NCBI RefSeq assembly: GCF_004137765.1 | Contig: NZ_NOIS01000003.1 | Span: forward strand, 186,001 to 250,000 | Length of the DNA: 64,000 nt | Direction: 5' to 3' | Origin: Rothia uropygialis | Lineage (GTDB): Bacteria > Actinomycetota > Actinomycetes > Actinomycetales > Micrococcaceae | Shown here: positions 1-64,000 of the stretch, one piece after another | How the letters are laid out: the number at the start of each line of letters is the position of its first letter | Numbering within the stretch: position 1 is the first letter of the stretch | Position numbers and translations under genes: made by a program | The notes under the pieces: generated by a model | What the model saw: only the letters and a program-made list of their open reading frames with translations | What the model was told of the DNA's origin: nothing | Databases searched by the model: none

Positions 1-64
1 GGCTCTGAGGCTTGTTGGAGGCTTGTGGTGGAGCCTCCAACGTCGAAATTTCTTGGGCAGACAT
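1..64 (-). CDS. N-terminus of a divergent gene cut by the left edge
   Basis: Reading leftwards from the ATG at 64-62 gives an open frame beginning MSAQEISTLEAPPQ that runs off the window after about 21 residues. A GAAAGG ribosome-binding sequence lies about 7 bases upstream of the ATG. The gene is transcribed away from the TetR regulator, and the space between them is filled with TetR-type palindromes, so it is probably that regulator's target. Exporters are common in this arrangement, but too little is visible to name a product. Confidence 0.6.
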   Translation of the reverse strand, partial: MSAQEISTLEAPPQASNKPQS

Positions 65-84
65 AGGGAAACCTTTCTATCGGA

Positions 85-155
85 TCGAACTGCGTTCGAG
101 TAATGGAACGCCGTTCGATAAATCGAACTGTGTTCGAGAATAGAACGTTGTTTGA
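85..155. promoter_or_regulatory. Four tandem palindromic operators between TetR gene and its divergent neighbour
   Basis: Four 15-bp palindromes of the form TCGAAC-N3-GTTCGA start at 85, 104, 123 and 141, spaced 19, 19 and 18 bp apart. The first and third are perfect; the second (TGGAAC) and fourth (TAGAAC...GTTTGA) are degenerate. Such palindromes between a TetR-family gene and a divergent gene are typical repressor sites. The near-19-bp period, just under two helical turns, would allow side-by-side or cooperative binding. That the adjacent TetR protein binds here is inference from position. Confidence 0.75.
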
Positions 156-187
156 TTCCGCGCAAGAGCCTGCGTAGATTTTTGGGT

Positions 188-1090
188 ATGACATCGCCCA
201 GACCCCGGCCGAACAGGCAGAGCCTCACCGCCGCCGAGCGAGCGCAGCAGCGCGAGGTACGCCTCAATGCGCGGCGCAATGCTCAGCGCCAGGCGCGCAG
301 GAGCGACCGGGTGGACAATCAGCGGTCACGGCCCGGCAACGGCCGGGGAATGGCCCGTCAACGAGCGTCCCTTTCTCTCGACTCGATCCTTGAAACAGCC
401 ATCGCAACCCTTGATCGTGAGGGCGCGGAGAAGCTGACCCTCCGGGGTCTGGCTGCCGACCTGGACAGCGGGGTCGCCAGCCTGTACTGGTACGCAAGCG
501 GAAAGGAAGAGCTCATGGCGTTGGCCGCTGACGAGTTGCTCGGCAGAGCCCTCCGGGAAAACGAGATCCTGGCTTCCTCCGGGACCCCCACACCTGCCGA
601 CTTTGCGGATTTCGCGACTCCAGCACCCGACCCTCGTACGAGCGGACAAACCGCTGACGCCCTCATGAGGCTCCGTCGTCTGGTCCTGTGCCTCTTCGCA
701 CAGATGCTCGGACATCCGTGGCTCGCCGCTCAGCTCATCAAGGCAGGACCGGATGAGCGCAATTCCTTCATGTACTGGGAGACGGTAGGGCAACAGCTCT
801 TGCGCATGGAGCTGTCCAGTTCCCAGCAATTTCACGCGTCTCTGGCCGTGATCAATTACGCCTCCGGCATGGGCGCAGAGATCGCCGAGGGTGCCAAGGA
901 GATAGCTGGGCTGGAGAGCAGGGAAGAAGGGTTCGTCGATCAAATCCGTGAATGGGAAGCCTCGGACCCCGAAGAGTTCCCGTTTGTACACGCGATTCTC
1001 GGGGAATTCGGCAAGATGGACGACCGCTCCGAATTCATCGCCGGGCTGGATCTGCTGCTGAGCGGGCTGGAGCGCCAAACCTGGGGGTAA
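188..1090 (+). CDS. TetR family transcriptional regulator
   Basis: A 300-residue protein with a TetR-type helix-turn-helix at about residues 62-108 (DSILETAIATLDREG, then LTLRGLAADLDSGVASLYWY) and an all-alpha C-terminal ligand domain resembling that of drug-sensing TetR repressors. The first 55 residues are an unusual Arg/Gln-rich basic extension. Start choice: a TTG at 152 would lie inside the fourth operator, so ATG 188 is preferred. ATG 350, giving a 246-residue protein of ordinary TetR length, is a real alternative because neither start has a strong ribosome-binding site. It probably represses itself and the divergent gene at the left edge. The ligand is unknown. Confidence 0.85.
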   Translation: MTSPRPRPNRQSLTAAERAQQREVRLNARRNAQRQARRSDRVDNQRSRPGNGRGMARQRASLSLDSILETAIATLDREGAEKLTLRGLAADLDSGVASLYWYASGKEELMALAADELLGRALRENEILASSGTPTPADFADFATPAPDPRTSGQTADALMRLRRLVLCLFAQMLGHPWLAAQLIKAGPDERNSFMYWETVGQQLLRMELSSSQQFHASLAVINYASGMGAEIAEGAKEIAGLESREEGFVDQIREWEASDPEEFPFVHAILGEFGKMDDRSEFIAGLDLLLSGLERQTWG

Positions 1091-1196
1091 GCGCTGACCC
1101 AAAGATGCGCACGATCGTCGTCAAGCCTGCCCCAAGACAGCGTTGCGGGACAAAGATAGGCCTAACGAGTGCCTTTGTCCTGCAATGCTGTCCGGC

Positions 1197-1823
1197 CTAA
1201 GCCATTCCCCGAACCATGCGGCCCGTCGTCGACGGCGCCCATGAACCTTCTGTTTCAAAAGCCTCGCCCAGCTCCTGGAACCCGTGACGGCGGTAGAAAC
1301 GGGCAGCGGCCTCGTTACCGTTGATAAGCCACAAAAAAGCCGGGTCCTCGGAGGGCAAAACTTCCCGCAGCAATTCTTTTCCAAGACCGTCATTCTGCGC
1401 CTCGGGGAGGATGTACAGGTTAATGAGTTTGCGCAGTCGCCGGCCTGCCGGGGGTTCGAGCCGGTGGGCACCGATCTCGCGCTCCCAGGCTTCGAGCGGA
1501 CCCGCGTCGGCGGCCAGGGCTATACCAACGGGTCGAAACCACATATCTGGGTCCGCACCGACGGAACAGCAACCGTAATCGTTGCTCTCACCGAATTGGG
1601 GGTTCGCCCAGGCGATGAAAGCACGGGCATCCGACTGTGAGAGGTACTCAAGGTCCTCGGAAGCGATGTCGCCAGCCTGAGCACGCATCCTGGATCCGAA
1701 CTCAGGCCCGATGAGGTTCCGGTACGACTTTTCGAGAGCACTCAGGTGCACCTGCGTGTAGGTCGAGGCTTCTTCGACACCAGCGGGAGAAATCACATAT
1801 TTTCCGTCGCAGACGAAGGTCAT
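1197..1823 (-). CDS. GNAT family N-acetyltransferase
   Basis: 208 residues with the GNAT fold in the C-terminal half. The acetyl-CoA-binding strand and loop read LINLYILPEAQNDGLGKELL at about 132-151, and the late motif NEAAARFYRRHGFQELG follows at about 168-184. The acceptor substrate cannot be told. The start overlaps the last 4 bases of the upstream thiamine-binding-type gene, so the two are translationally coupled. The N-terminal 80 residues are a helical extension without a motif I recognise. Confidence 0.8.
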   Translation of the reverse strand: MTFVCDGKYVISPAGVEEASTYTQVHLSALEKSYRNLIGPEFGSRMRAQAGDIASEDLEYLSQSDARAFIAWANPQFGESNDYGCCSVGADPDMWFRPVGIALAADAGPLEAWEREIGAHRLEPPAGRRLRKLINLYILPEAQNDGLGKELLREVLPSEDPAFLWLINGNEAAARFYRRHGFQELGEAFETEGSWAPSTTGRMVRGMA

Positions 1824-2128
1824 TCATTTCCTGCGATTGCTTGCTCGAGCCTTTCGAGCTTACCCGTCAATTCACCTTCGTACCCTGGTCGAATATCCGC
1901 CTTGAGTACGAGGGACACGCGCGTTCCGTACTCGCCGACGGCTTCGGTCGCGCGCTTGATGACGTCCATGCATTCGTCCCAGCCGCCTTCGATGGTGGTG
2001 AACATCGCATCGGTGCGGTGGGGCAAACCGGAGTCACGGACGATGCGGACTGCCGCAGCGACAGCCTCGTGAACCGAAGCGTCGGGGGACTCGCCGCCGG
2101 ACGGGGCAACTGAGAATGCGAACAACAT
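1820..2128 (-). CDS. MTH1187 / YkoF-like thiamine-binding family protein
   Basis: 102 residues matching the UPF0045 (MTH1187) family, ferredoxin-like small proteins of which some members bind thiamine. Recognisable parts are the opening strand MLFAFSVAPSGG, VHEAVAAAVRIVRDSGL, and the FTTIEGGWDECMDVIKRATE helix region. It heads a two-gene minus-strand unit with the GNAT gene. No clear ribosome-binding site precedes the ATG. A cytosolic thiamine or HMP carrier or sensor role is possible. There is no TPP riboswitch at this site; the one in this window is at the far right edge. Confidence 0.75.
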   Translation of the reverse strand: MLFAFSVAPSGGESPDASVHEAVAAAVRIVRDSGLPHRTDAMFTTIEGGWDECMDVIKRATEAVGEYGTRVSLVLKADIRPGYEGELTGKLERLEQAIAGNE

Positions 2129-2288
2129 GATTCTAGAATGCCACCGACCATGCTCAATGTCCTAGAGAATTCCGCCAACCGTTGAATCTTCCACATGAGA
2201 CGTACCACGTACCGCCGTGACGACGGCGCGCCTAAAATCGATAACGTCAGCGCGCCGAGCAGGCGAGCCCTCCAGCGAAGGACGAATC

Positions 2289-4397
2289 ATGACCACCGGA
2301 ATTTTTCTCGATGCAATGACCCCGCGGGCGGGCAAGACTCTGATCGCCTTGGGCCTGACCGATTCCTTGATTCGCAGGGCGGACTCTGTCGGCTACTTCA
2401 GACCGGTCTTCGAGACCGACACGGTCGAGACCGACCCACGGATCAAGCTCATGCGCCAGACCTTCGATCTGGACGGTTCTTCGGCACGCGGCGGCGTTTC
2501 GCTGGCGCGATGCCGCGAGCTCCTCGCCGCCGGAGATCTCAACGAGCTGGTCAACACGTCCTTGTCGATCTACTCGGAGATGAGTCAAAAATTCGACGTC
2601 GTCATTGTGGACGGCACTGATCTGCTGGCTCACAATGCGGCAACCGCAGAATTCGACATGAATGCCAGACTCGCCAACAACATGGGTTGCTCCGTCCTGG
2701 CAGTGATCTCCGGGGCCGAGGCAGACAGCGTCGAAGACATCGTCAACTCCGTGGAAGTCACACGCGCCGAGCTGCACGCTGCCAAAACTGACCTGCTGGG
2801 CATCATCGTCAACAGGGTTGATCCCGAGATGGCCTCCGAAGTCGAGGCTCATGTTCCCGCGGGGCGCCGCGGCGGCCACGTTTACGTTGTGCCGGAGACT
2901 CCAGCAATTTCGCACCCCACGGTCGACGAGGTTGTCAACGAACTCGACCTCGAGGCCGAGGGCGTCGGGGCGTCACTGGATCGCGACATCCAAGCGGTCA
3001 AAGTCGCGGCGATGACGGTCGGCAATTTCCTCGAACAGATGGCGGACGGAGACTTCGTCATCACACCGTCGGACCGCTCCGACGTCGTGATGGCTACATT
3101 GGCCTCTGCGCTCTCCCCAACGTTCCCGGTTCCTTCAGGTGTGCTCCTCTCCGGGGACCTTCATATCAATACCGCGACCCAAGCGTTGATCAAGGCTGCC
3201 CCATTTCCGATCCTGCGCACTTCGGTGGATACTTTCTCCGCGGCCCAGGCTGTGGGAGCGGTCCACGGCCAGTTGCGGGCGGGTGCGCCCCGAAAGATCG
3301 CGGCGGCCATGGGCGAATGGTCGAAGTCCGTGGACGAGAAGGAACTGCTCGGGCGCCTTGACCTGCCTCGCCCCGCCACCATGACCCCGTTGCGCTTCCT
3401 GCACGAACTGATCGAAACGGCTCGCTCGAATCGGCGCCGCATCGTTCTGACCGAAGGAGAAGACGTCCGAATCCTGCGTGCTGCCGAGATCATTGTCCGG
3501 CGCGACTTCTGCGACCTGACCATTCTGGGAAACGAGTCGACGGTTCGCGAGCTGGCCCAGGCCGAAGGTATCGACCTCAACTTCGCCTCCAGCGGATCCC
3601 CCAGCCGGGGCGAAGTCAGATTGATTGACCCCACCGATTCCCCGTTGCGCGACGAATACGCCGCCGAATACGCCAGGCTCCGGGCCCACAAGGGCGTAGA
3701 ACTCGAGCAGGCCAAGGAACGCATGCTGGACGGTTCTTACTTCGGAACCATGATGGTTCAACTCGGTCACGTGGACGGGATGGTTTCGGGCGCTGCGCAC
3801 ACCACGGCCAACACCATCCGCCCGGCCCTGGAATTCGTGAAAACCAAAAAGGGAGTCAACATCGTTTCCTCGGTGTTCTTCATGCTCCTCGAGGATCGCG
3901 CGCTCGTGTACGGGGACTGCGCGGTGAATCCCAATCCCAATGCCGAACAGCTCGCCGACATCGCAAAGGCGAGCGCCCAGACCGCAAGGCAGTTCGGCGT
4001 CGAACCACGGGTTGCCATGCTTTCCTATTCAACCGGAGGGTCCGGCTCGGGTGAGGACGTTGACCGCGTGCGTGAAGCAACCGAGTTGGTGCGCTCAACG
4101 CACCCGGATTTCGAAGTCGAGGGACCGATCCAGTACGACGCCGCGACCAATGCTTCAGTTGCGGAGTCGAAGCTCCCGGGTTCTCAGGTTGCCGGCCGGG
4201 CCACGGTTTTTGTGTTCCCGGATCTCAACACGGGCAACAACACCTACAAGGCGGTTCAACAGTCCTCGGGCGCCGTGGCAGTCGGCCCGGTCCTCCAGGG
4301 GCTCCGCAAACCGGTCAATGACCTTTCTCGCGGCTGCACCGTCGACGACATCGTGAACACTGTGGCCATCACGGCGATTCAGGCGCAGTCGGAGTAG
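2289..4397 (+). CDS. pta: Phosphate acetyltransferase (long, three-domain form)
   Basis: 702 residues interconverting acetyl-CoA plus phosphate and acetyl phosphate plus CoA in the cytosol. Domains in order: an N-terminal dethiobiotin-synthetase-like P-loop region (about 1-210, opening MTTGIFLDAMTPRAGKTLIA), a DRTGG regulatory domain (about 215-330), and the C-terminal PTA/PTB catalytic domain (about 375-695, containing VLTEGEDVRILRAAEII, VSGAAHTTANTIRPAL and SYSTGGSGSGEDV). The start is set at ATG 2289 by the GAAGGAC ribosome-binding site and the family N-terminus; the frame is open further upstream. The partner kinase gene ackA lies 3.6 kb downstream rather than adjacent. Confidence 0.97.
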   Translation: MTTGIFLDAMTPRAGKTLIALGLTDSLIRRADSVGYFRPVFETDTVETDPRIKLMRQTFDLDGSSARGGVSLARCRELLAAGDLNELVNTSLSIYSEMSQKFDVVIVDGTDLLAHNAATAEFDMNARLANNMGCSVLAVISGAEADSVEDIVNSVEVTRAELHAAKTDLLGIIVNRVDPEMASEVEAHVPAGRRGGHVYVVPETPAISHPTVDEVVNELDLEAEGVGASLDRDIQAVKVAAMTVGNFLEQMADGDFVITPSDRSDVVMATLASALSPTFPVPSGVLLSGDLHINTATQALIKAAPFPILRTSVDTFSAAQAVGAVHGQLRAGAPRKIAAAMGEWSKSVDEKELLGRLDLPRPATMTPLRFLHELIETARSNRRRIVLTEGEDVRILRAAEIIVRRDFCDLTILGNESTVRELAQAEGIDLNFASSGSPSRGEVRLIDPTDSPLRDEYAAEYARLRAHKGVELEQAKERMLDGSYFGTMMVQLGHVDGMVSGAAHTTANTIRPALEFVKTKKGVNIVSSVFFMLLEDRALVYGDCAVNPNPNAEQLADIAKASAQTARQFGVEPRVAMLSYSTGGSGSGEDVDRVREATELVRSTHPDFEVEGPIQYDAATNASVAESKLPGSQVAGRATVFVFPDLNTGNNTYKAVQQSSGAVAVGPVLQGLRKPVNDLSRGCTVDDIVNTVAITAIQAQSE

Positions 4398-4523
4398 CCC
4401 ACACCCCGGCAGGGTTCTGCGTCCGTTCTCGCCGCCGGCCCCGGGGATCATGGAATGTCCTAGCGGTTCCGGGCGTCCGACCTTAGACTTCACTCAAGCA
4501 CCGCGTGAAGGAGTTCGAGCGCT

Positions 4524-5012
4524 ATGAGTGTCCCCCATCCCGAATACATCGATTTTCCTGGAATGAGAACAGTGGTTGTTCGGTTCCGTGAACTGCCCAT
4601 GCGTGAAATGCCTACTGCCATGGACGAGGCATTCTCAACGTTGGACCAAGCGGTTCAGCAGGGCCTCTTCAGCCCAGCCGGTCCCGCGTTCTCCCGCTAC
4701 GAATCCGTTCCCGACCAAACCGCTACGTTCGAGACCGGTTTCCCTGTGAACGAGCCTTTGAGCGAAACGGTCACGGTCGGCGAGGTAAAGATCATTCCGT
4801 CCGAGTTGCCGGCCTGCCCCTTGGCCACAACGAGGCATCGTGGCCCCTATGACGGGCTCCCGGAATCGTGGCAGTCCTTCATGGAAAAGCTTGAAGCGGA
4901 CGGTAAAACCCCACTCATGCCTTTCTGGGAGGCTTACGAGACCAAGCCGGGCCCCGACGCCGAGACCGAAACGCTCGTTACTGGACTGGCAATACCCGTC
5001 AAGGACAAGTAA
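4524..5012 (+). CDS. GyrI-like (AraC effector-binding domain) protein
   Basis: 162 residues, essentially one stand-alone GyrI-like small-molecule-binding domain. It shows the central LATTRHRGPYDGLPESWQSF strand-loop-helix and the C-terminal METVTVGEVKI/ETLVTGLAIPV-type strands of the family. No DNA-binding domain is present, so this is a ligand-binding or hydrolase-like member and not a regulator in itself. A good ribosome-binding site (GAAGGAG) precedes ATG 4524. It stands alone between pta and a small acidic gene. The ligand is unknown. Confidence 0.8.
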   Translation: MSVPHPEYIDFPGMRTVVVRFRELPMREMPTAMDEAFSTLDQAVQQGLFSPAGPAFSRYESVPDQTATFETGFPVNEPLSETVTVGEVKIIPSELPACPLATTRHRGPYDGLPESWQSFMEKLEADGKTPLMPFWEAYETKPGPDAETETLVTGLAIPVKDK

Positions 5013-5269
5013 CCGAGCACCCACCTGTTCCGGTCGCGGCCCAACGCCAACCAGGATCACCAACCCGGCCGAAACGCCGTCGCCGTTGTTGCCCCGTGAG
5101 CTTGCGGACCGCATACGCCTTGGGCATAGACCCCTTCCGCATCCGTCGAGCATGGGAGTAGCGTTTGAACAGATGGGTGTTGGTCACGCCGACTGGGGTG
5201 ACCGATGAGACCCGGACCCAGGGCGCACAGAGCGCCCCGGCGACACAACCCTTCTTCAGGAGGTGCACT

Positions 5270-5437
5270 ATGAGTCGCACGAACAAGGCAGAGGACTCCC
5301 CGGAAGAAAAAATCGGGATGAGCCCGGAGGAAGAAAAGGCCTATCAAGAGGAATCGGGTTCTCAGGGAGAACCCGGCGACGGCGCAGTCGGTGACATGAC
5401 CGATTCTCAAGGACGAACGCCGGCTACGGATAACTAA
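5270..5437 (+). CDS. Small acidic hydrophilic protein upstream of dps
   Basis: A 55-residue protein opening MSRTNKAEDSPEEKIGMSPE. It is rich in Glu, Asp, Gly, Ser and Gln, has no cysteine and no hydrophobic stretch, and is probably disordered. The start is fixed by a very strong ribosome-binding site (CAGGAGG) 6 bases before ATG 5270; the frame is open further upstream but without a translation signal. It ends 78 bp before dps. The composition recalls small stress-associated proteins, but I do not recognise a family. Confidence 0.6.
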   Translation: MSRTNKAEDSPEEKIGMSPEEEKAYQEESGSQGEPGDGAVGDMTDSQGRTPATDN

Positions 5438-5515
5438 CTCCCGTCCCCTTCACATAGCTATCAGACGAACCACATTCGAGTCCTGAATTGCAAGGACCCT
5501 CACAGAGGAGTAGCA

Positions 5516-6049
5516 ATGACTGAAACCATTAAGGCCCCGCAGCCCGCAGGCGACACCAAGACCCGCCGCGAGAACGCGGAAAAGGGATTCGTTGCCCCCA
5601 AAGAATTGCGTGATGACCTGCAGAAGGTTCTCGTTGATCTGATCGCCCTGCACATGGTCGGGAAACAGGCCCACTGGAACATCGTGGGACCGAACTTCCG
5701 CGATCTGCACCTGAATCTGGACGAAGTCGTCGACATCGCCCGTGGGGCCTCCGACGATGTCGCCGAACGCATGCGTGCCCTGCACGCTACGCCGGATGGT
5801 CGGCCTGCCGTCGTCGCGGTGGACACTACCCTGCCGGAGATGCCTCAGGGCGAAGTACTGACCACCGATGCGATCGACGTGGTCGTCCGCTCCCTCGAAG
5901 CAACCACGGGCACCATGCGAGAAGTACACGACGCCGTGGACGAGGCCGATCCGACGTCGGCCGATATTCTGCACGGAATCATCGAGAAACTCGAGCAACA
6001 GGCCTGGTTCATCAGCGCAGAAACGCGTACGCCGGCCGAAGCCAAGTAA
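5516..6049 (+). CDS. dps: Dps family DNA-binding ferritin-like protein
   Basis: 177 residues forming one ferritin-like four-helix subunit. The ferroxidase signature begins LIALHMVGKQAHWNIVGPNF (about residues 43-62) and continues RDLHLNLDEVVDIARGASD, placing the conserved His and the following Asp/Glu ligands. Dps oligomers oxidise and store iron and protect DNA during starvation and oxidative stress. The hydrophilic N-terminal tail (TETIKAPQPAGDTKTRRENA) is Lys/Arg-bearing, as in Dps proteins that bind DNA. A GAGGAG ribosome-binding site precedes the ATG, and a strong hairpin terminator follows at 6073-6126. Confidence 0.95.
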   Translation: MTETIKAPQPAGDTKTRRENAEKGFVAPKELRDDLQKVLVDLIALHMVGKQAHWNIVGPNFRDLHLNLDEVVDIARGASDDVAERMRALHATPDGRPAVVAVDTTLPEMPQGEVLTTDAIDVVVRSLEATTGTMREVHDAVDEADPTSADILHGIIEKLEQQAWFISAETRTPAEAK

Positions 6050-6072
6050 TCCGGCCCATTTCCGAGCATCTC

Positions 6073-6126
6073 AGCCCGGGAAATCACGTGTTATCGGCCT
6101 AGCCGAGGCACATGATTTCCCGGGCT
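6073..6126 (+). terminator. Rho-independent terminator after dps
   Basis: 18-bp arms AGCCCGGGAAATCACGTG (6073-6090) and CACATGATTTCCCGGGCT (6109-6126) pair with one mismatch around an 18-base loop and are followed by TTGTT. It lies 24 bp after the dps stop codon. The following stretch to 6318 shows no other gene; it should hold the promoter of the acyl-CoA ligase. Confidence 0.8.
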
Positions 6127-6318
6127 TTGTTCGTTCGGGGGCAGTGCTTCCGGCACCCCGTTGTGTTAGACCAGAACCACTACGAATTTCGAACATCGCC
6201 ACCGCACCAAGGGCTTGTCCATGCATTCGCGTCATCAGAACGATGCGGAGACCGCTCCAGGCGTAGAATTTCTATAGTTTCCCTATACATCAATCACTCG
6301 ACACAGGAGATGCGGAAG

Positions 6319-7956
6319 GTGTACAACCCCCAACGCTTTAAGGACTACTTCGAAAGCGCCTTCACCTATGAAGCCGGCTTCCGACGCAATGTTCGCCGGT
6401 ACGGATCCGACCCAGCGATCATCGACCCGGAAACCAACCGACAGTGGACCTACGCCGAACTCGACGCCGACGTCGCGCGGGCCGCGTCCGCACTGATCGA
6501 GGCCGGGGTAGGCCGCGGCGACGCCGTTGTTTATCAGCTTCCCAACTGCCCCGAATTCGCGATTCTCTATCTTGCAACGCAACGTATCGCCGCGGTCAGC
6601 GTACCGATCAATTACCGTTTGTCGGCCGGGGAAACCTCGCACATTCTCGACGACAGCTCCCCCAAGGTTTTCGTATTCACCGGCAAATACCGTGAGACGG
6701 CCGACCAGGCCGTCGAACTCGCACAGGGCAACCCGATCGAGTGGGTCCTTGGCGACGAGACGCGGGACGGAGCCGTCGATTTCTGGGAGGCCGTGAATAC
6801 GGCCCCGGACCACAACCCGCGTGTGCCGGAAGACTTTTCCACGTATGAAGAGGCCACCCGTCTGTACACTTCAGGGACCACGGGAATGCCCAAGGGCGTG
6901 CCGCTCCCCTCGCTCGTCGACGTGATGTCCGCCCACGACGTCATCATGCATTTCCCCTTGTCACCAAATGATCGCACGCTCAACACCACACCCTGGTTCC
7001 ACCGCGGTGGCCTATATTCCGGGGGCCCGAACCCTGTCTTCTACTCCGGCGGCTCGGTGGTCCCCATGCGCGTATTCGACGCGGACAAGGCGCTGGATCT
7101 CACGGAAGAACTGGGAATCAGCTTCCTCATCGGGGCGCCAGTGACCCTCGGCATGCTCGCGGCTGCCCAGGAACGTCGCCCGCGCGACCTCTCGACGCTT
7201 CGAGGCATCGTGACGATGGGCGCTCCCCTCTCCCGTGCGGATGCCATCAGATACCAGGAGACCCTGACCCCTCGGATCTTCAACGGATACGGGACGACCG
7301 AGACCTTCTGGAATACTTTCCTGCGCCCCGAAGACCTGCCGGACCATGCGGGTACCGCTGGCCGGGCAAACACGGACGACGACGTCGCCGTCGTCAAAAT
7401 CTTCGAAGACCGAGTCGCTACCCCTGAAGAAACGGCGGCCACTGACAACACCGAAATCGGTGAGGTCATCATGCGCTCCCCCAAGTCCGGGTTCTCCTAT
7501 TTCAACAACCCGGACCGCGACGAGGAAAAATTCCATTACGGCTGGCTCTACCCAGGCGATTTGGCGACGTGGGACGATCAGGGATTCGTGACCGTCGTCG
7601 GGCGCAAGGACGACATGATCATCTCGGGTGGAGAGAACGTCCACCCGGTCCAGGTCGAGGAAGCCCTGGAGGAGCACCCCGGGGTGAATGCCGCGGTGGT
7701 CGTGGGCGTGGCGGACAAGCATTGGGGCCAACGAATTGTCGCCTATGTCCTCCCCGAAGGCGATGGTGTCACCGCGGAAGAGCTCGACGGGCTGTGCAGG
7801 AACAACCAGCGCTTGGCCGATTTCAAACGACCTCGCGCTTACCGGTTCGTGGACGAGCTGCCGCTGACGCCAACCGGCAAGAAGATGCACTTCAAGGTCG
7901 CGGAGCTCGCGGCCGAGGACGACGCCGCGGACAGGCTCATCACGCCCCAGAAGTGA
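6319..7956 (+). CDS. Class I adenylate-forming acyl-CoA synthetase
   Basis: 545 residues activating a carboxylic acid to its CoA thioester through an acyl-AMP intermediate. Visible motifs: the P-loop TSGTTGMPKGVPL (about 175-187), the A5 motif FNGYGTTETFWNT (about 313-325), the A7/A8 hinge YPGDLATWDDQGFVTVVGRK followed by SGGENVHPVQVEE, and the catalytic lysine region LTPTGKKMHFKV near the C-terminus. The acid substrate cannot be told from the sequence. GTG 6319 is preferred because AGGAG at 6305-6309 abuts the ATG at 6310 but sits 9 bases before this GTG. It lies between pta and ackA, but in its own transcription context after the dps terminator. Confidence 0.88.
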   Translation: MYNPQRFKDYFESAFTYEAGFRRNVRRYGSDPAIIDPETNRQWTYAELDADVARAASALIEAGVGRGDAVVYQLPNCPEFAILYLATQRIAAVSVPINYRLSAGETSHILDDSSPKVFVFTGKYRETADQAVELAQGNPIEWVLGDETRDGAVDFWEAVNTAPDHNPRVPEDFSTYEEATRLYTSGTTGMPKGVPLPSLVDVMSAHDVIMHFPLSPNDRTLNTTPWFHRGGLYSGGPNPVFYSGGSVVPMRVFDADKALDLTEELGISFLIGAPVTLGMLAAAQERRPRDLSTLRGIVTMGAPLSRADAIRYQETLTPRIFNGYGTTETFWNTFLRPEDLPDHAGTAGRANTDDDVAVVKIFEDRVATPEETAATDNTEIGEVIMRSPKSGFSYFNNPDRDEEKFHYGWLYPGDLATWDDQGFVTVVGRKDDMIISGGENVHPVQVEEALEEHPGVNAAVVVGVADKHWGQRIVAYVLPEGDGVTAEELDGLCRNNQRLADFKRPRAYRFVDELPLTPTGKKMHFKVAELAAEDDAADRLITPQK

Positions 7957-7977
7957 TCCTGAACTCGAAGCCCAGAA

Positions 7978-8024
7978 TCGCGTCGTGACGGTGAGATACT
8001 GGACCGTGCACCGTCACGACGCGA
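7978..8024. promoter_or_regulatory. Perfect 16-bp inverted repeat just upstream of ackA
   Basis: TCGCGTCGTGACGGTG (7978-7993) and its exact reverse complement (8009-8024) are separated by a 15-base loop. The right arm ends one base before the AAGGGA ribosome-binding sequence of ackA. No T-run follows, so it is not a standard terminator. It could be an operator or an mRNA hairpin modulating ackA translation. Confidence 0.6.
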
Positions 8025-8034
8025 AGGGAATCCA

Positions 8035-9276
8035 ATGCTCGTCCTCGTCATCAACTCCGGATCTTCGTCGATCAAGTATCAGGTACGAGAGGTCTCCACA
8101 TCGGAGGAGAACATCGCTCCCTACACTTCATCGATGCCGGCCATCAACGAACGCATCACCCTGGAGCGGGCGACACTTGGCGCGGAGGGCGATGAGGTTC
8201 TGACGAAAGGCCTCATCGAGAACATCGGCGAAGGCGGGGAGATCGGCGATCATTCCCAGGCATTGGACGTGATGGCCGAGCGCTTGGACCGTGAGCTGAA
8301 CGGCCGCGAGATCGACGCCGTGGGCCACCGCGTCGTCCACGGAGGCGAACGCTTCTCCGCGCCGGTGATCGTCAACAATGAGATCATCCGCGCCATCGAA
8401 CGCCTCGCGCCGCTTGCGCCGCTCCACAATCCGGCAGCGGCCCTGGGCCTGCGGGCCATCCAGAAGAAGTGGCCAAGTTTGCCGCAGGTGGTCGTGTTCG
8501 ACACCGCGTTCCACCGTTCCCTCCCGGAAAAGGCGTGGCGCTACGCCATTCCGGACGCTTTCTACCGCCTGCACGGCATCCGCCGCTACGGCTTCCACGG
8601 AACCAGTCACGACTACGTGACGGGCAAAGCCGCCGAATTCGTCGGAGTGGCTCGTGAGGATTTCAACGCGGTCATTGCACACCTCGGCAATGGCGCCTCG
8701 GTCACCGCGATCAGGGGCGGCACATCGATCGACACCTCAATGGGCTACACGCCGCTGGCCGGCCTTGTCATGGGCACCCGCTCGGGCGACGTCGATCCCT
8801 CGGTGCTCACGGGAATCCTGACGCGCAACAAAGATGTCGACGCCGAGCGTTTGGACGAAATCCTCAACAAGGAATCGGGCCTTGTGGCCGTCGGCGGCAC
8901 CAATGACATGCGCGAGCTCGCCGAACGCGCCGGCTCCGGTGATCGGAACGCGCAGTTGGCCATGGACATGGCCGCATATCGCTTGGCGAAGTACATCGGC
9001 GGCTATCACGTTGCTGTCGGCGGTATGAGGAGCCTAGTCTTCACCGCCGGAATCGGAGAGAATTCGGCGGTATTCCGCAAACTCGTCATCGAGGAACTCA
9101 CTGCTCTGGGCATCACGTTGAACGAAGAAGCCAACGAGGTCCGATCCGGTGAGATCCGGGTAATATCCGCGGAGGACTCGGCGATCACGGTTCTGGTTGT
9201 CCCCACCGATGAGGAACGCGCCATCGCAGAGGCGACTGCCGGATTGGTCGAGGCGAGGATCGACCACCACCGGTAG
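8035..9276 (+). CDS. ackA: Acetate kinase
   Basis: 413 residues of the ASKHA (sugar kinase/Hsp70/actin) fold that phosphorylate acetate with ATP or run the reverse reaction. Signature 1 is at the N-terminus (LVLVINSGSSSIKYQV). The GHRVVHGGE motif, FDTAFHRSLPEKAWRYAIP, RRYGFHGTSHDYV and the late GGMRSLVFTAGIGENSAVFR segment cover the known active-site residues. The length is typical. A hairpin-forming repeat lies immediately upstream. It works with Pta, encoded 3.6 kb upstream on the same strand. The gene ends 7 bp from the convergent MFS transporter. Confidence 0.97.
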   Translation: MLVLVINSGSSSIKYQVREVSTSEENIAPYTSSMPAINERITLERATLGAEGDEVLTKGLIENIGEGGEIGDHSQALDVMAERLDRELNGREIDAVGHRVVHGGERFSAPVIVNNEIIRAIERLAPLAPLHNPAAALGLRAIQKKWPSLPQVVVFDTAFHRSLPEKAWRYAIPDAFYRLHGIRRYGFHGTSHDYVTGKAAEFVGVAREDFNAVIAHLGNGASVTAIRGGTSIDTSMGYTPLAGLVMGTRSGDVDPSVLTGILTRNKDVDAERLDEILNKESGLVAVGGTNDMRELAERAGSGDRNAQLAMDMAAYRLAKYIGGYHVAVGGMRSLVFTAGIGENSAVFRKLVIEELTALGITLNEEANEVRSGEIRVISAEDSAITVLVVPTDEERAIAEATAGLVEARIDHHR

Positions 9277-9283
9277 CCCCCGT

Positions 9284-10816
9284 TCAGAGACGGCAAGACC
9301 TCTGATCGGTCCGTGTCAGCGCTGCTGCGACGTCCTCGTACCTCGCTGCAGTGCTGCCCTGCTCGGATGTGGCATCCGGCAGTGCCGCGCTCCGCGACGC
9401 GGCCCTGGGGCCATGATCCTCCGGGGCCGGAGCCTCGTACGCAGCTTTCCTGGAGACGCGTCTAAGCACGAGGGCGCCCACCCCGAATCCCGCTACCAGT
9501 ACCAGCTGGACGATGGCGACGATACCGAAGGCCTGGGTGGACGTGAACAGAGACTGAAACCATGCATAGGCCGCGCCGATCGTGGCGACTCCGGCCGCGA
9601 TCCCCGTCTGTTGCATCGTCGAGATCAATCCGCCCGTCAGCCCGCCGACGCGCTCCGGAACTTCCGCCATCACAGTGGACACCAAGGGTCCGAATTGCAG
9701 GGCCTGACCGACCCCTAGGACGACGGCGGGAACCTGGAACCACCATTCCCAGCCGGCGTCGGAGATCAGGGAAACCAGCCCCACCCCGATCAGACCGATC
9801 CCTTGGAGAGCCGCGCCGAGCAGCATGGTTCCGGGCCCGCCCAGCCGGGCGGTGATGCGGTGGTACTGCAACGAGGCCAGGAGGAAGGCCAGGCAGAAGG
9901 GGACAAGCACGGTTCCGGACAACCAGGCGGGGTCGCCCCGTCCGGATTGGGTGAGCACGGCGTAATTGAACGTCCATGCCCCATATCCGCCGAAGAACAC
10001 CATCGCCATGGTCCCGCCGATCACCAGGGGCCGGGCACGAAGCACTTCCGGAGGCAACAGAGGGTGTCCTCCTCCGCGAGCGGTCGCTCTCTGTTGCATG
10101 ATCAGCCCGACAAATGCCACGAACGCAAGAACCATCAAAGCCAGGCACCAGGTGGGCCATCCCGCCTTCGGTCCCAATGAGAGTCCGATGATCAAGCCGC
10201 CGAGCGTGGTCAATAACAGGACAGCCCCAGCCGGGTCGGTCCCCAGCCCCGGATTTCCGCTGTCGGAAGGCAAGCGGAATGCGTTCAGCCCGGCGAGGAC
10301 GCAGAGTACGGCGAACACGGCGAATGCCAACCGCCACCCGAGTTCAGGTCCCCCCGCGGATACCAGGAACCCGCCGATGACCTGACCGGCCACGGTGCCG
10401 ACACCGGCAGCGGCGGTGTATATCCCGACCGCCCGGGTCCGAGCCGCTCCGGAGACGGTGGCCTGGATGATCGAGAGGATTTGCGGCATCATCCCGGCGG
10501 CAGCAAATCCTTGCGCCACCCGCGCCGTGATGGCAGAACTGGGACTCCATGCGCAGGCTACGGCGACGGAGCACACGGCGAGTCCCAGCATGCCAATGAT
10601 GAACAGGCGGCGTCGTCCGAATTTGTCCCCCAACCGACCGCAGTAGATGATCCCGGAGGCGAACGCGGCGGCGAAGATGCCGACCATGAGCGCGCTCTGA
10701 GCGTCATCGGCGGCGAGTGATTCCTTCATCTGGGGAGCGGTGATGGATCCCAGGGAAAAGACGAAAGTTGAAAGCAGGGCCGCCAGGTGCAGCGGCCAGA
10801 GGATTGGTTTGTTCAT
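9284..10816 (-). CDS. MFS transporter, DHA2-like drug:proton antiporter
   Basis: 510 residues with many hydrophobic segments, consistent with a 14-helix DHA2 exporter. Motif A of the major facilitator superfamily is clear in the loop after helix 2 (GRLGDKFGRRRLFIIG, about 60-75), and motif C-like Gly-rich sequence follows in helix 5 (AAAGVGTVAGQVIGGFL). The substrate is unknown; such proteins often export drugs or dyes. It is divergent from an XRE/MmyB regulator with a palindromic operator between them, so regulated expression is likely. Confidence 0.88.
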   Translation of the reverse strand: MNKPILWPLHLAALLSTFVFSLGSITAPQMKESLAADDAQSALMVGIFAAAFASGIIYCGRLGDKFGRRRLFIIGMLGLAVCSVAVACAWSPSSAITARVAQGFAAAGMMPQILSIIQATVSGAARTRAVGIYTAAAGVGTVAGQVIGGFLVSAGGPELGWRLAFAVFAVLCVLAGLNAFRLPSDSGNPGLGTDPAGAVLLLTTLGGLIIGLSLGPKAGWPTWCLALMVLAFVAFVGLIMQQRATARGGGHPLLPPEVLRARPLVIGGTMAMVFFGGYGAWTFNYAVLTQSGRGDPAWLSGTVLVPFCLAFLLASLQYHRITARLGGPGTMLLGAALQGIGLIGVGLVSLISDAGWEWWFQVPAVVLGVGQALQFGPLVSTVMAEVPERVGGLTGGLISTMQQTGIAAGVATIGAAYAWFQSLFTSTQAFGIVAIVQLVLVAGFGVGALVLRRVSRKAAYEAPAPEDHGPRAASRSAALPDATSEQGSTAARYEDVAAALTRTDQRSCRL

Positions 10817-10864
10817 GCCTCAACCGTGCGGCAGGCGAGGAGGGAATGGCAGTGCTGGACGATG

Positions 10865-10883
10865 CTGGTAGTGCCGCTACCAG
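10865..10883. promoter_or_regulatory. Operator in the MFS / XRE divergent promoter
   Basis: CTGGTAG-TGCCG-CTACCAG is a perfect 7-bp inverted repeat with a 5-bp centre. A related half-site (CAGTGCTGG) lies just to its left, and an outer pair CCTCAACC (10818-10825) / GGTTGAGG (10883-10890) brackets the region. Its position between the transporter and its divergent regulator makes it the likely binding site of that regulator (inference). Confidence 0.6.
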
Positions 10884-10928
10884 GTTGAGGGGTTTCTTCC
10901 TGGTTCACGATCTTGCAAGAATGTTCTC

Positions 10929-11849
10929 ATGACAAGCACGAACCGCGGGGAACTGAGCAACCACGAGTTGGGTGCGTTCCTGCGCAGTCGTCGAGATCGG
11001 CTGAAGCCTCGGGACGTCGGCCTGCCGTGCGGGCCGCGACGGCGCGTGCCAGGTCTGCGCCGTGAGGAGGTGGCGGTTCTGGCCCACGTCGGTACCACTT
11101 GGTACACGTGGCTCGAGCAGGGGCGCGAAGTGCATGCTTCCGTGGACGTCCTGACCGCTATCGCGGACGCGCTCTTGCTCGAACCCGAGGAGCGCGCGCA
11201 CTTGTTCAGGCTGGGCGGCTACCCGGCGCAGGCCCAGCGCCCGGGCACGAGCATCATCGATGACAGGCTTCGCGCAATGCTGGACAAGGCCATGCCGTAC
11301 CCGGCCATGGTTCACGATGAGCTCTATCGGTGGCGCGTCTACAATCCCGCTTTCCGCTTTCTGATCGAGGATGCTGACGAGGCAACGGATCGATCCTGCG
11401 TCCACCAGCTCCTGGAGAACCGAACGTGGCAGAACGCCTACCGGAATGATCCCGAGCAGCTTAGGATTCTCGTGGCCAAGCTGCGCGCGTCGTTCGGCGA
11501 GTCGCCCGAGCACCCGGATTGGGTGGAGCACCTGAACAGGCTACGGACGCACACGGAATTCCGCAGGCTCTGGGATTCCGGTGACGTGGTGCGGGAGGCC
11601 AATCACGTCAAGACCGTGGACAACCCCTGGGTGGGAAGCTTGCGCCTGAGCAATCTGACCCTAGTCGTGCAGGAGGACCGAAGGCTCGCTCTCTCGATCC
11701 AACAGCCCGAGGACTCGACGACTGCCGCCCGTCTGGAACACCTGCAGGAGCTGATTCATACGGGTCAGATCGAACGTGCTCAGAGGCACCGCGTGCCGCC
11801 CCAACACGACGACGTCGTGCGTCGGTTGCCCCTGCGCTCGGTCGGGTGA
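10929..11849 (+). CDS. XRE family regulator with MmyB-like ligand domain
   Basis: 306 residues. An N-terminal helix-turn-helix (about 12-75: LGAFLRSRRDRLKP, RVPGLRREEVAVLAHVGTTW, YTWLEQGREVHASVDVLTAI) is followed by a MmyB-like ligand-binding domain (about 110-275) of the type common in actinobacteria, where members are thought to bind hydrophobic ligands. It is divergent from the MFS exporter over a 112-bp promoter region with a palindromic operator and probably controls it. No strong ribosome-binding site is seen before ATG 10929. Confidence 0.88.
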   Translation: MTSTNRGELSNHELGAFLRSRRDRLKPRDVGLPCGPRRRVPGLRREEVAVLAHVGTTWYTWLEQGREVHASVDVLTAIADALLLEPEERAHLFRLGGYPAQAQRPGTSIIDDRLRAMLDKAMPYPAMVHDELYRWRVYNPAFRFLIEDADEATDRSCVHQLLENRTWQNAYRNDPEQLRILVAKLRASFGESPEHPDWVEHLNRLRTHTEFRRLWDSGDVVREANHVKTVDNPWVGSLRLSNLTLVVQEDRRLALSIQQPEDSTTAARLEHLQELIHTGQIERAQRHRVPPQHDDVVRRLPLRSVG

Positions 11850-11970
11850 GACTGCCAGGCCTGGCGGATGGGCCGTTTTCCCTGGTAAGCCTGAACGATA
11901 TGAACGCCTGTAGCAGTGGTTCCTACCCTCTTGACCTCGAGCCCCGTGAAATGTCAGAGAAAGGTTGACT

Positions 11971-12945
11971 ATGTCATTGTCCCGCCCCAAGGAACATTCC
12001 GCCCGATCCATCGACCGAAAGGCCGCCTCGAGCGGCATGAGCCGGCGAACCGTGCTGGCGGGAGCCGCCGCCGCGGTCCCTGCGGCGCTGATCGCGACCG
12101 CCGCCGGCGCTTCGACTCCGGGCGTGGGACAGGCGCCGGACAGCACGCAACGGCCCGACGTGGTATCCAGGATCCGTGAACTCGAGCGCGGACTCGACGG
12201 AGAGATCGGCGTCCACGCATTCGACACGTCGACCGGCGCCTGTTTCGGCTACCGGGACCGGCAGCCATTCCTGCTCTGCTCCGTGAGCAAGGTTCTCGTG
12301 GCTGCCACGGTGCTCGACCTGGCGGCCGATGATCCGCAGTTGCTGGGCAAGAGGCTGACCATCACGCAGGACGACCTGCTTCCTTATGCACCCGTGACCA
12401 GCCAGCATCTGGAGGGCGGCATGACCGTCGAGGAACTCTGCGCAGCGGCTCTGACGGTCAGCGACAACACGGCGTCGAACCTCCTGCTGGAGCAGTGCGG
12501 AGGCCCCGAGACCGTCACCGCTTTCGTCCGGTCCACAGGCGATGTCACGACCAGACTCGACCGGATCGAGCCCGACCTCAACGATGCCTCCGGCACCCTC
12601 GACACGACGACTCCTGCCGCGTTCTCCGAGACCTTGAACCGACTGACCCTCGGCGACGCACTGGCTGCCTCCGGGCGGGACAAACTCGTCGGGTGGATGA
12701 AAGAATCGACAACCGGCGCCGAACAGATCCGTGCGGGCCTCCCGGAGGGAACACTCACCGGCGACAAGACGGGATCCGGCACCCACGGCGAGTCCAACGA
12801 CGTCGCCGTCATCTGGCCAAAGCAGGGTGCTCCAGTCATCATGTCGGTCTTCACCAAGTCACAGCGTACGGATGACACCACCGGTCAGAAGGCCGCCATC
12901 GCCGGAACCGCTCGGGCCGTGTTCCCCTTGGTTGTCGGCGGCTAA
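11971..12945 (+). CDS. Class A beta-lactamase, exported
   Basis: 324 residues. All serine beta-lactamase motifs are present: Ser-x-x-Lys (CSVSKVL, about 104-107), SDN (LTVSDNTASN), the omega-loop glutamate (RIEPDLND) and KTG (GDKTGSGTHG). The enzyme should therefore hydrolyse beta-lactams outside the membrane. The N-terminus has a twin-arginine signal (MSRRTVLAGAAAAVPAAL) preceded by about 22 extra residues. ATG 11971 is chosen because AGAAAGG lies 6 bases upstream. No blaR or blaI regulator is adjacent. The substrate range cannot be told. It follows the XRE regulator on the same strand but 120 bp away. Confidence 0.93.
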   Translation: MSLSRPKEHSARSIDRKAASSGMSRRTVLAGAAAAVPAALIATAAGASTPGVGQAPDSTQRPDVVSRIRELERGLDGEIGVHAFDTSTGACFGYRDRQPFLLCSVSKVLVAATVLDLAADDPQLLGKRLTITQDDLLPYAPVTSQHLEGGMTVEELCAAALTVSDNTASNLLLEQCGGPETVTAFVRSTGDVTTRLDRIEPDLNDASGTLDTTTPAAFSETLNRLTLGDALAASGRDKLVGWMKESTTGAEQIRAGLPEGTLTGDKTGSGTHGESNDVAVIWPKQGAPVIMSVFTKSQRTDDTTGQKAAIAGTARAVFPLVVGG

Positions 12946-13064
12946 GAGCGATTCGAACGTTCCCCCCCTCGGCCGAAGTCGCCGTCACGCAGGTTCCGGC
13001 CCGCTTCCATCCGCAACATGGTCGCGGATTCTCGAACGGACCGGGATCAGCCGGGGTGCAGCGC

Positions 13065-13181
13065 ATGCACTTTCGGATCCCGGAAGAGCAGCCGAGCGTT
13101 ATTGCGCTGGTCAACGAACAACCGACCCTGGGCGAGAAGGAGCGGGGACGTGCCGGTATCCTTCAGTTCGCACCGAGATGA
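13065..13181 (+). pseudogene. Possible remnant of a carboxymuconolactone decarboxylase-like gene
   Basis: A 38-codon frame begins MHFRIPEEQPSVIALV and then jumps to NEQPTLGEKERG. This looks like the start of AhpD/peroxidase-related proteins (RIPE-x-x-P-x-I-x-x-L) joined by an internal deletion to their TL-x-x-x-ER segment, with the catalytic Cys region lost. Resemblance is by eye only and the fragment is short. Confidence 0.3.
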
Positions 13182-13251
13182 CTACAAACTGTTCGATAGA
13201 GCGGCCTCGGAGAAGAATGTCATCGGGGAGAGCCTATACGCCGGAGAGATG

Positions 13252-13290
13252 AAGAAGCCCGCGCATGCTTGGCACATACGCGGGCTTCTT
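13252..13290 (+). terminator. Hairpin terminator in the gene-poor interval
   Basis: Perfect 12-bp arms AAGAAGCCCGCG (13252-13263) and CGCGGGCTTCTT (13279-13290) with a 15-base loop. The A-rich left and T-rich right ends give a terminator shape in both directions. It is 307 bp after the beta-lactamase stop. Confidence 0.7.
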
Positions 13291-13835
13291 TGAGTTGTTG
13301 TCAGATGCTAATTCGCTGCGGCGGCAGGCTGGAGCCGGTCCAGGTCCGTCCAAGGAGTGCGTGCTGCCACATGAGTGCGCAAGGGTCTCAGTGCCCTCGC
13401 CATATTGGCGCCGACAGCCGCACAGACCACGCCGTCCTTACCGTAGGCCGCCATCGCCTCGCCGACGTCGCTCCCGGCCCTCTGCCATATCCGCATCTCC
13501 CAGACACCTTTCAGCTTACGCAACTTTTTCACGTCTGGGTTCAGGCCGTCTCGACGTCTTCGCAGAGGGAACCATCGGCGGTCTCGAATTCGCACGCGCG
13601 TGCGACTGACGCCGGAATCCCGGACCCTTGTGGGCTGCGCACGGTGGGAAGAATCCGGACTTGAGCGCGGTGCCGCTCGGCATCATCAAGTCCTGATCAA
13701 CGCCGAACCGGCTAAGAGGGGCAGTGGATAAGGTTGAACAACCGCACCCACCGCCCCTCCCGAACGGCCCCTCCCCGGCTTTCGAACTACGGACAACGAA
13801 TCGTTGCCGCATCGTCGGGGGAGCCTGTGAACCGA

Positions 13836-15050
13836 TTACGACTTGCCGTAGATCCGCGATCCCTCGTCGACGCCCTCAAAGCGGAACGGGGACTCGGTCT
13901 GCCGCTGGGTCTTGTAATTGTCGAGCGGCTGGACCATGGTCCCCGGGTGCAGGGCCCGGTACTGGTCGTAGTCGACGGGCTCGCGTGCGTCCAGGATTGC
14001 CTGATGTTCCTCGGCGCGGAGGTGATCGCGATAGTCGGGCTGGATCACACCCACGAAGAATTCGGAGACCGCGCCGGATCCGTAGGAGAAGAAGCCGACT
14101 CGCTGACCGGCAATCTCCTCGTCCGAATCCAGCAAAGCCAGGAATCCCAAGAAAATCGAGGCGGTATAGCTGTTGCCGAGTTGCTTGTTGTATCCGAAGG
14201 TCGGGGCCAGTGCGGCGGCAGCTTCGGCCTTCTCCAGCGGCGTCCCGGCTTCTTCGGTCAACCGAACGTGCGCCTTGACCGCCATCTTGGTGAAGGGCTG
14301 GTGATAGCAGAACCAGTTGATGTCATCGAAGCCGACGCCGCCGTGTGCACGGTAGTCATTCCACGCCCCCACCAACGCATCCAAGTACGCTCCCACGGAG
14401 AACTTTCCATCCACGAGGGCAGTGTTGCGATGGTTCGGACGCCAGAAGTCCTGAACGTCCAGCGTGTACACGCCCTGGGCAGGTTCGATCGCCAAAATAT
14501 CCGGGTTAGCCTGCACCAGGAACGCGACGGCGGCAGCTCCCTGCGTGGGCTCGCCGGACGTGTCCACGTCGTATCGGGCGACGTCCGACGCGATGACCAG
14601 AACCTTTTCCTCAGGGTTCCTGGCCACGATGCCGAGCGCCATCTGGAGCGCGCCGATTCCGCCGTAACAGGCCATCTTGGTCTCGATGGTGCGAACCTCG
14701 CGCGGAAGGTTCAACAAACCGTGCACGTAGACGCCGGCCGACTTGGACTGGTCGATTCCCGACTCGGTCGCAAACAGCAGGGTACGAATCCCCTCGGTAC
14801 CGTTGCGGTCGATGATGCGTTGGGCCGCCGCGGCCCCCATGGTCACGGTATCCTCGTCCTCGGCGGTCAGACTCATGGTCTCCTGGCCGATCCCGATGTA
14901 GTACTTGTTGACGTCGATGTCCTGCTTCTCGGCAAGATGCGCGAGATCGAAGGAGTAGTGACCGGTTGCGAAGGCGATGTCTTGGATTCCGCTCGGGACG
15001 GTGCCGTGCGCGGCCCCCGCCTGCGGATTTTCCGTGGTTTCTGTGCTCAA
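13836..15050 (-). CDS. mvaS: Hydroxymethylglutaryl-CoA synthase
   Basis: 404 residues condensing acetyl-CoA with acetoacetyl-CoA to HMG-CoA, the first committed mevalonate step. The catalytic glutamate lies in LLFATESGIDQSK (E96), the nucleophilic cysteine in ETKMACYGGIG (C128), and a conserved His in WFCYHQPFTKMA. It is the last gene of the six-gene mevalonate operon. Its TTG start codon directly abuts the TAG stop of the upstream reductase gene, so it depends on translational coupling. Confidence 0.96.
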   Translation of the reverse strand: MSTETTENPQAGAAHGTVPSGIQDIAFATGHYSFDLAHLAEKQDIDVNKYYIGIGQETMSLTAEDEDTVTMGAAAAQRIIDRNGTEGIRTLLFATESGIDQSKSAGVYVHGLLNLPREVRTIETKMACYGGIGALQMALGIVARNPEEKVLVIASDVARYDVDTSGEPTQGAAAVAFLVQANPDILAIEPAQGVYTLDVQDFWRPNHRNTALVDGKFSVGAYLDALVGAWNDYRAHGGVGFDDINWFCYHQPFTKMAVKAHVRLTEEAGTPLEKAEAAAALAPTFGYNKQLGNSYTASIFLGFLALLDSDEEIAGQRVGFFSYGSGAVSEFFVGVIQPDYRDHLRAEEHQAILDAREPVDYDQYRALHPGTMVQPLDNYKTQRQTESPFRFEGVDEGSRIYGKS

Positions 15051-16112
15051 CTACTGATTCCTTTCAATCTTCACGTGCGCTGCCATGAGCTCACCGGGAT
15101 TAGTCTGAGCGGCCATCAGGGAAAGCTCCCCGCACAAGACCGACGCGGCACATAGAACCGCGAGACGGTGGGCATTCGCGCCGGGCTCCCGATCCTCACG
15201 GCAGCCCAGCTTCTGCAAATTGTCCTCGACAACGGTCAGACCTGCACCCTTGCCATTACCGACAGTCCCCACAATCAGGTTGGGGAGATTGCAGGAGAAG
15301 TACAGGTCGCCGTCTCGGACTTCGGCAGTAGTCACCCCTTGCGAACCTTCCACAATATTGGCCGCATCCTGCCCCGTGGCAAGGTAAAACGCCAAGAGCA
15401 TATTGGCGTAGTGCGCGTTGGCCGCACGCAGACCGCCGGCCAGGTTGGTACCGATGAGGTTCTTCCGCACGTTGAGGTCCGCGACCTGCTCGGGTGTGGT
15501 CTTGAGATGACGCACGACGACGTCCCGCGGGATCACGATTTCGGTCACGACGTTCTTGCCGCGCCCCAGGATGCCGTTGACCGCCGTGGGCTTCTTGTCC
15601 GAGCAGAAGTTCCCGGAAATCGACCCGTACTCGAGTTCGGGGTATTCCTGAAGAATCCAGGGCATGAGGTTGTCGGCCGCGAGGGTGACCATGTTGTGAC
15701 CGGACGCGTCGCCCGTGGTGAAGTCGAAACGGACGTACAGAAGATTGCCTGCGTACTGGAAGTGCAGGTCGATGAGCTTCGCGAACCGAGACGCCTGGGA
15801 CACGACGGCCTGGAGGTCGTCCCGTCGCGCGTCCAATTCACGAGCCACACGGTGAGCCGCTCCGGCGTCGGGCGCTTCGAAGTACACCGAGCGGGTCATG
15901 CGGTCGTCGACCAAAGTCGCGCGGATCCCGCCTTCGACCATCCGAGAAATCTTGGATCCTCTTTTGACCGAGGGCCACAGGGGCGTTTCGTAGGTCGCGA
16001 GGGGAACCTCGACCTCTTCGTTTCCGATCACGTTCCCGGACACACGGATCGGCCCGATCCACTGCGTCGGGATAGGTGTCTGAAACGGCTCGTGCATATT
16101 TCCTCCGGTCAT
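15051..16112 (-). CDS. Hydroxymethylglutaryl-CoA reductase
   Basis: 353 residues reducing HMG-CoA to mevalonate. Family landmarks are present in order: SGNVIGNEEVEVPLATYETP near the N-terminus, TGDASGHNMVTLAADNLM (about 131-148), SDKKPTAVN with the active-site lysines (about 170-178), GTVGNGKGAGL near 280 (in place of the usual G-T-V-G-G-G-T), and a late AAH for the catalytic histidine. The ATG start overlaps the idi stop by 4 bp; a second Met at residue 6 is possible. The protein is soluble, with no membrane segments. Confidence 0.93.
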   Translation of the reverse strand: MTGGNMHEPFQTPIPTQWIGPIRVSGNVIGNEEVEVPLATYETPLWPSVKRGSKISRMVEGGIRATLVDDRMTRSVYFEAPDAGAAHRVARELDARRDDLQAVVSQASRFAKLIDLHFQYAGNLLYVRFDFTTGDASGHNMVTLAADNLMPWILQEYPELEYGSISGNFCSDKKPTAVNGILGRGKNVVTEIVIPRDVVVRHLKTTPEQVADLNVRKNLIGTNLAGGLRAANAHYANMLLAFYLATGQDAANIVEGSQGVTTAEVRDGDLYFSCNLPNLIVGTVGNGKGAGLTVVEDNLQKLGCREDREPGANAHRLAVLCAASVLCGELSLMAAQTNPGELMAAHVKIERNQ

Positions 16113-17212
16113 CGTCTAATGCTGCGCCTGTTCGCCAGGAACTCGAGATTCACGCCCCGCAATCGGGCCGTCTCGGCGAGTTCGCCGCCGATCATCACGT
16201 CGGTTTCGCCGAGTTGTCGGGTCGTGGCCGCACCGAACATCGCATACATCTCGGTAAGGCGGTCCCGCCAGTCGTTGACCTGCTCTATAAGGCGTTTGGT
16301 TCCCGCGGAGTTCGCCTCGACCCCTGACTCCCCCAACACCGTGTGCAAGAAGGTCCCCGCAACTCCTACCGCTCGCGCTCCGAGGGAAAGACCCCGGATC
16401 ACGTCGTAGGGGTGCCGCACTCCGCCGGAAGCCAACAACGCCGGGCGCGGGGTCTCCGCCGGAAGCGTCGTCGCGTCCAGCAGCGATGCGGCGGCGGACT
16501 GGCCGAAGTCAGCCAGGAAAGCATAGTCTTTGCCCGCGCGTCTGTCATTTTCAACCCGGGCAAAATTGGTTCCACCGTTTCCGGCCGCGTCAGCGATGCT
16601 CACGCCCAGTTCCGCAAGGCGGGCGATGGTCTCGCGAGACATTCCGAAGCCAACCTCCTTGACGATCACCGGAACGGGCGTCGACTCGACGACGGACGCA
16701 ATGTTCTCCGCCCAGGATCCGAAACCGCGCGAGCCTTCCGGCATCACGGTCTCCTGAACCGAATTGATGTGGATTTGAAGGGCATTTGCTTCAAGGGCCT
16801 CGACGACGCGACGCGCCTGCGCCGGGGTGGCGTCCGCGCTGAGGTTGCCCATCACGAAGCCATGAGGGTTCTTGTCACGGAGCACACGGAAGGTCGGAAG
16901 CACACTTTCGTCGCGGAGGTAGATGCTCATCGAACCGGTCGCCATCGCGATGCCCGTTTCGGCCGCTGCCTCGGCCAGCGCGGCGTTGACCTTACCGGTT
17001 GTTTCGGTCCCGCCGGTCATGCCGTTGATGTAAAACGGAAGGGACCAGCGGATATCGCCTGGCAGCGAGGTAGAGATATCGACGTCGCTCGCGTCGATTC
17101 CGGCCAGCCCGTGGTGAAGCAGGCGGACCTCGTCCCAGTCCGTCCGCGCCCCCTCCTCACGCTGCTGGGCTGCGGCGAAGTTCAGATGGTCATCCTTGCG
17201 GTTACTGATCAT
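16109..17212 (-). CDS. fni: Type 2 isopentenyl-diphosphate delta-isomerase
   Basis: 367 residues, an FMN-dependent TIM-barrel enzyme interconverting IPP and DMAPP. It opens with the hallmark MISNRKDDHLNFA and shows PFYINGMTGGTE, MATGSMSIYL, a Gln region LQIHINSVQETVMPEGSRGF, VIVKEVGFGMS and the phosphate-binding DAAGNGGTNFA and LLASGGVRHPYD. The start was set at ATG 17212 since this gives the family N-terminus and a 4-bp overlap with the phosphomevalonate kinase stop; the open frame reaches 34 codons further upstream inside that gene. Confidence 0.96.
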   Translation of the reverse strand: MISNRKDDHLNFAAAQQREEGARTDWDEVRLLHHGLAGIDASDVDISTSLPGDIRWSLPFYINGMTGGTETTGKVNAALAEAAAETGIAMATGSMSIYLRDESVLPTFRVLRDKNPHGFVMGNLSADATPAQARRVVEALEANALQIHINSVQETVMPEGSRGFGSWAENIASVVESTPVPVIVKEVGFGMSRETIARLAELGVSIADAAGNGGTNFARVENDRRAGKDYAFLADFGQSAAASLLDATTLPAETPRPALLASGGVRHPYDVIRGLSLGARAVGVAGTFLHTVLGESGVEANSAGTKRLIEQVNDWRDRLTEMYAMFGAATTRQLGETDVMIGGELAETARLRGVNLEFLANRRSIRR

Positions 17213-18399
17213 GCTGAGTCCCTCGGGTTGGTGGAACGGATGGAATCCGCCAGGATTTTCTGCCCTCGTGACGAAACGCGCAGAGGCAACGGACGTATAT
17301 TGGCTTTGATCCAAGCCCTTTCCAACTCACGGTCGTCACTGCCCGCCGGACCGATCGCGATTCCGCAATCTCCGCCGCCTGAGCCTGAGGACTTGGCCGC
17401 CCAACCGGATCTCAGCGCCGATTCCACGAGCGCGGTCAATTCAGGGGTTTCGATAACACTGTCCCGCTGCCTCGCCAATTCTCCCAGAATCGTGCGGGCT
17501 TCGGCCACAATTTCACTCAAATTTTCAATGTTTCCGCTGGTCAAAGCCTTTTCAAGCGCCTCGACCTGCGCATCGGAGCGTCGCAGCAAGTCCGACGGGA
17601 GCGCCGTCTTCTTCCGCAAGCGGCCCACGAGTTCCGGGGTGTCCGCCGGCTCACCGGTCCATCCGACCCGCACCGTCAGCGGCGACTCAGCGGGAGATTC
17701 GACAGCTGTCGATGACGCGAAGCTCGCGGTGTAGGCAGCCGCACGGTCCTCATCATCGCGATCTAGCCCGTCCAGACGGTCGAGGCACAGCCCCGGCCAC
17801 TCGATGGCGAGGAGATCCTCGACGTCACGTTCGAGCGAAGCCTCGAACAGCCATTCGCGGTCCGGCGATGCGTAGGAGACCCATCCGCCGAGTGAACTCG
17901 CTGCGATGTCACCGCCCGAGGTCGTGCGCGTGACCTGCATGGTCGCGATCATGGCAAGGCGGTAGATCTTCTCCGGGCTGAGGTTCAAACCGTAGATGCA
18001 CCCGATAGCACCGACCGCTGCCACAGTCACCGCCCCAGAGGATCCGAGGCCGAATTTGGTTCCGGTTGCGGCGTCGTCGAGATGGCTGCTGACGTGCAGC
18101 TCGTAGTGCTTCGCCTCGAGCCCGCGTTCGCGACGAAGTCTCTCGACCGTCTGCAGGGCGGCCACGAGATAACGGTAGAAACCGGCCGTGTCCTCGTCGA
18201 ACTCGACCACGTTTCCGGAGTGTCTCCACGTCAGGGGCTGGTCACTGGCGGTCGAGAAGAGAACCCCGACCTCTTCCGCGGAGCGCGCCTCGACGCTGAC
18301 ATAACGATCCACCGCAATCAGAATCGCTCGGTGACCGGGCTCGACGACGGCGTACTCTCCCACGACGTAAAGCTTGCCGGGCGCCTCTGACAGGATCAT
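17209..18399 (-). CDS. Phosphomevalonate kinase
   Basis: 396 residues of the GHMP kinase superfamily converting mevalonate 5-phosphate to the diphosphate with ATP. Motif 1 is SEAPGKLYVVGEYAVVEPGH (4-23). The GHMP nucleotide loop is TKFGLGSSGAVTVAAVGAI (about 133-151), followed by TTSGGDIAASSLGG. The C-terminal Gly-rich motif is WAAKSSGSGGGDCGIAIG. Overlaps of 4 bp on both sides place it in the middle of the mevalonate operon. Confidence 0.94.
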   Translation of the reverse strand: MILSEAPGKLYVVGEYAVVEPGHRAILIAVDRYVSVEARSAEEVGVLFSTASDQPLTWRHSGNVVEFDEDTAGFYRYLVAALQTVERLRRERGLEAKHYELHVSSHLDDAATGTKFGLGSSGAVTVAAVGAIGCIYGLNLSPEKIYRLAMIATMQVTRTTSGGDIAASSLGGWVSYASPDREWLFEASLERDVEDLLAIEWPGLCLDRLDGLDRDDEDRAAAYTASFASSTAVESPAESPLTVRVGWTGEPADTPELVGRLRKKTALPSDLLRRSDAQVEALEKALTSGNIENLSEIVAEARTILGELARQRDSVIETPELTALVESALRSGWAAKSSGSGGGDCGIAIGPAGSDDRELERAWIKANIRPLPLRVSSRGQKILADSIRSTNPRDSA

Positions 18400-19388
18400 G
18401 CATCCTCCACGAGGTGCGCACCCGGACCGGAGCGCGCCGGAATGAGTTCCAGATCGGGGAACCGATCCGAAAGTGCCTGATGGGTCTTTTCGAGGTCTTC
18501 GTCCCGGCAGAGGATGGCCACGTTGGGTCCGGCATCCGCGGTCCCGTAGACCTCCAAACCGTCGGCACGGAACTGTGCCACGGCGTCGAACAGTTCAATT
18601 GAGGTCGGAGCAAGGTAGCGGATGGGCGGCCGTGCACCGTTGATCGCGGCGTGCATGCGCAGGGCGTTGGACTCGGTCAACTCGCCCACTCGGGTGTAGT
18701 CGCCGTCAGCGAGCGCGGCGATCATCGCCGTCAGATCCTGCGTGGTGCCGGATACCCAACCGTCGAAAAAGGATGAGGTCCGCGCGGTCTCGCGCATCGC
18801 GACCCGCGAGGAAATGGACTTCTGCGCTGCTGAGACCACGGCGATGACCATGGCGAGCCGAGGACCGGGAATCTGTTCCGCATAAGATGCTGCATCGGCT
18901 TCGTCGCCGGATCCTTCGCCGGCACGCCAGACTGCCAGGTCTCCGAGGACGGAGCGACAAGCGGATCCTGAGCCTCGGCGGGCCAAGCGGGAAAGGGACA
19001 CGGTGTCGGTGGGCAGCCCGTAGGCCTGGCTCGCCGAAGTCGCGAGAGCCGCGAATCCGGAGGCGCTGGAGGCCAGTCCCGCGCCGGTCGGAACGGAATT
19101 CCGGGATTCGACGGTGGCTCGGGCACTGCGACCGGACTTCTCCCGAACCAGATCCAGGAATGTACGGACACGGGTCAATGGTGTCCCGGAGACTTCCGAC
19201 CCGTTGAGGAAGAAACGGTCCTCGTCCAATGACGGGTCGAGCGTGACCGAGGTCTTCGTCGGGAAAACGTCCAAAGTCAATGACAGGCTTCCGGTCCAGG
19301 GGAGCACCCGCTCCTCGTCCCGCTTTCCCCAGTATTTGATGAGGGCGAGATTCGGGTGGGCCACGGCCGTCGCGCGGGCAAGGGTCAC
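18396..19388 (-). CDS. mvaD: Diphosphomevalonate decarboxylase
   Basis: 330 residues, a GHMP-family enzyme converting mevalonate diphosphate to IPP with ATP and loss of CO2. The N-terminal motif AHPNLALIKYWGKRDEERVL is diagnostic, followed by LPWTGSLSLTLD, NSVPTGAGLASSASGFAAL (the nucleotide loop) and LARRGSGSACRSV with the catalytic Ser/Arg. It overlaps both operon neighbours by 4 bp. Confidence 0.96.
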   Translation of the reverse strand: MTLARATAVAHPNLALIKYWGKRDEERVLPWTGSLSLTLDVFPTKTSVTLDPSLDEDRFFLNGSEVSGTPLTRVRTFLDLVREKSGRSARATVESRNSVPTGAGLASSASGFAALATSASQAYGLPTDTVSLSRLARRGSGSACRSVLGDLAVWRAGEGSGDEADAASYAEQIPGPRLAMVIAVVSAAQKSISSRVAMRETARTSSFFDGWVSGTTQDLTAMIAALADGDYTRVGELTESNALRMHAAINGARPPIRYLAPTSIELFDAVAQFRADGLEVYGTADAGPNVAILCRDEDLEKTHQALSDRFPDLELIPARSGPGAHLVEDA

Positions 19389-20356
19389 TGCTCGAACTCC
19401 TCTGGGTTCAGGTTCCAGGTTTGCAGCGCCCCGGCCTGCCGAAGTTCCGTGGCCAGCTCTTCGCCGTGCTGGAAATCCCGCGCAAGGGCGATGACGCAGC
19501 CCCCGCGGCCCCCGCCGGTCAGCTTCGCCCCGAGGGCTCCGGCATCGCGAGCGGATCGAACCAGTTGATCCAGATGCGGGCTTGAGACCGATAGTTCGCG
19601 CAGGGCCTCGTGAACCTCGTTCATACGGCGTCCGAGCGCCTCGCGCTCATCATTCTTGAGATTCTCGCGGGCCGCAACCGTGTGGTCGCGGATCGTCTCG
19701 AAGTATCGAGCGACGTCGCCCGGGTTGGTCCGGCGCATTTCCGTCACGGCGCCGACGGCCGAGTGGGTGTCACCGGGCTGGCCCGAATCGGCGACGACAA
19801 TCGGTGCCCCCAGATTCACCTCAATATTCTCTGCGATGCCGGCCTGAAACCAGATGGGCGAGCGGCTGAGGACGGTATACGCGTCCAGCCCCGAGGGGTT
19901 TCCGTGGGCCACCCTCTCGCCGGTCTGGACGAGTCCGTGGCGGACGGAACGCGGGAGGTCGTTTCCGGTCAGGTCGAGAATCGCATTTGCGATACTGGCC
20001 GCTCCCGCGGCGCTGGAACCAAGTCCGCGCTCGAGCGGGAAGTCTCCGATGCATGTGATGTGGAGACCTTGCTGGCGATGCCCGATGAGCTCGAGGGTTG
20101 CGGTGATCGTCGCTCCCAGCGGGGCGAGCATCGGGGGCGCGCTGGCGAGCGGGCCGTCGTAGATGTCAACCGTGAGCCACAGCGGTCCCGGAGACGGGGT
20201 TGCGGTGGCCGTCAGGCCGACCTGCGGCAGCGGGAACGCAATTGCGGGATGCCCGTGGACCACCGAGTGCTCCCCGAAAAGAATGACCTTGCCCCACGCC
20301 ACGGACTGACCGACCGCGGACGACTGAAGGGAGTCGGCCTCTTTCAACTTGTGCAA
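19385..20356 (-). CDS. Mevalonate kinase
   Basis: 323 residues, a GHMP kinase phosphorylating mevalonate. Motifs: SVAWGKVILFGEHSVVHGHP (N-terminal motif 1), ERGLGSSAAGAASIANAIL (nucleotide loop), ERVAHGNPSGLDAY with the catalytic Asp, and AKLTGGGRGGCVIAL (C-terminal motif 3). It is the first gene of the operon. No ATG is available. TTG 20356 is preferred because CGGAG lies 8 bases upstream; TTG 20347 and TTG 20395 are alternatives. Gene order mvaK1-mvaD-mvaK2-idi-hmgR-mvaS is the same as the mevalonate cluster described from Streptomyces sp. CL190. Confidence 0.93.
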   Translation of the reverse strand: MHKLKEADSLQSSAVGQSVAWGKVILFGEHSVVHGHPAIAFPLPQVGLTATATPSPGPLWLTVDIYDGPLASAPPMLAPLGATITATLELIGHRQQGLHITCIGDFPLERGLGSSAAGAASIANAILDLTGNDLPRSVRHGLVQTGERVAHGNPSGLDAYTVLSRSPIWFQAGIAENIEVNLGAPIVVADSGQPGDTHSAVGAVTEMRRTNPGDVARYFETIRDHTVAARENLKNDEREALGRRMNEVHEALRELSVSSPHLDQLVRSARDAGALGAKLTGGGRGGCVIALARDFQHGEELATELRQAGALQTWNLNPEEFEQ

Positions 20357-20757
20357 ATCTCTGAACTCCGATGGGCAAGGGTAAATACTTTCCAAGACGG
20401 ATCAAGCATATTCCGTATACCCCAGGTTTCACGCACCACGCGATTTCGGCTTCAGTTCGGACCAAAGGGACCGCCCAGAAGCGTGCCCCGGAGCTCGCTG
20501 CCGTCTTGGCTGGTCTGTCATCCGCGGAGAAGCGACAATCATCGGAGATGACCGGTCCCTACGGCTTCCTCAGGATATCGAACATCACGCAACTGTCAGG
20601 TTGGACCCACCCAGTCCTGTGCTCATTCCCATCGGGCGGAGTGGCTGTTATCACCTTCATGTTGCGGCGACGTACGGGCATATTTCGGCTCTTCGCCCCT
20701 CTGGAAGTCCTGGGCGCGCACCTCGATTCCGTACCGCGAGGTCCGCCGCCTCGCCTT
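20357..20757. other. Intergenic region ahead of the mevalonate operon
   Basis: About 400 bases between the mevalonate kinase start and the end of glucarate dehydratase 1. It should carry the mevalonate operon promoter on the minus strand (an AT-richer patch with TTGATC and TATTTA lies near 20370-20400, not well spaced). No gene or clear terminator is seen. Confidence 0.5.
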
Positions 20758-22032
20758 CTACCAACGCCCCATACTGGGATCGAAAGTTGGGTTGTACGTC
20801 TGCATATAGCCGGTGTCGTCTCGTTCTAGCATCTCGGCCTTCACATACTGCTCGTGCAGACGCGACAGTTTCTCGTGGTCCAGCGAAACACCAAGTCCGG
20901 CACCCGTCGGCACCGAGACGGCGCCGCTTTCAAAAGTGAACGGCGTTCCCGATACGACGTCGTCCTCGGGCTTCTTCCAGGGCCAGTGCGTATCACAGGC
21001 GTAATCGATATTGGGTGTCGCACCGGCCGCATGCAGCATCGCGGCCAGGCTGACTCCCAGATGGGAGTTCGAGTGCATGGACAGACTCATGCCGAACGTG
21101 GACGCTATTCCGGCCAGAAGTTTGGTCTGTTCCAGGCCGCCCCAGAAATGTGGGTCGGACAGGATGATGTCGATGGCCTCCCGGCTCACGGATTCCGGGA
21201 TGTGCTCGAAGGCGACGACGAACATATTCGTCGCGAGCGGCATCGGAACGTAGCTCCGGACCTCGGCCATTCCGTCCAGTCCAGGAGCGGGATCTTCGAG
21301 ATATTCGAGCTTTCCCTCGAGTCGATTGCCGATTCTGATCGCGGTATTCACGGACCAGGCCGCATTGGGGTCGATCCGAAGGGGCATGTCCGGGAATCTC
21401 TCTGCCAATGCCTCCACGGTTTCGGCTTCGTCCTCGGGCCTCAGGACGCCGCCCTTGAGTTTGAGCGCGGTGAAACCGTATTCGGACACCATCTTCTCCG
21501 CTTGAGTAACTATTTGGGACGCATTCAGCGCCTCTCCCCATTGATCCGGTTCCATACCGGGGTGAGCCGACCACTTGTAGAAGAGATATCCGCTGAACGG
21601 GACGCTTTCCCTCGCCAGACCACCCAGGAGGCTGCTGACGGGAACGTCGAACTTCTGCCCCTGGATGTCCAGGGCGGCGACTTCGAAGGGCGAGTAGACC
21701 CGATCAAGAGTCGATGACGTTGTGACCATTCCGGCCATGCCGTCTCCGCCGCGGACAGGATCGTCGGTCAATGAGCGCGAAACGGCGCAACGCATCGCGA
21801 GCAGGCTCTCCGCGTCGACCCCGATGAGCGCGCGAGCGGCCAAATCAAGTCGTGAGAGGTGGATGGCCGAGCCGTACGACTCACCGATACCGGTGATTCC
21901 CGACGCCGTTTCGACTTCAATGATGGAACGGAGCGCATATGGCTCGTGAACACCCACCGAGTTCAGGAGGGGCGGGTCCGAAAAGGCGACTGGGGTGATC
22001 CTGATGGTTGAAATCGTGGTATCTGCGGCCAT
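20758..22032 (-). CDS. Glucarate dehydratase family protein (enolase superfamily), paralog 1
   Basis: 424 residues. Enolase-superfamily landmarks in order: N-terminal capping region with LLNSVGVHEPYALRS, the K-x-K base in FTALKLKGGVL (about 181-191), metal ligands in RIDPNAAWSV, YLEDPAPG and LATNMFVV, the SDPHFWGGLEQTK strand and the His motif SMHSNSHLGVSLA. These match glucarate dehydratase, which removes water from D-glucarate or idarate to give 5-dehydro-4-deoxyglucarate. It differs clearly from the second copy at 27196-28527, so it may have a different diacid preference. It is downstream of gntP on the same strand, in an apparent two-gene operon. Confidence 0.85.
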   Translation of the reverse strand: MAADTTISTIRITPVAFSDPPLLNSVGVHEPYALRSIIEVETASGITGIGESYGSAIHLSRLDLAARALIGVDAESLLAMRCAVSRSLTDDPVRGGDGMAGMVTTSSTLDRVYSPFEVAALDIQGQKFDVPVSSLLGGLARESVPFSGYLFYKWSAHPGMEPDQWGEALNASQIVTQAEKMVSEYGFTALKLKGGVLRPEDEAETVEALAERFPDMPLRIDPNAAWSVNTAIRIGNRLEGKLEYLEDPAPGLDGMAEVRSYVPMPLATNMFVVAFEHIPESVSREAIDIILSDPHFWGGLEQTKLLAGIASTFGMSLSMHSNSHLGVSLAAMLHAAGATPNIDYACDTHWPWKKPEDDVVSGTPFTFESGAVSVPTGAGLGVSLDHEKLSRLHEQYVKAEMLERDDTGYMQTYNPTFDPSMGRW

Positions 22033-22101
22033 GTGCTTCGCCTTCGGGTCGGTGTCAAGATGTGGTCGAGGTGCTCTCGGGATGGTAGGGGCCGGCCAGC
22101 C

Positions 22102-23457
22102 TCACACGATCAGGTTCATGAGCAGCACTCCTCCCAGCCCCAGAACCGAGAGAACCGTTGTGTACGTGGTGCGGGCCTTGAGGGTCTGCACGACCGACAA
22201 GTTGAAGTACTCCTTGAACATCCAGAAGCCGGGATCGTTGACGTGGCTCACGGCGATCGACCCACAAGCAGTGGCCAAGACCATCAGCTCCGGGGACACT
22301 CCGCTCGAAGCGACTAGCGGTGCCGCGATTCCGGCGGCTGTCGTGACGGCAACCGATGCCGAGCCCAGGGCAACTCGGAGAATTACGGCGGTCAACCACA
22401 CCAGAATGATCGGATGGACCGGCCAACCCGAGGTCATGTCCGCAATGTACTGCGCGATGCCGGTGGAGACCAGAACCTCTTTGAATGCTCCGCCCGCGGC
22501 GATCACCATAATGATCATGGCCATGGCCCGCGCGGATTCGGACATGGAGACGGCCAACTCGGACAACGGCCTCCCGCTCATCGGACCAAAGACGACGATG
22601 GCGACGAGCAGCGAGATCAGCAGAGCGACCGTCGGCGAACCGATGAAGGTCACGAACTGCATCAGGCTCGAGCTTTCCTCCCCGACCATGATGTAGATTT
22701 CCGCGCCGGCGATGAGAATCACGGGAAGAAGGGCAACGAGCAACGAGCGGCCCATACTGGGCATCTCTTCGTCCGTGAAGCTCTTTTCCGAGATGAGGCC
22801 GCGAGGGATCTCGGGCTGGATCTTCTTCACGAAGGGCAATCGGGGCCACACCATGGCTACCAGCACGCCGGCGGGAACTGCGATGAACAATCCGTAGAGC
22901 AGCGCCAACCCCGGAGAGGCCTGATAGATGCTCGCGGCCGCGGTAGGTCCCGGGTGTGGTGGCAAGAAGGAATGCATGGTCGACAATGCAATGGACATCG
23001 GGAGCCCGACCCACAGCAAGTTGGTCCGTGTCGCCCTGACGAGCGTGAACGCGATCGGAACCACGATCACGAAGGCAGCTTCGTAGAACATGGTCACGCC
23101 GATCAGCATGGATGTGACCACCATGGCCCACTGCACGCGCTTCTCCCCCAAGAGGTCCACCACGCGCAGGGCAATTCTTTGCGCCGCTCCGGCGTCGCCG
23201 AGGATTCTGCCGATCATGGCACCGATTCCGATGACGGCGAGGGTTTCTTCGAGCTGACCACCCATGCCGCTGCCGATGATGTCGGGTATGTCGGCGACCG
23301 TGGCGGGTTTGTCGTCGAGCGTCAGCACGCCCGACAAAGCACCCCAGCTTGCGACCAATACCGAGACGATCAGCAGCGCCACAAAACCATTGAGCTTGAA
23401 CTTGGTCATCAGGATGAGCAACAAAGCCACCGCAACGGCCACGATGAGTAGGGGCAT
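22102..23457 (-). CDS. GntP family aldonate/aldarate transporter
   Basis: 451 residues with roughly 12-14 hydrophobic segments of the GntP/ion-transporter superfamily, which take up gluconate and related sugar acids by proton symport. Recognisable family stretches are LEETLAVIGIGAMIGRILGD, SFLPPHPGPTAAA (a conserved re-entrant motif) and ACGSIAVSHVNDPGFWMFKE near the C-terminus. Start ATG 23457 follows GAAGGAG by 8 bases; a TTG one codon upstream is less likely. It is divergent from the LysR regulator and upstream of a glucarate dehydratase, so aldarate uptake is the probable job. Confidence 0.9.
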   Translation of the reverse strand: MPLLIVAVAVALLLILMTKFKLNGFVALLIVSVLVASWGALSGVLTLDDKPATVADIPDIIGSGMGGQLEETLAVIGIGAMIGRILGDAGAAQRIALRVVDLLGEKRVQWAMVVTSMLIGVTMFYEAAFVIVVPIAFTLVRATRTNLLWVGLPMSIALSTMHSFLPPHPGPTAAASIYQASPGLALLYGLFIAVPAGVLVAMVWPRLPFVKKIQPEIPRGLISEKSFTDEEMPSMGRSLLVALLPVILIAGAEIYIMVGEESSSLMQFVTFIGSPTVALLISLLVAIVVFGPMSGRPLSELAVSMSESARAMAMIIMVIAAGGAFKEVLVSTGIAQYIADMTSGWPVHPIILVWLTAVILRVALGSASVAVTTAAGIAAPLVASSGVSPELMVLATACGSIAVSHVNDPGFWMFKEYFNLSVVQTLKARTTYTTVLSVLGLGGVLLMNLIV

Positions 23458-23629
23458 CAAATTCTCCTTCGAATCCCTGCCGCCCGGGCGAGAGCCCCAG
23501 AGCAGGTCGGATGCGTCAATTCGTGTTCTGGTTCACATTGGGGTCGAGCTTATGAGTTGTGCTTCAATATTGTCTATAACTAGGTTTGCATGAACTAATA
23601 CCTAAAAGACATCACTCATTCGGAGGCCT
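23458..23629. promoter_or_regulatory. Divergent gntP / lysR promoter region
   Basis: 172 bases that are AT-richer than the flanking genes. A TTGCATGAA element near 23586 resembles the TGCAT cores found in the palindrome upstream of kdgD, so both sides of the island may be served by the same LysR protein. A CGGAGG ribosome-binding site for lysR sits at its right end. Confidence 0.45.
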
Positions 23630-24523
23630 ATGTTTACTCTCGATCAGCTGAGATGCTTTGTCGCCGTCGCCGAAAACTTGCATTTCGGCCGGGCGGCCGA
23701 AGAACTTGCCATGACCCAACCTCCACTCAGCCGCCAAATCCAGAAATTGGAGAAAAGCGTGGGTGCTCAGTTGATTCTGAGAACACACCGAAGAGTTGAG
23801 CTCACGGCGGCGGGGTCGGCCTTCCTCGACCAGGCCCGATTGATCCTGACATCGGTCACTCGTGCCGGGGAATCGGCCGTCCAGGCATCCCAGGGGCTTC
23901 GGGGGCGCCTGAGCCTGGGGTATACGGCGGCCGCGGGACTCACGACCCTGGGCCCCCTCCTGACCCTCCTGAAGGAACATATGCCCGGCGTTGCGATCGA
24001 TCTGCACCAGATGGTGACGTCCCGCCAGCTCGAGGCCCTCGAGGACGGACGGATTAACGCGGGGCTCGGCCGGCTGTCGATGCCGTCGGAAGGCTTCAGA
24101 ACCGACTCGATCCACACCGAGGGCCTGGTCCTCGCGGCCCCAGATGGCCATGAGCTGCTGGCCGGGCGGCATCTGCACCGCGAGGACGTCGCAGGTCATC
24201 CGCTGATCATGCACTCGGCGGAGGGAGCCCGGTATTTCTACGACCTCGTGGTCAGGAACTTCAAGATCGACCACGCGGACGTTTCCCATTCCCTGAGCCA
24301 AATCACCACGATGGTTAGCCTGGTGGCCGCCGGACACGGCATCGCCCTCGTTCCGGAATCCGCGACCAAATTGAACTTCCCGGGCGTCATGTACCGCCAA
24401 TTCGACGATTTGAGGAAGGACATCGTCGAGCTGCAGCTCATCACTTTGGCAGAACGAGCCACACCTACCGCCATACGACTCCGGCAGCTCATGGATTCCC
24501 TGCCTCCGGACTGGGCACGGTGA
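23630..24523 (+). CDS. LysR family transcriptional regulator of the aldarate island
   Basis: 297 residues. The N-terminal winged helix-turn-helix (1-60) reads LDQLRCFVAVAENLHFGRAA then MTQPPLSRQIQKLEKSVGAQ, and a periplasmic-binding-protein-like effector domain covers about 90-290. It lies between gntP-gudD1 (divergent) and the kdgD operon (downstream, same strand), the classic place for a local activator. An aldarate or an intermediate is the likely effector (inference). Confidence 0.92.
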   Translation: MFTLDQLRCFVAVAENLHFGRAAEELAMTQPPLSRQIQKLEKSVGAQLILRTHRRVELTAAGSAFLDQARLILTSVTRAGESAVQASQGLRGRLSLGYTAAAGLTTLGPLLTLLKEHMPGVAIDLHQMVTSRQLEALEDGRINAGLGRLSMPSEGFRTDSIHTEGLVLAAPDGHELLAGRHLHREDVAGHPLIMHSAEGARYFYDLVVRNFKIDHADVSHSLSQITTMVSLVAAGHGIALVPESATKLNFPGVMYRQFDDLRKDIVELQLITLAERATPTAIRLRQLMDSLPPDWAR

Positions 24524-24544
24524 AGCGAAGCGTATTGATACCGG

Positions 24545-24574
24545 AAGTGCATTGATATATGCATAATTGCACTT
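24545..24574. promoter_or_regulatory. Palindrome upstream of kdgD, candidate LysR-type site
   Basis: AAGTGCA (24545-24551) and TGCACTT (24568-24574) form 7-bp arms around an AT-rich centre that contains ATATGCATAAT. A further ATGCAT lies at about 24579. This is the only strongly AT-rich, symmetric stretch in the 125 bases between lysR and kdgD and suits a LysR activator site for the catabolic operon. Confidence 0.5.
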
Positions 24575-24648
24575 GGACATGCATGAGACGCAGTTCATAG
24601 ACTCCGATGAGTTCCACCCATCGACGCACGAAACGTGAAGGAGTCCCC

Positions 24649-25602
24649 ATGGCGCAGTTCTCGCCCCACGAGCTCGCAATCCATCTCAAGGATGGTTTGC
24701 TCTCATTCCCCGCGACGGCATTCGGACAGGACGGGGAGCTCGACGAAGCCGCTTACCGGAACCACATCGAATGGCAGTCCAGTTTCGGCGTCGCAGGTCT
24801 CTTCGCGGCCGGCGGAACGGGCGAAGGATTCAGCCTCACTCCCGAGGAGAACGCCAAGGTCACGGATTGGGCGGTTCATTCGACCAGGCCGGAAGTCCCT
24901 GTGCTCGGCTCGGCCTCCGGATCAACGAAACAAGCGGTCCGTTGCGCCCAGGCCGCCGAAGAAGCCGGCGCCGAAGGCATTCTTCTGCTGCCTCCTTATC
25001 TGACCGAATGCGACCAAGACGGTCTGCTCGAACACGCCTCCGCGGTGTGCTCTTCGGTCGACATCGGCGTCATCGTGTACAACCGCGCGAATGCGATTTA
25101 CTCCGCCGAAACCATCGCCCGTTTGGCCGAAAGGCACCGGAATTTGATCGGATTCAAGGATGCTGTCGGAAATATCGAGCAGCTCGCGCGGGTCACGGCC
25201 CTGAACGGCGACAGGCTCTTCTACCTCGGGGGCCTCCCCACGGCGGAAACCTATGCACTTCCACTCCTGCAGATGGGCGTCAGCACCTACTCCTCCGCCT
25301 TGTTCAATTTCGCGCCGGAATTCGCTCTCGAGTTCTACGCCGATGTCCGAAATCTCGATCATTCCTCGGTCCAAGAAAAACTGCGGAGCTTCGTTCTGCC
25401 GTACCTCGACATCAGGGACCGCGGCAAAGGATATGGAGTCTCGATCATCAAAGCCGGGCTCGAGATCGTCGGACGCGGATGCGGTCCGGTCCGTCCGCCC
25501 TTGCACGACCTCAGACCACACGATTTCAGCGACCTCGAACGTCTGGTTCAAACCTCGAACGTCGCGCGCGTTCGCACCACCCAGGAAGGTGAGACACGAT
25601 GA
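24649..25602 (+). CDS. kdgD: 5-dehydro-4-deoxyglucarate dehydratase
   Basis: 317 residues of the DHDPS/NAL TIM-barrel family. It converts 5-dehydro-4-deoxy-D-glucarate to 2,5-dioxopentanoate with loss of CO2 and water. Landmarks: LLSFPATAFGQDGELDEAAY, LFAAGGTGEGFSLT (substrate carboxylate loop), the Tyr in GVIVYNRANAIYS and the Schiff-base lysine in LIGFKDAVGN. Start ATG 24649 is preceded by GAAGGAG. It overlaps the following aldehyde dehydrogenase by 4 bp and heads a four-gene catabolic operon. Confidence 0.93.
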   Translation: MAQFSPHELAIHLKDGLLSFPATAFGQDGELDEAAYRNHIEWQSSFGVAGLFAAGGTGEGFSLTPEENAKVTDWAVHSTRPEVPVLGSASGSTKQAVRCAQAAEEAGAEGILLLPPYLTECDQDGLLEHASAVCSSVDIGVIVYNRANAIYSAETIARLAERHRNLIGFKDAVGNIEQLARVTALNGDRLFYLGGLPTAETYALPLLQMGVSTYSSALFNFAPEFALEFYADVRNLDHSSVQEKLRSFVLPYLDIRDRGKGYGVSIIKAGLEIVGRGCGPVRPPLHDLRPHDFSDLERLVQTSNVARVRTTQEGETR

Positions 25603-27170
25603 CCAACACCCTCAACGGAAATTCACTGATCAATGGCGAGTGGGTCCCCGGGAACGAAGGAGAAATCAAAGCTCTCAATCCGGCCACGGAAGAACACCTT
25701 GAACCGGTGTTTTCGCTGATCGGCACCGACCAACTCGATACGGCGGTTCGGGCCGCTCACGAGGCTTTCCCGAGGTACAGCGCCACGGATCCCACGGCGC
25801 GAGCCGACTTCTTGGATCGCATTGCCGCCAACCTGGAGGATCGCAGGGAAGACATCGTCGACCGCGCGAAGCAAGAGACGGGACTCACCGAAGCAAGACT
25901 CAACGGCGAGCTGGCCAGGACCTCGAATCAACTTCGGCTCTTCGCGACGGTGGTTCGCTCCGGGTCCTTCCACCGGGTTCGGATCGACCCCGCACTGCCC
26001 GAGCGAGAACCAGCTCCACGGGCGGATATCCGGCAACGCATGATCCCCCTGGGGCCTGTGGCCGTATTCGGGGCCAGCAACTTCCCGTTGGCCTTTTCAA
26101 CGGCCGGCGGAGACACCGCTTCGGCGCTGGCCGCGGGTTGCCCCGTGGTCTTCAAAGCACATAACGCGCATCCTGGCACGGCAGAGCTGGTAGCCCAAGC
26201 GGTCCACGAAGCCATCACGGAGCAGGACCTGCCAGCGGGCGCCTTTTCTCTCGTGTACGGCCCCGGCGCGAAGATCGGCCAGCAGCTCGTCGCGGATCCG
26301 CGGATCACGGCCGTCGGCTTCACGGGCTCCCGCTCGGGCGGATTGGCCATTGCCCGGACCGCCTTCGAGCGCGCTCGGCCCATCCCCGTATATGCGGAAA
26401 TGAGCTCCATCAATCCCGTGGTTGTCTTGCCCGGTGCACTGGAATCAGCCTCTGATCTGGCCGAGGGCTTCGTCGGCTCCGTCACGGGGTCTTCTGGGCA
26501 GCTCTGCACCGTACCCGGTCTGATTTTCGTTCCGGAAGGCCCGGAGGGAGACGAATTCGTCTCTCGGGCTGTCGAACTCGTGGACGCCACGGTCGGCCAG
26601 ACCATGCTGACCCCTTCGATCGCCCAATCCTGGACCGAAGGAGTCGAGCACATGTCGGCTCAGAGCGACGTCGAGATCGTGGCCCGCGGAGAGGACGGGC
26701 AGGGCTTCAACGCTCCCGGACCGGTGCTGTTCGAGACGAATACGGAAACACTCCTGGTCAACGCCGAGTTGCAGAAGGAAATCTTCGGAGCGGCCTCGTT
26801 GATCGTCCGGTACCGGGAACCGGCTCAACTTCAGGAAGCCGTGGCGAAGGTCGAAGGCCAGTTGACCGTGACGCTCCACGCGACGGAGGCGGACCACGAC
26901 GACGTCGCCGCCCTGATGCCTCGACTGGAGAATCTGGCAGGCCGCATCCTGTACGGAGGGTGGCCAACCGGAGTCGAGGTCGGACACGCCATGGTGCACG
27001 GCGGTCCTTTCCCTGCCACGAGCGATTCCCGCACGACGTCCGTGGGGACCTTGGCCATCGAACGTTTCCTCCGGCCCGTCGCTTACCAGGACTTCCCTCA
27101 GGACCTGCTTCCCACACCGGCCACGGATGCAAACCCGTGGGATGTCAGCCAATCGATCGACGGCAAGTGA
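25599..27170 (+). CDS. 2-oxoglutarate semialdehyde (2,5-dioxovalerate) dehydrogenase
   Basis: 523 residues of the aldehyde dehydrogenase superfamily that oxidise 2,5-dioxopentanoate to 2-oxoglutarate with NAD(P)+. Active-site residues: Cys303 in [11 protein letters not shown], Glu267 in [10 protein letters not shown], and Asn161 in [12 protein letters not shown]. The nucleotide-binding glycine motif is GFTGSRSGG. The long Ala-rich insertion and length match the KGSADH type that accompanies KdgD. The start overlaps kdgD by 4 bp (ATGA), supporting consecutive action. Confidence 0.92.
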
Positions 27171-27195
27171 GCCGCCTGAAAGCGAGGAAATTGCC

Positions 27196-28527
27196 ATGAC
27201 ACCTACTTCCGCACCCGTCGTCCAGCAGGTCGAAGTCATCCCGGTCGCCGGTCACGACTCGATGCTGCTCAACCTCTCCGGAGCCCACGCCCCTTTCTTC
27301 ACCCGGAACATCGTGGTGATCACGGACAGTGAAGGCCGCACCGGCCTGGGCGAAGTTCCCGGTGGGGAGCCTATCCGGTCCACTATCGAGCAAGCGGCCG
27401 GGCTCCTGACCGGCCAGCCGATCACCCGGTACAAGAGTCTCCTCCGCCACGTTGCTGCTCGCTTCGCGGGCCAGGACGTAGCCGGACGTGGGAATCAGAC
27501 CTTCGACCAACGCGTCACGATCCACGCCGTCACCGCTCTGGAATCCGCGCTCCTGGACGTGAACGGCCAATTTCTCGGCGTTCCCGTCGCCGAGCTTCTG
27601 GGCGACGGCCAGCAGCGGGACAGCGTTCCGATGCTGGGGTATCTCTTCTATGTGGGAGACCCGGACAAGACCGATCTTCCGTATCTTCGGGAACCTGCGG
27701 CGACCGGTTGGGACCGGTTGCGGCGAGAAGAGGCCGTGACGCCGGAGTCCGTCGTCGAGCTCGCCAAAGCGGCTCAGCAGAAATACGGGTTCAAGGACTT
27801 CAAGCTCAAAGGAGGTGCCCTTCCGGGCGACCAAGAGGTCGAGACCGTCAAGGCCCTGAGCAAGGAATTCCCGGAGGCGCGAATCACCCTCGACCCCAAT
27901 GGTGGTTGGCCGCTCGAGGATGCAGTCCGCTACGGACGGGAAATGGCGGGCCACATCGCCTATGCGGAAGACCCATGCGGGGCCGAGGGCCGTTTTTCGG
28001 GCCGAGAGGTCATGGCGGAATTCCGCCGTGCAACGGGACTGCGCACCGCGACCAACATGATCGCGACCGATTGGCGAGAGATGGCACACGCGATCCGGGA
28101 AGCGTCCGTCGACATCCCGCTCGCGGACCCGCATTTCTGGACCATGTCCGGCTCCACACGCGTTGCACAGCTCTGCCACGATTTCGGACTGACGTGGGGG
28201 TCGCATTCCAACAACCACTTCGACATTTCGCTGGCAATGTTCACTCAGGTCGGAGCTGCCGCACCGGGCGAAATCACGGCTTTGGACACGCACTGGATCT
28301 GGCAGGACGGTCAGCACGTGACCACCCGCCCGTTCACGATTTCCGAAGGACAAATCCGCGTTCCGGATACCCCGGGGCTGGGGGTGGAGATCGACCGCGA
28401 GCGGCTCGAAGCGGCTCACCAGTTGTACCTCGAGCACGGATTGGGAACGCGCGACGACGCTGCCTCGATGCAGTATCTCGTCCCCGGTTGGACCTTCGAT
28501 GCCAAGCGTCCGGCCCTCGACCGATAG
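27196..28527 (+). CDS. gudD: Glucarate dehydratase, canonical GudD type (paralog 2)
   Basis: 443 residues closely following classical Gud[21 protein letters not shown] at the N-terminus, the K-x-K base in [12 protein letters not shown], metal ligands [22 protein letters not shown] and [10 protein letters not shown], then [11 protein letters not shown] and [15 protein letters not shown] with the catalytic His. It makes 5-dehydro-4-deoxyglucarate from D-glucarate (and L-idarate in the family). ATG 27196 is chosen over upstream in-frame starts that lie inside the previous gene; GCGAGGAAA is a fair ribosome-binding site. It sits between the semialdehyde dehydrogenase and the talarate/galactarate dehydratase. 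Confidence 0.93.
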
Positions 28528-28536
28528 GAACTCACC

Positions 28537-29670
28537 ATGAACTCTTCTCAGGATTCGATCCGGCACGTAGCACTCTCCAGCGTCAGGTTGCCGCTGGAGG
28601 TGCCGATTTCCGACGCCAAAGTCTTCACGGGCAGGCAAAAACCCATGACAGAGGTGATCTTCCTTTTCGCTGAGATCACCTCGGTACAAGGGCTCCAAGG
28701 GCTCGGCTTCAGCTACTCGAAGCGAGCCGGCGGGCCGGCGCAGTACGCTCATGCGAAAGAGGTCGCTGAAGGGCTTCTGGGCGAGGACCCGAGCGACATC
28801 GCCAGGATCTACACCAAGTTGCTTTGGGCGGGGGCATCCGTGGGACGCTCCGGGGTCGCGACCCAGGCCCTGGCCGCGGTCGATATTGCCCTCCACGATC
28901 TCAAAGCGAAGAGGGCAGGGCTGCCTCTGGCGAAACTGCTGGGCTCCCACCGGGATGCGGTGCGGACCTACAACACCTCCGGAGGGTTCTTGAACGCCTC
29001 GATCGGCGAGGTCAAGGACCGTGCCACTCGTTCCCTCGAAGAGGGGATTGGCGGCATCAAGATCAAGGTCGGCCTTCCGGATTCTGCGGAAGACCTGCGC
29101 CGGGTTGCCGCTGTGAGAGAGCACATCGGTCCCGATGTACCGCTGATGGTCGACGCCAACCAGCAATGGGACAGACGGACGGCCCTGCGCATGGGGCGCC
29201 GCCTCGAAGAATTCGACCTCACGTGGGTCGAGGAGCCCTTGGACGCCTACGACGTCGAAGGACACGCGGAACTGGCTCGATCACTGGATACCCCCATTGC
29301 CACTGGCGAAATGTTGGCTTCCGTGGCGGAGCACGAGCGCCTCATCGACAACCGCGCGTGCGACATCATCCAACCGGACTGTCCCAGGGTCGGAGGTGTG
29401 ACGCAATTCCAGAGGCTGCTGACTCTGGCGGACCAGAGAGGCCTGGATTTGGCCCCGCATTTTGCGATGGAGATTCATCTTCATCTGGCCGCGACCTATC
29501 CTCGCGAGCCATGGGTCGAACATTTCGATTGGCTCGATCCCCTGTTCAACGAACGACTGGAAACCAGGGACGGAAGGATGATAGTTCCTGATCGTCCCGG
29601 GTTGGGAGTCACTTTCAGCGATCAAGCCCGGGCGTGGACCACGGATTCCGTCGAATTCGGCGTCAAGTAG
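28537..29670 (+). CDS. L-talarate / galactarate dehydratase (enolase superfamily)
   Basis: 377 residues that strongly resemble the characterised Salmonella talarate/galactarate dehydratase: PISDAKVFTGRQKPMTEV, LGFSYSKRAGGPAQYAHAKE, LLWAGASVGRSGVA and DIALHDLKAKRAGLPLAKLL are all hallmark segments. Catalytic elements are the K-x-K in GGIKIKVGLP, metal ligands in MVDANQQWD, WVEEPLDAYD and TGEM, and the His base in LAPHFAMEIHLHL. It dehydrates m-galactarate and L-talarate to 5-dehydro-4-deoxyglucarate, feeding the same KdgD. It starts 9 bp after gudD and is the last gene before a strong terminator. Confidence 0.9.
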   Translation: MNSSQDSIRHVALSSVRLPLEVPISDAKVFTGRQKPMTEVIFLFAEITSVQGLQGLGFSYSKRAGGPAQYAHAKEVAEGLLGEDPSDIARIYTKLLWAGASVGRSGVATQALAAVDIALHDLKAKRAGLPLAKLLGSHRDAVRTYNTSGGFLNASIGEVKDRATRSLEEGIGGIKIKVGLPDSAEDLRRVAAVREHIGPDVPLMVDANQQWDRRTALRMGRRLEEFDLTWVEEPLDAYDVEGHAELARSLDTPIATGEMLASVAEHERLIDNRACDIIQPDCPRVGGVTQFQRLLTLADQRGLDLAPHFAMEIHLHLAATYPREPWVEHFDWLDPLFNERLETRDGRMIVPDRPGLGVTFSDQARAWTTDSVEFGVK

Positions 29671-29690
29671 CCGCCCCTTTTAACCATTCC

Positions 29691-29726
29691 GCAACGGCCG
29701 CCGTAGCCCGCCACGGCGGCCGTTGC
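29691..29726 (+). terminator. Terminator of the aldarate catabolic operon
   Basis: Perfect 14-bp GC-rich arms GCAACGGCCGCCGT (29691-29704) and ACGGCGGCCGTTGC (29713-29726) with an 8-base loop, 20 bp after the talarate dehydratase stop. Only a short CTTG follows, but the stem is very stable. Confidence 0.7.
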
Positions 29727-29961
29727 CTTGCGCGGCGAGCGTGTCACAGAAGGACCAAAACCATCCGTCTCTGGCGCGCGCACCCGCGGGAATGGCACTG
29801 TGAAAAACCAAGAAATCGCCGCATGTGACCTTTCGCCCGTGGCCCTACGGACCTCGTGCGCTGAGCCGGCCCCAACACCGATGCGATCGTGAGGACCAGC
29901 CCTGAAGAACCTCAATAGCACCGTCCTGACCCAACTGACCAAAGTCTCCCGGTACCCACAC

Positions 29962-30711
29962 TTGATCTCGGGACCGCGCCGTCGCCCCAAATTCGACCGA
30001 CATCTGGCGTATCTGCTGGTGCTCCAGGCCGGCGCATTGAATGCCATCGGGTTCATGGCCCTGGGCCTTTACACCTCCCACATGAGCGGGATGGTTGCCG
30101 ATATTGCCAATCACGTCATGCGCGCCGAAGTCGGCCTCCTGCTCACGGGCCTGCTGGCCGTCGGCTCCTTCACGGCCGGGACCATGGCGTGCACCATTAT
30201 CTTCACGTGGGCCAGAAGAAGGCGGCTGGCCAGTAGGTATGCCAATGTACTCGTCTTCGAGGCAACGCTCATCCTGATCGTGGGGATTCTGGCCAGCGAT
30301 CTGGACCACCTCAGCCAAGAGCTCACCATCGTGCCGCCGTTGTGCTTCGCCATGGGTCTGCAAAACGCTCTCATCACCAAAATCCGCGACTTCCCCGTTC
30401 GCACCACCCACGTGACGGGGATGATCACCGATCTGGGCGTCGAGGTCGGCACATGGGTCTATGGGCGTTTTCCGCGCAGCGGTGGTCCCCCGGTCCGGAT
30501 GGACCGGGAGAAGGCCACGGTTCTGGCCCTTTTGGTCATGTTGTTCATGGCCGGCGGCGGCATCGGAATCGCGGGCTTCTGGCTCTTCGACTTCCGGGCC
30601 CTGATCATCGGTGCCCTACTCATTCTGCTGCTGTCCCTGCCCCCGAGCATCCGCGACCTTTCCCGGGTCGGGCCGAGGTCCCGCCGTCGGGCACAAGACC
30701 AAACGGTCTGA
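29962..30711 (+). CDS. YoaK/DUF1275 family membrane protein
   Basis: 249 residues with about six hydrophobic segments and the DUF1275 opening LAYLLVLQAGALNAIGFMALGLYTSHMSGM (quoted here only for its position, about residues 15-44), plus LCFAMGLQNALITKIRD and a Thr-rich VRTTHVTGMITDLG. The function of the family is unknown; it is an inner-membrane protein. The TTG at 29962 has no ribosome-binding site. A rare CTG start at 29902 is preceded by GTGAGGA at good spacing and would add 20 residues, so the true start is open. Confidence 0.75.
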   Translation: MISGPRRRPKFDRHLAYLLVLQAGALNAIGFMALGLYTSHMSGMVADIANHVMRAEVGLLLTGLLAVGSFTAGTMACTIIFTWARRRRLASRYANVLVFEATLILIVGILASDLDHLSQELTIVPPLCFAMGLQNALITKIRDFPVRTTHVTGMITDLGVEVGTWVYGRFPRSGGPPVRMDREKATVLALLVMLFMAGGGIGIAGFWLFDFRALIIGALLILLLSLPPSIRDLSRVGPRSRRRAQDQTV

Positions 30712-30823
30712 CGCCCAACCCAGCACACTGACAATCCGACGCCCAGGTCCTCGTCATGACGGGTGACCCGACGATGAACGCACGCCTCTTTTCCCGGCAG
30801 CACCACGCCCCCAAACCACACGA

Positions 30824-31894
30824 TTACGGGACCCTGTGTGTCCATTCCTCGGTTTCGAACTTCTCCTCGACGAGCCGACGACCGGCATCGAGATCTTCCG
30901 AAGACAGCGTGGCCCACTGGGCGCCTGTGCGCGCCTGGAAAGTCCGCCCCATGGTCTGGATGATTCCTTCGCGGCTCTCGCCGGTCTGGCGACGCAACGG
31001 GTCCACACGTTTCTTGGCGCTGCGAATGCCTTTGTCGGAAATCTTCGCTTTGCCGATTCGGAGCACTTCGGTCATCTTGTCGGCATCGATGTCATAGGAC
31101 ATGGTCACGTGGTGCAGGATAGCACCGCTCACCCGCTTCTGGGCTGCGCCGCCGATCTTTCCGCCCGAGGACGTGATGTCGTTGATGGGCTTGTACCAAG
31201 CATTGACGCCCAGTTCCCCGAGGGCCTGAAGGACCCACTGATCGAGAAAAACGTAGGATTGCTCGTAGCTCAGCCCGGCCACCAGGGAAGCCGGCGCATA
31301 GAGCGAGTAGGTCACACAGTTGCCGCCCTCCATGAACATGGCGCCGCCGCCGGATATGCGACGCACGACGTCGATCCCGTGCTTCTCGACGCCTTCCGGA
31401 TGCAACTCATTCATATACGACTGGAAGGACCCGATGACCGTTGCCCTGTCCTCCCAATCCCAGAAACGCAGGGTCGGACCCCTTCTCCCCGAGGCCACTT
31501 CGTCGAGCAAATACTGGTCCAGCGCGACGTTCAGGCTGGTCGGGAGGGGCCCGGGCCGCAGCATGCTCCACTCGAAGTCGCCGAAGTCCTTCGCTCCGGT
31601 AATCGCGCGCCGGACCACCAGGGCTACGTCGCCGGTGGAGAATCCGTGAAGATCCAGGTCCTCACCGAATGGAGCGAGCGCGGCGTCGAGACGGGCCGTG
31701 AGCGTGGCACCGTCGTCGGAAGCCGATGAACCGACCAGTGCGGGTGCGAGCTCGAAGAACGCCTCCTCGGGTTCCAAGAAGAAGTCCCCGGAAATCGTGG
31801 CGTCAGTAATACGCTCGCCGTCGGTGGTCACATCGGCGACGACGAGTTTGCCGCCGGCAACTTTGTGTTCTGCATGAAAAGTCTGGTCAGCCAT
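30824..31894 (-). CDS. Lipoate--protein ligase family protein
   Basis: 356 residues attaching lipoate to lipoyl domains of 2-oxoacid dehydrogenases or the glycine cleavage system. The cofactor transferase core (about 115-300) shows RFWDWEDRATVIGSFQS, VVRRISGGGAMFMEGGNCVT (the RRxSGGGA loop) and the catalytic lysine region ITSSGGKIGGAAQKR. An extra N-terminal domain of about 110 residues (FHAEHKVAGGKLVVADVTTD) resembles the accessory domain that in other bacteria is sometimes separate. It is monocistronic and divergent from a GNAT gene. Confidence 0.88.
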   Translation of the reverse strand: MADQTFHAEHKVAGGKLVVADVTTDGERITDATISGDFFLEPEEAFFELAPALVGSSASDDGATLTARLDAALAPFGEDLDLHGFSTGDVALVVRRAITGAKDFGDFEWSMLRPGPLPTSLNVALDQYLLDEVASGRRGPTLRFWDWEDRATVIGSFQSYMNELHPEGVEKHGIDVVRRISGGGAMFMEGGNCVTYSLYAPASLVAGLSYEQSYVFLDQWVLQALGELGVNAWYKPINDITSSGGKIGGAAQKRVSGAILHHVTMSYDIDADKMTEVLRIGKAKISDKGIRSAKKRVDPLRRQTGESREGIIQTMGRTFQARTGAQWATLSSEDLDAGRRLVEEKFETEEWTHRVP

Positions 31895-31994
31895 GAACTC
31901 AGCCTACGCACGCCGCATCCGCACCGCCACAGGTGCGAAGGGCCGTAATATGCATCACAGGAATCGAAGTCCGATCGATATTGCGAGGCAACCT

Positions 31995-32564
31995 GTGAGC
32001 ACAACAAGAGCACCGGCCAACGGAGATCTTCCGGAAGATCGGACGGAACGACTGGACCTTCATATCCCACGGACGTCGGACCTTTCCGACTTGCACCGCC
32101 TGTATTCGGATCCCCGGGTCTGGAGCCACCTGCCGAGCGGTCGCTTCGCAGACATCGAAACCACGGAAGAAGTCCTCTCCGGATGGATTGCCGCATGGGA
32201 ATCAGGTCTGGGAACGTGGGTGGCCCGCGAAAATGGCATAACGGTCGGCCACGGCGGCTGCGCTCTGCGCCAGAATACTTTTTGGAATCTCGGATACCGT
32301 TTCGCCCCGGAAGCCCAAGGACGGGGATTCGCGACGGAGCTTTCCCACAGAGCCGTAGAAAGGTCACGCAAGTTACGCCCTGATCTGCCGATCGTGGCAT
32401 ATCTGCTCGAGCACAACGAGGCCTCAGCGGCCGTCGCCCGAAAGGTTGGGTTGACCCTTCAACACCGTGGGCCTGACGCAGGGAATCCGGACCCGACGGC
32501 GATTCGGCTGGTTTTCGCAGATCGCACTCTAGACTCGTCAGAGCTGGCCGCCACGATGAGGTGA
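31995..32564 (+). CDS. GNAT acetyltransferase, RimJ/RimL type
   Basis: 189 residues with ERLDLHIPRTSDLSDLHRLY at the start and the acetyl-CoA loop NLGYRFAPEAQGRGFATELS (about 103-122), then VAYLLEHNEASAAVARKVGL. These are the marks of ribosomal-protein-alanine-type acetyltransferases, many of which have other targets. GTG 31995 is chosen for the GCGAGG sequence 8 bases upstream; the frame is open back to 31893, which would overlap the lipoate ligase promoter. Confidence 0.82.
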   Translation: MSTTRAPANGDLPEDRTERLDLHIPRTSDLSDLHRLYSDPRVWSHLPSGRFADIETTEEVLSGWIAAWESGLGTWVARENGITVGHGGCALRQNTFWNLGYRFAPEAQGRGFATELSHRAVERSRKLRPDLPIVAYLLEHNEASAAVARKVGLTLQHRGPDAGNPDPTAIRLVFADRTLDSSELAATMR

Positions 32565-32622
32565 TCCACCAGGTTTCGCGATCGCTTGCCAAGACGCTGA
32601 ACTCATAGCCTCTTGCCCCATG

Positions 32623-32628
32623 TATAAA
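32623..32628 (+). promoter_or_regulatory. -10 element and probable leaderless start of the ASCH gene
   Basis: TATAAA lies 7 bases before ATG 32636 and there is no ribosome-binding sequence between them, which suggests that transcription begins at or next to the start codon. The -35 region is not convincing. Confidence 0.4.
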
Positions 32629-32635
32629 TGTTCGT

Positions 32636-33073
32636 ATGCGTACCGACCTGCCCCCCGTAGAATTCGCGTTCCCAGGGCCTTTGCGAGATCGACTCATTGC
32701 CGCCATTAGGACCGGCGCAAAATGCACGACCAGCTCACTCCTTCGCGAATACGAGGTGGGAGGCGATCCGCTGCCGGTTGTTGGGGAACAGGGGGTCGTC
32801 ATCGATTCCGAGGGGCACGAGCTGTTCGTCATTGAAACGACCGAGGTTAAAATCGTCCCTTTCGGGGACGTCCCGCTGGAACACGCCATCGGCGAGGGCG
32901 AGGGATACCGAACGGTTACCCAATGGCGTGAAGGCCATGCGGCGTACTGGAATTCGGAGGAGATGTCCTCTGTGTTGGGGAAAGATTTCATCCTCGATGA
33001 TTCGACCCCTGTGGTGATGGAACGATTCCGCGTCCTCGGGCCATGCGAGGCCCAGAGATCTACTGATACGTGA
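32636..33073 (+). CDS. ASCH domain protein
   Basis: 145 residues in the YqfB/ASCH fold: FAFPGPLRDRLIAAIRTGAK (helix with the conserved G-x-K), TTSSLL, GVVIDSEGHELFVIETTEVK (the strand with the E-T-T-x-V-x-x-x-P-F motif) and AIGEGEGYRTVTQWREGHAA. ASCH domains are RNA-binding or act as N4-acetylcytidine amidohydrolases; which applies here is unknown. It is convergent with, and overlaps by 14 bp, the following lipoprotein gene. Confidence 0.82.
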   Translation: MRTDLPPVEFAFPGPLRDRLIAAIRTGAKCTTSSLLREYEVGGDPLPVVGEQGVVIDSEGHELFVIETTEVKIVPFGDVPLEHAIGEGEGYRTVTQWREGHAAYWNSEEMSSVLGKDFILDDSTPVVMERFRVLGPCEAQRSTDT

Positions 33074-34028
33074 CGATCCACGGCTTGGGGTCCATCTGGT
33101 AGGTCTGTTCCGGCGTGAACATCGGCGTGTCCTCATCGTAGAAGTTCTTCCAGGACATGTAGATGTTTTGCGGCAGGCCTTCCTGCAACGCTGACCACGT
33201 TTGCTCCTTCAGACCGGGTGTCCCGTGCCCATCCGCGTGCAGGGTGATGCCGAGCTCAGGATGGGAAGTATTGAGGCTCTCCCGCTGAGTGATCATGGAG
33301 CCCGCGAACTGATGAATGACCACAGCCTTCTGCGGCAGGTCTTCCCGACGGGTCAAATCGGCAATGTAATCCAACGATTCGTTGATCTCCGAAGCGTCTA
33401 CGGAGCCGATTTGCTCTAATGGCTTCTGACCTGGCTTGAGCCGCCACTCTGGGTCGAGGCCGACGCCGACGTTCGGATCCTTCAGCAGCTCCTCGTATTC
33501 CTTGATTTGGCTCGTGAAGTCTTGTTGTCCGGGCTGAAAATCGAGAATCACGTAGACCCCATTTTTCTTGGCCTCATCCAGCAACGGTTTGAGGTCATTG
33601 GGAGAAAGCTCGTTGGAGTAGTCCCCGTCATCACCGGGCACGGCGTCCGCAACCGAGGCGATGACCTCGAAAGCCGGAATGACCGGTTCATCACTGTACG
33701 GTTGATACTTCTCAGCAAGGTCCTTGACCCGCGCCACGGAGGCGGCAGGATCCTGCTCGCCGAGAGCCCCCAGCGCCGGATTTCCGGGAGTTCCGTACAG
33801 TGCGACCATGCGACGATCAGGAAATACGGTCCGTCCGCCACCGATGAGTTCGGACGACTTGCCCTTTCCTTCTCCCGCCGGCGATTCCGAAGAACCTTCC
33901 GAGACGCCGGAAGAAGAGGATTCGGCGTCGCCCCCGGAATCGGAGGAACACCCTCCCAGGAGGATAGAAGACGTGACGAGAAGCGCCGCAGAGACGAAGG
34001 CAGGCAAAGTTATTCCATTTTTGGACAT
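33060..34028 (-). CDS. Secreted lipoprotein with a putative TIM-barrel domain
   Basis: 322 residues. The signal peptide ends in a lipobox (SSILLGGC, Cys about residue 27), followed by a Ser/Gly/Glu linker (about 28-62) and a 260-residue domain. The domain alternates strands and helices like a TIM barrel: MVALYGTPGNP, PVIPAFEVIASVAD, GVYVILDFQPGQQ, VGVGLDPEWRL, KAVVIHQFAGSM, ELGITLHADGHG and IYMSWKNFYDED. Acidic residues end several strands, as in glycosidase-like folds, but I recognise no named family. ATG 34028 follows TGGAGAACC. The open frame continues 31 codons upstream but lacks the signal there. Confidence 0.75.
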   Translation of the reverse strand: MSKNGITLPAFVSAALLVTSSILLGGCSSDSGGDAESSSSGVSEGSSESPAGEGKGKSSELIGGGRTVFPDRRMVALYGTPGNPALGALGEQDPAASVARVKDLAEKYQPYSDEPVIPAFEVIASVADAVPGDDGDYSNELSPNDLKPLLDEAKKNGVYVILDFQPGQQDFTSQIKEYEELLKDPNVGVGLDPEWRLKPGQKPLEQIGSVDASEINESLDYIADLTRREDLPQKAVVIHQFAGSMITQRESLNTSHPELGITLHADGHGTPGLKEQTWSALQEGLPQNIYMSWKNFYDEDTPMFTPEQTYQMDPKPWIVTYQ

Positions 34029-34511
34029 GACGTGGTTCTCCAGGTGGAGTGCAAAGTGGTTCTGAGCCCAAGCTACCGACGAAAACTGAGATGACAAAAC
34101 GGGCATCCGGACCGAAATCACCCAGGACCACCACCCTCTCGGTCGAATCTGACGAGGGAAAACATTATCGATGAATGAATTCGTTCGCGTGAGTGTGACC
34201 TAAGAGAAACTCTCGAGGAACCGCCGGTTAACTATGTTAAAACTTAGATAAGCGCCCCATATATACCGTCAGGCGGGCGATATTTCAACCTATTAAATCC
34301 AAGATCCGAACCCCTGCAATGAACACACTTCCACGGTTGTCGCACAATAGAGCCACCGTGTCGTTGACTAATTCGACCTATTACAAATTGATAATTACGA
34401 GCGATTCTCCGGAATCAACAAACCTCCGGTAAAACGTTGACTCATGACACATTTCATTCGTACCGTCGAAAATGCCCGAAACACCCCAAACAGACGGTAA
34501 GGAATTCAAAG
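34029..34511. other. AT-rich intergenic region before the C39-like gene
   Basis: About 480 bases, visibly AT-richer than the surroundings, with TATATA, TTAAAA, TTGACT (34363) and GATAAT-like elements and a near-palindrome GAATGAATTCGTTC near 34175. No gene is supported. It probably carries the promoter(s) of the secreted C39-like protein and of the lipoprotein. Confidence 0.55.
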
Positions 34512-35171
34512 ATGAATAGCTTCAAACGCAGGTTCGTTGCTGGTGCCGCCATCGCCTCGTTGGCCACTGGAGCGATGGCCGGAGCCGCAAATGCAACCAC
34601 AACCGCAGCACCGGAAAGCGCGGGCAACGTCCAGGCCTCAACCCAGGCCCAGCACAAGTTCCAGTACATCAGCCAGGTACAGGGCCAGGCTTCGCAGTAC
34701 AACGACTGCGGCCCGGCCTCCATTCTGATGGCCCTGCTGCAGAACGACGGAAAGTTGCCGAGCAAGTACTCCGACTCGGATCAGAGCGCCGCCATGACCC
34801 AGATCCGGCAGGAAGCCGGGCGTGGCAATTCCGAGTTCCTGCAGAGCGATGACGTCGCCACGATTCTCAGTAATCATGGCGTCAAGGGCACGGCACACGT
34901 GAACGCCAATGCCACCGACGCGATCGCGAGCATCAAAGACGGCAAACAGGCCATCGTGCTGACTCAGACAGGCGTTATTTCCGGCGAGGACGCGGCCCCG
35001 GGTTACGGCCATTTCGTCTACGTCTCCGGATACAACAAGGACAAGGGAACCTTCACGGTCAACGACCCTTTGAAGACCTCCAAGAAGTCCTATCAGGCCA
35101 CCGAAACCCAGCTGACCAACATCATCACTCAGGCCGCCGAGGGCAACACCCCCTGGACGTACACGGTCTAG
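34512..35171 (+). CDS. Secreted C39-like (papain-fold) protein
   Basis: 219 residues. A Sec signal peptide (RRFVAGAAIASLATGAMAGA, cleavage near AANA-TT) precedes a C39_2-type cysteine-peptidase-like domain. The catalytic Cys is in QYNDCGPASILMALL (about 67-81), the His in GYGHFVYVSGYN, and the third position in TFTVNDPLKTSKKSY. The geometry fits a papain-like fold, and activity is plausible but unproven. ATG 34512 follows AAGGAA. It is monocistronic, with a hairpin after it, and has no immunity-like neighbour. Confidence 0.78.
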   Translation: MNSFKRRFVAGAAIASLATGAMAGAANATTTAAPESAGNVQASTQAQHKFQYISQVQGQASQYNDCGPASILMALLQNDGKLPSKYSDSDQSAAMTQIRQEAGRGNSEFLQSDDVATILSNHGVKGTAHVNANATDAIASIKDGKQAIVLTQTGVISGEDAAPGYGHFVYVSGYNKDKGTFTVNDPLKTSKKSYQATETQLTNIITQAAEGNTPWTYTV

Positions 35172-35207
35172 ATGTGAGCTAAATTCCCCCTTGGTCAAGG
35201 GGCGTTG

Positions 35208-35242
35208 AGCGTCGATGTCCGGTCTTCGGGCATCGACGCTCA
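35208..35242 (+). terminator. Hairpin after the C39-like gene
   Basis: GAGCGTCGATG (35208-35218) pairs perfectly with CATCGACGCTC (35232-35242), and inner TCCG/CGGG-type pairing lengthens the stem around a short GTCTT loop. It lies 37 bp past the stop codon. The T-run is weak. Confidence 0.6.
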
Positions 35243-35434
35243 TTGCTCTCTGCCGGCAGAGAGGGTTCCGCATCCCGCCATGCCGGTTCGTTCTTCCGTA
35301 TGGCCCCGTCCTCCCAGGCTTTCCTCACTTCGTATCCACCCATCGAATGACGGCCCTGGGTACAGTTGGAAGTCATACCGTTGCCGCGACGCCTGAAGCA
35401 CGTCTCGCTGATATGAACCACCGAGAGGACGTTC

Positions 35435-36949
35435 ATGACCCAGAACCCGTTCGGGTCCCCACCGGACCCCAACTTCGAGAAGGATGCACACACGTACGGT
35501 GCACCCGGCATCCACCCGCCGGAAGCTTCGATCCCGTCCCAACCGCTCGCTGACGATGTGAGTAACGGTTGGGTGCCCGAGGACTCGCGCCAGAGAGCGC
35601 ACAGTCCTTTTCCCGGCCCATCCTTGTTCTCGCCCCAGTCGCTCCTGGACGAGAGCCTCCGCAAGAAACTGCGGCATCCCGGCGAGATTCCGTGGCTCAT
35701 CGTGGGAATCTGCTTCACCCTCGCGGCATATACCTTTGCGTTCTGGGTTTTGTTCATCCGCACGTTCATGCCCTTGGTGACGACTCCGACGACGTACGCG
35801 GAAGCCGATACGGCGTCGACCTTCGATCAACTTCTTGCCCTACTGTGCCTGTTGCCGATCATCATTTTCTTCACCCGCGGCATGCTGTACGGACAAATGC
35901 GCCTGACGGGCGTGCGCATTACTCCCACGCAATTCCCGGAAGCCTACAAAATGCTCGTCGGTGCGGCGAAAGCCCACGGTCTGCGGCGGGTCCCTGACGC
36001 CTATGTGGTCCTCGGCAACGGCACGATCAACGCGTTCGCTTCGGGCCACGGCCACCGGCGCTTCGTCGCGATCTACTCGGACCTCTTCGAGATCGGGGGC
36101 GCGGCACGCGACCCCGATGCCCTGCGTTTCATCATCGGTCACGAGGTGGGGCATATTGCCGCAGGCCATACCTCGTATTTCCGGCTCTTGGGCATCTCTG
36201 CTTTCCAGAACGTGCCCTTTTTGTCCTCGATCCTTTCCCGCGCGCAGGAGTACACGGCGGATAACTTCGGTTTCCGTTTTTGCCCGCGCGGTTCGGAAGG
36301 AACGATCCGCACCCTGGCTGCCGGCAAGTACCTGAACAAGGACGTCAATTTCCAAGAGTTCGCTGACCGCGCCGTCTACGAGCGCGGCTTGTTTACCTGG
36401 CTCGCCAACCTGAATATGTCCCATCCCGCGACGACGTGGCGCGCCCATGCGCTCCGTGACCGCTCCCGCCCGGGACGGCTCATTTGGAGGCCCCGATTCA
36501 ACCCGGAGAACAATCCGATCTCCATGGTTCCCGCGGCCGAGCCTGCCGCTTCTTGGCCGGACCCGTTGCAAGGCAACTCCTTCATCGACGGTTATCCGGA
36601 GAGGCCCGGCAACACCCACTGGGGCGTCAACGTGGTCCACGACAAGGTCATCGCAGATCGGCGTGATCGGCCGATACCCGATCTTCTCGACATCCATTGG
36701 GCCGGGCCCGGTCGCCGCGGCTTCGGAAGTTTTGGAGGACCCAATGGGTTGGGCGGTCCGCAAGGCCCACAACCGCAGACCCCATCACCGGCTGAGGGTA
36801 CTGGAGGCCCGGGACCGAACCCGCAGGGTACCAACGGCTCTTCGGCTCATGAAGGTGGTGACCCGCGTTCCCGTGGCGACCGTGGTTATGGTATCGACCC
36901 CGGGAACGGCCAGCCCCCATGGCCTCCTAAACCGCCGGAGAATGGCTGA
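35435..36949 (+). CDS. M48 family membrane zinc metalloprotease
   Basis: 504 residues. Two hydrophobic segments (about 85-110 and 128-148) anchor the protein. The catalytic domain carries HExxH as IIGHEVGHIAAGHTS (about 231-245) and the third zinc ligand in RAQEYTADNFG. The family includes HtpX- and Oma1-like quality-control proteases. The N-terminal 75 residues are Pro/Ser-rich, and the last 110 are Gly/Pro-rich (GGPNGLGGPQGPQPQTP), both likely disordered. The start at ATG 35435 follows CGAGAGGACG. Confidence 0.9.
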   Translation: MTQNPFGSPPDPNFEKDAHTYGAPGIHPPEASIPSQPLADDVSNGWVPEDSRQRAHSPFPGPSLFSPQSLLDESLRKKLRHPGEIPWLIVGICFTLAAYTFAFWVLFIRTFMPLVTTPTTYAEADTASTFDQLLALLCLLPIIIFFTRGMLYGQMRLTGVRITPTQFPEAYKMLVGAAKAHGLRRVPDAYVVLGNGTINAFASGHGHRRFVAIYSDLFEIGGAARDPDALRFIIGHEVGHIAAGHTSYFRLLGISAFQNVPFLSSILSRAQEYTADNFGFRFCPRGSEGTIRTLAAGKYLNKDVNFQEFADRAVYERGLFTWLANLNMSHPATTWRAHALRDRSRPGRLIWRPRFNPENNPISMVPAAEPAASWPDPLQGNSFIDGYPERPGNTHWGVNVVHDKVIADRRDRPIPDLLDIHWAGPGRRGFGSFGGPNGLGGPQGPQPQTPSPAEGTGGPGPNPQGTNGSSAHEGGDPRSRGDRGYGIDPGNGQPPWPPKPPENG

Positions 36950-36993
36950 CCCGGTATTGCGGCGCTCTCTCGCCCCCCCCCCCCACCGGGTCA
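36947..36993 (+). terminator. Hairpin with a C12 homopolymer in its loop
   Basis: TGACCCGGT (36947-36955, including the M48 stop codon) pairs with ACCGGGTCA (36985-36993). The loop contains an uninterrupted run of 12 C (36973-36984). It is possibly a terminator, though no T-run follows. The homopolymer is prone to length variation or sequencing error but lies outside any gene. Confidence 0.45.
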
Positions 36994-37037
36994 GGGCCTC
37001 AGGCGGCGTCCGGGACCATGACCCCGACGCCGGACGG

Positions 37038-37043
37038 TATAAT
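37038..37043 (+). promoter_or_regulatory. Consensus -10 element for the ABC-F leader
   Basis: An exact TATAAT stands in an otherwise GC-rich stretch about 45 bases before a short leader reading frame. The -35 region is weak. A transcript from here would have a leader of about 160 nucleotides before the ABC-F start. Confidence 0.5.
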
Positions 37044-37085
37044 CGCCGCTCGCGCCGATCGACGCTTTCCTGAGAAACGAACTGC

Positions 37086-37166
37086 ATGCTACGCTCTACT
37101 CGTTTCTGCCCCCGAGCAAAGGAAATGCATTGGATAGTGCACCTCTCCTCGCAATTCGCTGAGTGA
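37086..37166 (+). CDS. Candidate leader peptide upstream of the ABC-F gene
   Basis: A 26-codon frame (MLRSTRFCPRAKEM...HLSSQFAE) starts at ATG 37086 after a weak GAGAAACGA and stops at TGA 37164-37166. Its last two sense codons are GCT GAG, which form the first arm of the attenuator described in the next entry. Short leader frames control many ABC-F and erm-type resistance genes through drug-stalled ribosomes. Translation here is inference. Confidence 0.35.
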   Translation: MLRSTRFCPRAKEMHWIVHLSSQFAE

Positions 37167-37205
37167 GACCCTGCGTCCGCTCAGCACCAATTCATGCTGA
37201 GAGGA
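37158..37205 (+). promoter_or_regulatory. Competing hairpins that could mask the ABC-F ribosome-binding site
   Basis: Three segments can pair in two exclusive ways. A (GCTGAG, 37158-37163) pairs with B (CTCAGC, 37180-37185). Alternatively B extended (CTCAGCA, 37180-37186) pairs with C (TGCTGAG, 37195-37201), whose end overlaps the GAGAGGA ribosome-binding site at 37199-37205. A-B pairing exposes the site and B-C pairing hides part of it. Confidence 0.45.
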
Positions 37206-37212
37206 ATGCTTT

Positions 37213-38886
37213 ATGCCTATCCAACAGAACATTTCCATATCCGGAGTCAACTTCACTTGGCCAGACGGAACCGCCTGCCTGACTGGCATCAACGCAATAT
37301 ACGGTGCAGGACTCCACGGAATCATCGGCCCCAATGGCTCCGGAAAATCCACCCTCCTCAGACTCATCGCGGGTGACCTCGCCCCAGCCAGCGGTTCGAT
37401 CGCCGCGCCGCGCCGGATTTCCGTACTGAGTCAGGACCTAGGTCTCGACACAGCGGCGACCGTCGCAGACTTATTGGGCATATCCCCAATTCTCGACGCA
37501 ATCACCGCGGTAACCGAAGGGAACATAGACCAACGGCACTTCGACTTCATTGGCGACGATTGGGACATCGCCGAACGCGCCCGTGCCGAGATGCACCGTT
37601 CCGGGTTGCCGGGAATTGATATGCAGCGCGACGTCGGGAGCCTCTCCGGCGGACAGGCCGTCAGGACGGCCATGGCCGGAATTCAAGTGGCCAGGCCGGA
37701 AGCTCTGATTCTCGACGAACCCACCAACAATCTCGACGCCGACGCCCGCGGTCAGTTGTGGAGTCTCCTGGACCAGTTCCGACCCCGGATCCCAATCCTG
37801 GTCATCAGCCACGACAAGGCTCTTCTGGAGACCTGCGACTCGATCAGCGAGCTTAGGACCGCGGGCCCTCGGACCAACGCAGCGGTCCTCAGACGATTCG
37901 AGGGCGGCTTCTCCGCATGGGAGAGCGCCGTCGCAGGAGAGGAAGCCGCAAAACACCGCGACATTCGAGATGCCCGCGCCAACGCCTCGCGGGAAAAACG
38001 CGACCGTCTGAACCAGCAAATCAAGCAGACGAGGGACGAGCGACGCGGAAAGAAGTTCGCCGAGACCAAACGCAAACCGCCCATCGCGATGGGCGGCGAC
38101 AAGGAGAAGTCAGAGAAGTCCTCGGCTCGGGCACGGTCCGTCATGGCGGATCGCGAGCGCGCGGCTCGCGACAGGCTCGCGGATGCCGAGGATTCGCTGC
38201 GACAGACCGAAGGGGTGTACCTCGATCTGCCGGACACCGCCGTCGGCAACGGCATCAGAATTGTGGAATTACAAATCACCGAGGATCCGACGGCCGAAGA
38301 GGTCCGGGGTGCACCACTGGGCACCGATGAACGTCACGTGATCGTGACCGGACCGGAACACGTGCGCATCGCGGGGCGCAATGGGTCAGGCAAGAGCACC
38401 CTTTTGCACCGCATCGTCGAAGGCCCAAAGGACAACGCCACACGGCCAGCTCGTTCGCCCGGCATGGGCCGTGTGTACGAGGTCGAGTACAGGGTGGGCC
38501 GCTTAGGTTTTTTGCCACAGCGCATCGAACTCGCCCCCGAGAATTCCGTGCTCTCGACGGTTGCGGCCACCAACCGACGCGCGAGCGAACAGCAGCTCAG
38601 GGACGATCTGGCCCGGTTGCTCTTCCGCAGGGACCGGGTGTTCTCCCCGGTCAAGACTCTTTCCGGCGGGGAGCGTTTCAGGGTTGCCCTGGCCGGGATC
38701 CTCTTGTCCGCACCCGCCCCGCGGTTGCTGATTCTGGACGAACCGACCAACAACTTGGACATGGCTACGGTCGACTGGCTCGTCAATGCTCTGGCGGGAT
38801 TCCGCGGAGCGCTGATCGTCGTGAGCCACGACGAAGACTTCCTGGCACGCATCCGGGTGGACAGAACCATCGACCTGAACGAATGA
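37213..38886 (+). CDS. ABC-F family ATPase (ribosomal protection-like)
   Basis: 557 residues with two ABC ATPase domains and no membrane segment. Domain 1 has Walker [12 protein letters not shown] (about 38-48), signature SLSGGQAVRTAM and Walker B LILDEPTNNLD. A charged linker (about 240-320, Arg/Lys/Glu-rich, coiled-coil-like) joins domain 2, with Walker [12 protein letters not shown], signature TLSGGERFRVAL and LLILDEPTNNLD. This is the ABC-F plan of ribosome-associated proteins, some of which confer resistance to macrolides, lincosamides, pleuromutilins or streptogramins. Whether this one is a resistance factor or a translation factor cannot be told. The attenuator-like leader favours antibiotic-inducible expression. 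Confidence 0.9.
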   Translation: MPIQQNISISGVNFTWPDGTACLTGINAIYGAGLHGIIGPNGSGKSTLLRLIAGDLAPASGSIAAPRRISVLSQDLGLDTAATVADLLGISPILDAITAVTEGNIDQRHFDFIGDDWDIAERARAEMHRSGLPGIDMQRDVGSLSGGQAVRTAMAGIQVARPEALILDEPTNNLDADARGQLWSLLDQFRPRIPILVISHDKALLETCDSISELRTAGPRTNAAVLRRFEGGFSAWESAVAGEEAAKHRDIRDARANASREKRDRLNQQIKQTRDERRGKKFAETKRKPPIAMGGDKEKSEKSSARARSVMADRERAARDRLADAEDSLRQTEGVYLDLPDTAVGNGIRIVELQITEDPTAEEVRGAPLGTDERHVIVTGPEHVRIAGRNGSGKSTLLHRIVEGPKDNATRPARSPGMGRVYEVEYRVGRLGFLPQRIELAPENSVLSTVAATNRRASEQQLRDDLARLLFRRDRVFSPVKTLSGGERFRVALAGILLSAPAPRLLILDEPTNNLDMATVDWLVNALAGFRGALIVVSHDEDFLARIRVDRTIDLNE

Positions 38887-39001
38887 GGAGCGCAGGTGCT
38901 GGTTCGATCCCACCGAGCCGATCATGATCCACCACTCCTGCCCCACGGGCAGACTCGACGTCCCGCCCCGGAACGACGGAATCGACGCGGCAGGACGGCG
39001 G

Positions 39002-40996
39002 CTAGAGCAGGATCGCGTCTATCGCGGACACCAGCGCAATGTGGGCGAGGGTCTGCGGGAAATTGCCCGTCATCCGGCCCCGCTTGAGCGAGTATTCGGC
39101 CGAGAACAGCCCGACGTCGTTGGCGCGTTCGAGCACGGCATCCAGAATTTCGCGCCCTCGTTCGATGTATCCGGACCGAATATGCTGTTCTGCAAGCCAC
39201 AACGTCGAGGCGAAATGGGGGTTGTCCTGCCCCTCGAATCCATCCAACCCATCCGAGTTGCGGTAGCGGTAAATCATGCCGCCGCCCGCGTCGAGTTCAC
39301 GCTCGATCCGTTCGACGGTTCCGCGCATTTCCGGCGAATCGAAGGAGACGAAGCCGGTGTGAGCGATGTTGAGCAATGACGAGTCGACGGTCGTTCCGCC
39401 GTAGTACTGGACGAACGAGTTGAGGTCGCGGTTGAACCCGTGGGCCCAGATCTGCTGGGCGAGCCGATCCCGGGCGGAAGCCCACCGATCGGCGTCCCCG
39501 GACAAACCGTGCGTGCGGACCGCCCGGACACCGGCGTCCAACGCGGCCCACAACATGATTTGGGAGTGAGTGTAGACGTGCGTCTCTCCGTGCGTCTCCC
39601 AAATGCCCTGGTCTTCCTCGCCCACATGTTCGACGGCGGAGCCGAGCAGCGCCTGCTGGAGGGGCCAGGAAAGATGGTCTTCCGCGTAACCCAGGCGACG
39701 CAAGTTTTCGAAGGTCACCATGAGCTGTCCCATGGCGTCCCCCTGTAACTGCATGGCCGCGCCACTGCCGCGCCGCACCGGTTCCGATTCTTCGTACCCG
39801 GGCAGATTGATATGCCGCTCGAAATCATCGCTTTCGCCGGCCAGGCCGTATACGTTGTGCAATTTGGTCGGGTCGTTCGCAATGGCGCGCAGAAGCCAGT
39901 TGCGCAGCTGGGTCGCTTCGCGATCGTGGTCATGGGCGATCGAGATGCCAACGGACTGGGCGACGTCGCGCAACCAGCAGAATCGGTGATCCCAGTTTCG
40001 GGGGCCTCCGATGACCTCGGGCAACGAGGTCGTCGGGGCGGCCACCACGCCGCCGGTCTCACGGTTCATGAGAGCGCGAATGACCAGAAGCGACCGTAGG
40101 CGCGCTTCACGGTAGTCGTCGAGCCTCGTATCTTTTTCTTCGGCCTCGGTTTGTCCTCCTGGGACCGCACCCAACGGCATGGCGTCGGAATTCACGTCGA
40201 CCATCGGCATCGCCGTCGTGGTCGGGACAGGACCGGTGCCGGTGGGGGCGGGCTCGCTGGGGTCGTTGTACAGGTCGGACCATTCGCTCCACTGATCCAC
40301 GGTGCGGTGCAGAGCTTCGTTGAAGTCCACGGGTGCGGGGGGATTCCGGTGCGAGGCAAAGTAGGTCAGTGAGAAATCACGAACCTGTCCCGCAGAGATG
40401 TCGAATTGACCGGCGTGGCATCGGTGAGCGGCTTCGGGAATCGGGTCGCCACGGTAGACCAGCGCATCCGGACCGGCCATCGCCACAAGCATCCCATCGG
40501 CAGGGTCGGGATAGCCGGTTTGCGGGTCCGGGGCCCCCTCGTAACGAGTCACCCACGGCACGGTCCGTCCGTAGTTGAAACGCAACGCAAGCTCCTGATG
40601 CATCGTCACTTCACCAGTCAGGCCCTCGACACGGCGGACGATCTCGGTGCGGTTGCCCAACGGCATGAAATCGGTGACGCGAACCGAACCGGTGCCCGTG
40701 GACCAAATGGTGTGGAGAACAAAAGAATTCTCGCCGTAGAACCTCTCGGCCACTCGGGCCGATGAGTCCTCTTCCTGGGAGACCTCAGGGTTTTCCTCGC
40801 TTGCGGTCACGGGGAAGACTGCCGCCGCAGGAGCCAGCAGCCAACGCCCGTGGTCTTCGTCCCCCAAGAGCGCCGCGAAGGCGGCTTCGGAATCAAATCT
40901 GGGCGTGCAGAACCAATCCACGGACCCCTCGCGTGAAACCAGTGCAGCGGTGCTCATATTCGAGAGCAGGGCGTAGTCCTCAATCTTCGAAGCCAT
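39002..40996 (-). CDS. Glycoside hydrolase family 15 protein (glucoamylase/trehalase-like)
   Basis: 664 residues. The N-terminal beta-sandwich (about 1-250) opens with IEDYALLSNMSTAALVSREG and SVDWFCTPRFDSEAAFAALL, typical of the trehalase-like N-terminal domain. The (alpha/alpha)6 catalytic barrel follows from about 310, with PEVIGGPRNWDHRFCWLRD, the catalytic-acid region EEDQGIWETHG and the late LFSAEYSLKRGRMTGNFPQ. Actinobacterial relatives act on trehalose or maltooligosaccharides; the exact substrate is not visible. A Pro/Thr-rich stretch near 255-290 is an insertion. No signal peptide, so it is cytosolic. Confidence 0.9.
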   Translation of the reverse strand: MASKIEDYALLSNMSTAALVSREGSVDWFCTPRFDSEAAFAALLGDEDHGRWLLAPAAAVFPVTASEENPEVSQEEDSSARVAERFYGENSFVLHTIWSTGTGSVRVTDFMPLGNRTEIVRRVEGLTGEVTMHQELALRFNYGRTVPWVTRYEGAPDPQTGYPDPADGMLVAMAGPDALVYRGDPIPEAAHRCHAGQFDISAGQVRDFSLTYFASHRNPPAPVDFNEALHRTVDQWSEWSDLYNDPSEPAPTGTGPVPTTTAMPMVDVNSDAMPLGAVPGGQTEAEEKDTRLDDYREARLRSLLVIRALMNRETGGVVAAPTTSLPEVIGGPRNWDHRFCWLRDVAQSVGISIAHDHDREATQLRNWLLRAIANDPTKLHNVYGLAGESDDFERHINLPGYEESEPVRRGSGAAMQLQGDAMGQLMVTFENLRRLGYAEDHLSWPLQQALLGSAVEHVGEEDQGIWETHGETHVYTHSQIMLWAALDAGVRAVRTHGLSGDADRWASARDRLAQQIWAHGFNRDLNSFVQYYGGTTVDSSLLNIAHTGFVSFDSPEMRGTVERIERELDAGGGMIYRYRNSDGLDGFEGQDNPHFASTLWLAEQHIRSGYIERGREILDAVLERANDVGLFSAEYSLKRGRMTGNFPQTLAHIALVSAIDAILL

Positions 40997-41080
40997 GGGT
41001 TAACTCTCGCACAAAGATCTCCGGTGGTTGTCTCCTGACCGGTCAAACACCTCAATTCTCACATTCGACCCTCTTGAGAC

Positions 41081-41097
41081 ATACCCCTAGGGGGTAT
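41081..41097. promoter_or_regulatory. CsoR operator
   Basis: ATACCCC-TAG-GGGGTAT is a perfect 7-bp inverted repeat with a 3-bp centre, of the G-tract form known for CsoR/RcnR-family operators. It is 12 bases before the csoR ATG and overlaps the AT-rich TATATATTC likely to be the -10 region. Autoregulation of the copper operon with release on Cu(I) binding is the expected behaviour. Confidence 0.85.
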
Positions 41098-41108
41098 ATA
41101 TTCGGGTT

Positions 41109-41450
41109 ATGAGCGAAGCATCGAGCCACCACATCGCGGATCCCACCCGGACACCCCACGGCTACACGCATGACAAGGAGGCCTACCTCAAGCGATTGCG
41201 ACGCATCGAGGGGCAGGTCCGTGGCATCCAACGGATGATCGAGGAGGACAAGTACTGCATCGATGTCCTCACCCAGATTTCGGCAATCAACAAGGCGCTC
41301 CACGCGGTGGCGGTCGGACTTTTGGACGAACACCTCGGTCATTGCGTCGTGGGTGCCGTGGAGTCAGCAGCCGACGGCGGCGATCCCGAGGCCGTTCAGG
41401 AAAAAATAGCCGAGGCCACCGCCGCGGTATCCCGACTGATCCGCAGCTAA
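41109..41450 (+). CDS. csoR: Copper-sensing transcriptional repressor CsoR
   Basis: 113 residues, an all-helical repressor that lets go of DNA on binding Cu(I). The metal ligands are in the expected Cys-His-Cys arrangement: Cys50 (DKYCIDVLTQ), His75 and Cys79 (LLDEHLGHCVV). The DNA-contacting N-terminal helix is KEAYLKRLRRIEGQVRGIQR. It opens a three-gene unit with copZ and copA, all on the plus strand and within 50 bp of each other. Confidence 0.95.
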   Translation: MSEASSHHIADPTRTPHGYTHDKEAYLKRLRRIEGQVRGIQRMIEEDKYCIDVLTQISAINKALHAVAVGLLDEHLGHCVVGAVESAADGGDPEAVQEKIAEATAAVSRLIRS

Positions 41451-41500
41451 CCATCGGCAGCTCGCCTCAGACACTGCATCCCGCCGAAAGGAAAAAACTC

Positions 41501-41716
41501 ATGAATACCACCGACATTACGGTCCAGGGCATGACGTGCGAGCACTGCGTCGCCTCCGTGACGGAAGAGCTCCAGGAGATCGGTGGCGTCCGCGACGTCC
41601 AGGTTTTGCTCAACGCCGGCGGGGACTCACCTGTCCGGATCACCCACGAGGGTCACCTCGATTCGTCCGAGGTTCGCTCAGCCGTCGCAGAAGCCGGCTA
41701 CACCCTCGTCAGCTGA
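41501..41716 (+). CDS. copZ: Copper chaperone (heavy-metal-associated domain)
   Basis: 71 residues forming a single HMA domain, with the Cu(I)-binding motif GMTCEHCVASV (Cys14 and Cys17). It is the usual length for CopZ and carries copper to CopA. ATG 41501 is preceded by GAAAGGAAAA. It is 50 bp after csoR and 30 bp before copA. Confidence 0.93.
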   Translation: MNTTDITVQGMTCEHCVASVTEELQEIGGVRDVQVLLNAGGDSPVRITHEGHLDSSEVRSAVAEAGYTLVS

Positions 41717-41746
41717 ACACCTCAATTTCTCGTCCAAGGAGGAATC

Positions 41747-44089
41747 ATGGCTACCGCATCCCAGCAGTCCGCTGGCGGCTCCGTATCGGGTGGCACCCGC
41801 ATCGTGGACCTCAGCATTGAGGGGATGACCTGCGCCTCCTGTGTCGGCCGGGTCGAACGCAAACTGGGAAAAATCGAGGGGGTCGAGGCCAGTGTGAATC
41901 TCCCGCTCAAGTCGGCTCGGGTGACGGCACCGAAGGATATTGCCGACGAAACTCTCCTCGAGACCGTTCGTAGCGCAGGGTACACGCCGTCGATCGCCCC
42001 CAGCGCCCACGGCTCCTCGAGTGCAACCGAGCGCTCCGGCGAGCACGAGGTAACGCACCGCCACAGTGAGCACGCGGGGCATGACATGGCGATGCCCGCC
42101 GAATCTTCCATGAAAAAGCGAATCTGGGTTTCGGCGATTTTCACCATCCCGCTGTTCGCGATTTCCATGATCCCGGTATTTCAGTTCCCGCACTGGGCTT
42201 GGGTGGCCGCAGTACTCGCGTTGCCGGTGGCAACCTGGTCGGCGTGGCCTTTCCACGTGACCGCGGCCCGGGCCGCGCGCCACGGTTCCTCGACCATGGA
42301 CACCCTGGTCTCGCTAGGCGTGATCATCGCTTATCTCTATTCCCTCGGACGCCTCATCGCAGATCCGTCGATGACCGCGGGGGCCCATCCCGGCGTCCAC
42401 ATGGACATGTCTTCACACCAGGTCTATTTCGAGACCGCCGCAGTGGTTACGTTCTTCCTGCTCATCGGCAGATACATCGAAACGCGCGCTCAGTCCCGTT
42501 CGAGCGAAGCCCTGCACAAACTCTTGGACATGGGGGCCCGTGAGGTCGAGGTGTTGCGGGACGGCGGCTCACGGTCGGTCCGCGTCCCGGTCGAAGAACT
42601 ACAGGTAGACGATGAATTCCTGGTTCGCCCTGGCGAAAAAATAGCCACGGACGGAACGGTCATCAACGGGAACTCCGCAGTCGACGAGTCGATGCTGACC
42701 GGGGAGTCCGCGCCTGTGGAGGTCGCCGAGGGAAGCACCGTCACGGGTGCGACCCTCAACCAGGGAGGGCGGCTCGTTATCCGGGCCACCCGTGTCGGCG
42801 AGGGCACCACTTTGGCGCAGATGGGGCGGCTCGTCGCCGATGCCCAATCCTCCAAGGCTCCCGTGGCCCGGCTGGCCGACCGGATTTCGGCGGTCTTCGT
42901 GCCCATCGTCTTGGCGCTTGCGGCTCTCACGTTCATTCTCTGGTGGGTCATCGGTGGAGCGTTGGCCCCGGCATTCGTCGCGGGAGTTTCGGTGCTCGTG
43001 ATCGCGTGCCCCTGTGCGCTCGGGCTCGCGACTCCGACGGCTCTCCTGACAGGAACCGGCCGTGGCGCCCAGCTCGGCATCCTGATCAAATCCGCCCAAG
43101 TCCTCGAGGACACACGCCGCGTGGACACCGTTCTGCTCGACAAAACGGGCACAGTAACCAACGGCGAACTCACGCTCGAGGAGACCCGAGTTCTAAACTC
43201 TTCTGCCATGAGCCTTGATGAACATGAGGTTCTGGCGGTCGCGGGTGGCCTGGAGAACGCTTCGGAGCATCCCATAGCCCGCGCGATTGCAGATGCTGCG
43301 CGCAGGGAATTTGGGGATCTGCCGCCTGTTTCGGATTTCCGGAGCTCCCCCGGCGGCGGGGTCCGTGGGCAGGTTGATATCGGTGGCACTGCGCACGACA
43401 TCGTGATCGGGCAGTCTTCTTGGCTGCAGGACGTTGGCGTCGAGGTCCCCTCCATCGATCTCGACGTCATGACCGAATTCCAGGAAGACGGCGCCACTTC
43501 GGTCTTTCTCGCGGTGGACGGCGCCGTTGCCGGGTTGCTGGCCCTCCGCGACAAGCCGAAGATCGACGCCGAGGGCTCGATCGCAGAGCTCAAGGACATG
43601 GGGCTGCGACCGATTCTGCTCACGGGCGACGCCGCTCCCGTGGCCCGGGCCATAGCGGCGGACGTCGGCATCGCCGGGTCCGATGTGATCGCGGGTGTCA
43701 GCCCGAGCGGCAAGGTGGATCAGGTCAAACGTCTGCAAAGCGAGGGGCACGTCGTCGCGATGGTCGGAGACGGGGTCAACGACGCGGCCGCTCTGGCGCG
43801 CGCCGACCTGGGTATTGCCATGGGGGCAGGTACCGATGTCGCCCTCGAAGCCTCGGACATCACTCTGGTGCGCGACGAGGTCGGTTCGGTTCCACAGGCG
43901 ATTCGCCTTTCGCAAGCCACGCTCCGGGTCATCACGTCGAGCCTGTTCTGGGCCTTCGGCTACAACGTCATCGCCATCCCCGTAGCTGCCTTCGGTCTTC
44001 TCAACCCCATGATCGCCGGTGCCGCGATGGCATTTTCGTCGGTCTTTGTGGTCCTGAACGCGCTGCGATTGCGCCAGTTCGGGCGGTAA
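41747..44089 (+). CDS. copA: Copper-exporting P1B-type ATPase
   Basis: 780 residues. One N-terminal HMA domain ([16 protein letters not shown], about 27-42) and a His-rich linker ([15 protein letters not shown]) precede eight membrane helices. The ion-binding CPC lies in [15 protein letters not shown] (about 423), the actuator loop in [10 protein letters not shown], the phosphorylated Asp in [11 protein letters not shown], the HP motif in SEHPIARAI and the hinge in [16 protein letters not shown]. It pumps Cu(I) out of the cytosol. A strong AAGGAGG ribosome-binding site precedes the ATG. Confidence 0.96.
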
Positions 44090-44411
44090 CGTCATCGGCC
44101 CCTCGCCCACGTGAAGTAGGTCCCGCTCTCGGCAGACGAGCTAGGATGCCGAAATCCACGTCTTTTGCAAGGACCTGTACAGGATGTTCGATCATGTATC
44201 CACGGGTGTAAAACGTGTTACGTCCTAAACTGGCAGGGGTCTCGCCAGAGGACCGGCTGCGAAAAATATTCCACGCGCTATGGGCAGGACAGACTGGGCC
44301 AAGGATCGCAGGCCCCATGCTTTCAATTGCGATCAGCTTCCACCTCATCACCATTGGGACGGGCTTTGCAGTCGCCTCCTAGATCCTGCTCGACAAGGTT
44401 GCGGGATTCGA
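44090..44411. other. Intergenic region after copA
   Basis: 322 bases between the convergent copA and DUF418 genes. No hairpin with a T-run, no coding signal and no RNA gene could be recognised. Confidence 0.5.
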
Positions 44412-45449
44412 TCAATTGCTCCGCGGCACGGATCGAGAAGCCCCGTTTCCCCACCATGTGACCAGACGCCACAAGCGCTCCAGCGGTCCCTGGGCGAACG
44501 CGCGTAGCCAGGCCTTCGAATACAGCCATTGGACGACCAGTACTGCGCCACAACCGACCAGGCACCACACCCACGAGGCAGGGTCTTCGGATTCGAAGAG
44601 ACCAGGCACGAGGAATCGTGCCGCCAACACGATCACTGTCGCGCCGATGTAATTGGTCAAGGCCATCTTGCCGAGGGGCGAGAACGTCGCGATCATGAAG
44701 CCACGGACGGGTGTAGTCATGATCGCCAGGACCACGAAGCAGTACGTCAGGGCGCCCAGGAGTCCGAATTGTGCGGCGAAATTGCTGTCGAGAAATCGTG
44801 CCTGCTGTGATGTCATCAGGTAGCCGCAGGCGTCGGCGATCACCAGGATCAGGGCAACCCCCCAGGTCAGTTTCGGGTAAGCGGTCATTTTGCGCACCCA
44901 CGAGGAACCTCCTAAAGAGAATCCCAGGAGGAACAGACCCGGGATCACCGCGGGGCCTCCGCTGAAGACAGTGACCCCCACAACCGTCAATGCCACACCG
45001 GATACCAGGCAGACCCAGGTGCGTGCCTTCTCGGGCACGAAGGTAGAGGGCAACAGGAAGACCAACCCTGCCACGGCGTAAGGCAGAAGCGCCTCACCAG
45101 GCTGGAGGACCTGGTGGATCACGCCGAGCACGGCGAGCATGAGGAACCTCCGTGCCATAGCCCAGCGCGGCGAATCCGTCTTTGCCCGAGCACCCGCCCA
45201 CATCAGACCGAATCCGGTACCGAACAAGAGCGAGAAAATAGGGAAGAAACGTTGTTGCACAAAATCATTGAGCCAGTGGCTCGTTTCGTTCGGTAGAGCA
45301 CCCAGATGCAGAATCTGAGGGGCATTGACGAGAATGATTCCGGCCAGTGCCACCCCTCGCAGAACATCCAGCTCCGGGATGCGACCGTCCACGGAGGAAC
45401 TCGAGGCCGCACGGGCAGGGGCCGATCCGATCTTTATTCCAGAATTCAT
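44412..45449 (-). CDS. DUF418 family membrane protein
   Basis: 345 residues with about eight hydrophobic segments. The family opening is RIPELDVLRGVALAGIILVN followed by a PQ-containing loop, and the C-terminal DUF418 motif is FSPLGKMALTNYIGATVI. Members are integral membrane proteins of unknown function, often in stress or transport contexts. The first 22 residues are a Ser/Ala-rich cytosolic tail. It is monocistronic. Confidence 0.85.
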   Translation of the reverse strand: MNSGIKIGSAPARAASSSSVDGRIPELDVLRGVALAGIILVNAPQILHLGALPNETSHWLNDFVQQRFFPIFSLLFGTGFGLMWAGARAKTDSPRWAMARRFLMLAVLGVIHQVLQPGEALLPYAVAGLVFLLPSTFVPEKARTWVCLVSGVALTVVGVTVFSGGPAVIPGLFLLGFSLGGSSWVRKMTAYPKLTWGVALILVIADACGYLMTSQQARFLDSNFAAQFGLLGALTYCFVVLAIMTTPVRGFMIATFSPLGKMALTNYIGATVIVLAARFLVPGLFESEDPASWVWCLVGCGAVLVVQWLYSKAWLRAFAQGPLERLWRLVTWWGNGASRSVPRSN

Positions 45450-45821
45450 AATCGAAAAATTATCAACTAAACAAAACCTGAAACAGGCATTTTGTTCGAT
45501 ATCAGCGCTGGCTCACGCGAAATCATGCCTGACTATGGGGTACGGGGGTAGACCGGGCTCTACCCCGCACCACGCCCGGCCCCGGAGGCATGGTCGAATC
45601 CGACATCACCGACCTGCGCGAAGTGCGTTATCCGCGCAAAGTCCCGCTCACAAACCGAAATTCCCATGGAATCAGAAATGAATCCCTGATGTGCCGGGAA
45701 ATTGTGTCCTGAGGATTATCCTCGCCGATCCAGTTCGAACGCGCCGAATCAGCTGCGCCTTCGGTCCGGATCAGGGCATAATCTGCTGGGTGACTACCAG
45801 AAATTTGGTGGGCCCTGCCCA
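45450..45821. other. Intergenic region between DUF418 and the APC permease
   Basis: 372 bases. It has an AT-rich patch next to DUF418 (its likely promoter) and a perfect hairpin GGGGTAGA (45545-45552) / TCTACCCC (45559-45566) with a 6-base loop and no T-run. No gene is supported. Confidence 0.5.
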
Positions 45822-47213
45822 ATGAACCGGAATTCCGCCCCTCAACTGCGCAATTCGCTGACCAACCGGCACGTGACCATGATTGCGCTCGGCGGCGTGA
45901 TCGGTGCCGGACTCTTCGTCAGTTCAGGGGCGGTGCTCAACGCGGTCGGCCCCGCGGCGCTGATCAGCTATATCGTTTCCGGGGTCCTGGTCACTCTGAT
46001 CATGCGCGCCGTCGGCGAAATGGCCGTAGTGCTGCCGGAAGCCCGCAGTATCGAAAACTACCCGCGGTTCGGGCTGGGCCGATGGGCAGGGTTTTCGGTC
46101 GGGTGGATGTACTGGTACTTCTGGGTCATCGTCGCCGCAGTCGAAGCGGTCGCGGGGGCCGGAATCATCAGCGGGTTCTTCCCGTCTGTGCCGAACTGGG
46201 CAGTCTGCCTCGGTCTGATCGTCGCCATGACTGTCTTGAATCTGATCTCGGTTCGGGTCTATGCGGAGACGGAATTCTGGTTGGCTTCGATCAAGATCGT
46301 CGCGATCGTCTTTTTCCTCGTCGTCGGCGGCCTTTTTCTGCTTGGTCTCTTCGGGCACTCTCCCGGCACGACTCATCTGACCGAACACGGTGGGTTCTTC
46401 CCCAAGGGCTCGGGCGCCGTCGTTGTGGGATCCGTTACGGTGCTGTTTTCCTTCGCAGGCGCAGAGATCGCCACCATTGCCGCGGCTGAGTCCAAGGACC
46501 CGGCGAAGTATGCCGCCCGGGCAACGCGCCAAGTCATGTACAGGATTTTGTTCTTTTATCTCTTGTCCGTCTCGGTCATCGTCTGCGTGGTTCCGTGGAA
46601 CACGCCGATGTCCGGGTCCGAGGTGCGCAGCCCTTTCGCACTGACACTGAGCGCCGTGGGCATCCCGTATGCGGACGTCATCATGGAGGTTGTGGTTCTC
46701 ACCGCGGTCCTCAGTTCCCTGAACTCTTGCCTGTACTTGACCTCGCGCGTGCTCTTCTCACTGTCCAAACATGGTGACGCCCCGAAATTCCTCGTCAGAC
46801 TGAATTCCCGCAAGGTTCCTGCACGAGCCATCTTCGCCGCGACGGTCGTCAGCTACCTATCGGTGATTGCCAACTACTTTTTCCCGGAACAGGTCTTCCT
46901 GTTCCTCATCAATTCATCGGGTGCGGTGTGTCTGATCTATTACTTCCTGCTGGTCCTCGCAGAAGTATCAGTGCGACGCCGGCTGGCTGCTCAAGGAATC
47001 ACACCGGGCTTCCGGATGTGGGGGTTTCCGTGGCTGAGCTACCTCACGATGGCGTGGATCGTAGGGGTCCTCGCCTTCATGGCCGTTTATCCGGCCACGC
47101 GGTGGCAGCTCATGCTCTCTGCCCTCAGCTTCGCGATCGTCCTCGGCGCCTACAGGATTGTTCGACGCCGTCCGGTCACCTCGGGAAAAACCCGGGGTAA
47201 GAAAGTCCCCTAG
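45822..47213 (+). CDS. Amino acid permease, APC superfamily
   Basis: 463 residues with about 12 membrane helices. The APC signature region reads LRNSLTNRHVTMIALGGVIG then AGLFVSSGAVLNAVGPAALI, followed by MRAVGEMAVVLPE and FSFAGAEIATIAAAESKDP (consensus transmembrane region 6). These are features of the proton-coupled amino acid transporter group that includes GABA, aromatic and cyclic amino acid permeases; the substrate is not visible. ATG 45822 gives the family N-terminus, though no ribosome-binding site is obvious; the frame is open 40 codons upstream. Confidence 0.88.
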   Translation: MNRNSAPQLRNSLTNRHVTMIALGGVIGAGLFVSSGAVLNAVGPAALISYIVSGVLVTLIMRAVGEMAVVLPEARSIENYPRFGLGRWAGFSVGWMYWYFWVIVAAVEAVAGAGIISGFFPSVPNWAVCLGLIVAMTVLNLISVRVYAETEFWLASIKIVAIVFFLVVGGLFLLGLFGHSPGTTHLTEHGGFFPKGSGAVVVGSVTVLFSFAGAEIATIAAAESKDPAKYAARATRQVMYRILFFYLLSVSVIVCVVPWNTPMSGSEVRSPFALTLSAVGIPYADVIMEVVVLTAVLSSLNSCLYLTSRVLFSLSKHGDAPKFLVRLNSRKVPARAIFAATVVSYLSVIANYFFPEQVFLFLINSSGAVCLIYYFLLVLAEVSVRRRLAAQGITPGFRMWGFPWLSYLTMAWIVGVLAFMAVYPATRWQLMLSALSFAIVLGAYRIVRRRPVTSGKTRGKKVP

Positions 47214-47638
47214 TTGTGCTCTTCCGGGTGGGCGCGCTGACCGTAGTCTGGGCCCTGTTCTGAACCGCTCGGCTCGGAACCGTCCGACGTCGCGTTTCCC
47301 TTTTCCTGGGCTTCGCGCTCGCGGGCTTCCCGCTCACGGGCGTCCTTACGCGCTCTGGCTTGGGCGTAAAGGTCCGCCGAACGCTTATTGATACCGGTGC
47401 CCTGACCGAGTTCCTCGTCATTCGGCTTCTCGACGATGATCAAGGTCGCACACACAACGAGCGTTCCGACGAATACGCAACCGGCCACGGACAATGCGAG
47501 GCGGAATTCGGGTGTGTTGTTCGTCCCGCCCGTGGCGAAAATCAGGATGCACACGAATGCGACGACGGCCAGGACCGCCGCGATGATGAGCGGTCCCTTA
47601 ATGTCGGCCTTGATTCCGCGCTTGGGGCGCTGTGCCAC
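47210..47638 (-). CDS. Small membrane protein with charged coiled-coil tail
   Basis: 142 residues. Two hydrophobic segments (about 16-36 and 46-68) are joined by a short TGGTNNTPEF loop. The C-terminal half is strongly charged and helical (RARKDAREREAREREAQEKG) and ends disordered. It resembles small actinobacterial proteins of unknown function. It is convergent with, and overlaps by 4 bp, the permease gene. Confidence 0.7.
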   Translation of the reverse strand: MAQRPKRGIKADIKGPLIIAAVLAVVAFVCILIFATGGTNNTPEFRLALSVAGCVFVGTLVVCATLIIVEKPNDEELGQGTGINKRSADLYAQARARKDAREREAREREAQEKGNATSDGSEPSGSEQGPDYGQRAHPEEHN

Positions 47639-47733
47639 GTGTGTTCCTCCTGGTGTCTTCGCGATGCTTCTCTAGTCTACGTCCCGAAATCGACTCGCGC
47701 GGCCTGGGCATCGGCGTTTCGGGAGCCCGCAGA

Positions 47734-48372
47734 CTAGTCGCCGTCGTTCTGCTGTTCCAAGGCGGTCGCGTCGTGCCGGAACGTCAAAGCGGCAAGGATC
47801 ATGAAGATTCCGACGATGATGGCTCCCCCGCCCGTCACGCCGAAAGCCGCTTTGGGACCGATCTCCCCGATGAGGAAAAGCGCGGCACCCGTTAGGAATG
47901 TCACCAATCCGGCGATCTTCCAGTCCTTGGACATGGCCGAGGTGGTGGAGGTTCGCATGCCTTGAAGCAATTCGGTGACGCCGCAAATCGAAAGAATCAA
48001 CCCGGCGATCAGGACCAGGGTCGGAAGGGATCCCGCGAAGGCGACCGTGAGCACGCCACCCAACAAATACAGAATCGCGTAAGACTGAATGACCGAGCTG
48101 CTGGGGCCGCGCTGACCGTACACGTGTTCGTTGAGGCTGCGCTGCATGTAGATCAGTGCGATGCCCTGCGCTATCAGGTAGAGGCCCAGGATCCATCGCA
48201 CGATCATCAGCGTCGGCTCTTGCCAAAAGACCGTGATCAGGCCGTACACGAGGTAGATGAGCGCGCGTGTGAGCGCCGGTCCGAACAGAGCACGAAGCTC
48301 CCGAACGGTCTGGCGGGTTTCCGGAGCGGGCATTCGGCGGTTTGCCTTTCGCAAGTTGGGTTTCACGACCAC
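47734..48372 (-). CDS. HdeD/DUF308-like membrane protein
   Basis: 212 residues with six predicted hydrophobic segments in three pairs, for example LIYLVYGLITVFWQEPTLMI, VRWILGLYLIAQGIALIYM, AILYLLGGVLTVAFAGSLPT and LVTFLTGAALFLIGEIGP. The repeated pattern and Gly placement match DUF308/HdeD-like proteins, whose role in acid or general stress is poorly defined. It stands alone. Confidence 0.7.
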   Translation of the reverse strand: MVVKPNLRKANRRMPAPETRQTVRELRALFGPALTRALIYLVYGLITVFWQEPTLMIVRWILGLYLIAQGIALIYMQRSLNEHVYGQRGPSSSVIQSYAILYLLGGVLTVAFAGSLPTLVLIAGLILSICGVTELLQGMRTSTTSAMSKDWKIAGLVTFLTGAALFLIGEIGPKAAFGVTGGGAIIVGIFMILAALTFRHDATALEQQNDGD

Positions 48373-48441
48373 ACACGAGCGACGTTTGTGGCGGGATTTC
48401 AGCTTAACCGTCCACCGCGGCCACGGGAAATGGAGAGTCCA

Positions 48442-49947
48442 CTAGATACTGTTTTCGAGGGCTTGCCGAAGCAGAACCAGCCCCCTTTCGAACCTGGGTT
48501 CACTGAGACCCCCGAAACCTACGACCACACCTGCTCGTCCGCGACCGCCACTCCAATACGTGCCCAGTCCTGAGACGACCACGCCCCGGCGCCTGGCCTC
48601 TTCGATGACCCTTGATTCCGCTTCTGGGGAGGGCAATTGCAGTACGGCATGCAGTCCTCCGTCCATCGGCAGAACCTGAACCTTACCGAGGGCTTCTGTC
48701 GCATCGAAGACGGACGCCATCAAATCCCGTCGGCGACGATAACTTCGCCGCATGCGAGCGGTGTGTCGTTGCAGCCCTCCCTCGGCCATGAACCGGGTCA
48801 TGGCGTCCTGAAGTATCCCGGAAATCGGCGGTCCGGCGTCGTTCTTGAGACTGACCAGGTCTTCCGCGAGGTGGTGAGGCATAAGGAGATAACCCAGGCC
48901 CAGGCCCGGAGTCAGAACCTTGGCGAATGACCCGAGGGTCACGACGGATTGCTCCGCCCCCGTGCTCGGTTCATCCAGCGCGGCCAATGCCGGCAAGGGC
49001 TCACCGACATAACGAAGTTCCGAATCGTAGTCGTCTTCCACGAGGATCGCGTGGTTCTCCCTGGCCCAGTGAATGAGCTCGAGGCGTCGTGCTACCGGCA
49101 TCGAAGCGCCCATGGGGTATTGGTGGGACGGAGTCACCAGCACGACGTCGGGACGGTCGCCCCCGGCAGGGAAGCCGGCCGGGTTGAGTCCTTGCTCGTC
49201 GAGGGGGACGGGCACGATCCGGTGGCCGAGAGCACGGGGAACCCGGTGAAGGGACGGATAACCCGGATCCTCGACCGCAACGACCAACGTGCGAGCGTTC
49301 CTCTCAGAGAGAGTCGTAAGCAGAATACGGAGCCCGTCGCGGGCACCCGCCGTAACCAACAGGTCATCGGGCCCGCGCACCACAGAACGCATGAGACGCA
49401 GGTATTCGCTGAGTTGGTCCCGCAATGCCAGGGATCCCTGAGGTGCATAGCCCAGGGACGGTTCGGCCGCGGCCGCACGCCATGCCGCCCGCCACGTCGT
49501 ATTGGCCAGCGTCGAGGTGTCCGGGGTGCCCGGGCGGAGGTCGAATGGGCACGTGACCGAGGCCGGACGCGGGCCCCGGGTGGGCCTCGCCTCGCCCGGA
49601 GGACGGCGCGTCTCAAGGTCCGCGTGCGTTCCTCGTCGCGAAGGCTCACCGGTGTTTCGCGTGAAACCCGGGCGCACTACTCCGGGAAGCTCCGGGGTAA
49701 TGCGTGTACTACCCCGATCGGCCACCACGTACCCCTCGACGGAGAGCTGGTCATAGGCCGTGGTGACCGATCCCCGGGATACTCCGGTTCTGTCGGCGAG
49801 CACGCGTGTCGACGGGAGACGGTCACCCGGCAGAAGACGCCCTTCAGTCACCAGAGCGCGGATCTGCTCGACTATCTGACCGGGTATCGACCCGGCAGAA
49901 CGGTCGATCGCCAGCGGAAGCTCCACGTCAGCCCTGTAGCGCGCCAT
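48442..49947 (-). CDS. pdxR: MocR/GntR-type PLP-dependent regulator (PdxR-like)
   Basis: 501 residues. An N-terminal GntR winged helix-turn-helix (about 10-80: IPGQIVEQIRALVTEGRLLP, SRGSVTTAYDQLSVEGYVV) is joined by an Arg/Pro-rich linker to a fold-type I aminotransferase domain (about 135-495), with the PLP lysine in GSFAKVLTPGLGLGYL and the phosphate/ring contacts in LVEDDYDSELRY. MocR proteins of this kind (PdxR) activate pdxST when PLP is low. Here it is divergent from a small membrane-protein/XRE pair, with pdxST just beyond. GAGGTGA precedes the ATG. The symbol is inferred from family and neighbourhood. Confidence 0.85.
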   Translation of the reverse strand: MARYRADVELPLAIDRSAGSIPGQIVEQIRALVTEGRLLPGDRLPSTRVLADRTGVSRGSVTTAYDQLSVEGYVVADRGSTRITPELPGVVRPGFTRNTGEPSRRGTHADLETRRPPGEARPTRGPRPASVTCPFDLRPGTPDTSTLANTTWRAAWRAAAAEPSLGYAPQGSLALRDQLSEYLRLMRSVVRGPDDLLVTAGARDGLRILLTTLSERNARTLVVAVEDPGYPSLHRVPRALGHRIVPVPLDEQGLNPAGFPAGGDRPDVVLVTPSHQYPMGASMPVARRLELIHWARENHAILVEDDYDSELRYVGEPLPALAALDEPSTGAEQSVVTLGSFAKVLTPGLGLGYLLMPHHLAEDLVSLKNDAGPPISGILQDAMTRFMAEGGLQRHTARMRRSYRRRRDLMASVFDATEALGKVQVLPMDGGLHAVLQLPSPEAESRVIEEARRRGVVVSGLGTYWSGGRGRAGVVVGFGGLSEPRFERGLVLLRQALENSI

Positions 49948-50011
49948 ATGCGTTCACCTCATCTACGTGCTTCCGGAAGGTCCTCGTTCGGGGCCTTGAA
50001 AAGCCCTCTTG

Positions 50012-50048
50012 TGTAAAGCAACCTATACATGTAAACGTTACTTTACAT
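50012..50048. promoter_or_regulatory. TGTAAA repeats in the pdxR / membrane-protein divergent promoter
   Basis: TGTAAAG (50012-50018) and ATGTAAA (50029-50035) lie in the same orientation, and TTTACAT (50042-50048) inverts the second (ATGTAAA-CGTTAC-TTTACAT). The repeats sit directly in front of the membrane-protein/XRE unit and are much more AT-rich than the flanks, so the small XRE protein is the first candidate to bind here. Confidence 0.5.
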
Positions 50049-50074
50049 CCAAAAATACCAATCAAGGAGAATGC

Positions 50075-50545
50075 ATGATTCGAAAGACCGATGTCACGAA
50101 ACGCCCCCGTTGGGGTTACGTGCGCCACGGGTCCCGCAAGGTTTACGCGTGGAAACCCGCACTGGCACTCGGAGCCATCACGACCGCCGCGGCCAGCCTG
50201 CCGGCATCGTTGCTCACCACGCACGGCACATTCGACGTTCTGGCTTTCTTCATCTTTTGCACATTCCTGCTCTCTCCCCTGTATATGCTGTGGTGGCTGA
50301 TTCTGGTCGATCGAGAGACAGTCCGAGGCGCAATCAAGGCCCCCGAAAAATCCATCGAATCCACGTGGTACACCCAGGCCGCTCAAGGTGTCTTCCACGA
50401 CCTCCTCATCGTTATGGGCCTCGGCGCAGCCCTGACGAGCTGGTGGAAATTGTCCTTTGACATATCCTGGTTTTTCCTCGGCGGGACCGTAGCGATGATG
50501 GTTGATTTCGCAGCCCGGTACGCCTACGAAAAATCTAGGAGCTGA
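50075..50545 (+). CDS. Membrane protein paired with a small XRE regulator
   Basis: 156 residues with a basic N-terminus (MIRKTDVTKRPRWGYVRHGS) and four hydrophobic segments in two pairs (about 28-72 and 100-150). I do not recognise the family. ATG 50075 follows CAAGGAGAATGC. The XRE gene starts 2 bp after the stop. In other bacteria, small membrane proteins co-transcribed with a minimal XRE repressor often form a two-gene sensing module, but no function is known for this one. Confidence 0.75.
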   Translation: MIRKTDVTKRPRWGYVRHGSRKVYAWKPALALGAITTAAASLPASLLTTHGTFDVLAFFIFCTFLLSPLYMLWWLILVDRETVRGAIKAPEKSIESTWYTQAAQGVFHDLLIVMGLGAALTSWWKLSFDISWFFLGGTVAMMVDFAARYAYEKSRS

Positions 50546-50547
50546 TC

Positions 50548-50754
50548 GTGAACAACCACGTACGGCACTACCGGATCGCCCTGCAGTGGTCTCAGCAGCA
50601 CCTGGCCGATCAGGTGGGCGTATCCCGCCAAACCATCTTGTCGATCGAAAAAGGCAAATATGATCCTTCCCTGCCTCTCGCGTTTCAGCTGGCGAGCGTA
50701 TTCGACTGCACCATAGAGGACCTCTTTGTTCCGGACCCCGAAGACCTCCCCTGA
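50548..50754 (+). CDS. Minimal XRE (Cro/CI-type) regulator
   Basis: 68 residues consisting almost only of a helix-turn-helix: VRHYRIALQWSQQHLADQVG, VSRQTILSIEKGKYDPSLPL and AFQLASVFDCTIEDLF. This is the YgzD/YozG-like single-domain type. It starts at GTG 50548, two bases after the membrane-protein stop, so it depends on that gene's translation. It probably controls the unit through the TGTAAA repeats upstream. Confidence 0.88.
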   Translation: MNNHVRHYRIALQWSQQHLADQVGVSRQTILSIEKGKYDPSLPLAFQLASVFDCTIEDLFVPDPEDLP

Positions 50755-50902
50755 GCGCTGATCCAATTCGAGGCGGCAGGATGCGTCACTTCGGTCTTGA
50801 CCTCGCAGAACTCTCGCTTCGGCAGATGTATTCCAACTGGACCAAAATTTTTCCGCAATTCTGGCCCTTACTCTGTACCAGGAGCTCGGACATGATGGTC
50901 TC

Positions 50903-51820
50903 ATGACTGAATCAGCTACCGAAAACTCTGCCCAGACCGGCTCGCCCCTCGTCAAGCGGGGCCTGGCCGACATGTTGAAGGGCGGCGTCATCATGGACGT
51001 CGTCACCCCGGAACAAGCCCGCATCGCCGAGGACGCGGGCGCGGTTGCCGTCATGGCTCTGGAACGAGTGCCCGCCGATATCCGGGCTCAGGGCGGAGTC
51101 GCCCGTATGTCCGATCCGGACCTGATCGAGCAGATTATCGAGACCGTTTCCATCCCTGTCATGGCCAAGGCTCGAATCGGGCATTTCGTCGAGGCCCAGA
51201 TCCTCGAGGCGCTCAAGGTCGACTACATCGACGAGTCCGAGGTTCTTTCCCCCGCCGATTACGTGAACCACATCGACAAGCAGAAGTTCACCGTCCCGTT
51301 CGTGTGCGGTGCAACCAACCTGGGCGAGGCCCTCCGCCGCATTGCCGAAGGCGCCGCAATGATCCGTTCCAAGGGTGAAGCCGGTACCGGGGATGTTTCC
51401 GAAGCAACCAAACACATTCGGACCATCAAGTCACAGATCGCCGATCTCCAGGCCGCCTACGCTTCCGCACCCGATTCGCTGTACGTCAAGGCCAAGGAAC
51501 TTGCAGCACCGTACGACATCGTTGTGGAGGTCGCACGCACCGGAAAGCTGCCGGTCGTTCTGTTCACGGCCGGCGGCGTCGCGACTCCGGCGGATGCCGC
51601 GATGATGATGCAGCTCGGTGCCGACGGGGTGTTCGTCGGATCCGGAATCTTCAAGTCCGGCAACCCTGCACAGCGCGCGGCCGCAATCGTCAAGGCAACG
51701 GCCTACTACGACGACGCCCACGCGGTCGCCGAAGCCTCACGCGGACTCGGTGAAGCCATGGTCGGGATCAACGTGGGCGATCTTGCGGCCCCGCATCGCC
51801 TGGCAGAACGCGGCTGGTAG
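50903..51820 (+). CDS. pdxS: Pyridoxal 5'-phosphate synthase, lyase subunit
   Basis: 305 residues making PLP from ribose 5-phosphate, glyceraldehyde 3-phosphate and ammonia delivered by PdxT. The TIM barrel opens [20 protein letters not shown], and the catalytic lysines are in [18 protein letters not shown] and in the [10 protein letters not shown] region. The phosphate loop is [15 protein letters not shown]. The family is one of the most conserved known and the match is clear. There is no evident ribosome-binding site next to ATG 50903. pdxT follows within 8 bp. Confidence 0.97.
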
Positions 51821-51827
51821 GCAGTCC

Positions 51828-52409
51828 ATGAGCAACCCTACTGTTGGGGTGCTCGCGCTTCAGGGTGGGGTGGCCGAGCATGTCCGTATGCTCGGCCAGC
51901 TCGGCGCCCAAACCGTACTCGTCCGGCGCCCCGAAGAGTTGAAGCAGCTTGACGCCTTGGTGCTTCCCGGTGGTGAATCTTCAACCATTGACCGCCTGAC
52001 CAGGATTTTCGGGCTCCGCGGGCCTCTGATCGAGGCGATTCGCGGCGGGTTGCCGGTACTGGGTACCTGCGCGGGCCTCATCATGCTGTCGTCCCATATC
52101 GACGACCCGGCCCCCGGGCAACAGTCATTGGCGGTGCTCGACGTCGGCGTCTCCCGGAACGCTTTCGGCTCGCAGGTCGCCTCGACGGAAGCCACGCTCG
52201 ATTGGATGGGCTCGGCATCGCGGTCCGTCCGAGCCGCCTTCATCCGAGCGCCGATCGTCACGGCGCTGGGCGAAGGGGTCCGGACGCTGGCCAGACACGA
52301 GGACGAGGTGGTTGCGGTGCGTCAGGGAAACATTCTGGGCATTTCCTTCCACCCGGAGCTCACCGGCGACACCACCGTCCACGAGGAACTTCTGGAGATC
52401 ACGCTTTAA
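51828..52409 (+). CDS. pdxT: Pyridoxal 5'-phosphate synthase, glutaminase subunit
   Basis: 193 residues of the class I glutamine amidotransferase fold that supply ammonia to PdxS. The triad is visible: Cys in VLGTCAGLIMLSSH (about 82) and His/Glu in GISFHPELTGDT. The opening PTVGVLALQGGVAEHVRML and the LPGGESSTIDRL loop are typical. ATG 51828 is chosen because it gives this N-terminus; the frame is open further upstream inside pdxS. The end overlaps the convergent dehydrogenase gene by 4 bp. Confidence 0.96.
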   Translation: MSNPTVGVLALQGGVAEHVRMLGQLGAQTVLVRRPEELKQLDALVLPGGESSTIDRLTRIFGLRGPLIEAIRGGLPVLGTCAGLIMLSSHIDDPAPGQQSLAVLDVGVSRNAFGSQVASTEATLDWMGSASRSVRAAFIRAPIVTALGEGVRTLARHEDEVVAVRQGNILGISFHPELTGDTTVHEELLEITL

Positions 52410-53479
52410 TTCTCGAGCCCTTGGCCAGTCGGGGAAACCAGAATCTTCACGGCGGTCTCATTGTGGTTGATCAGCGTATCGAAGCCTTTGTCGATCAGGT
52501 CATCCAGACCGATCTTGCCGGTGATGAACGGGCGAAGATCCACCAGACCTTCTTCGACGAGCTTGATGGTTGCCGGATGGTCGTAGGAATACCCGATGGT
52601 GCCCCGGAGGTCGATTTCCTTCATCACCAGTTTGTGCAGAGCAACCTTCGGCTCGTGCCCCCAGATGGAGACATTGACGATCACCCCTGCCGGACGAACG
52701 GCATCCAGAAGCATGTCCAACACGGCGTCGACCGAACTGCATTCGAAGCCGACGTCCGCGCCCTTTCCGTCGGTGAGCCCGCGGACCTCTTCGGCCACGT
52801 CGACTTCCCGGGGATCGAAAGCATAGTCGGCTACCCCCGCGTCCAATGCTTTCTGACGACGCAGTTCCGAGAGTTCGGAGATGACAACAGTCAGCCCTTC
52901 GGCTTTGGCCACCGCCGCTGTGAGTACTCCGATGGGACCAGCGCCCCCGATGACGGCTGTGTCCCCTTTCTTGGCTCCGGATCGTACAAAACCGTGGTGA
53001 GCGACGGAGAGAGGCTCGATCAGGGCCGCTTCGTCGAGATTCACCGAGTCGGCGATGGGGTGGACCCAGTGACGGTTGACGGCAATCTGTTCGCCGAGGC
53101 CGCCTCCTCCACCGCCCAGGCCAATAAAGTTCATGTCCGGGCTAAGTTGGTAATGAGGATCCTCCCAATCCTCTTCACGGATCAGGTAGGGCTCGACGAC
53201 GACCTTCTGCCCGACTTCGAGGTCGTCAACGCCTTCGCCCAGTGCGGCGACGGTACCGCTCATCTCGTGCCCCAGCGTGATGGGCGCCTCTTCACCGGAA
53301 ATCGGGTGGGGCTGGCCCTTGGGCGGAACGAAGATCGGCCCGTCCAAGTACTCGTGGAGGTCGGTTCCGCAGATCCCGCACCATGCGACGTTGATGAGAA
53401 CGTCCCCGGCTCCGGCGACCGGCGGTTCGATGTCGTCAATGCGGATGTCGTGGTTCTGGTAATAACGGGCGGCACGCAT
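52406..53479 (-). CDS. Zinc-type alcohol dehydrogenase, butanediol dehydrogenase-like
   Basis: 357 residues of the medium-chain dehydrogenase family. Catalytic zinc ligands are in AWCGICGTDLHEYLDGP and TLGHEMSGTV. The Rossmann motif is AVIGGAGPIGVLTAAVAK. The overall order and the HEYLDGP and IEPLSVAHHGFVRSG segments match (R,R)-butanediol dehydrogenases that interconvert acetoin and 2,3-butanediol. The lobe that normally carries the four structural-zinc cysteines here reads VEPYLIREEDWEDPHYQLSP and has none of them. A CRP-like palindrome lies 40 bp upstream of the start. Confidence 0.85.
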   Translation of the reverse strand: MRAARYYQNHDIRIDDIEPPVAGAGDVLINVAWCGICGTDLHEYLDGPIFVPPKGQPHPISGEEAPITLGHEMSGTVAALGEGVDDLEVGQKVVVEPYLIREEDWEDPHYQLSPDMNFIGLGGGGGGLGEQIAVNRHWVHPIADSVNLDEAALIEPLSVAHHGFVRSGAKKGDTAVIGGAGPIGVLTAAVAKAEGLTVVISELSELRRQKALDAGVADYAFDPREVDVAEEVRGLTDGKGADVGFECSSVDAVLDMLLDAVRPAGVIVNVSIWGHEPKVALHKLVMKEIDLRGTIGYSYDHPATIKLVEEGLVDLRPFITGKIGLDDLIDKGFDTLINHNETAVKILVSPTGQGLEN

Positions 53480-53519
53480 GATCTCTTCTTCCGTTCGGAG
53501 TCAGTACACCCTCAGTCTA

Positions 53520-53533
53520 GTGATCGAGATCAC
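53520..53533. promoter_or_regulatory. CRP/FNR-like palindrome upstream of the dehydrogenase
   Basis: GTGATCGAGATCAC is a perfect 14-bp palindrome of the GTGA-N6-TCAC form bound by CRP/GlxR-type regulators. It is 41 bp from the dehydrogenase start and 335 bp from the FdhF/YdeP gene. The rest of 53480-53868 shows no gene. Confidence 0.5.
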
Positions 53534-53868
53534 CGCTTTGACAGTTGTGAAGCCCAGGTCTCAAGAACAGGATCTGGCGCCCAGGGGCCGCCGGGGCCGG
53601 GACAAATATGGGGTTTCCGAGGCATTTCCGCATAAGTGCATCTCCAGGCCCCGGCGCTGGGGTGGCCCGTGTCAGCGGGCTCGGGACGTCGGCGCTGTGG
53701 ACCTTTTCGAGGGTCAACCGTGTCACCGGCGAAGCCCACGTCGCGGGAACCGAGAAAAATTTCGCTTGGCAAGGCATCTCACGCCGGGGGTATCCTGGCA
53801 CCAGACTTGCCCCTGATCGTTCCCGGACCGGTCGGGCATTCGAACCATACACCGGGCGAGGAGAAACC

Positions 53869-56292
53869 ATGACCGTCCATCCGCATATCAAAGGACAGTC
53901 CGACGAGACCGCCAGCGCCCCCGGCAAAAACAAAGGGCCTCTCAATAATTCGTACCTCCAGGGGCTTGCAGGTCAGCTCGTCACCGAGTGGAACGTGGAG
54001 GGCGAACAGGGCCAGGGCGGTTATGGCCCGCGCACTCGCCGCCCGTTTTCTCAGAAGGATTACCATCACCCCGCCGCCGGTTACGGCGCCGCGTTGTCCG
54101 TGACCGAGGTCTTGGCCAAGGAACGTGAACCAGTCCTCGGCGCCCGTTCGGTGTTCACCATGAACCAAACTGACGGCGGTTTCGACTGCCCCGGATGCGC
54201 CTGGCCGGACGACCCCAACGTCTCGATGGATATTTGCGAAAACGGCATCAAACACGTCACGTGGGAGATGACGCCGAAGCGGACGACGCGCGAGTTCTTT
54301 GCCCAGCATTCTGTGTCCGAACTCGAGTCTTGGAGCGACCACGATCTGGAGAAGGTCGGACGTTTGACCGAGCCGATGTCCTACGATGCCGATTCCGATC
54401 ACTACATCCCGATCACGTGGGATGATGCTTTCGCGATGGTCGGAGATACCCTCCGCAGCCTGGACAGCCCGCACGAAGCCACGTTCTACACCTCAGGCCG
54501 GCTGAGCAATGAGGCGACGTTCATGTACCAGCTCTGGGCGCGCGAGTTCGGCACGAACAATCTGCCCGATTGTTCCAACATGTGCCACGAGGCGTCCGGG
54601 CGCGCATTGACGGCCTCCCTCGGCACGGGCAAGGGAACGGCCGACCTGAATGACTGGCTCGAGGCAGATCTCTTGTTCGTGATGGGCGTGAATGCTGGCT
54701 CCAATGCGCCGCGCATGCTCACAGCACTGGCCGAGGCCGAGCGCAAGGGCACCAAGATCGTTCACATCAATCCGATCATTGAGGCCGCGACCAACGGAAC
54801 GATCGTGCCGCACGAGATCGATCAGATGATGATGGCCAAGGTCACCCGAACTTCTTCCCTCAACCTCCAGGTCCGTCCTGGGGGCGATATGGCACTGATG
54901 CGGGGCATCGGCAAGCGCCTGATCGAGCTCGCCGGCAACGACCCGGAGGCCATCGACCACGCGTTCCTCGAAAAGTACACCCACGATTTCGAGGCGTACC
55001 GCAACCTCGTCGAGCAGACCTCCTGGGAGGAGCTCGAGGAGCAGTCGGGTGTTTCCAAGGGCCAGATCATGCAGCTCGCGAACCTGTACCGCGAGTCGGA
55101 CAAGACGCTGATCTCCTGGTGCCTCGGTGTCTCCCAGCACGAGCACGGTGTGGACACTGTCCGAGAGATCGTCAACCTTCTGATGCTGCGGGGCAACCTG
55201 GGCAAGAATGGCGTCGGCCCCTCCCCCGTGCGCGGGCACTCGAACGTCCAGGGAAACCGGACCTGCGGCATCGACCATCGCCCGAGCAAGGAGTTCATCG
55301 AGAAGCTCAACCGCGCTTTCAATGTGGATGCGCCGACCGAGCACGGCCTGGACACGGTCAGCTCGATCGAGGCCATGCACGAGGGATCGGTCAAGGTGTT
55401 CGTCTCGCTGGGCGGCAACTTCGTTCGCGCGGTTCCGGATCCGGAGTACACCGAGACCGCAATGCGGAAGCTGGATCTGAATGTGCAGGTCAGCACGAAG
55501 CTGAACCGAAGCCACATTGTCCACGGCAAAAAATCGCTGATTCTGCCGTGCCTGGGCCGCTCCGAGAAGGATATCCAGGCCTCGGGTGAACAGTGCGTCT
55601 CGGCCGAGGACGCGATGTCGATGGTCCATGCCTCCTTCGGCATGAAGAAGCCGGCGTCCCCGCACCTGCTGTCGGAAATGGCGATCCTGGGCGGCATGGC
55701 TCGTGCGACCCTGCCCGAATCGACGACGCCGTTCGAGAAGTACGTGGACAATTACGACGAGATCCGCGACATGATGGCCGAGGTTCTGCCCGGGTTCGAG
55801 AATTTCAACGAACGTGTGCGCCGGCCTGCGGGATTCCGCATCTACCAGGCGGCACGCGAACTGGATTTCTCTAAGACCGCGAGCGGCAAGGCGAATTTCT
55901 CGACCGCCGAATTGCCGCAAGTGGACCCGGGCGACGGCAAACTAGTTCTGCAGACGATGCGCTCCCACGACCAGTGGAACACGACGATCTATTCCAACAA
56001 TGATCGTTACCGGGGAATCAAGAACATCCGCACCCTGGTGTTCATGAATCCCGACGACATGCGCGCCCGCGGAATCCAGGAGGGGGATTTCGTGTCCATC
56101 ACGTCGACCTCGAAGCTGGGCATTATGCGCCGGCTGAACAAGTATCGAGCCTTCGCGAAGGACATCCCTCAGGGAAGCGCGGCCGGTTACATGCCGGAGA
56201 TGAACGTGCTGATCGGAATCGAGGACTACAGCACGCAGTCCGAGCAGCCCCTAATGAAGAGCATCCGGGTCACGATCACTCGGAGCGAGTAG
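53869..56292 (+). CDS. FdhF/YdeP family molybdopterin oxidoreductase
   Basis: 807 residues of the molybdopterin-guanine-dinucleotide oxidoreductase superfamily. The N-terminal CxxC is in DGGFDCPGCAWPDDPN, too few cysteines for an iron-sulfur cluster of the usual formate dehydrogenase kind. Cofactor-binding stretches include FYTSGRLSNEATFMYQLWAR, PDCSNMCHEASGRALTASLG, VMGVNAGSNAPRML and RGHSNVQGNRTCGIDHRPS. A C-terminal molybdopterin dinucleotide-binding domain covers about 690-800. YdeP in E. coli is linked to acid resistance but its reaction is unproven. ATG 53869 follows GCGAGGAG. No fdhD or electron-transfer subunit is nearby. Confidence 0.88.
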   Translation: MTVHPHIKGQSDETASAPGKNKGPLNNSYLQGLAGQLVTEWNVEGEQGQGGYGPRTRRPFSQKDYHHPAAGYGAALSVTEVLAKEREPVLGARSVFTMNQTDGGFDCPGCAWPDDPNVSMDICENGIKHVTWEMTPKRTTREFFAQHSVSELESWSDHDLEKVGRLTEPMSYDADSDHYIPITWDDAFAMVGDTLRSLDSPHEATFYTSGRLSNEATFMYQLWAREFGTNNLPDCSNMCHEASGRALTASLGTGKGTADLNDWLEADLLFVMGVNAGSNAPRMLTALAEAERKGTKIVHINPIIEAATNGTIVPHEIDQMMMAKVTRTSSLNLQVRPGGDMALMRGIGKRLIELAGNDPEAIDHAFLEKYTHDFEAYRNLVEQTSWEELEEQSGVSKGQIMQLANLYRESDKTLISWCLGVSQHEHGVDTVREIVNLLMLRGNLGKNGVGPSPVRGHSNVQGNRTCGIDHRPSKEFIEKLNRAFNVDAPTEHGLDTVSSIEAMHEGSVKVFVSLGGNFVRAVPDPEYTETAMRKLDLNVQVSTKLNRSHIVHGKKSLILPCLGRSEKDIQASGEQCVSAEDAMSMVHASFGMKKPASPHLLSEMAILGGMARATLPESTTPFEKYVDNYDEIRDMMAEVLPGFENFNERVRRPAGFRIYQAARELDFSKTASGKANFSTAELPQVDPGDGKLVLQTMRSHDQWNTTIYSNNDRYRGIKNIRTLVFMNPDDMRARGIQEGDFVSITSTSKLGIMRRLNKYRAFAKDIPQGSAAGYMPEMNVLIGIEDYSTQSEQPLMKSIRVTITRSE

Positions 56293-56311
56293 CCCCGACT
56301 TCCAGAGTGTG

Positions 56312-56350
56312 CGGCGCGGCTGGCCAGTTGTTGGCGAACCGCGCCGTTTT
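56312..56350 (+). terminator. Rho-independent terminator after the FdhF/YdeP gene
   Basis: CGGCGCGG (56312-56319) pairs with CCGCGCCG (56339-56346), followed by TTTT. It begins 20 bp after the stop codon and runs up to the stop codon of the convergent HD gene. Confidence 0.75.
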
Positions 56351-56856
56351 CATAGGCTGAGGAGTTCTTTGGCGCGGCTGTATTTCACGGCCAAGCGCTC
56401 CCGGGTCTCTTTGCCGAGACGCGCCGTCCGCTGCGGGTCCGTGTTGTCGTCCAGATCGGACTTCTTGACCAGCACAGCGGCGGGTACCGCACGGACTTTC
56501 TCGAAATAGGCCTCGGTCGTCTCGTCGGGTCGTTTGGTCACAGCAACAACTGCATCCACGACTGTCTCCGGGAATGCTTCTCTCAGTTGAGCCTCGCTGA
56601 CTGACGTGTCTTCCAAAACGTCATGCAACCATGCGGCCGCGATGACCAGGTTTGCTTCGTACCCGTAGACACCCCGGTCATCGCAACGACGCGCCGCATG
56701 CGAGGCAACGCGAGCGGGGTGACCAATGTAAGCCTCCCCAGACTTGTCTTTTTGCCCTTCGTGCGCGGCGGTGGCGAGGGCCTCGGCTCGCGGAAGCAGG
56801 GTCATATCTTCGATTCTTGCCCAGATTGATTCGTCCAAGTGCCTTTGGCTCATCAT
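56350..56856 (-). CDS. Small HD-domain protein, Mesh1-like (p)ppGpp hydrolase family
   Basis: 168 residues. It matches the stand-alone hydrolase half of RelA/SpoT proteins: ATAAHEGQKDKSGEAYIGHP (His of the metal site), AAAWLHDVLEDTSVSEAQLR (the HD pair plus E-D-T), and VKKSDLDDNTDPQR (the N-D-like ligand region). No synthetase, TGS or ACT domain is present. Such small alarmone hydrolases degrade (p)ppGpp or related nucleotides. The start has two adjacent ATGs; the second is possible. Confidence 0.82.
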   Translation of the reverse strand: MMSQRHLDESIWARIEDMTLLPRAEALATAAHEGQKDKSGEAYIGHPARVASHAARRCDDRGVYGYEANLVIAAAWLHDVLEDTSVSEAQLREAFPETVVDAVVAVTKRPDETTEAYFEKVRAVPAAVLVKKSDLDDNTDPQRTARLGKETRERLAVKYSRAKELLSL

Positions 56857-56941
56857 GGTCAGGTCCTCAATTCAGATGATCTTGGGAGACACACAACAGC
56901 TTAGGCACCCCGACCGACAACTTAAGGGATCTAGGTTGTTT

Positions 56942-58993
56942 CTATGAATGCATCAGGGTCTCCACGGGGTCGATCCGCCCCGCTTTCCAGGCCGGGTAGG
57001 CCCCGGCCACGAGGCCCACGACGAGCCCCGCGGCGAGTCCCCACGCAACCGTTCCGGCACTGACTATGGGCTGCCAATGGTTCACCACGCTGATGGTTGC
57101 AATTGCGTCCAGCGCAACGACCACCCCAGCCACCGCGCCGACAGCACTCGTCAGCATCGCCTCGGCCGCGAACTGGACCATGATCCCTCTCGCCCGGTTC
57201 CCGAGAGCCAGACGGAGACCGATTTCCTTGCGCCTTTCCAGCACTGCGACCAGGAACGTGTTCATGATCCCGACGGTTCCGATCAGCAATGTCACTGCCG
57301 AGAGGGTCAACAAGAGAGAACGCTGTTGCTGGTCCACCGCTCGACGCAGGGTTTCCGGCTCAGCGGGGACGCTGGCCGCGAAGAGCACAGGCTGGTGAGG
57401 GCTGAGCGCCATGGGTGCCTCGCGGCCGACCTGAGGCGCCGCCCCGGGAGCCGTAGCCAGGACGACGCTGGTTCGACCGCCGTCGTGACCATCCAGGCTC
57501 ACACCCAACGGAACGTATACCGCTCCGTGGTAGTCGGACAAGGACGGGTTCTCGGTGGTCACCCCCACCACCGTGAGAGGTTGTCCCCCGACGAACAGCG
57601 TCAGACCGGACGTCCACGGGATACCTAGGTTCTCCAAGAGGGAGCGCCCGACCACGGCCACACGGTCTTTGCGATCCATGTGGCCCTCGTCGAATGTTCG
57701 CCCGTCAGTAACCTCTTGTCCTTGGGCCACGAAAATACTGGGGGTCGCGGCCAGAACGGGAGCCTGCACCCGCCCTTCAAAATCCTGCCGGGTTTCCGGA
57801 GCAGGGGTGACCGTCTCGACACTGGTGGTCAACGGACGAATCACGGCAGTGGATGTGACGCCGTTCAGTTTCCCGAGCCTTTTGATCCCTTCTCCACGGG
57901 CGAGGTCCACGGCTTCCTCGGAGGTGAGCGGTGCCTGTGCCGTTTGGTTGAGGACAATCCGTTGTGCTTTGAAGACGTTGAACGCGTCGGAGAGCTGTCC
58001 GGCAATGGTCGAGGTGAGCCCGGTGGTCAGGACCAAGGTGGCGACCCCCAGCGTCACTCCCAACGTGGTCAGCAGGTTGCGGCGAGCTCGCCGGATCACG
58101 GCTTCAGCGGCTTCGACCACCCCCGAGCGGAACGTCGACAGATTCTTGGCGTTCGGTTCCCGGATTGGCGTTTGTATGCCGGCTCCAGCACCTACCGTGT
58201 CAGGTTCATGGCTGCCCCGCTCGGACCCCTCGAATGTCCGCGTTCCGCTCTCCACGGGATTTGCTTCAGCATCGGTCGGGGGTGACGACTCGAAAAGACG
58301 GCCGTCGTCAAGCGTGAGTGAGCGGTCGCATTGGGAGGCCACCCACGGATCATGGGTGACGATCACCGTTGTCTGTTGAGGCCCCGTCATCGCCCGGAGC
58401 ATGTGCATGACCTCGCCTGACCGCCGCGAATCCAAGGATCCCGTCGGCTCGTCGCACAGCAGAAGCTTCGGGTTCGTGACGAGCGCACGGGCAATCGCTA
58501 CTCGTTGTTTCTCTCCGCCCGAGAGGGTTCTCGGCATCGCGTCCCGGCGATGACTCAGGCCCAGCCTGTTGAGCATGCGTTCCGCCAAAGCCCGGCGTTC
58601 GTGCTTTTTGACCCCTAGGTATTTGAGGGGGAGCTCGACATTGGCCATGACGGTCTTGTGCTCCACCAGGTGGAAGGCTTGGAAAACGAAGGAGATCTTC
58701 TCAAGCCTCGTGGCGGCGCGCTCCGCACGGGTCAGGGCGGCCGTGTCCCGACCGTCGAGGAGGTAGCTTCCCTCGGTGGGTGGCGCGAGGAGACCCAGGA
58801 TATGGAGGAGAGTGCTCTTGCCTGATCCGGATGGTCCGACTACCGCGACCATCTCGCCCGGCCGGAGTTCGACGTCCACGCCGCCGAGCACCCTGGTCCG
58901 AGAGCCTCCCTCATCGAAGACCTGTCCCAGACCGCGCGCGACGACTGATTGGCCGGCCACACCGTCAGTCCCTTGCCCGACGGCAGCGGTCAC
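56942..58993 (-). CDS. MacB-like ABC transporter, ATPase fused to permease
   Basis: 683 residues. The N-terminal ATPase (about 15-235) has Walker [17 protein letters not shown], signature [16 protein letters not shown] and Walker [14 protein letters not shown] poorly conserved linker (about 236-290) leads to the MacB-type permease: a first helix ([20 protein letters not shown]), a large extracytoplasmic domain (about 325-560) and three C-terminal FtsX helices ([20 protein letters not shown] onwards). Such proteins drive export of peptides or lipoproteins by mechanotransmission with an adaptor. It starts at GTG 58993, overlapping the adaptor stop by 4 bp. Confidence 0.9.
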
Positions 58994-60171
58994 CTGCCCT
59001 CACCGCCCGTGGTTCCGAGACGCACGGCGTCTCCTTCCTTCAGGTCCCCCGAGAGGGGTTCCACGGCGTTCATGCCTGCGGATGAGAACGTGACCTTGAC
59101 CGGGATTTCACTGGACTCGTTCCCATCGACCACGGTTACCCGTGTTTCGCCGTTCTTGGTCCAGAGCGCTGAGCTGGGGACCACGAGCTGACGGGGTTCG
59201 GACTCTTCGAGGATGATTTGGCCGTTCACGGTCCCTCGGACCTTGTCCGCGTCAGCTCCGAGATCCACGAAGGCTTCCCGTTCGGTTTGGTCTTCGTGCG
59301 TTCCATCGGGCCTGACCTGGGTACCCGATTCTCCTCCCTCGCTCTTGTTCTGGGCAGAACCGCCCCGGAGTTGTTCGCTGTTGCTTCCCTGACTGGTAGA
59401 GAGCTTCTCCACAATGGACGTCACGGGATATTCTGTGGTTCCGAGCGACGGCACGGTGACGCGTTTGCCGACTGTTGCTTCCGGGGCGAGTTGCCCCGAG
59501 GGCCCTGTGCAGCGCAGGCGCACACCGTCGGCGGATACTTTTGCGATAGGGCCTAGCGAAACCGAGCCGGTTTTCCGCGGCTCACCCACCACGGCGCTGG
59601 GACGCTCCAGGACCAGGAACGACGATGCCGGAATGCTCTCTTTGGCCTCGAGCGGCTTGTATCCGAAGTGTTTGTACAGTTCGCTGAGTGCCTTGTAAGT
59701 ACGTTCGTCGACAATGTCGCGAGCCTCCGAGGGACGAGGCGCTTGATACCCCATGGCGCTCAAGGATTTGTTCAACAAAGCGGCATCGGGGCCACGGTCG
59801 TCGAGCCGGAGGTCCCTGTACATTGAGAAGCCGCCGATCAGAGCGAATACTGGCTTTCCATTGACCTCCGCGATCAAGGTCCCTTGGTCGATCCGCTCTT
59901 TGGCCCCAAGGGCAATCCGAGTGTACTGATCCGTACCGGCAGATCCCGGGGCCTGGAGGGCCACGCTGGATTCGTAGCCCACGGCGCACGTCACTGGGAC
60001 CGTACTGCGCAATGTGTCCCGAACCACCGAAGCGGTGACAAGAGAGGGCGGGGGAGCTTCGGCTTCGGCCGCTTTTTGGGCGGTCGTCTTGAAGGACGAG
60101 GCCATGAACCACGTGAGACTCGTGGCCAGGACGAGCCCAACGGTTCCGACGAGCAACCAGATCTTCTTCAC
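58990..60171 (-). CDS. Membrane-fusion/adaptor protein with peptidoglycan-binding-like segment
   Basis: 393 residues. An N-terminal membrane anchor (IWLLVGTVGLVLATSLTWFM) precedes an extracellular part. A segment at about 120-172 (YRDLRLDDRGPDAALLNKSL ... YKALSELYKHFGY) resembles PG_binding_1 domains. The later RVTVPSLGTTEYPVTSIVEK and VVPSSALWTKNGETRVTVVD strands resemble the barrel of HlyD/MacA adaptors. A Ser/Gln/Gly-rich loop (about 262-300) interrupts it. GTG 60171 follows CGAGGTAG. It probably couples the MacB-like ABC protein to the cell wall. Confidence 0.8.
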   Translation of the reverse strand: MKKIWLLVGTVGLVLATSLTWFMASSFKTTAQKAAEAEAPPPSLVTASVVRDTLRSTVPVTCAVGYESSVALQAPGSAGTDQYTRIALGAKERIDQGTLIAEVNGKPVFALIGGFSMYRDLRLDDRGPDAALLNKSLSAMGYQAPRPSEARDIVDERTYKALSELYKHFGYKPLEAKESIPASSFLVLERPSAVVGEPRKTGSVSLGPIAKVSADGVRLRCTGPSGQLAPEATVGKRVTVPSLGTTEYPVTSIVEKLSTSQGSNSEQLRGGSAQNKSEGGESGTQVRPDGTHEDQTEREAFVDLGADADKVRGTVNGQIILEESEPRQLVVPSSALWTKNGETRVTVVDGNESSEIPVKVTFSSAGMNAVEPLSGDLKEGDAVRLGTTGGEGR

Positions 60172-60185
60172 TGACTACCTCGCTC

Positions 60186-61064
60186 CTACCCGGCAAGGAT
60201 TGTGGGCGCGTTGGCCTCGGCGGCCCTCTTGGCCTCGGTGACCTGGGCTATCAGCCCCTGTTTGTCGTTGAGGAACGTCGTCAGGTACGCGTTGAGCTGC
60301 TTCCGGAGTTGGTTCTCGAAGTCGACCTTGTCCCGGCACTTCGCATCAGCCACGGCGATATCGATACCGGGGTTCTTTATTTTCGCGTGAATAATGTCCG
60401 GAGTCTCGAATTCGAGGTTCTCATCGTTTTTCATGCATTCGGACCACTTCTTTTCGAGGCCTCGAGTCCCCTCCGAGTCCATAGCCGCATTGACGTAAGG
60501 GAGCGGCAGGTTCCCTGCGGCGCCTTCGAAGACAACACCAGATTCCGCGGAACCGAAAACTTTTTCATAAGCGAAAGCCAGGCAACCATCCTTGGAAATG
60601 CCACCAGGCACCCCCTCCACACTCACCGAACCATTCTCGGGGTCCCCGATAAATACGGAGATCGCCTTCTTTTCCATGTCTGAAGGTAGAGATTCAGGAT
60701 CTTCCAGCCCGGCGTCAGTCACATATCCCTGAACCCGAGCATCTTCGACGTTGAGTTCCGACGGACTCGCCAAACTACGCACCGACGGGGTCTTATGCGA
60801 TCGGGCGACCCACCGCGCGCCATGGTTACTGACACACTGTCCGATTTCTTTCTCGACCGCGTCATGCATCGCCGGGGTCTGACGGAAGAGTTCATCCACT
60901 TTTTCGATAGCTTGGGGATCGGGCGACGTCGCGGCAGCGACGCTTTCGATGGCGAGACTCTCGGTAGACTCGCTCGCATTAGGCTCGCTCTTCGCCCCGC
61001 CCTCGGCGGCCCCGCACCCCACAAGGAAAAATACCAGAACAGAGAAAAAAGTAATATTTTTCAT
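60186..61064 (-). CDS. Lipoprotein of the I36/MacB export locus
   Basis: 292 residues. A short signal peptide ends in the lipobox FFLVGCG (Cys about 17), followed by an Ala/Glu/Ser linker and a mostly helical domain. Cysteines recur in IGQCVSNHG, SKDGCLAFAYE, WSECMKNDE and DAKCRDKVDF, so disulfides are possible outside the cell. I recognise no named family. AAAGAGAATA precedes the ATG. The stop is 14 bp before the adaptor start, so the genes are co-transcribed. Codon use is more AT-rich than the neighbours. Confidence 0.75.
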   Translation of the reverse strand: MKNITFFSVLVFFLVGCGAAEGGAKSEPNASESTESLAIESVAAATSPDPQAIEKVDELFRQTPAMHDAVEKEIGQCVSNHGARWVARSHKTPSVRSLASPSELNVEDARVQGYVTDAGLEDPESLPSDMEKKAISVFIGDPENGSVSVEGVPGGISKDGCLAFAYEKVFGSAESGVVFEGAAGNLPLPYVNAAMDSEGTRGLEKKWSECMKNDENLEFETPDIIHAKIKNPGIDIAVADAKCRDKVDFENQLRKQLNAYLTTFLNDKQGLIAQVTEAKRAAEANAPTILAG

Positions 61065-61123
61065 TATTCTCTTTCAGCCCGGCGATGGCGACCGTCAGGC
61101 CGCCATCGCCAAAACCTAATACG

Positions 61124-61504
61124 TCAGACTTGTTCCACGAAATCTGCCATGTCATTAAATCTGACGCTTTTCAAATTGTCCTCATACCAGCCGGGCGGCA
61201 GGGTTTGGCCAATAAACTGCCTACCCCGACGCCACTGACCAATACCTTCGGAAGCCCTAACGTTCGCGTTGGTCCACGAACTCGCGCGATCGTGAAGGGA
61301 TCGACTCAGGTCCGTATACCCGTTGTAACCGTTAATGACCTGCGACGAACCGCCACGACGAGCATGCTCATAGACGCACACATTGGAGGTGGGGCATCCA
61401 AGTACGGTAGCGGAAGCGGGTGGTGCCGCGATCACCAGACTCGATGCCAGACCACAAGCTACTAGCGAGCCAGCCAGAAGTTTCATCGATATTAACAATT
61501 TCAT
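61124..61504 (-). CDS. Secreted small protein of the peptidase-inhibitor I36 / crystallin-like family
   Basis: 126 residues. The signal peptide (MKLLAGSLVACGLASSLVIA, cleavage near ASA-T) precedes a domain with the I36 pattern: GCPTSNVCVYEHARRGGSSQ, then an L-S-x-x-L/D-R-A-S-S-W-T-N segment and a closing FNDMADFVEQV. The Streptomyces metalloproteinase inhibitor SMPI belongs to this fold, but many members are uncharacterised and could equally be antibacterial or wall-binding. It is the promoter-proximal gene of the four-gene locus. The start may be Met1 or Met7. Confidence 0.72.
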   Translation of the reverse strand: MKLLISMKLLAGSLVACGLASSLVIAAPPASATVLGCPTSNVCVYEHARRGGSSQVINGYNGYTDLSRSLHDRASSWTNANVRASEGIGQWRRGRQFIGQTLPPGWYEDNLKSVRFNDMADFVEQV

Positions 61505-61603
61505 GTTTGCCCGTTACGGATGAATCACGAATAATGGCAAGAAGTATCTTAAGTGACTTAGGGCACCCGGGCAAGGGATTCGGCACGAAAAGTCTAGAAA
61601 TTT

Positions 61604-61630
61604 TAAGTATAGATATAAAATCTATACTTA
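61604..61630. promoter_or_regulatory. Perfect AT-rich palindrome between the I36 and LLM genes
   Basis: TAAGTATAGAT (61604-61614) and ATCTATACTTA (61620-61630) form 11-bp arms around ATAAA. It is the only long perfect palindrome in this AT-rich gap. It could end the LLM transcript, though the T-run after it on the minus strand is poor, or act as an operator for the I36 locus, whose start is 100 bp away. Confidence 0.5.
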
Positions 61631-61681
61631 TTCCCCGTGACCTGCGGAAATGTCGTCATGTCCGTACATCACCCCCTTGGT

Positions 61682-62986
61682 TCACCCGCTAGCCAGATGC
61701 CCCCGGAGGGTCGCGGCGTCGTAGTCCGTGCGGAAGCGGCCACGTTTCTGAAGTTCCGGAATCACCTGGTCCACGAAGTCCTCGATGCCGCCCGGCAGGG
61801 TCGGGAGCATCAGGTTGAAGCCGTCCGCTCCCCCGTCGTCCAGCCAGTGCTCGATCTGATCGGCAATGGTCTCCGGGGTCCCGACCATGGTGCAGTGTCC
61901 GCCACCGGCCGCGAGCCGCCCCAGGAGCTCGCGCACCGTGGGGCGCTCGGCTTCGATGATGCGCAGAATCGTCGCGTACCGCCCTTTGGGCCCGGTGAAC
62001 TGCTCGAGCGGTTCGAGCTCCGGGACGGGCGCGTCGAGCTCCCAGTCGCTGCAGTCGCGCTGCACGAATTTTCCCAGCTGGCGCAGGGAGGCCTCGACGG
62101 GCAGGAGCTCGTCCAGCTCCCTTCGCTTCCGTTCGGCTTCCTCGACGGTCGAGCCCACGTAGGTCACGAGCCCAGGCATCACGACGACGTCGTCCGGGTT
62201 CCGGCCCGCGGCCGCGACCCGACGCCGAATGTCGGTGCGGTATTCCTCGCCCTGTTCGAGGTCATAGGCGACGGCGTAGATACCTTCCGCGCGACGCGAT
62301 GCGAGGCTTCGTCCGGGTTCGGACGCACCCGCCTGGAACAGCACGGGCCGTCCCTGCGGCGGTTCGGGCACGTTGAGCGGACCGGCGACCGAGAAGTGTT
62401 CGCCCTCGTGGTCCACGCTCCGGATCTGGGTCCTATCCGCGTAGCGCCCCTCTCGGTCCGCACATATCGAGGAACGAGGCCACGAATCCCACAGGGCCTG
62501 AACCGCATCGATGAACTCCTCGGCCCTGGCGTATCGCTCCTCATGAGGAGGCAGAGTAGCCATTCCGTGGTTGCGGGCCTCGCCGTCGAACATGGACGTC
62601 ACGACGTTCCAACCGGCCCGCCCGGAACTGATGTGGTCCAGACTCGCGAGCATCCGGGCCGCATGGTAGGGCGCGTAGAAAGAGCTGGATACCGTGCTGA
62701 CCAGGCCGATCTTCGAGGTCGCCCGCGCCATTGCGGCCAAAGCAGTCAACGGCTCGAGGAACCACGCGGGAGAATCCTCGATCCCACCGGGGCTCAGGGA
62801 CTGGCCGTCGGCAAAGAAAACAGCGTCGAGTTTTCCACGCTCGGCGATCTGCGCGAGTTCTTCGTAATAACCGATCTCGCCGAGCCGCTCGACTGACGAG
62901 CCGGCAGACCGCCACGCGGCGTTGTGGTGCCCACAGCCGAAGATGAACAGGTTGATGTGTGCTTGTTTTTTCATCACGGCGCTCAT
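61682..62986 (-). CDS. LLM class flavin-dependent monooxygenase (NtaA/SnaA/DszA type)
   Basis: 434 residues, a bacterial-luciferase-like TIM barrel using reduced FMN from a separate reductase. Family landmarks: INLFIFGCGHHNAAWR, YEELAQIAERGKLDAVFFAD, LEPLTALAAMARATSKIGL, SSSFYAPYHAARMLASLDHI, SGRAGWNVVTSMFDGEARNHG and PVLFQAGASEPGRSLASRRA. Relatives oxidise nitrilotriacetate, EDTA, sulfones and N- or S-heterocycles. The ATG overlaps the upstream SDR stop by 4 bp, so both follow the TPP riboswitch. The substrate is unknown; thiamine or pyrimidine/thiazole derivatives are the inference from regulation. Confidence 0.85.
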   Translation of the reverse strand: MSAVMKKQAHINLFIFGCGHHNAAWRSAGSSVERLGEIGYYEELAQIAERGKLDAVFFADGQSLSPGGIEDSPAWFLEPLTALAAMARATSKIGLVSTVSSSFYAPYHAARMLASLDHISSGRAGWNVVTSMFDGEARNHGMATLPPHEERYARAEEFIDAVQALWDSWPRSSICADREGRYADRTQIRSVDHEGEHFSVAGPLNVPEPPQGRPVLFQAGASEPGRSLASRRAEGIYAVAYDLEQGEEYRTDIRRRVAAAGRNPDDVVVMPGLVTYVGSTVEEAERKRRELDELLPVEASLRQLGKFVQRDCSDWELDAPVPELEPLEQFTGPKGRYATILRIIEAERPTVRELLGRLAAGGGHCTMVGTPETIADQIEHWLDDGGADGFNLMLPTLPGGIEDFVDQVIPELQKRGRFRTDYDAATLRGHLASG

Positions 62987-63777
62987 CCCTTGACCAAGCC
63001 ACCGTCGACGATCAAGTTCTGCCCGGTCACAGACCGGGCCCACGGCGAGGCGAACAAGAGAATCGCGTCGGCCATTTCGTCCGGGGTGGTCACCGAACGC
63101 AGCGGCGTTCCCGCAGCGATCATGTCGAAGACCTCATCCGGTGTTGCGGAGCTGGCGTCCGTCTCCCGCAGCAGACCGCCGGAGACCATGTTGACCGTGA
63201 TGCCCTCCTGCCCCAGGTCGTGGGAGAAGGTCCTGGTCAGGGACAGCAGGGCGGCCTTGGCGGCCGTGTAGTCATGGTACGGGACCACGGGGTTCTGGAA
63301 CAGGTTCGTGCCGATGTTCACGATGCGTCCGAAACCCCGCTTGGCCATGCCAGGCCGGAGCGCCTGGATCATCGCGACCGGCCCGTGGAGCGACCCGTCG
63401 ATCTGTTTCTGGAATTCCTCTGCGGTGATGTCGGCGGCTTTCGACCGGGCCTCGCCGTTGAAGCTGAAGTCCACCAGGGCGTTGTTGACCAGCGTGGTGG
63501 GTGCGGCGTCGAAGAACTCGGAGGCTGAAGCCGCGAACTTGCGAATGCTCTCCCCGTCTCGAACGTCAAGGGCCGCGCAACGGGCTCGGTCCGGGAACTC
63601 GTCGACGATGCACATGGCGTCGTCCTTGCTGCGGTGGTAGCCGATCACCACTCGTGCCCCTTCGCGGAGGAAAGCGCGGCTGATGCTCTCTCCCAGGCCC
63701 CTCGCACCGCCGGTCACAACCACGATCTGCTCGCCGATGGGCAGAACGCTCGATACGGTGGTGGGATTTTCGGTCAT
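62983..63777 (-). CDS. SDR family oxidoreductase under a TPP riboswitch
   Basis: 264 residues of the classical short-chain dehydrogenase family. The NAD(P) motif is VVTGGARGLGES (about 20-31), the NNA motif is TLVNNALVDFSF, and the catalytic Tyr/Lys are in YHDYTAAKAAL. Where the catalytic Ser is usually found (N-I-S-S) this protein reads NIGTN, so a Thr may replace it. It resembles FabG-type reductases in outline but has no fatty acid neighbours. It is the first gene after the riboswitch; GAGAGG lies 8 bases before the ATG and is part of a small hairpin. Confidence 0.85.
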   Translation of the reverse strand: MTENPTTVSSVLPIGEQIVVVTGGARGLGESISRAFLREGARVVIGYHRSKDDAMCIVDEFPDRARCAALDVRDGESIRKFAASASEFFDAAPTTLVNNALVDFSFNGEARSKAADITAEEFQKQIDGSLHGPVAMIQALRPGMAKRGFGRIVNIGTNLFQNPVVPYHDYTAAKAALLSLTRTFSHDLGQEGITVNMVSGGLLRETDASSATPDEVFDMIAAGTPLRSVTTPDEMADAILLFASPWARSVTGQNLIVDGGLVKG

Positions 63778-63784
63778 GGTCTTT

Positions 63785-63833
63785 GCCTCTCGATCGAGGC
63801 GAAGGCACCCGAAAGAGCGGTTCTCGCAACCGC
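63785..63833 (-). promoter_or_regulatory. Candidate expression platform of the TPP riboswitch
   Basis: Read on the minus strand, GCGGTT-GCGAG-AACCGC (63833-63817) forms a hairpin followed by TCTTT, a weak terminator shape. Nearer the SDR start, GCCTC-GATCGA-GAGGC (63800-63785) would bury the GAGAGG ribosome-binding site. Either could be the switch. Which one acts cannot be told by eye. Confidence 0.45.
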
Positions 63834-63868
63834 GGCTGCGGCACGCGGATGCAAGTGCGCTCTGCGGA

Positions 63869-63945
63869 CATTCCCTTCGCCAGTACTAGCTGAATCAGGT
63901 TCTACGGGTTTCATCTCAGCCTCCCTCCGGAGGCACCCCGTGTCG
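63869..63945 (-). promoter_or_regulatory. TPP riboswitch (THI element)
   Basis: The minus strand reads, in order, ACGGGGTGCC, GGCTGAGATGAAACCCGTAG, AACCTGATTCAG and CTAGTACTGGCGAAGGGAA. These are the conserved P1/P2, pyrimidine-sensing (CTGAGA), P4/P5 and diphosphate-sensing (GGCGAAGGGA) parts of the thiamine diphosphate aptamer. The SDR start is 92 bases downstream. Binding of thiamine diphosphate normally switches the downstream genes off. Confidence 0.93.
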
Positions 63946-63953
63946 CGCGTCTC

Positions 63954-63959
63954 ATATTA
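63954..63959 (-). promoter_or_regulatory. -10 element for the riboswitch transcript
   Basis: TAATAT on the minus strand (positions 63959-63954) stands about 10 bases before the aptamer. It is followed by GAGACGCGCG, so transcription would begin just ahead of P1. The -35 region is not clear. Confidence 0.35.
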
Positions 63960-63965
63960 GCACTG

Positions 63966-64000
63966 CTATTCGAACAGGCGCTGTCCGACCATCTCGTCAC
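63966..64000 (-). CDS. Possible C-terminal end of a gene cut by the right edge
   Basis: One minus-strand frame entering from the right reads DEMVGQRLFE and stops at TAG (63968-63966). The residues look like a normal protein C-terminus and the stop lies just before the riboswitch promoter. With only 10 codons visible this may be chance. Confidence 0.25.
   Translation of the reverse strand, partial: DEMVGQRLFE

Follow-up and report, generated by a model that had tools for sequence, protein, structure and literature searches.

The window, a 64,000-nucleotide stretch of Rothia uropygialis DNA, carries on its minus strand a thiamine diphosphate (TPP) riboswitch followed by two overlapping oxidoreductase genes. 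A TPP aptamer had been predicted at 63945-63869 (minus strand), and the Rfam scan (cmscan) returned a full-length match to RF00059 at 63854..63950 on that strand (65.3 bits against a gathering cut-off of 54.3, E 1.4e-10). It was also picked up by model R1, whose training set includes the window's aptamer among others. The first gene (62983..63777, minus strand, 264 aa) was assigned by profile match to the SDR oxidoreductases of the NF006393/PRK08642 family (NF006393, 385.7 bits against a curated cut-off of 292). The second (61682..62986, minus strand, 434 aa) matches the LLM flavin monooxygenases of the NtaA/DmoA (TIGR03860) family, with 519.6 bits against a curated cut-off of 279.7 in the stretch scanned, 61682-62980. 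As read from the sequence, the SDR stop and the LLM start overlap in an ATGA (62983..62986, minus strand). The original prediction of an SDR coupled to an NtaA/SnaA-type LLM is thus borne out, with both families above cut-off and the genes overlapping. The ATG at 62986 is the likely LLM start, the open frame listed to 63043 being over-extended.

The riboswitch leader and the two proteins

The likely ribosome-binding site of the SDR gene (GAGAGG, 63791-63786, minus strand) lies inside the hairpin GCCTCGATCGAGAGGC (63785..63800, minus strand; predicted MFE). The aptamer core GGCGAAGG (63874..63881, minus strand) may form the 5' half of an anti-sequestering pairing, as its perfect complement CCTTCGCC (63798..63805, minus strand) shares 3 nt with this sequestering hairpin and, by computation, the 8-nt alternative pairing overlaps the SD hairpin. 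The 102-nt leader has a folding z-score of -3.9 (predicted MFE), and forcing the alternative fold gives -74.4 as against -77.5 kcal/mol. Among 57 leaders (62 and the window's, less 6 without a core match; related leaders are non-independent), 32 have downstream an exact core complement of at least 8 nt, each at p<0.05 against 200 single-letter shuffles of a stretch that can extend into coding sequence, and 25 fall short of an exact 8-nt complement. The leader is plausibly a translational OFF switch, in which the predicted GGCGAAGG/CCTTCGCC pairing would compete with the ribosome-site hairpin. It shares with the TPP riboswitches (THI elements, RF00059) found before salvage genes an above-cut-off aptamer and the predicted translational OFF geometry, but unlike the known ones it precedes two oxidoreductases without any thiamine name.

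The SDR is annotated by NCBI as a "3-oxoacyl-ACP reductase", a name inherited from the model. In the 80-row alignment and tree (the window and 79 loci, L066 being excluded for a stop), the catalytic Tyr170 and Lys174 are present in every row. The motif NIGTN had been noted where the catalytic Ser usually lies, and Thr indeed occupies this position in 79 of the 80 SDRs, the window's included, with Ser in one; Thr is able to replace the catalytic Ser in some SDRs. Across the 80 rows, the signature GTNLxQxPVVPYHDYTAAK varies only at its two x positions and in a single sequence with Ser in place of Thr. Given this signature and the lack of a fab gene in the SDR's own operon across the annotated loci, a plain FabG was rejected. 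The AlphaFold models show an ordinary SDR fold and an NtaA-type fold, respectively, and neither offers a clue to substrate.

The relatives of the LLM include the riboflavin lyase RcaE, NtaA, EmoA, DszA/BdsA and CmoJ. Its fold matches those of the NtaA/DmoA family (CmoJ/YtnJ, NtaA, EmoA, DszA/BdsA, DmoA, RcaE) with TM 0.81-0.89 over the query, but its identity to the solved full-length members is just 31-39% in structural alignment. Several enzymes of this family break C-N or C-S bonds beside an oxidised carbon, and we know of no member under TPP control. The two-gene SDR-LLM cassette holds no flavin-reductase gene; the flavin reductases serving such monooxygenases are often unlinked.

Distribution of the pair and its thiamine operons

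The SDR gene directly follows a same-strand TPP aptamer in 58 of the 80 loci with SDR relatives (Actinomycetota and Pseudomonadota), while 17 have no same-strand aptamer upstream and 12 have none anywhere in the locus. On a Bacillota plasmid, the SDR gene also has a TPP aptamer upstream (82 bits). The LLM gene adjoins the SDR gene in 54 of the 80 loci, a count that includes L030 and L066, whose LLM frames look broken in assembly, and excludes the LLM remnant of L035 (193 bits); both aptamer and LLM are found in 47/80. Related pairs, for which the original prediction had considered a lack of TPP elements, thus have the aptamer ahead of 47 of the 54. An intact LLM is missing from 11 TPP-SDR loci, and no LLM orthologue at E<=1e-90 was found in eight TPP-SDR genomes without an intact LLM, searched whole (G132 and G202 were left out of the whole-genome SDR search). 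The SDR can therefore do its work without an LLM. The view that SDR and LLM always act together is ruled out by these SDR-only TPP genomes and by LLM genes paired with an alcohol dehydrogenase (ADH).

The neighborhood search for a thiamine link, as had been proposed, placed SDR and LLM genes within thiMED, thiM-thiE and thiOSGF operons. The order TPP-thiM-thiE-thiD-SDR is found in five rhizobial loci (Rhizobium), in Neorhizobium and in Gemmobacter, and one locus (L018) reads TPP-SDR-LLM-ykoE-ykoDC. Another (L103) reads TPP-thiM-thiE-SDR-LLM and is convergent with thiD, whose aptamer was found by R1 only. Two loci, listed with frames of GC3 under 0.78 left out, read thiO-thiS-thiG-thiF-ADH-LLM (L128) and ADH-LLM (L127). 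Their ADH is a non-homologous zinc alcohol dehydrogenase occupying the SDR's place, an argument for the SDR acting on an alcohol and its aldehyde. Taken with the aptamers, these operon positions strongly support a tie between the SDR-LLM pair and thiamine.

Transporter genes also occur around the pair. A sodium:solute symporter gene is found nearby in 23 of the 80 loci, all within the 26 proteobacterial pairs. In 22 of these 23, R1 detects a TPP aptamer on the symporter's strand, which Rfam confirms in both loci scanned (L024 and L057), and the three symporters that were scanned, those of L057, L017 and L074, all belong to PF00474. The HMP transporter candidate of SAR11, ThiV, is presented in the available text of PMC11452348 as a sodium:solute symporter (SSF) family protein with a TPP riboswitch, and it has the SSF family and the TPP aptamer in common with the proteobacterial neighbor. 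At L020, an MFS-like transporter gene (by reading) follows the SDR gene on the opposite strand. In the class sample around the Alcaligenes genome G064, an LLM orthologue at E<=1e-130 is found in the center genome only (1/369).

Around the pair in the window, the statement that no thiamine gene lies beside it is right locally, and the contig upstream of the window carries EfeB-, EfeO- and EfeU-like genes (by reading). The window's genome has three further TPP sites, before thiM-thiE-thiD-tenA, ykoEDC and thiO-S-G-F (ThiS by reading), the one before thiO being 0.1 bit under cut-off. Its TenA-family protein matches PF03070 and is under the NCBIfam cut-offs.

ThiC and ThiG content of the genomes

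ThiC was found in none of the 31 genus genomes sampled, three of which are less than 90% complete (87, 65 and 72), and ThiC is rare in the order regardless (31/198). The LLM orthologue of the pair is present in 6 of 12 ThiG-positive and 0 of 19 ThiG-negative genus genomes (Fisher 0.0013, not corrected for kinship), and six genus genomes have ThiG without ThiC and yet lack the pair. In a set of 50 SDR genomes (50 of the 80 loci), which overlaps the genus counts as G031/G006 and G033/G024 are apparently identical genomes met twice, ThiG is present in 47 and ThiC missing from 20, with 18 genomes having ThiG without ThiC and one the reverse. ThiC has a match in 16 of the 33 LLM-bearing genomes of this set (one match fragmentary). 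It is missing from 17/33 genomes with the LLM versus 3/17 without (Fisher 0.032), a difference that is not significant on independent pairs, and a firm association of the LLM with ThiC loss was therefore dropped.

This genome content favors the pyrimidine over the thiazole side. Salvage on the thiazole side, in which LLM and SDR would rebuild the alcohol hydroxyethylthiazole from an oxidized or substituted thiazole for ThiM, would agree with the SDR gene sitting in the two thiM-thiE operon types. However, ThiG, which synthesizes the thiazole de novo, is present in nearly all of the SDR genomes, from many of which ThiC is missing, and the pair is limited to ThiG-positive genomes in the genus sample, so we regard this explanation as rather unlikely.

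Proposed function and its alternatives

The pair very probably serves thiamine salvage in some form. The reading that we prefer, with a probability of about 0.45, is a TPP-repressed salvage of the pyrimidine (HMP), in which the LLM would generate an aldehyde and the SDR would convert it to HMP; here we infer the substrates, the direction, the order of steps and the pyrimidine moiety. At low TPP, the leader would expose the ribosome site and both coupled genes would be translated. The LLM, supplied with reduced FMN by a reductase encoded elsewhere, would oxidize the 5-methylene of a pyrimidine-CH2-X compound, where X may be an amine, a sulfonate or, in a breakdown product of thiamine, the damaged thiazole. 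Loss of X would leave 4-amino-2-methylpyrimidine-5-aldehyde, which the SDR (in two relatives, the zinc alcohol dehydrogenase) would reduce to HMP, to be phosphorylated by ThiD and coupled to thiazole by ThiE. The TenA/YlmB salvage of base-degraded thiamine likewise regains HMP from the broken vitamin, but it is hydrolytic, not oxidative, and involves neither SDR nor LLM. Counted against the pyrimidine reading are the thiM neighbors, which fit a thiazole or whole-thiamine substrate equally, the presence of ThiC in about half of the LLM genomes, and the 17/80 SDR loci without an upstream same-strand aptamer.

It is also conceivable, if unlikely, that the pair acts in repair or detoxification of the whole vitamin, the LLM splitting damaged thiamine or an antivitamin and the main gain being removal of an inhibitor rather than HMP. 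Among the LLM relatives, RcaE is described in the available text of PMC12746152 as a vitamin-splitting enzyme, and TPP control would presumably react if an antivitamin depressed TPP. However, the thiamine-related neighbors found are genes of synthesis, salvage and uptake, in a search with efflux and resistance genes outside its scope. We consider it improbable that the pair stands in for ThiC by producing HMP from a metabolite not derived from thiamine, which in ThiC-less bacteria would amount to an O2-dependent HMP route and thus to thiamine prototrophy by a non-textbook pathway. The ThiC-free genus sample, in which 12 genomes keep ThiG, and the ThiE and ThiD of the window's genome would suit such a source, but ThiC also occurs in LLM genomes, several genomes manage with the SDR alone, and the window's genome has the ykoEDC uptake system with its upstream TPP aptamer. 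A fatty-acid or other unrelated role, with the TPP aptamer merely upstream, is disfavored as very improbable given the repeated placement of the SDR with thi genes and TPP aptamers, despite its NCBI name, some solitary proteobacterial SDRs without TPP, and, outside the SDR's operon, acetyl-CoA carboxylase genes at 3.8 kb in L113 and, at 5-7 kb in L111, genes for acyl-CoA dehydrogenase and enoyl-CoA hydratase.

In a 2002 survey of THI elements, the name oarX was reportedly given to an oxidoreductase under their control, an SDR resembling oxoacyl reductases to which no role was assigned. The window's SDR is likewise oxoacyl-reductase-like and under a TPP element and may be the same orthologue; the account of oarX known to us mentions neither an LLM partner nor a replacement by ADH. 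Among the titles and abstracts listed, a literature search found no functional account of a TPP-controlled SDR/LLM pair, and a word search of the main text of PMC3766115 gave 0 occurrences of "oxidoreductase", "monooxygenase" and "dehydrogenase".

With the exchange of ADH for SDR and the thi operon contexts, the role of an oxidoreductase long left unassigned becomes answerable by one enzyme assay. If pyrimidine salvage is true, the name "3-oxoacyl-ACP reductase" would be replaced on many annotated genes. According to the available text of PMC11452348, marine microbes that are thiamine auxotrophs most commonly require HMP, and if this widespread pair opens other pyrimidine sources to HMP-requiring cells, this would change which "auxotrophs" are truly auxotrophic.

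The cassette and its spread

The original prediction had placed a TPP aptamer on the minus strand before two enzyme genes, and both parts were confirmed. RF00059 was matched at full length (65.3 bits, 63950-63854, minus strand), followed on the same strand by an SDR oxidoreductase (62983-63777; NF006393, 385.7 bits) and an LLM flavin monooxygenase (61682-62986; TIGR03860, 519.6 bits), with ATGA common to both genes. Since EfeB-, EfeO- and EfeU-like genes, recognized from reading the translations, lie upstream on the contig, the cassette is free-standing in the window. Directly downstream of the LLM, a small protein (61124-61504, minus strand) has a signal-like N-terminus and weakly matches peptidase inhibitor family I36; beyond the cassette lies a 683-aa fusion of an ABC ATPase and a MacB/FtsX-type permease (56942-58993, minus strand), adjoined by two proteins without a Pfam match. 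The riboswitch class and both protein families are already known, and a 2002 survey reportedly named a THI-regulated oxidoreductase oarX; a literature search of titles and abstracts found no account of a TPP-controlled SDR/LLM pair.

A scan of genome contigs gave 524 confirmed SDR relatives, the best 80 of which (60-85% identity) were compared as loci. The signature GTNLxQxPVVPYHDYTAAK is kept in the 80 aligned rows, with one Ser for Thr157 and with Tyr and Lys kept; judged by this signature, the SDR is no ordinary FabG. The LLM lies directly downstream of the SDR in 54 of these 80 loci, two of the LLM frames looking broken in the assembly. Aptamers were sought with our own covariance model, trained on 16 leaders including that of the window, which match by construction. 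By this model, 58 of the best 80 loci have an aptamer immediately preceding the SDR, and 12 have none anywhere in the locus. Against the possibility, raised with the original prediction, that related pairs elsewhere lack TPP elements, 47 of the 54 pairs carry the aptamer; Achromobacter accounts for five of the other seven, and there it lies on the opposite strand, before a divergent symporter gene. At the Rfam cut-off, scanned in 11 loci, the SDR-side aptamer was also found in L012, L014, L018, L024, L032, L073 and L080, a thiM-side one in L048 and a symporter-side one in L057, with none in L060 and L104. Plasmids of Pseudochrobactrum, Rhodococcus and Mesobacillus carry this arrangement too, each with an aptamer that passes the Rfam cut-off. 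Eight loci with SDR relatives of ~60-64% (L060, L061, L063, L064, L081 and L083 of Lysobacteraceae; L114 and L116 of Caballeronia) have neither a TPP aptamer nor thi, yko or symporter query matches in the locus.

In the SDR tree, Nocardiopsis copies fall within an otherwise proteobacterial group, the thiMED-SDR set forms one clade (100/100) and LLM presence changes repeatedly; the whole cassette was likely transferred between lineages. On our own model, SDR-side aptamers (e.g., window 63950-63854), the kind on which it was trained, score ~57-96 bits, and those before symporters and Brevibacterium thiD ~37-46 bits. By sequence, SDR-side aptamers are perhaps a subtype, the split not being clean because thiM-side aptamers (74.6 in the window's genome, 62-66 in rhizobia) and that of thiD in L103 (67.4) score high too.

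Thiamine genes beside the pair

The neighbour genes (thi, yko, symporter) name the pathway as thiamine. Five rhizobial loci, as well as Neorhizobium and Gemmobacter by annotation, read TPP-thiM-thiE-thiD-SDR without the LLM. L103 reads TPP-thiM-thiE-SDR-LLM (aptamer by Rfam; ThiE, PF02581) with a convergent thiD (PF08543), whose aptamer of 67.4 bits on our own model was not found by Rfam at its cut-off. In L018, ykoE (PF09819) and ykoDC follow the LLM, and no aptamer of their own was found. A sodium:solute symporter gene is present in 23 of the best 80 of 524 loci, each of them one of the 26 proteobacterial SDR-LLM pairs, with an aptamer on its strand in 22 (own model). In most cases the symporter gene diverges from the pair; in L062, L069 and L074 it is downstream and convergent.

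A zinc alcohol dehydrogenase (ADH; PF08240/PF00107) takes the SDR's place before the LLM at L127:3811-4842 and L128:4012-5022 (both minus strand, 72% identical); it scores under the cut-off of each NCBIfam model matched, and the SDR is absent within the stretch read at both loci. L128 reads thiO-thiS-thiG-thiF-ADH-LLM, with a weak aptamer (31.1 bits on our own model, not listed by Rfam), and for the L127 pair none was detected by either model.

A predicted switch in the leader

Two hairpins are predicted between the aptamer and the SDR start codon (leader z -3.9), the second covering GAGAGG, the likely SDR ribosome site. This second hairpin also overlaps CCTTCGCC (63805-63798), the complement of a conserved stretch of the aptamer, GGCGAAGG (63881-63874), and forcing these two sequences to pair has a predicted penalty of only ~3 kcal/mol (-74.4 vs -77.5 kcal/mol). 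Exact complements of at least 8 nt to the aptamer core lie downstream in 32 of 57 leaders (each p<0.05 vs letter shuffles) and are absent in 25; the longest averages 6.98 vs 5.24 when shuffled, related leaders not being independent in these counts. The geometry is, as a prediction, that of a translational OFF switch.

The half of thiamine concerned and a proposed chemistry

The window's genome holds thiM-thiE-thiD-tenA, thiO-S-G-F, a second thiE and ykoEDC, and ThiC (pyrimidine synthesis) is absent from it and from all 31 genus genomes sampled. ThiG (thiazole synthesis) occurs in 12 of the 31; an LLM orthologue (76-100% identity) is found in six of these 12 and in 0 of the 19 others (Fisher 0.0013), each time with a TPP aptamer ~0.9-1.0 kb upstream. 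Among 198 genomes sampled in the order, six have an LLM orthologue, 31 ThiC (0/6 LLM genomes) and 54 full-length ThiG (4/6 LLM genomes), 30 being ThiG+ThiC-. Across 50 SDR genomes, ThiC was matched in 30 (one fragmentary) and ThiG in 47, 18 being ThiG+ThiC- and one ThiC+ThiG-. Because ThiC is present in 16 of the 33 LLM genomes of this set, and the association of the LLM with ThiC loss vanishes on independent pairs, the pyrimidine rather than the thiazole half is favoured only. In Kocuria tytonis (L044; genome G058, C2:967689-968441), which also carries the TPP-SDR-LLM cassette, a ThiC-like gene is internally shortened, its single open frame of 432 aa matching ThiC in three pieces (profile 1-132, 232-297 and 363-419).

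LLM enzymes of the NtaA/DmoA family generally cleave C-N or C-S bonds by oxidising the carbon, which ends up as a carbonyl. The window's LLM has an NtaA-type fold, its best matches including BdsA, CmoJ, NtaA, EmoA and RcaE, the last of which takes the ribityl chain off riboflavin (PMC12746152). The LLM would likewise oxidise a carbon beside N or S, leaving a carbonyl. That an alcohol dehydrogenase can replace the SDR suggests that this carbonyl is an aldehyde awaiting reduction. The TPP-SDR arrangement dispenses with the LLM at 11 of the best 80 of 524 loci, no LLM orthologue being found in any of the eight such genomes searched, which fits an SDR accepting aldehyde from other sources; the reverse reaction is possible. 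In the proposed direction, the SDR would reduce the aldehyde left by the LLM, and a pyrimidine-5-aldehyde would thereby yield its alcohol HMP, the substrate of ThiD.
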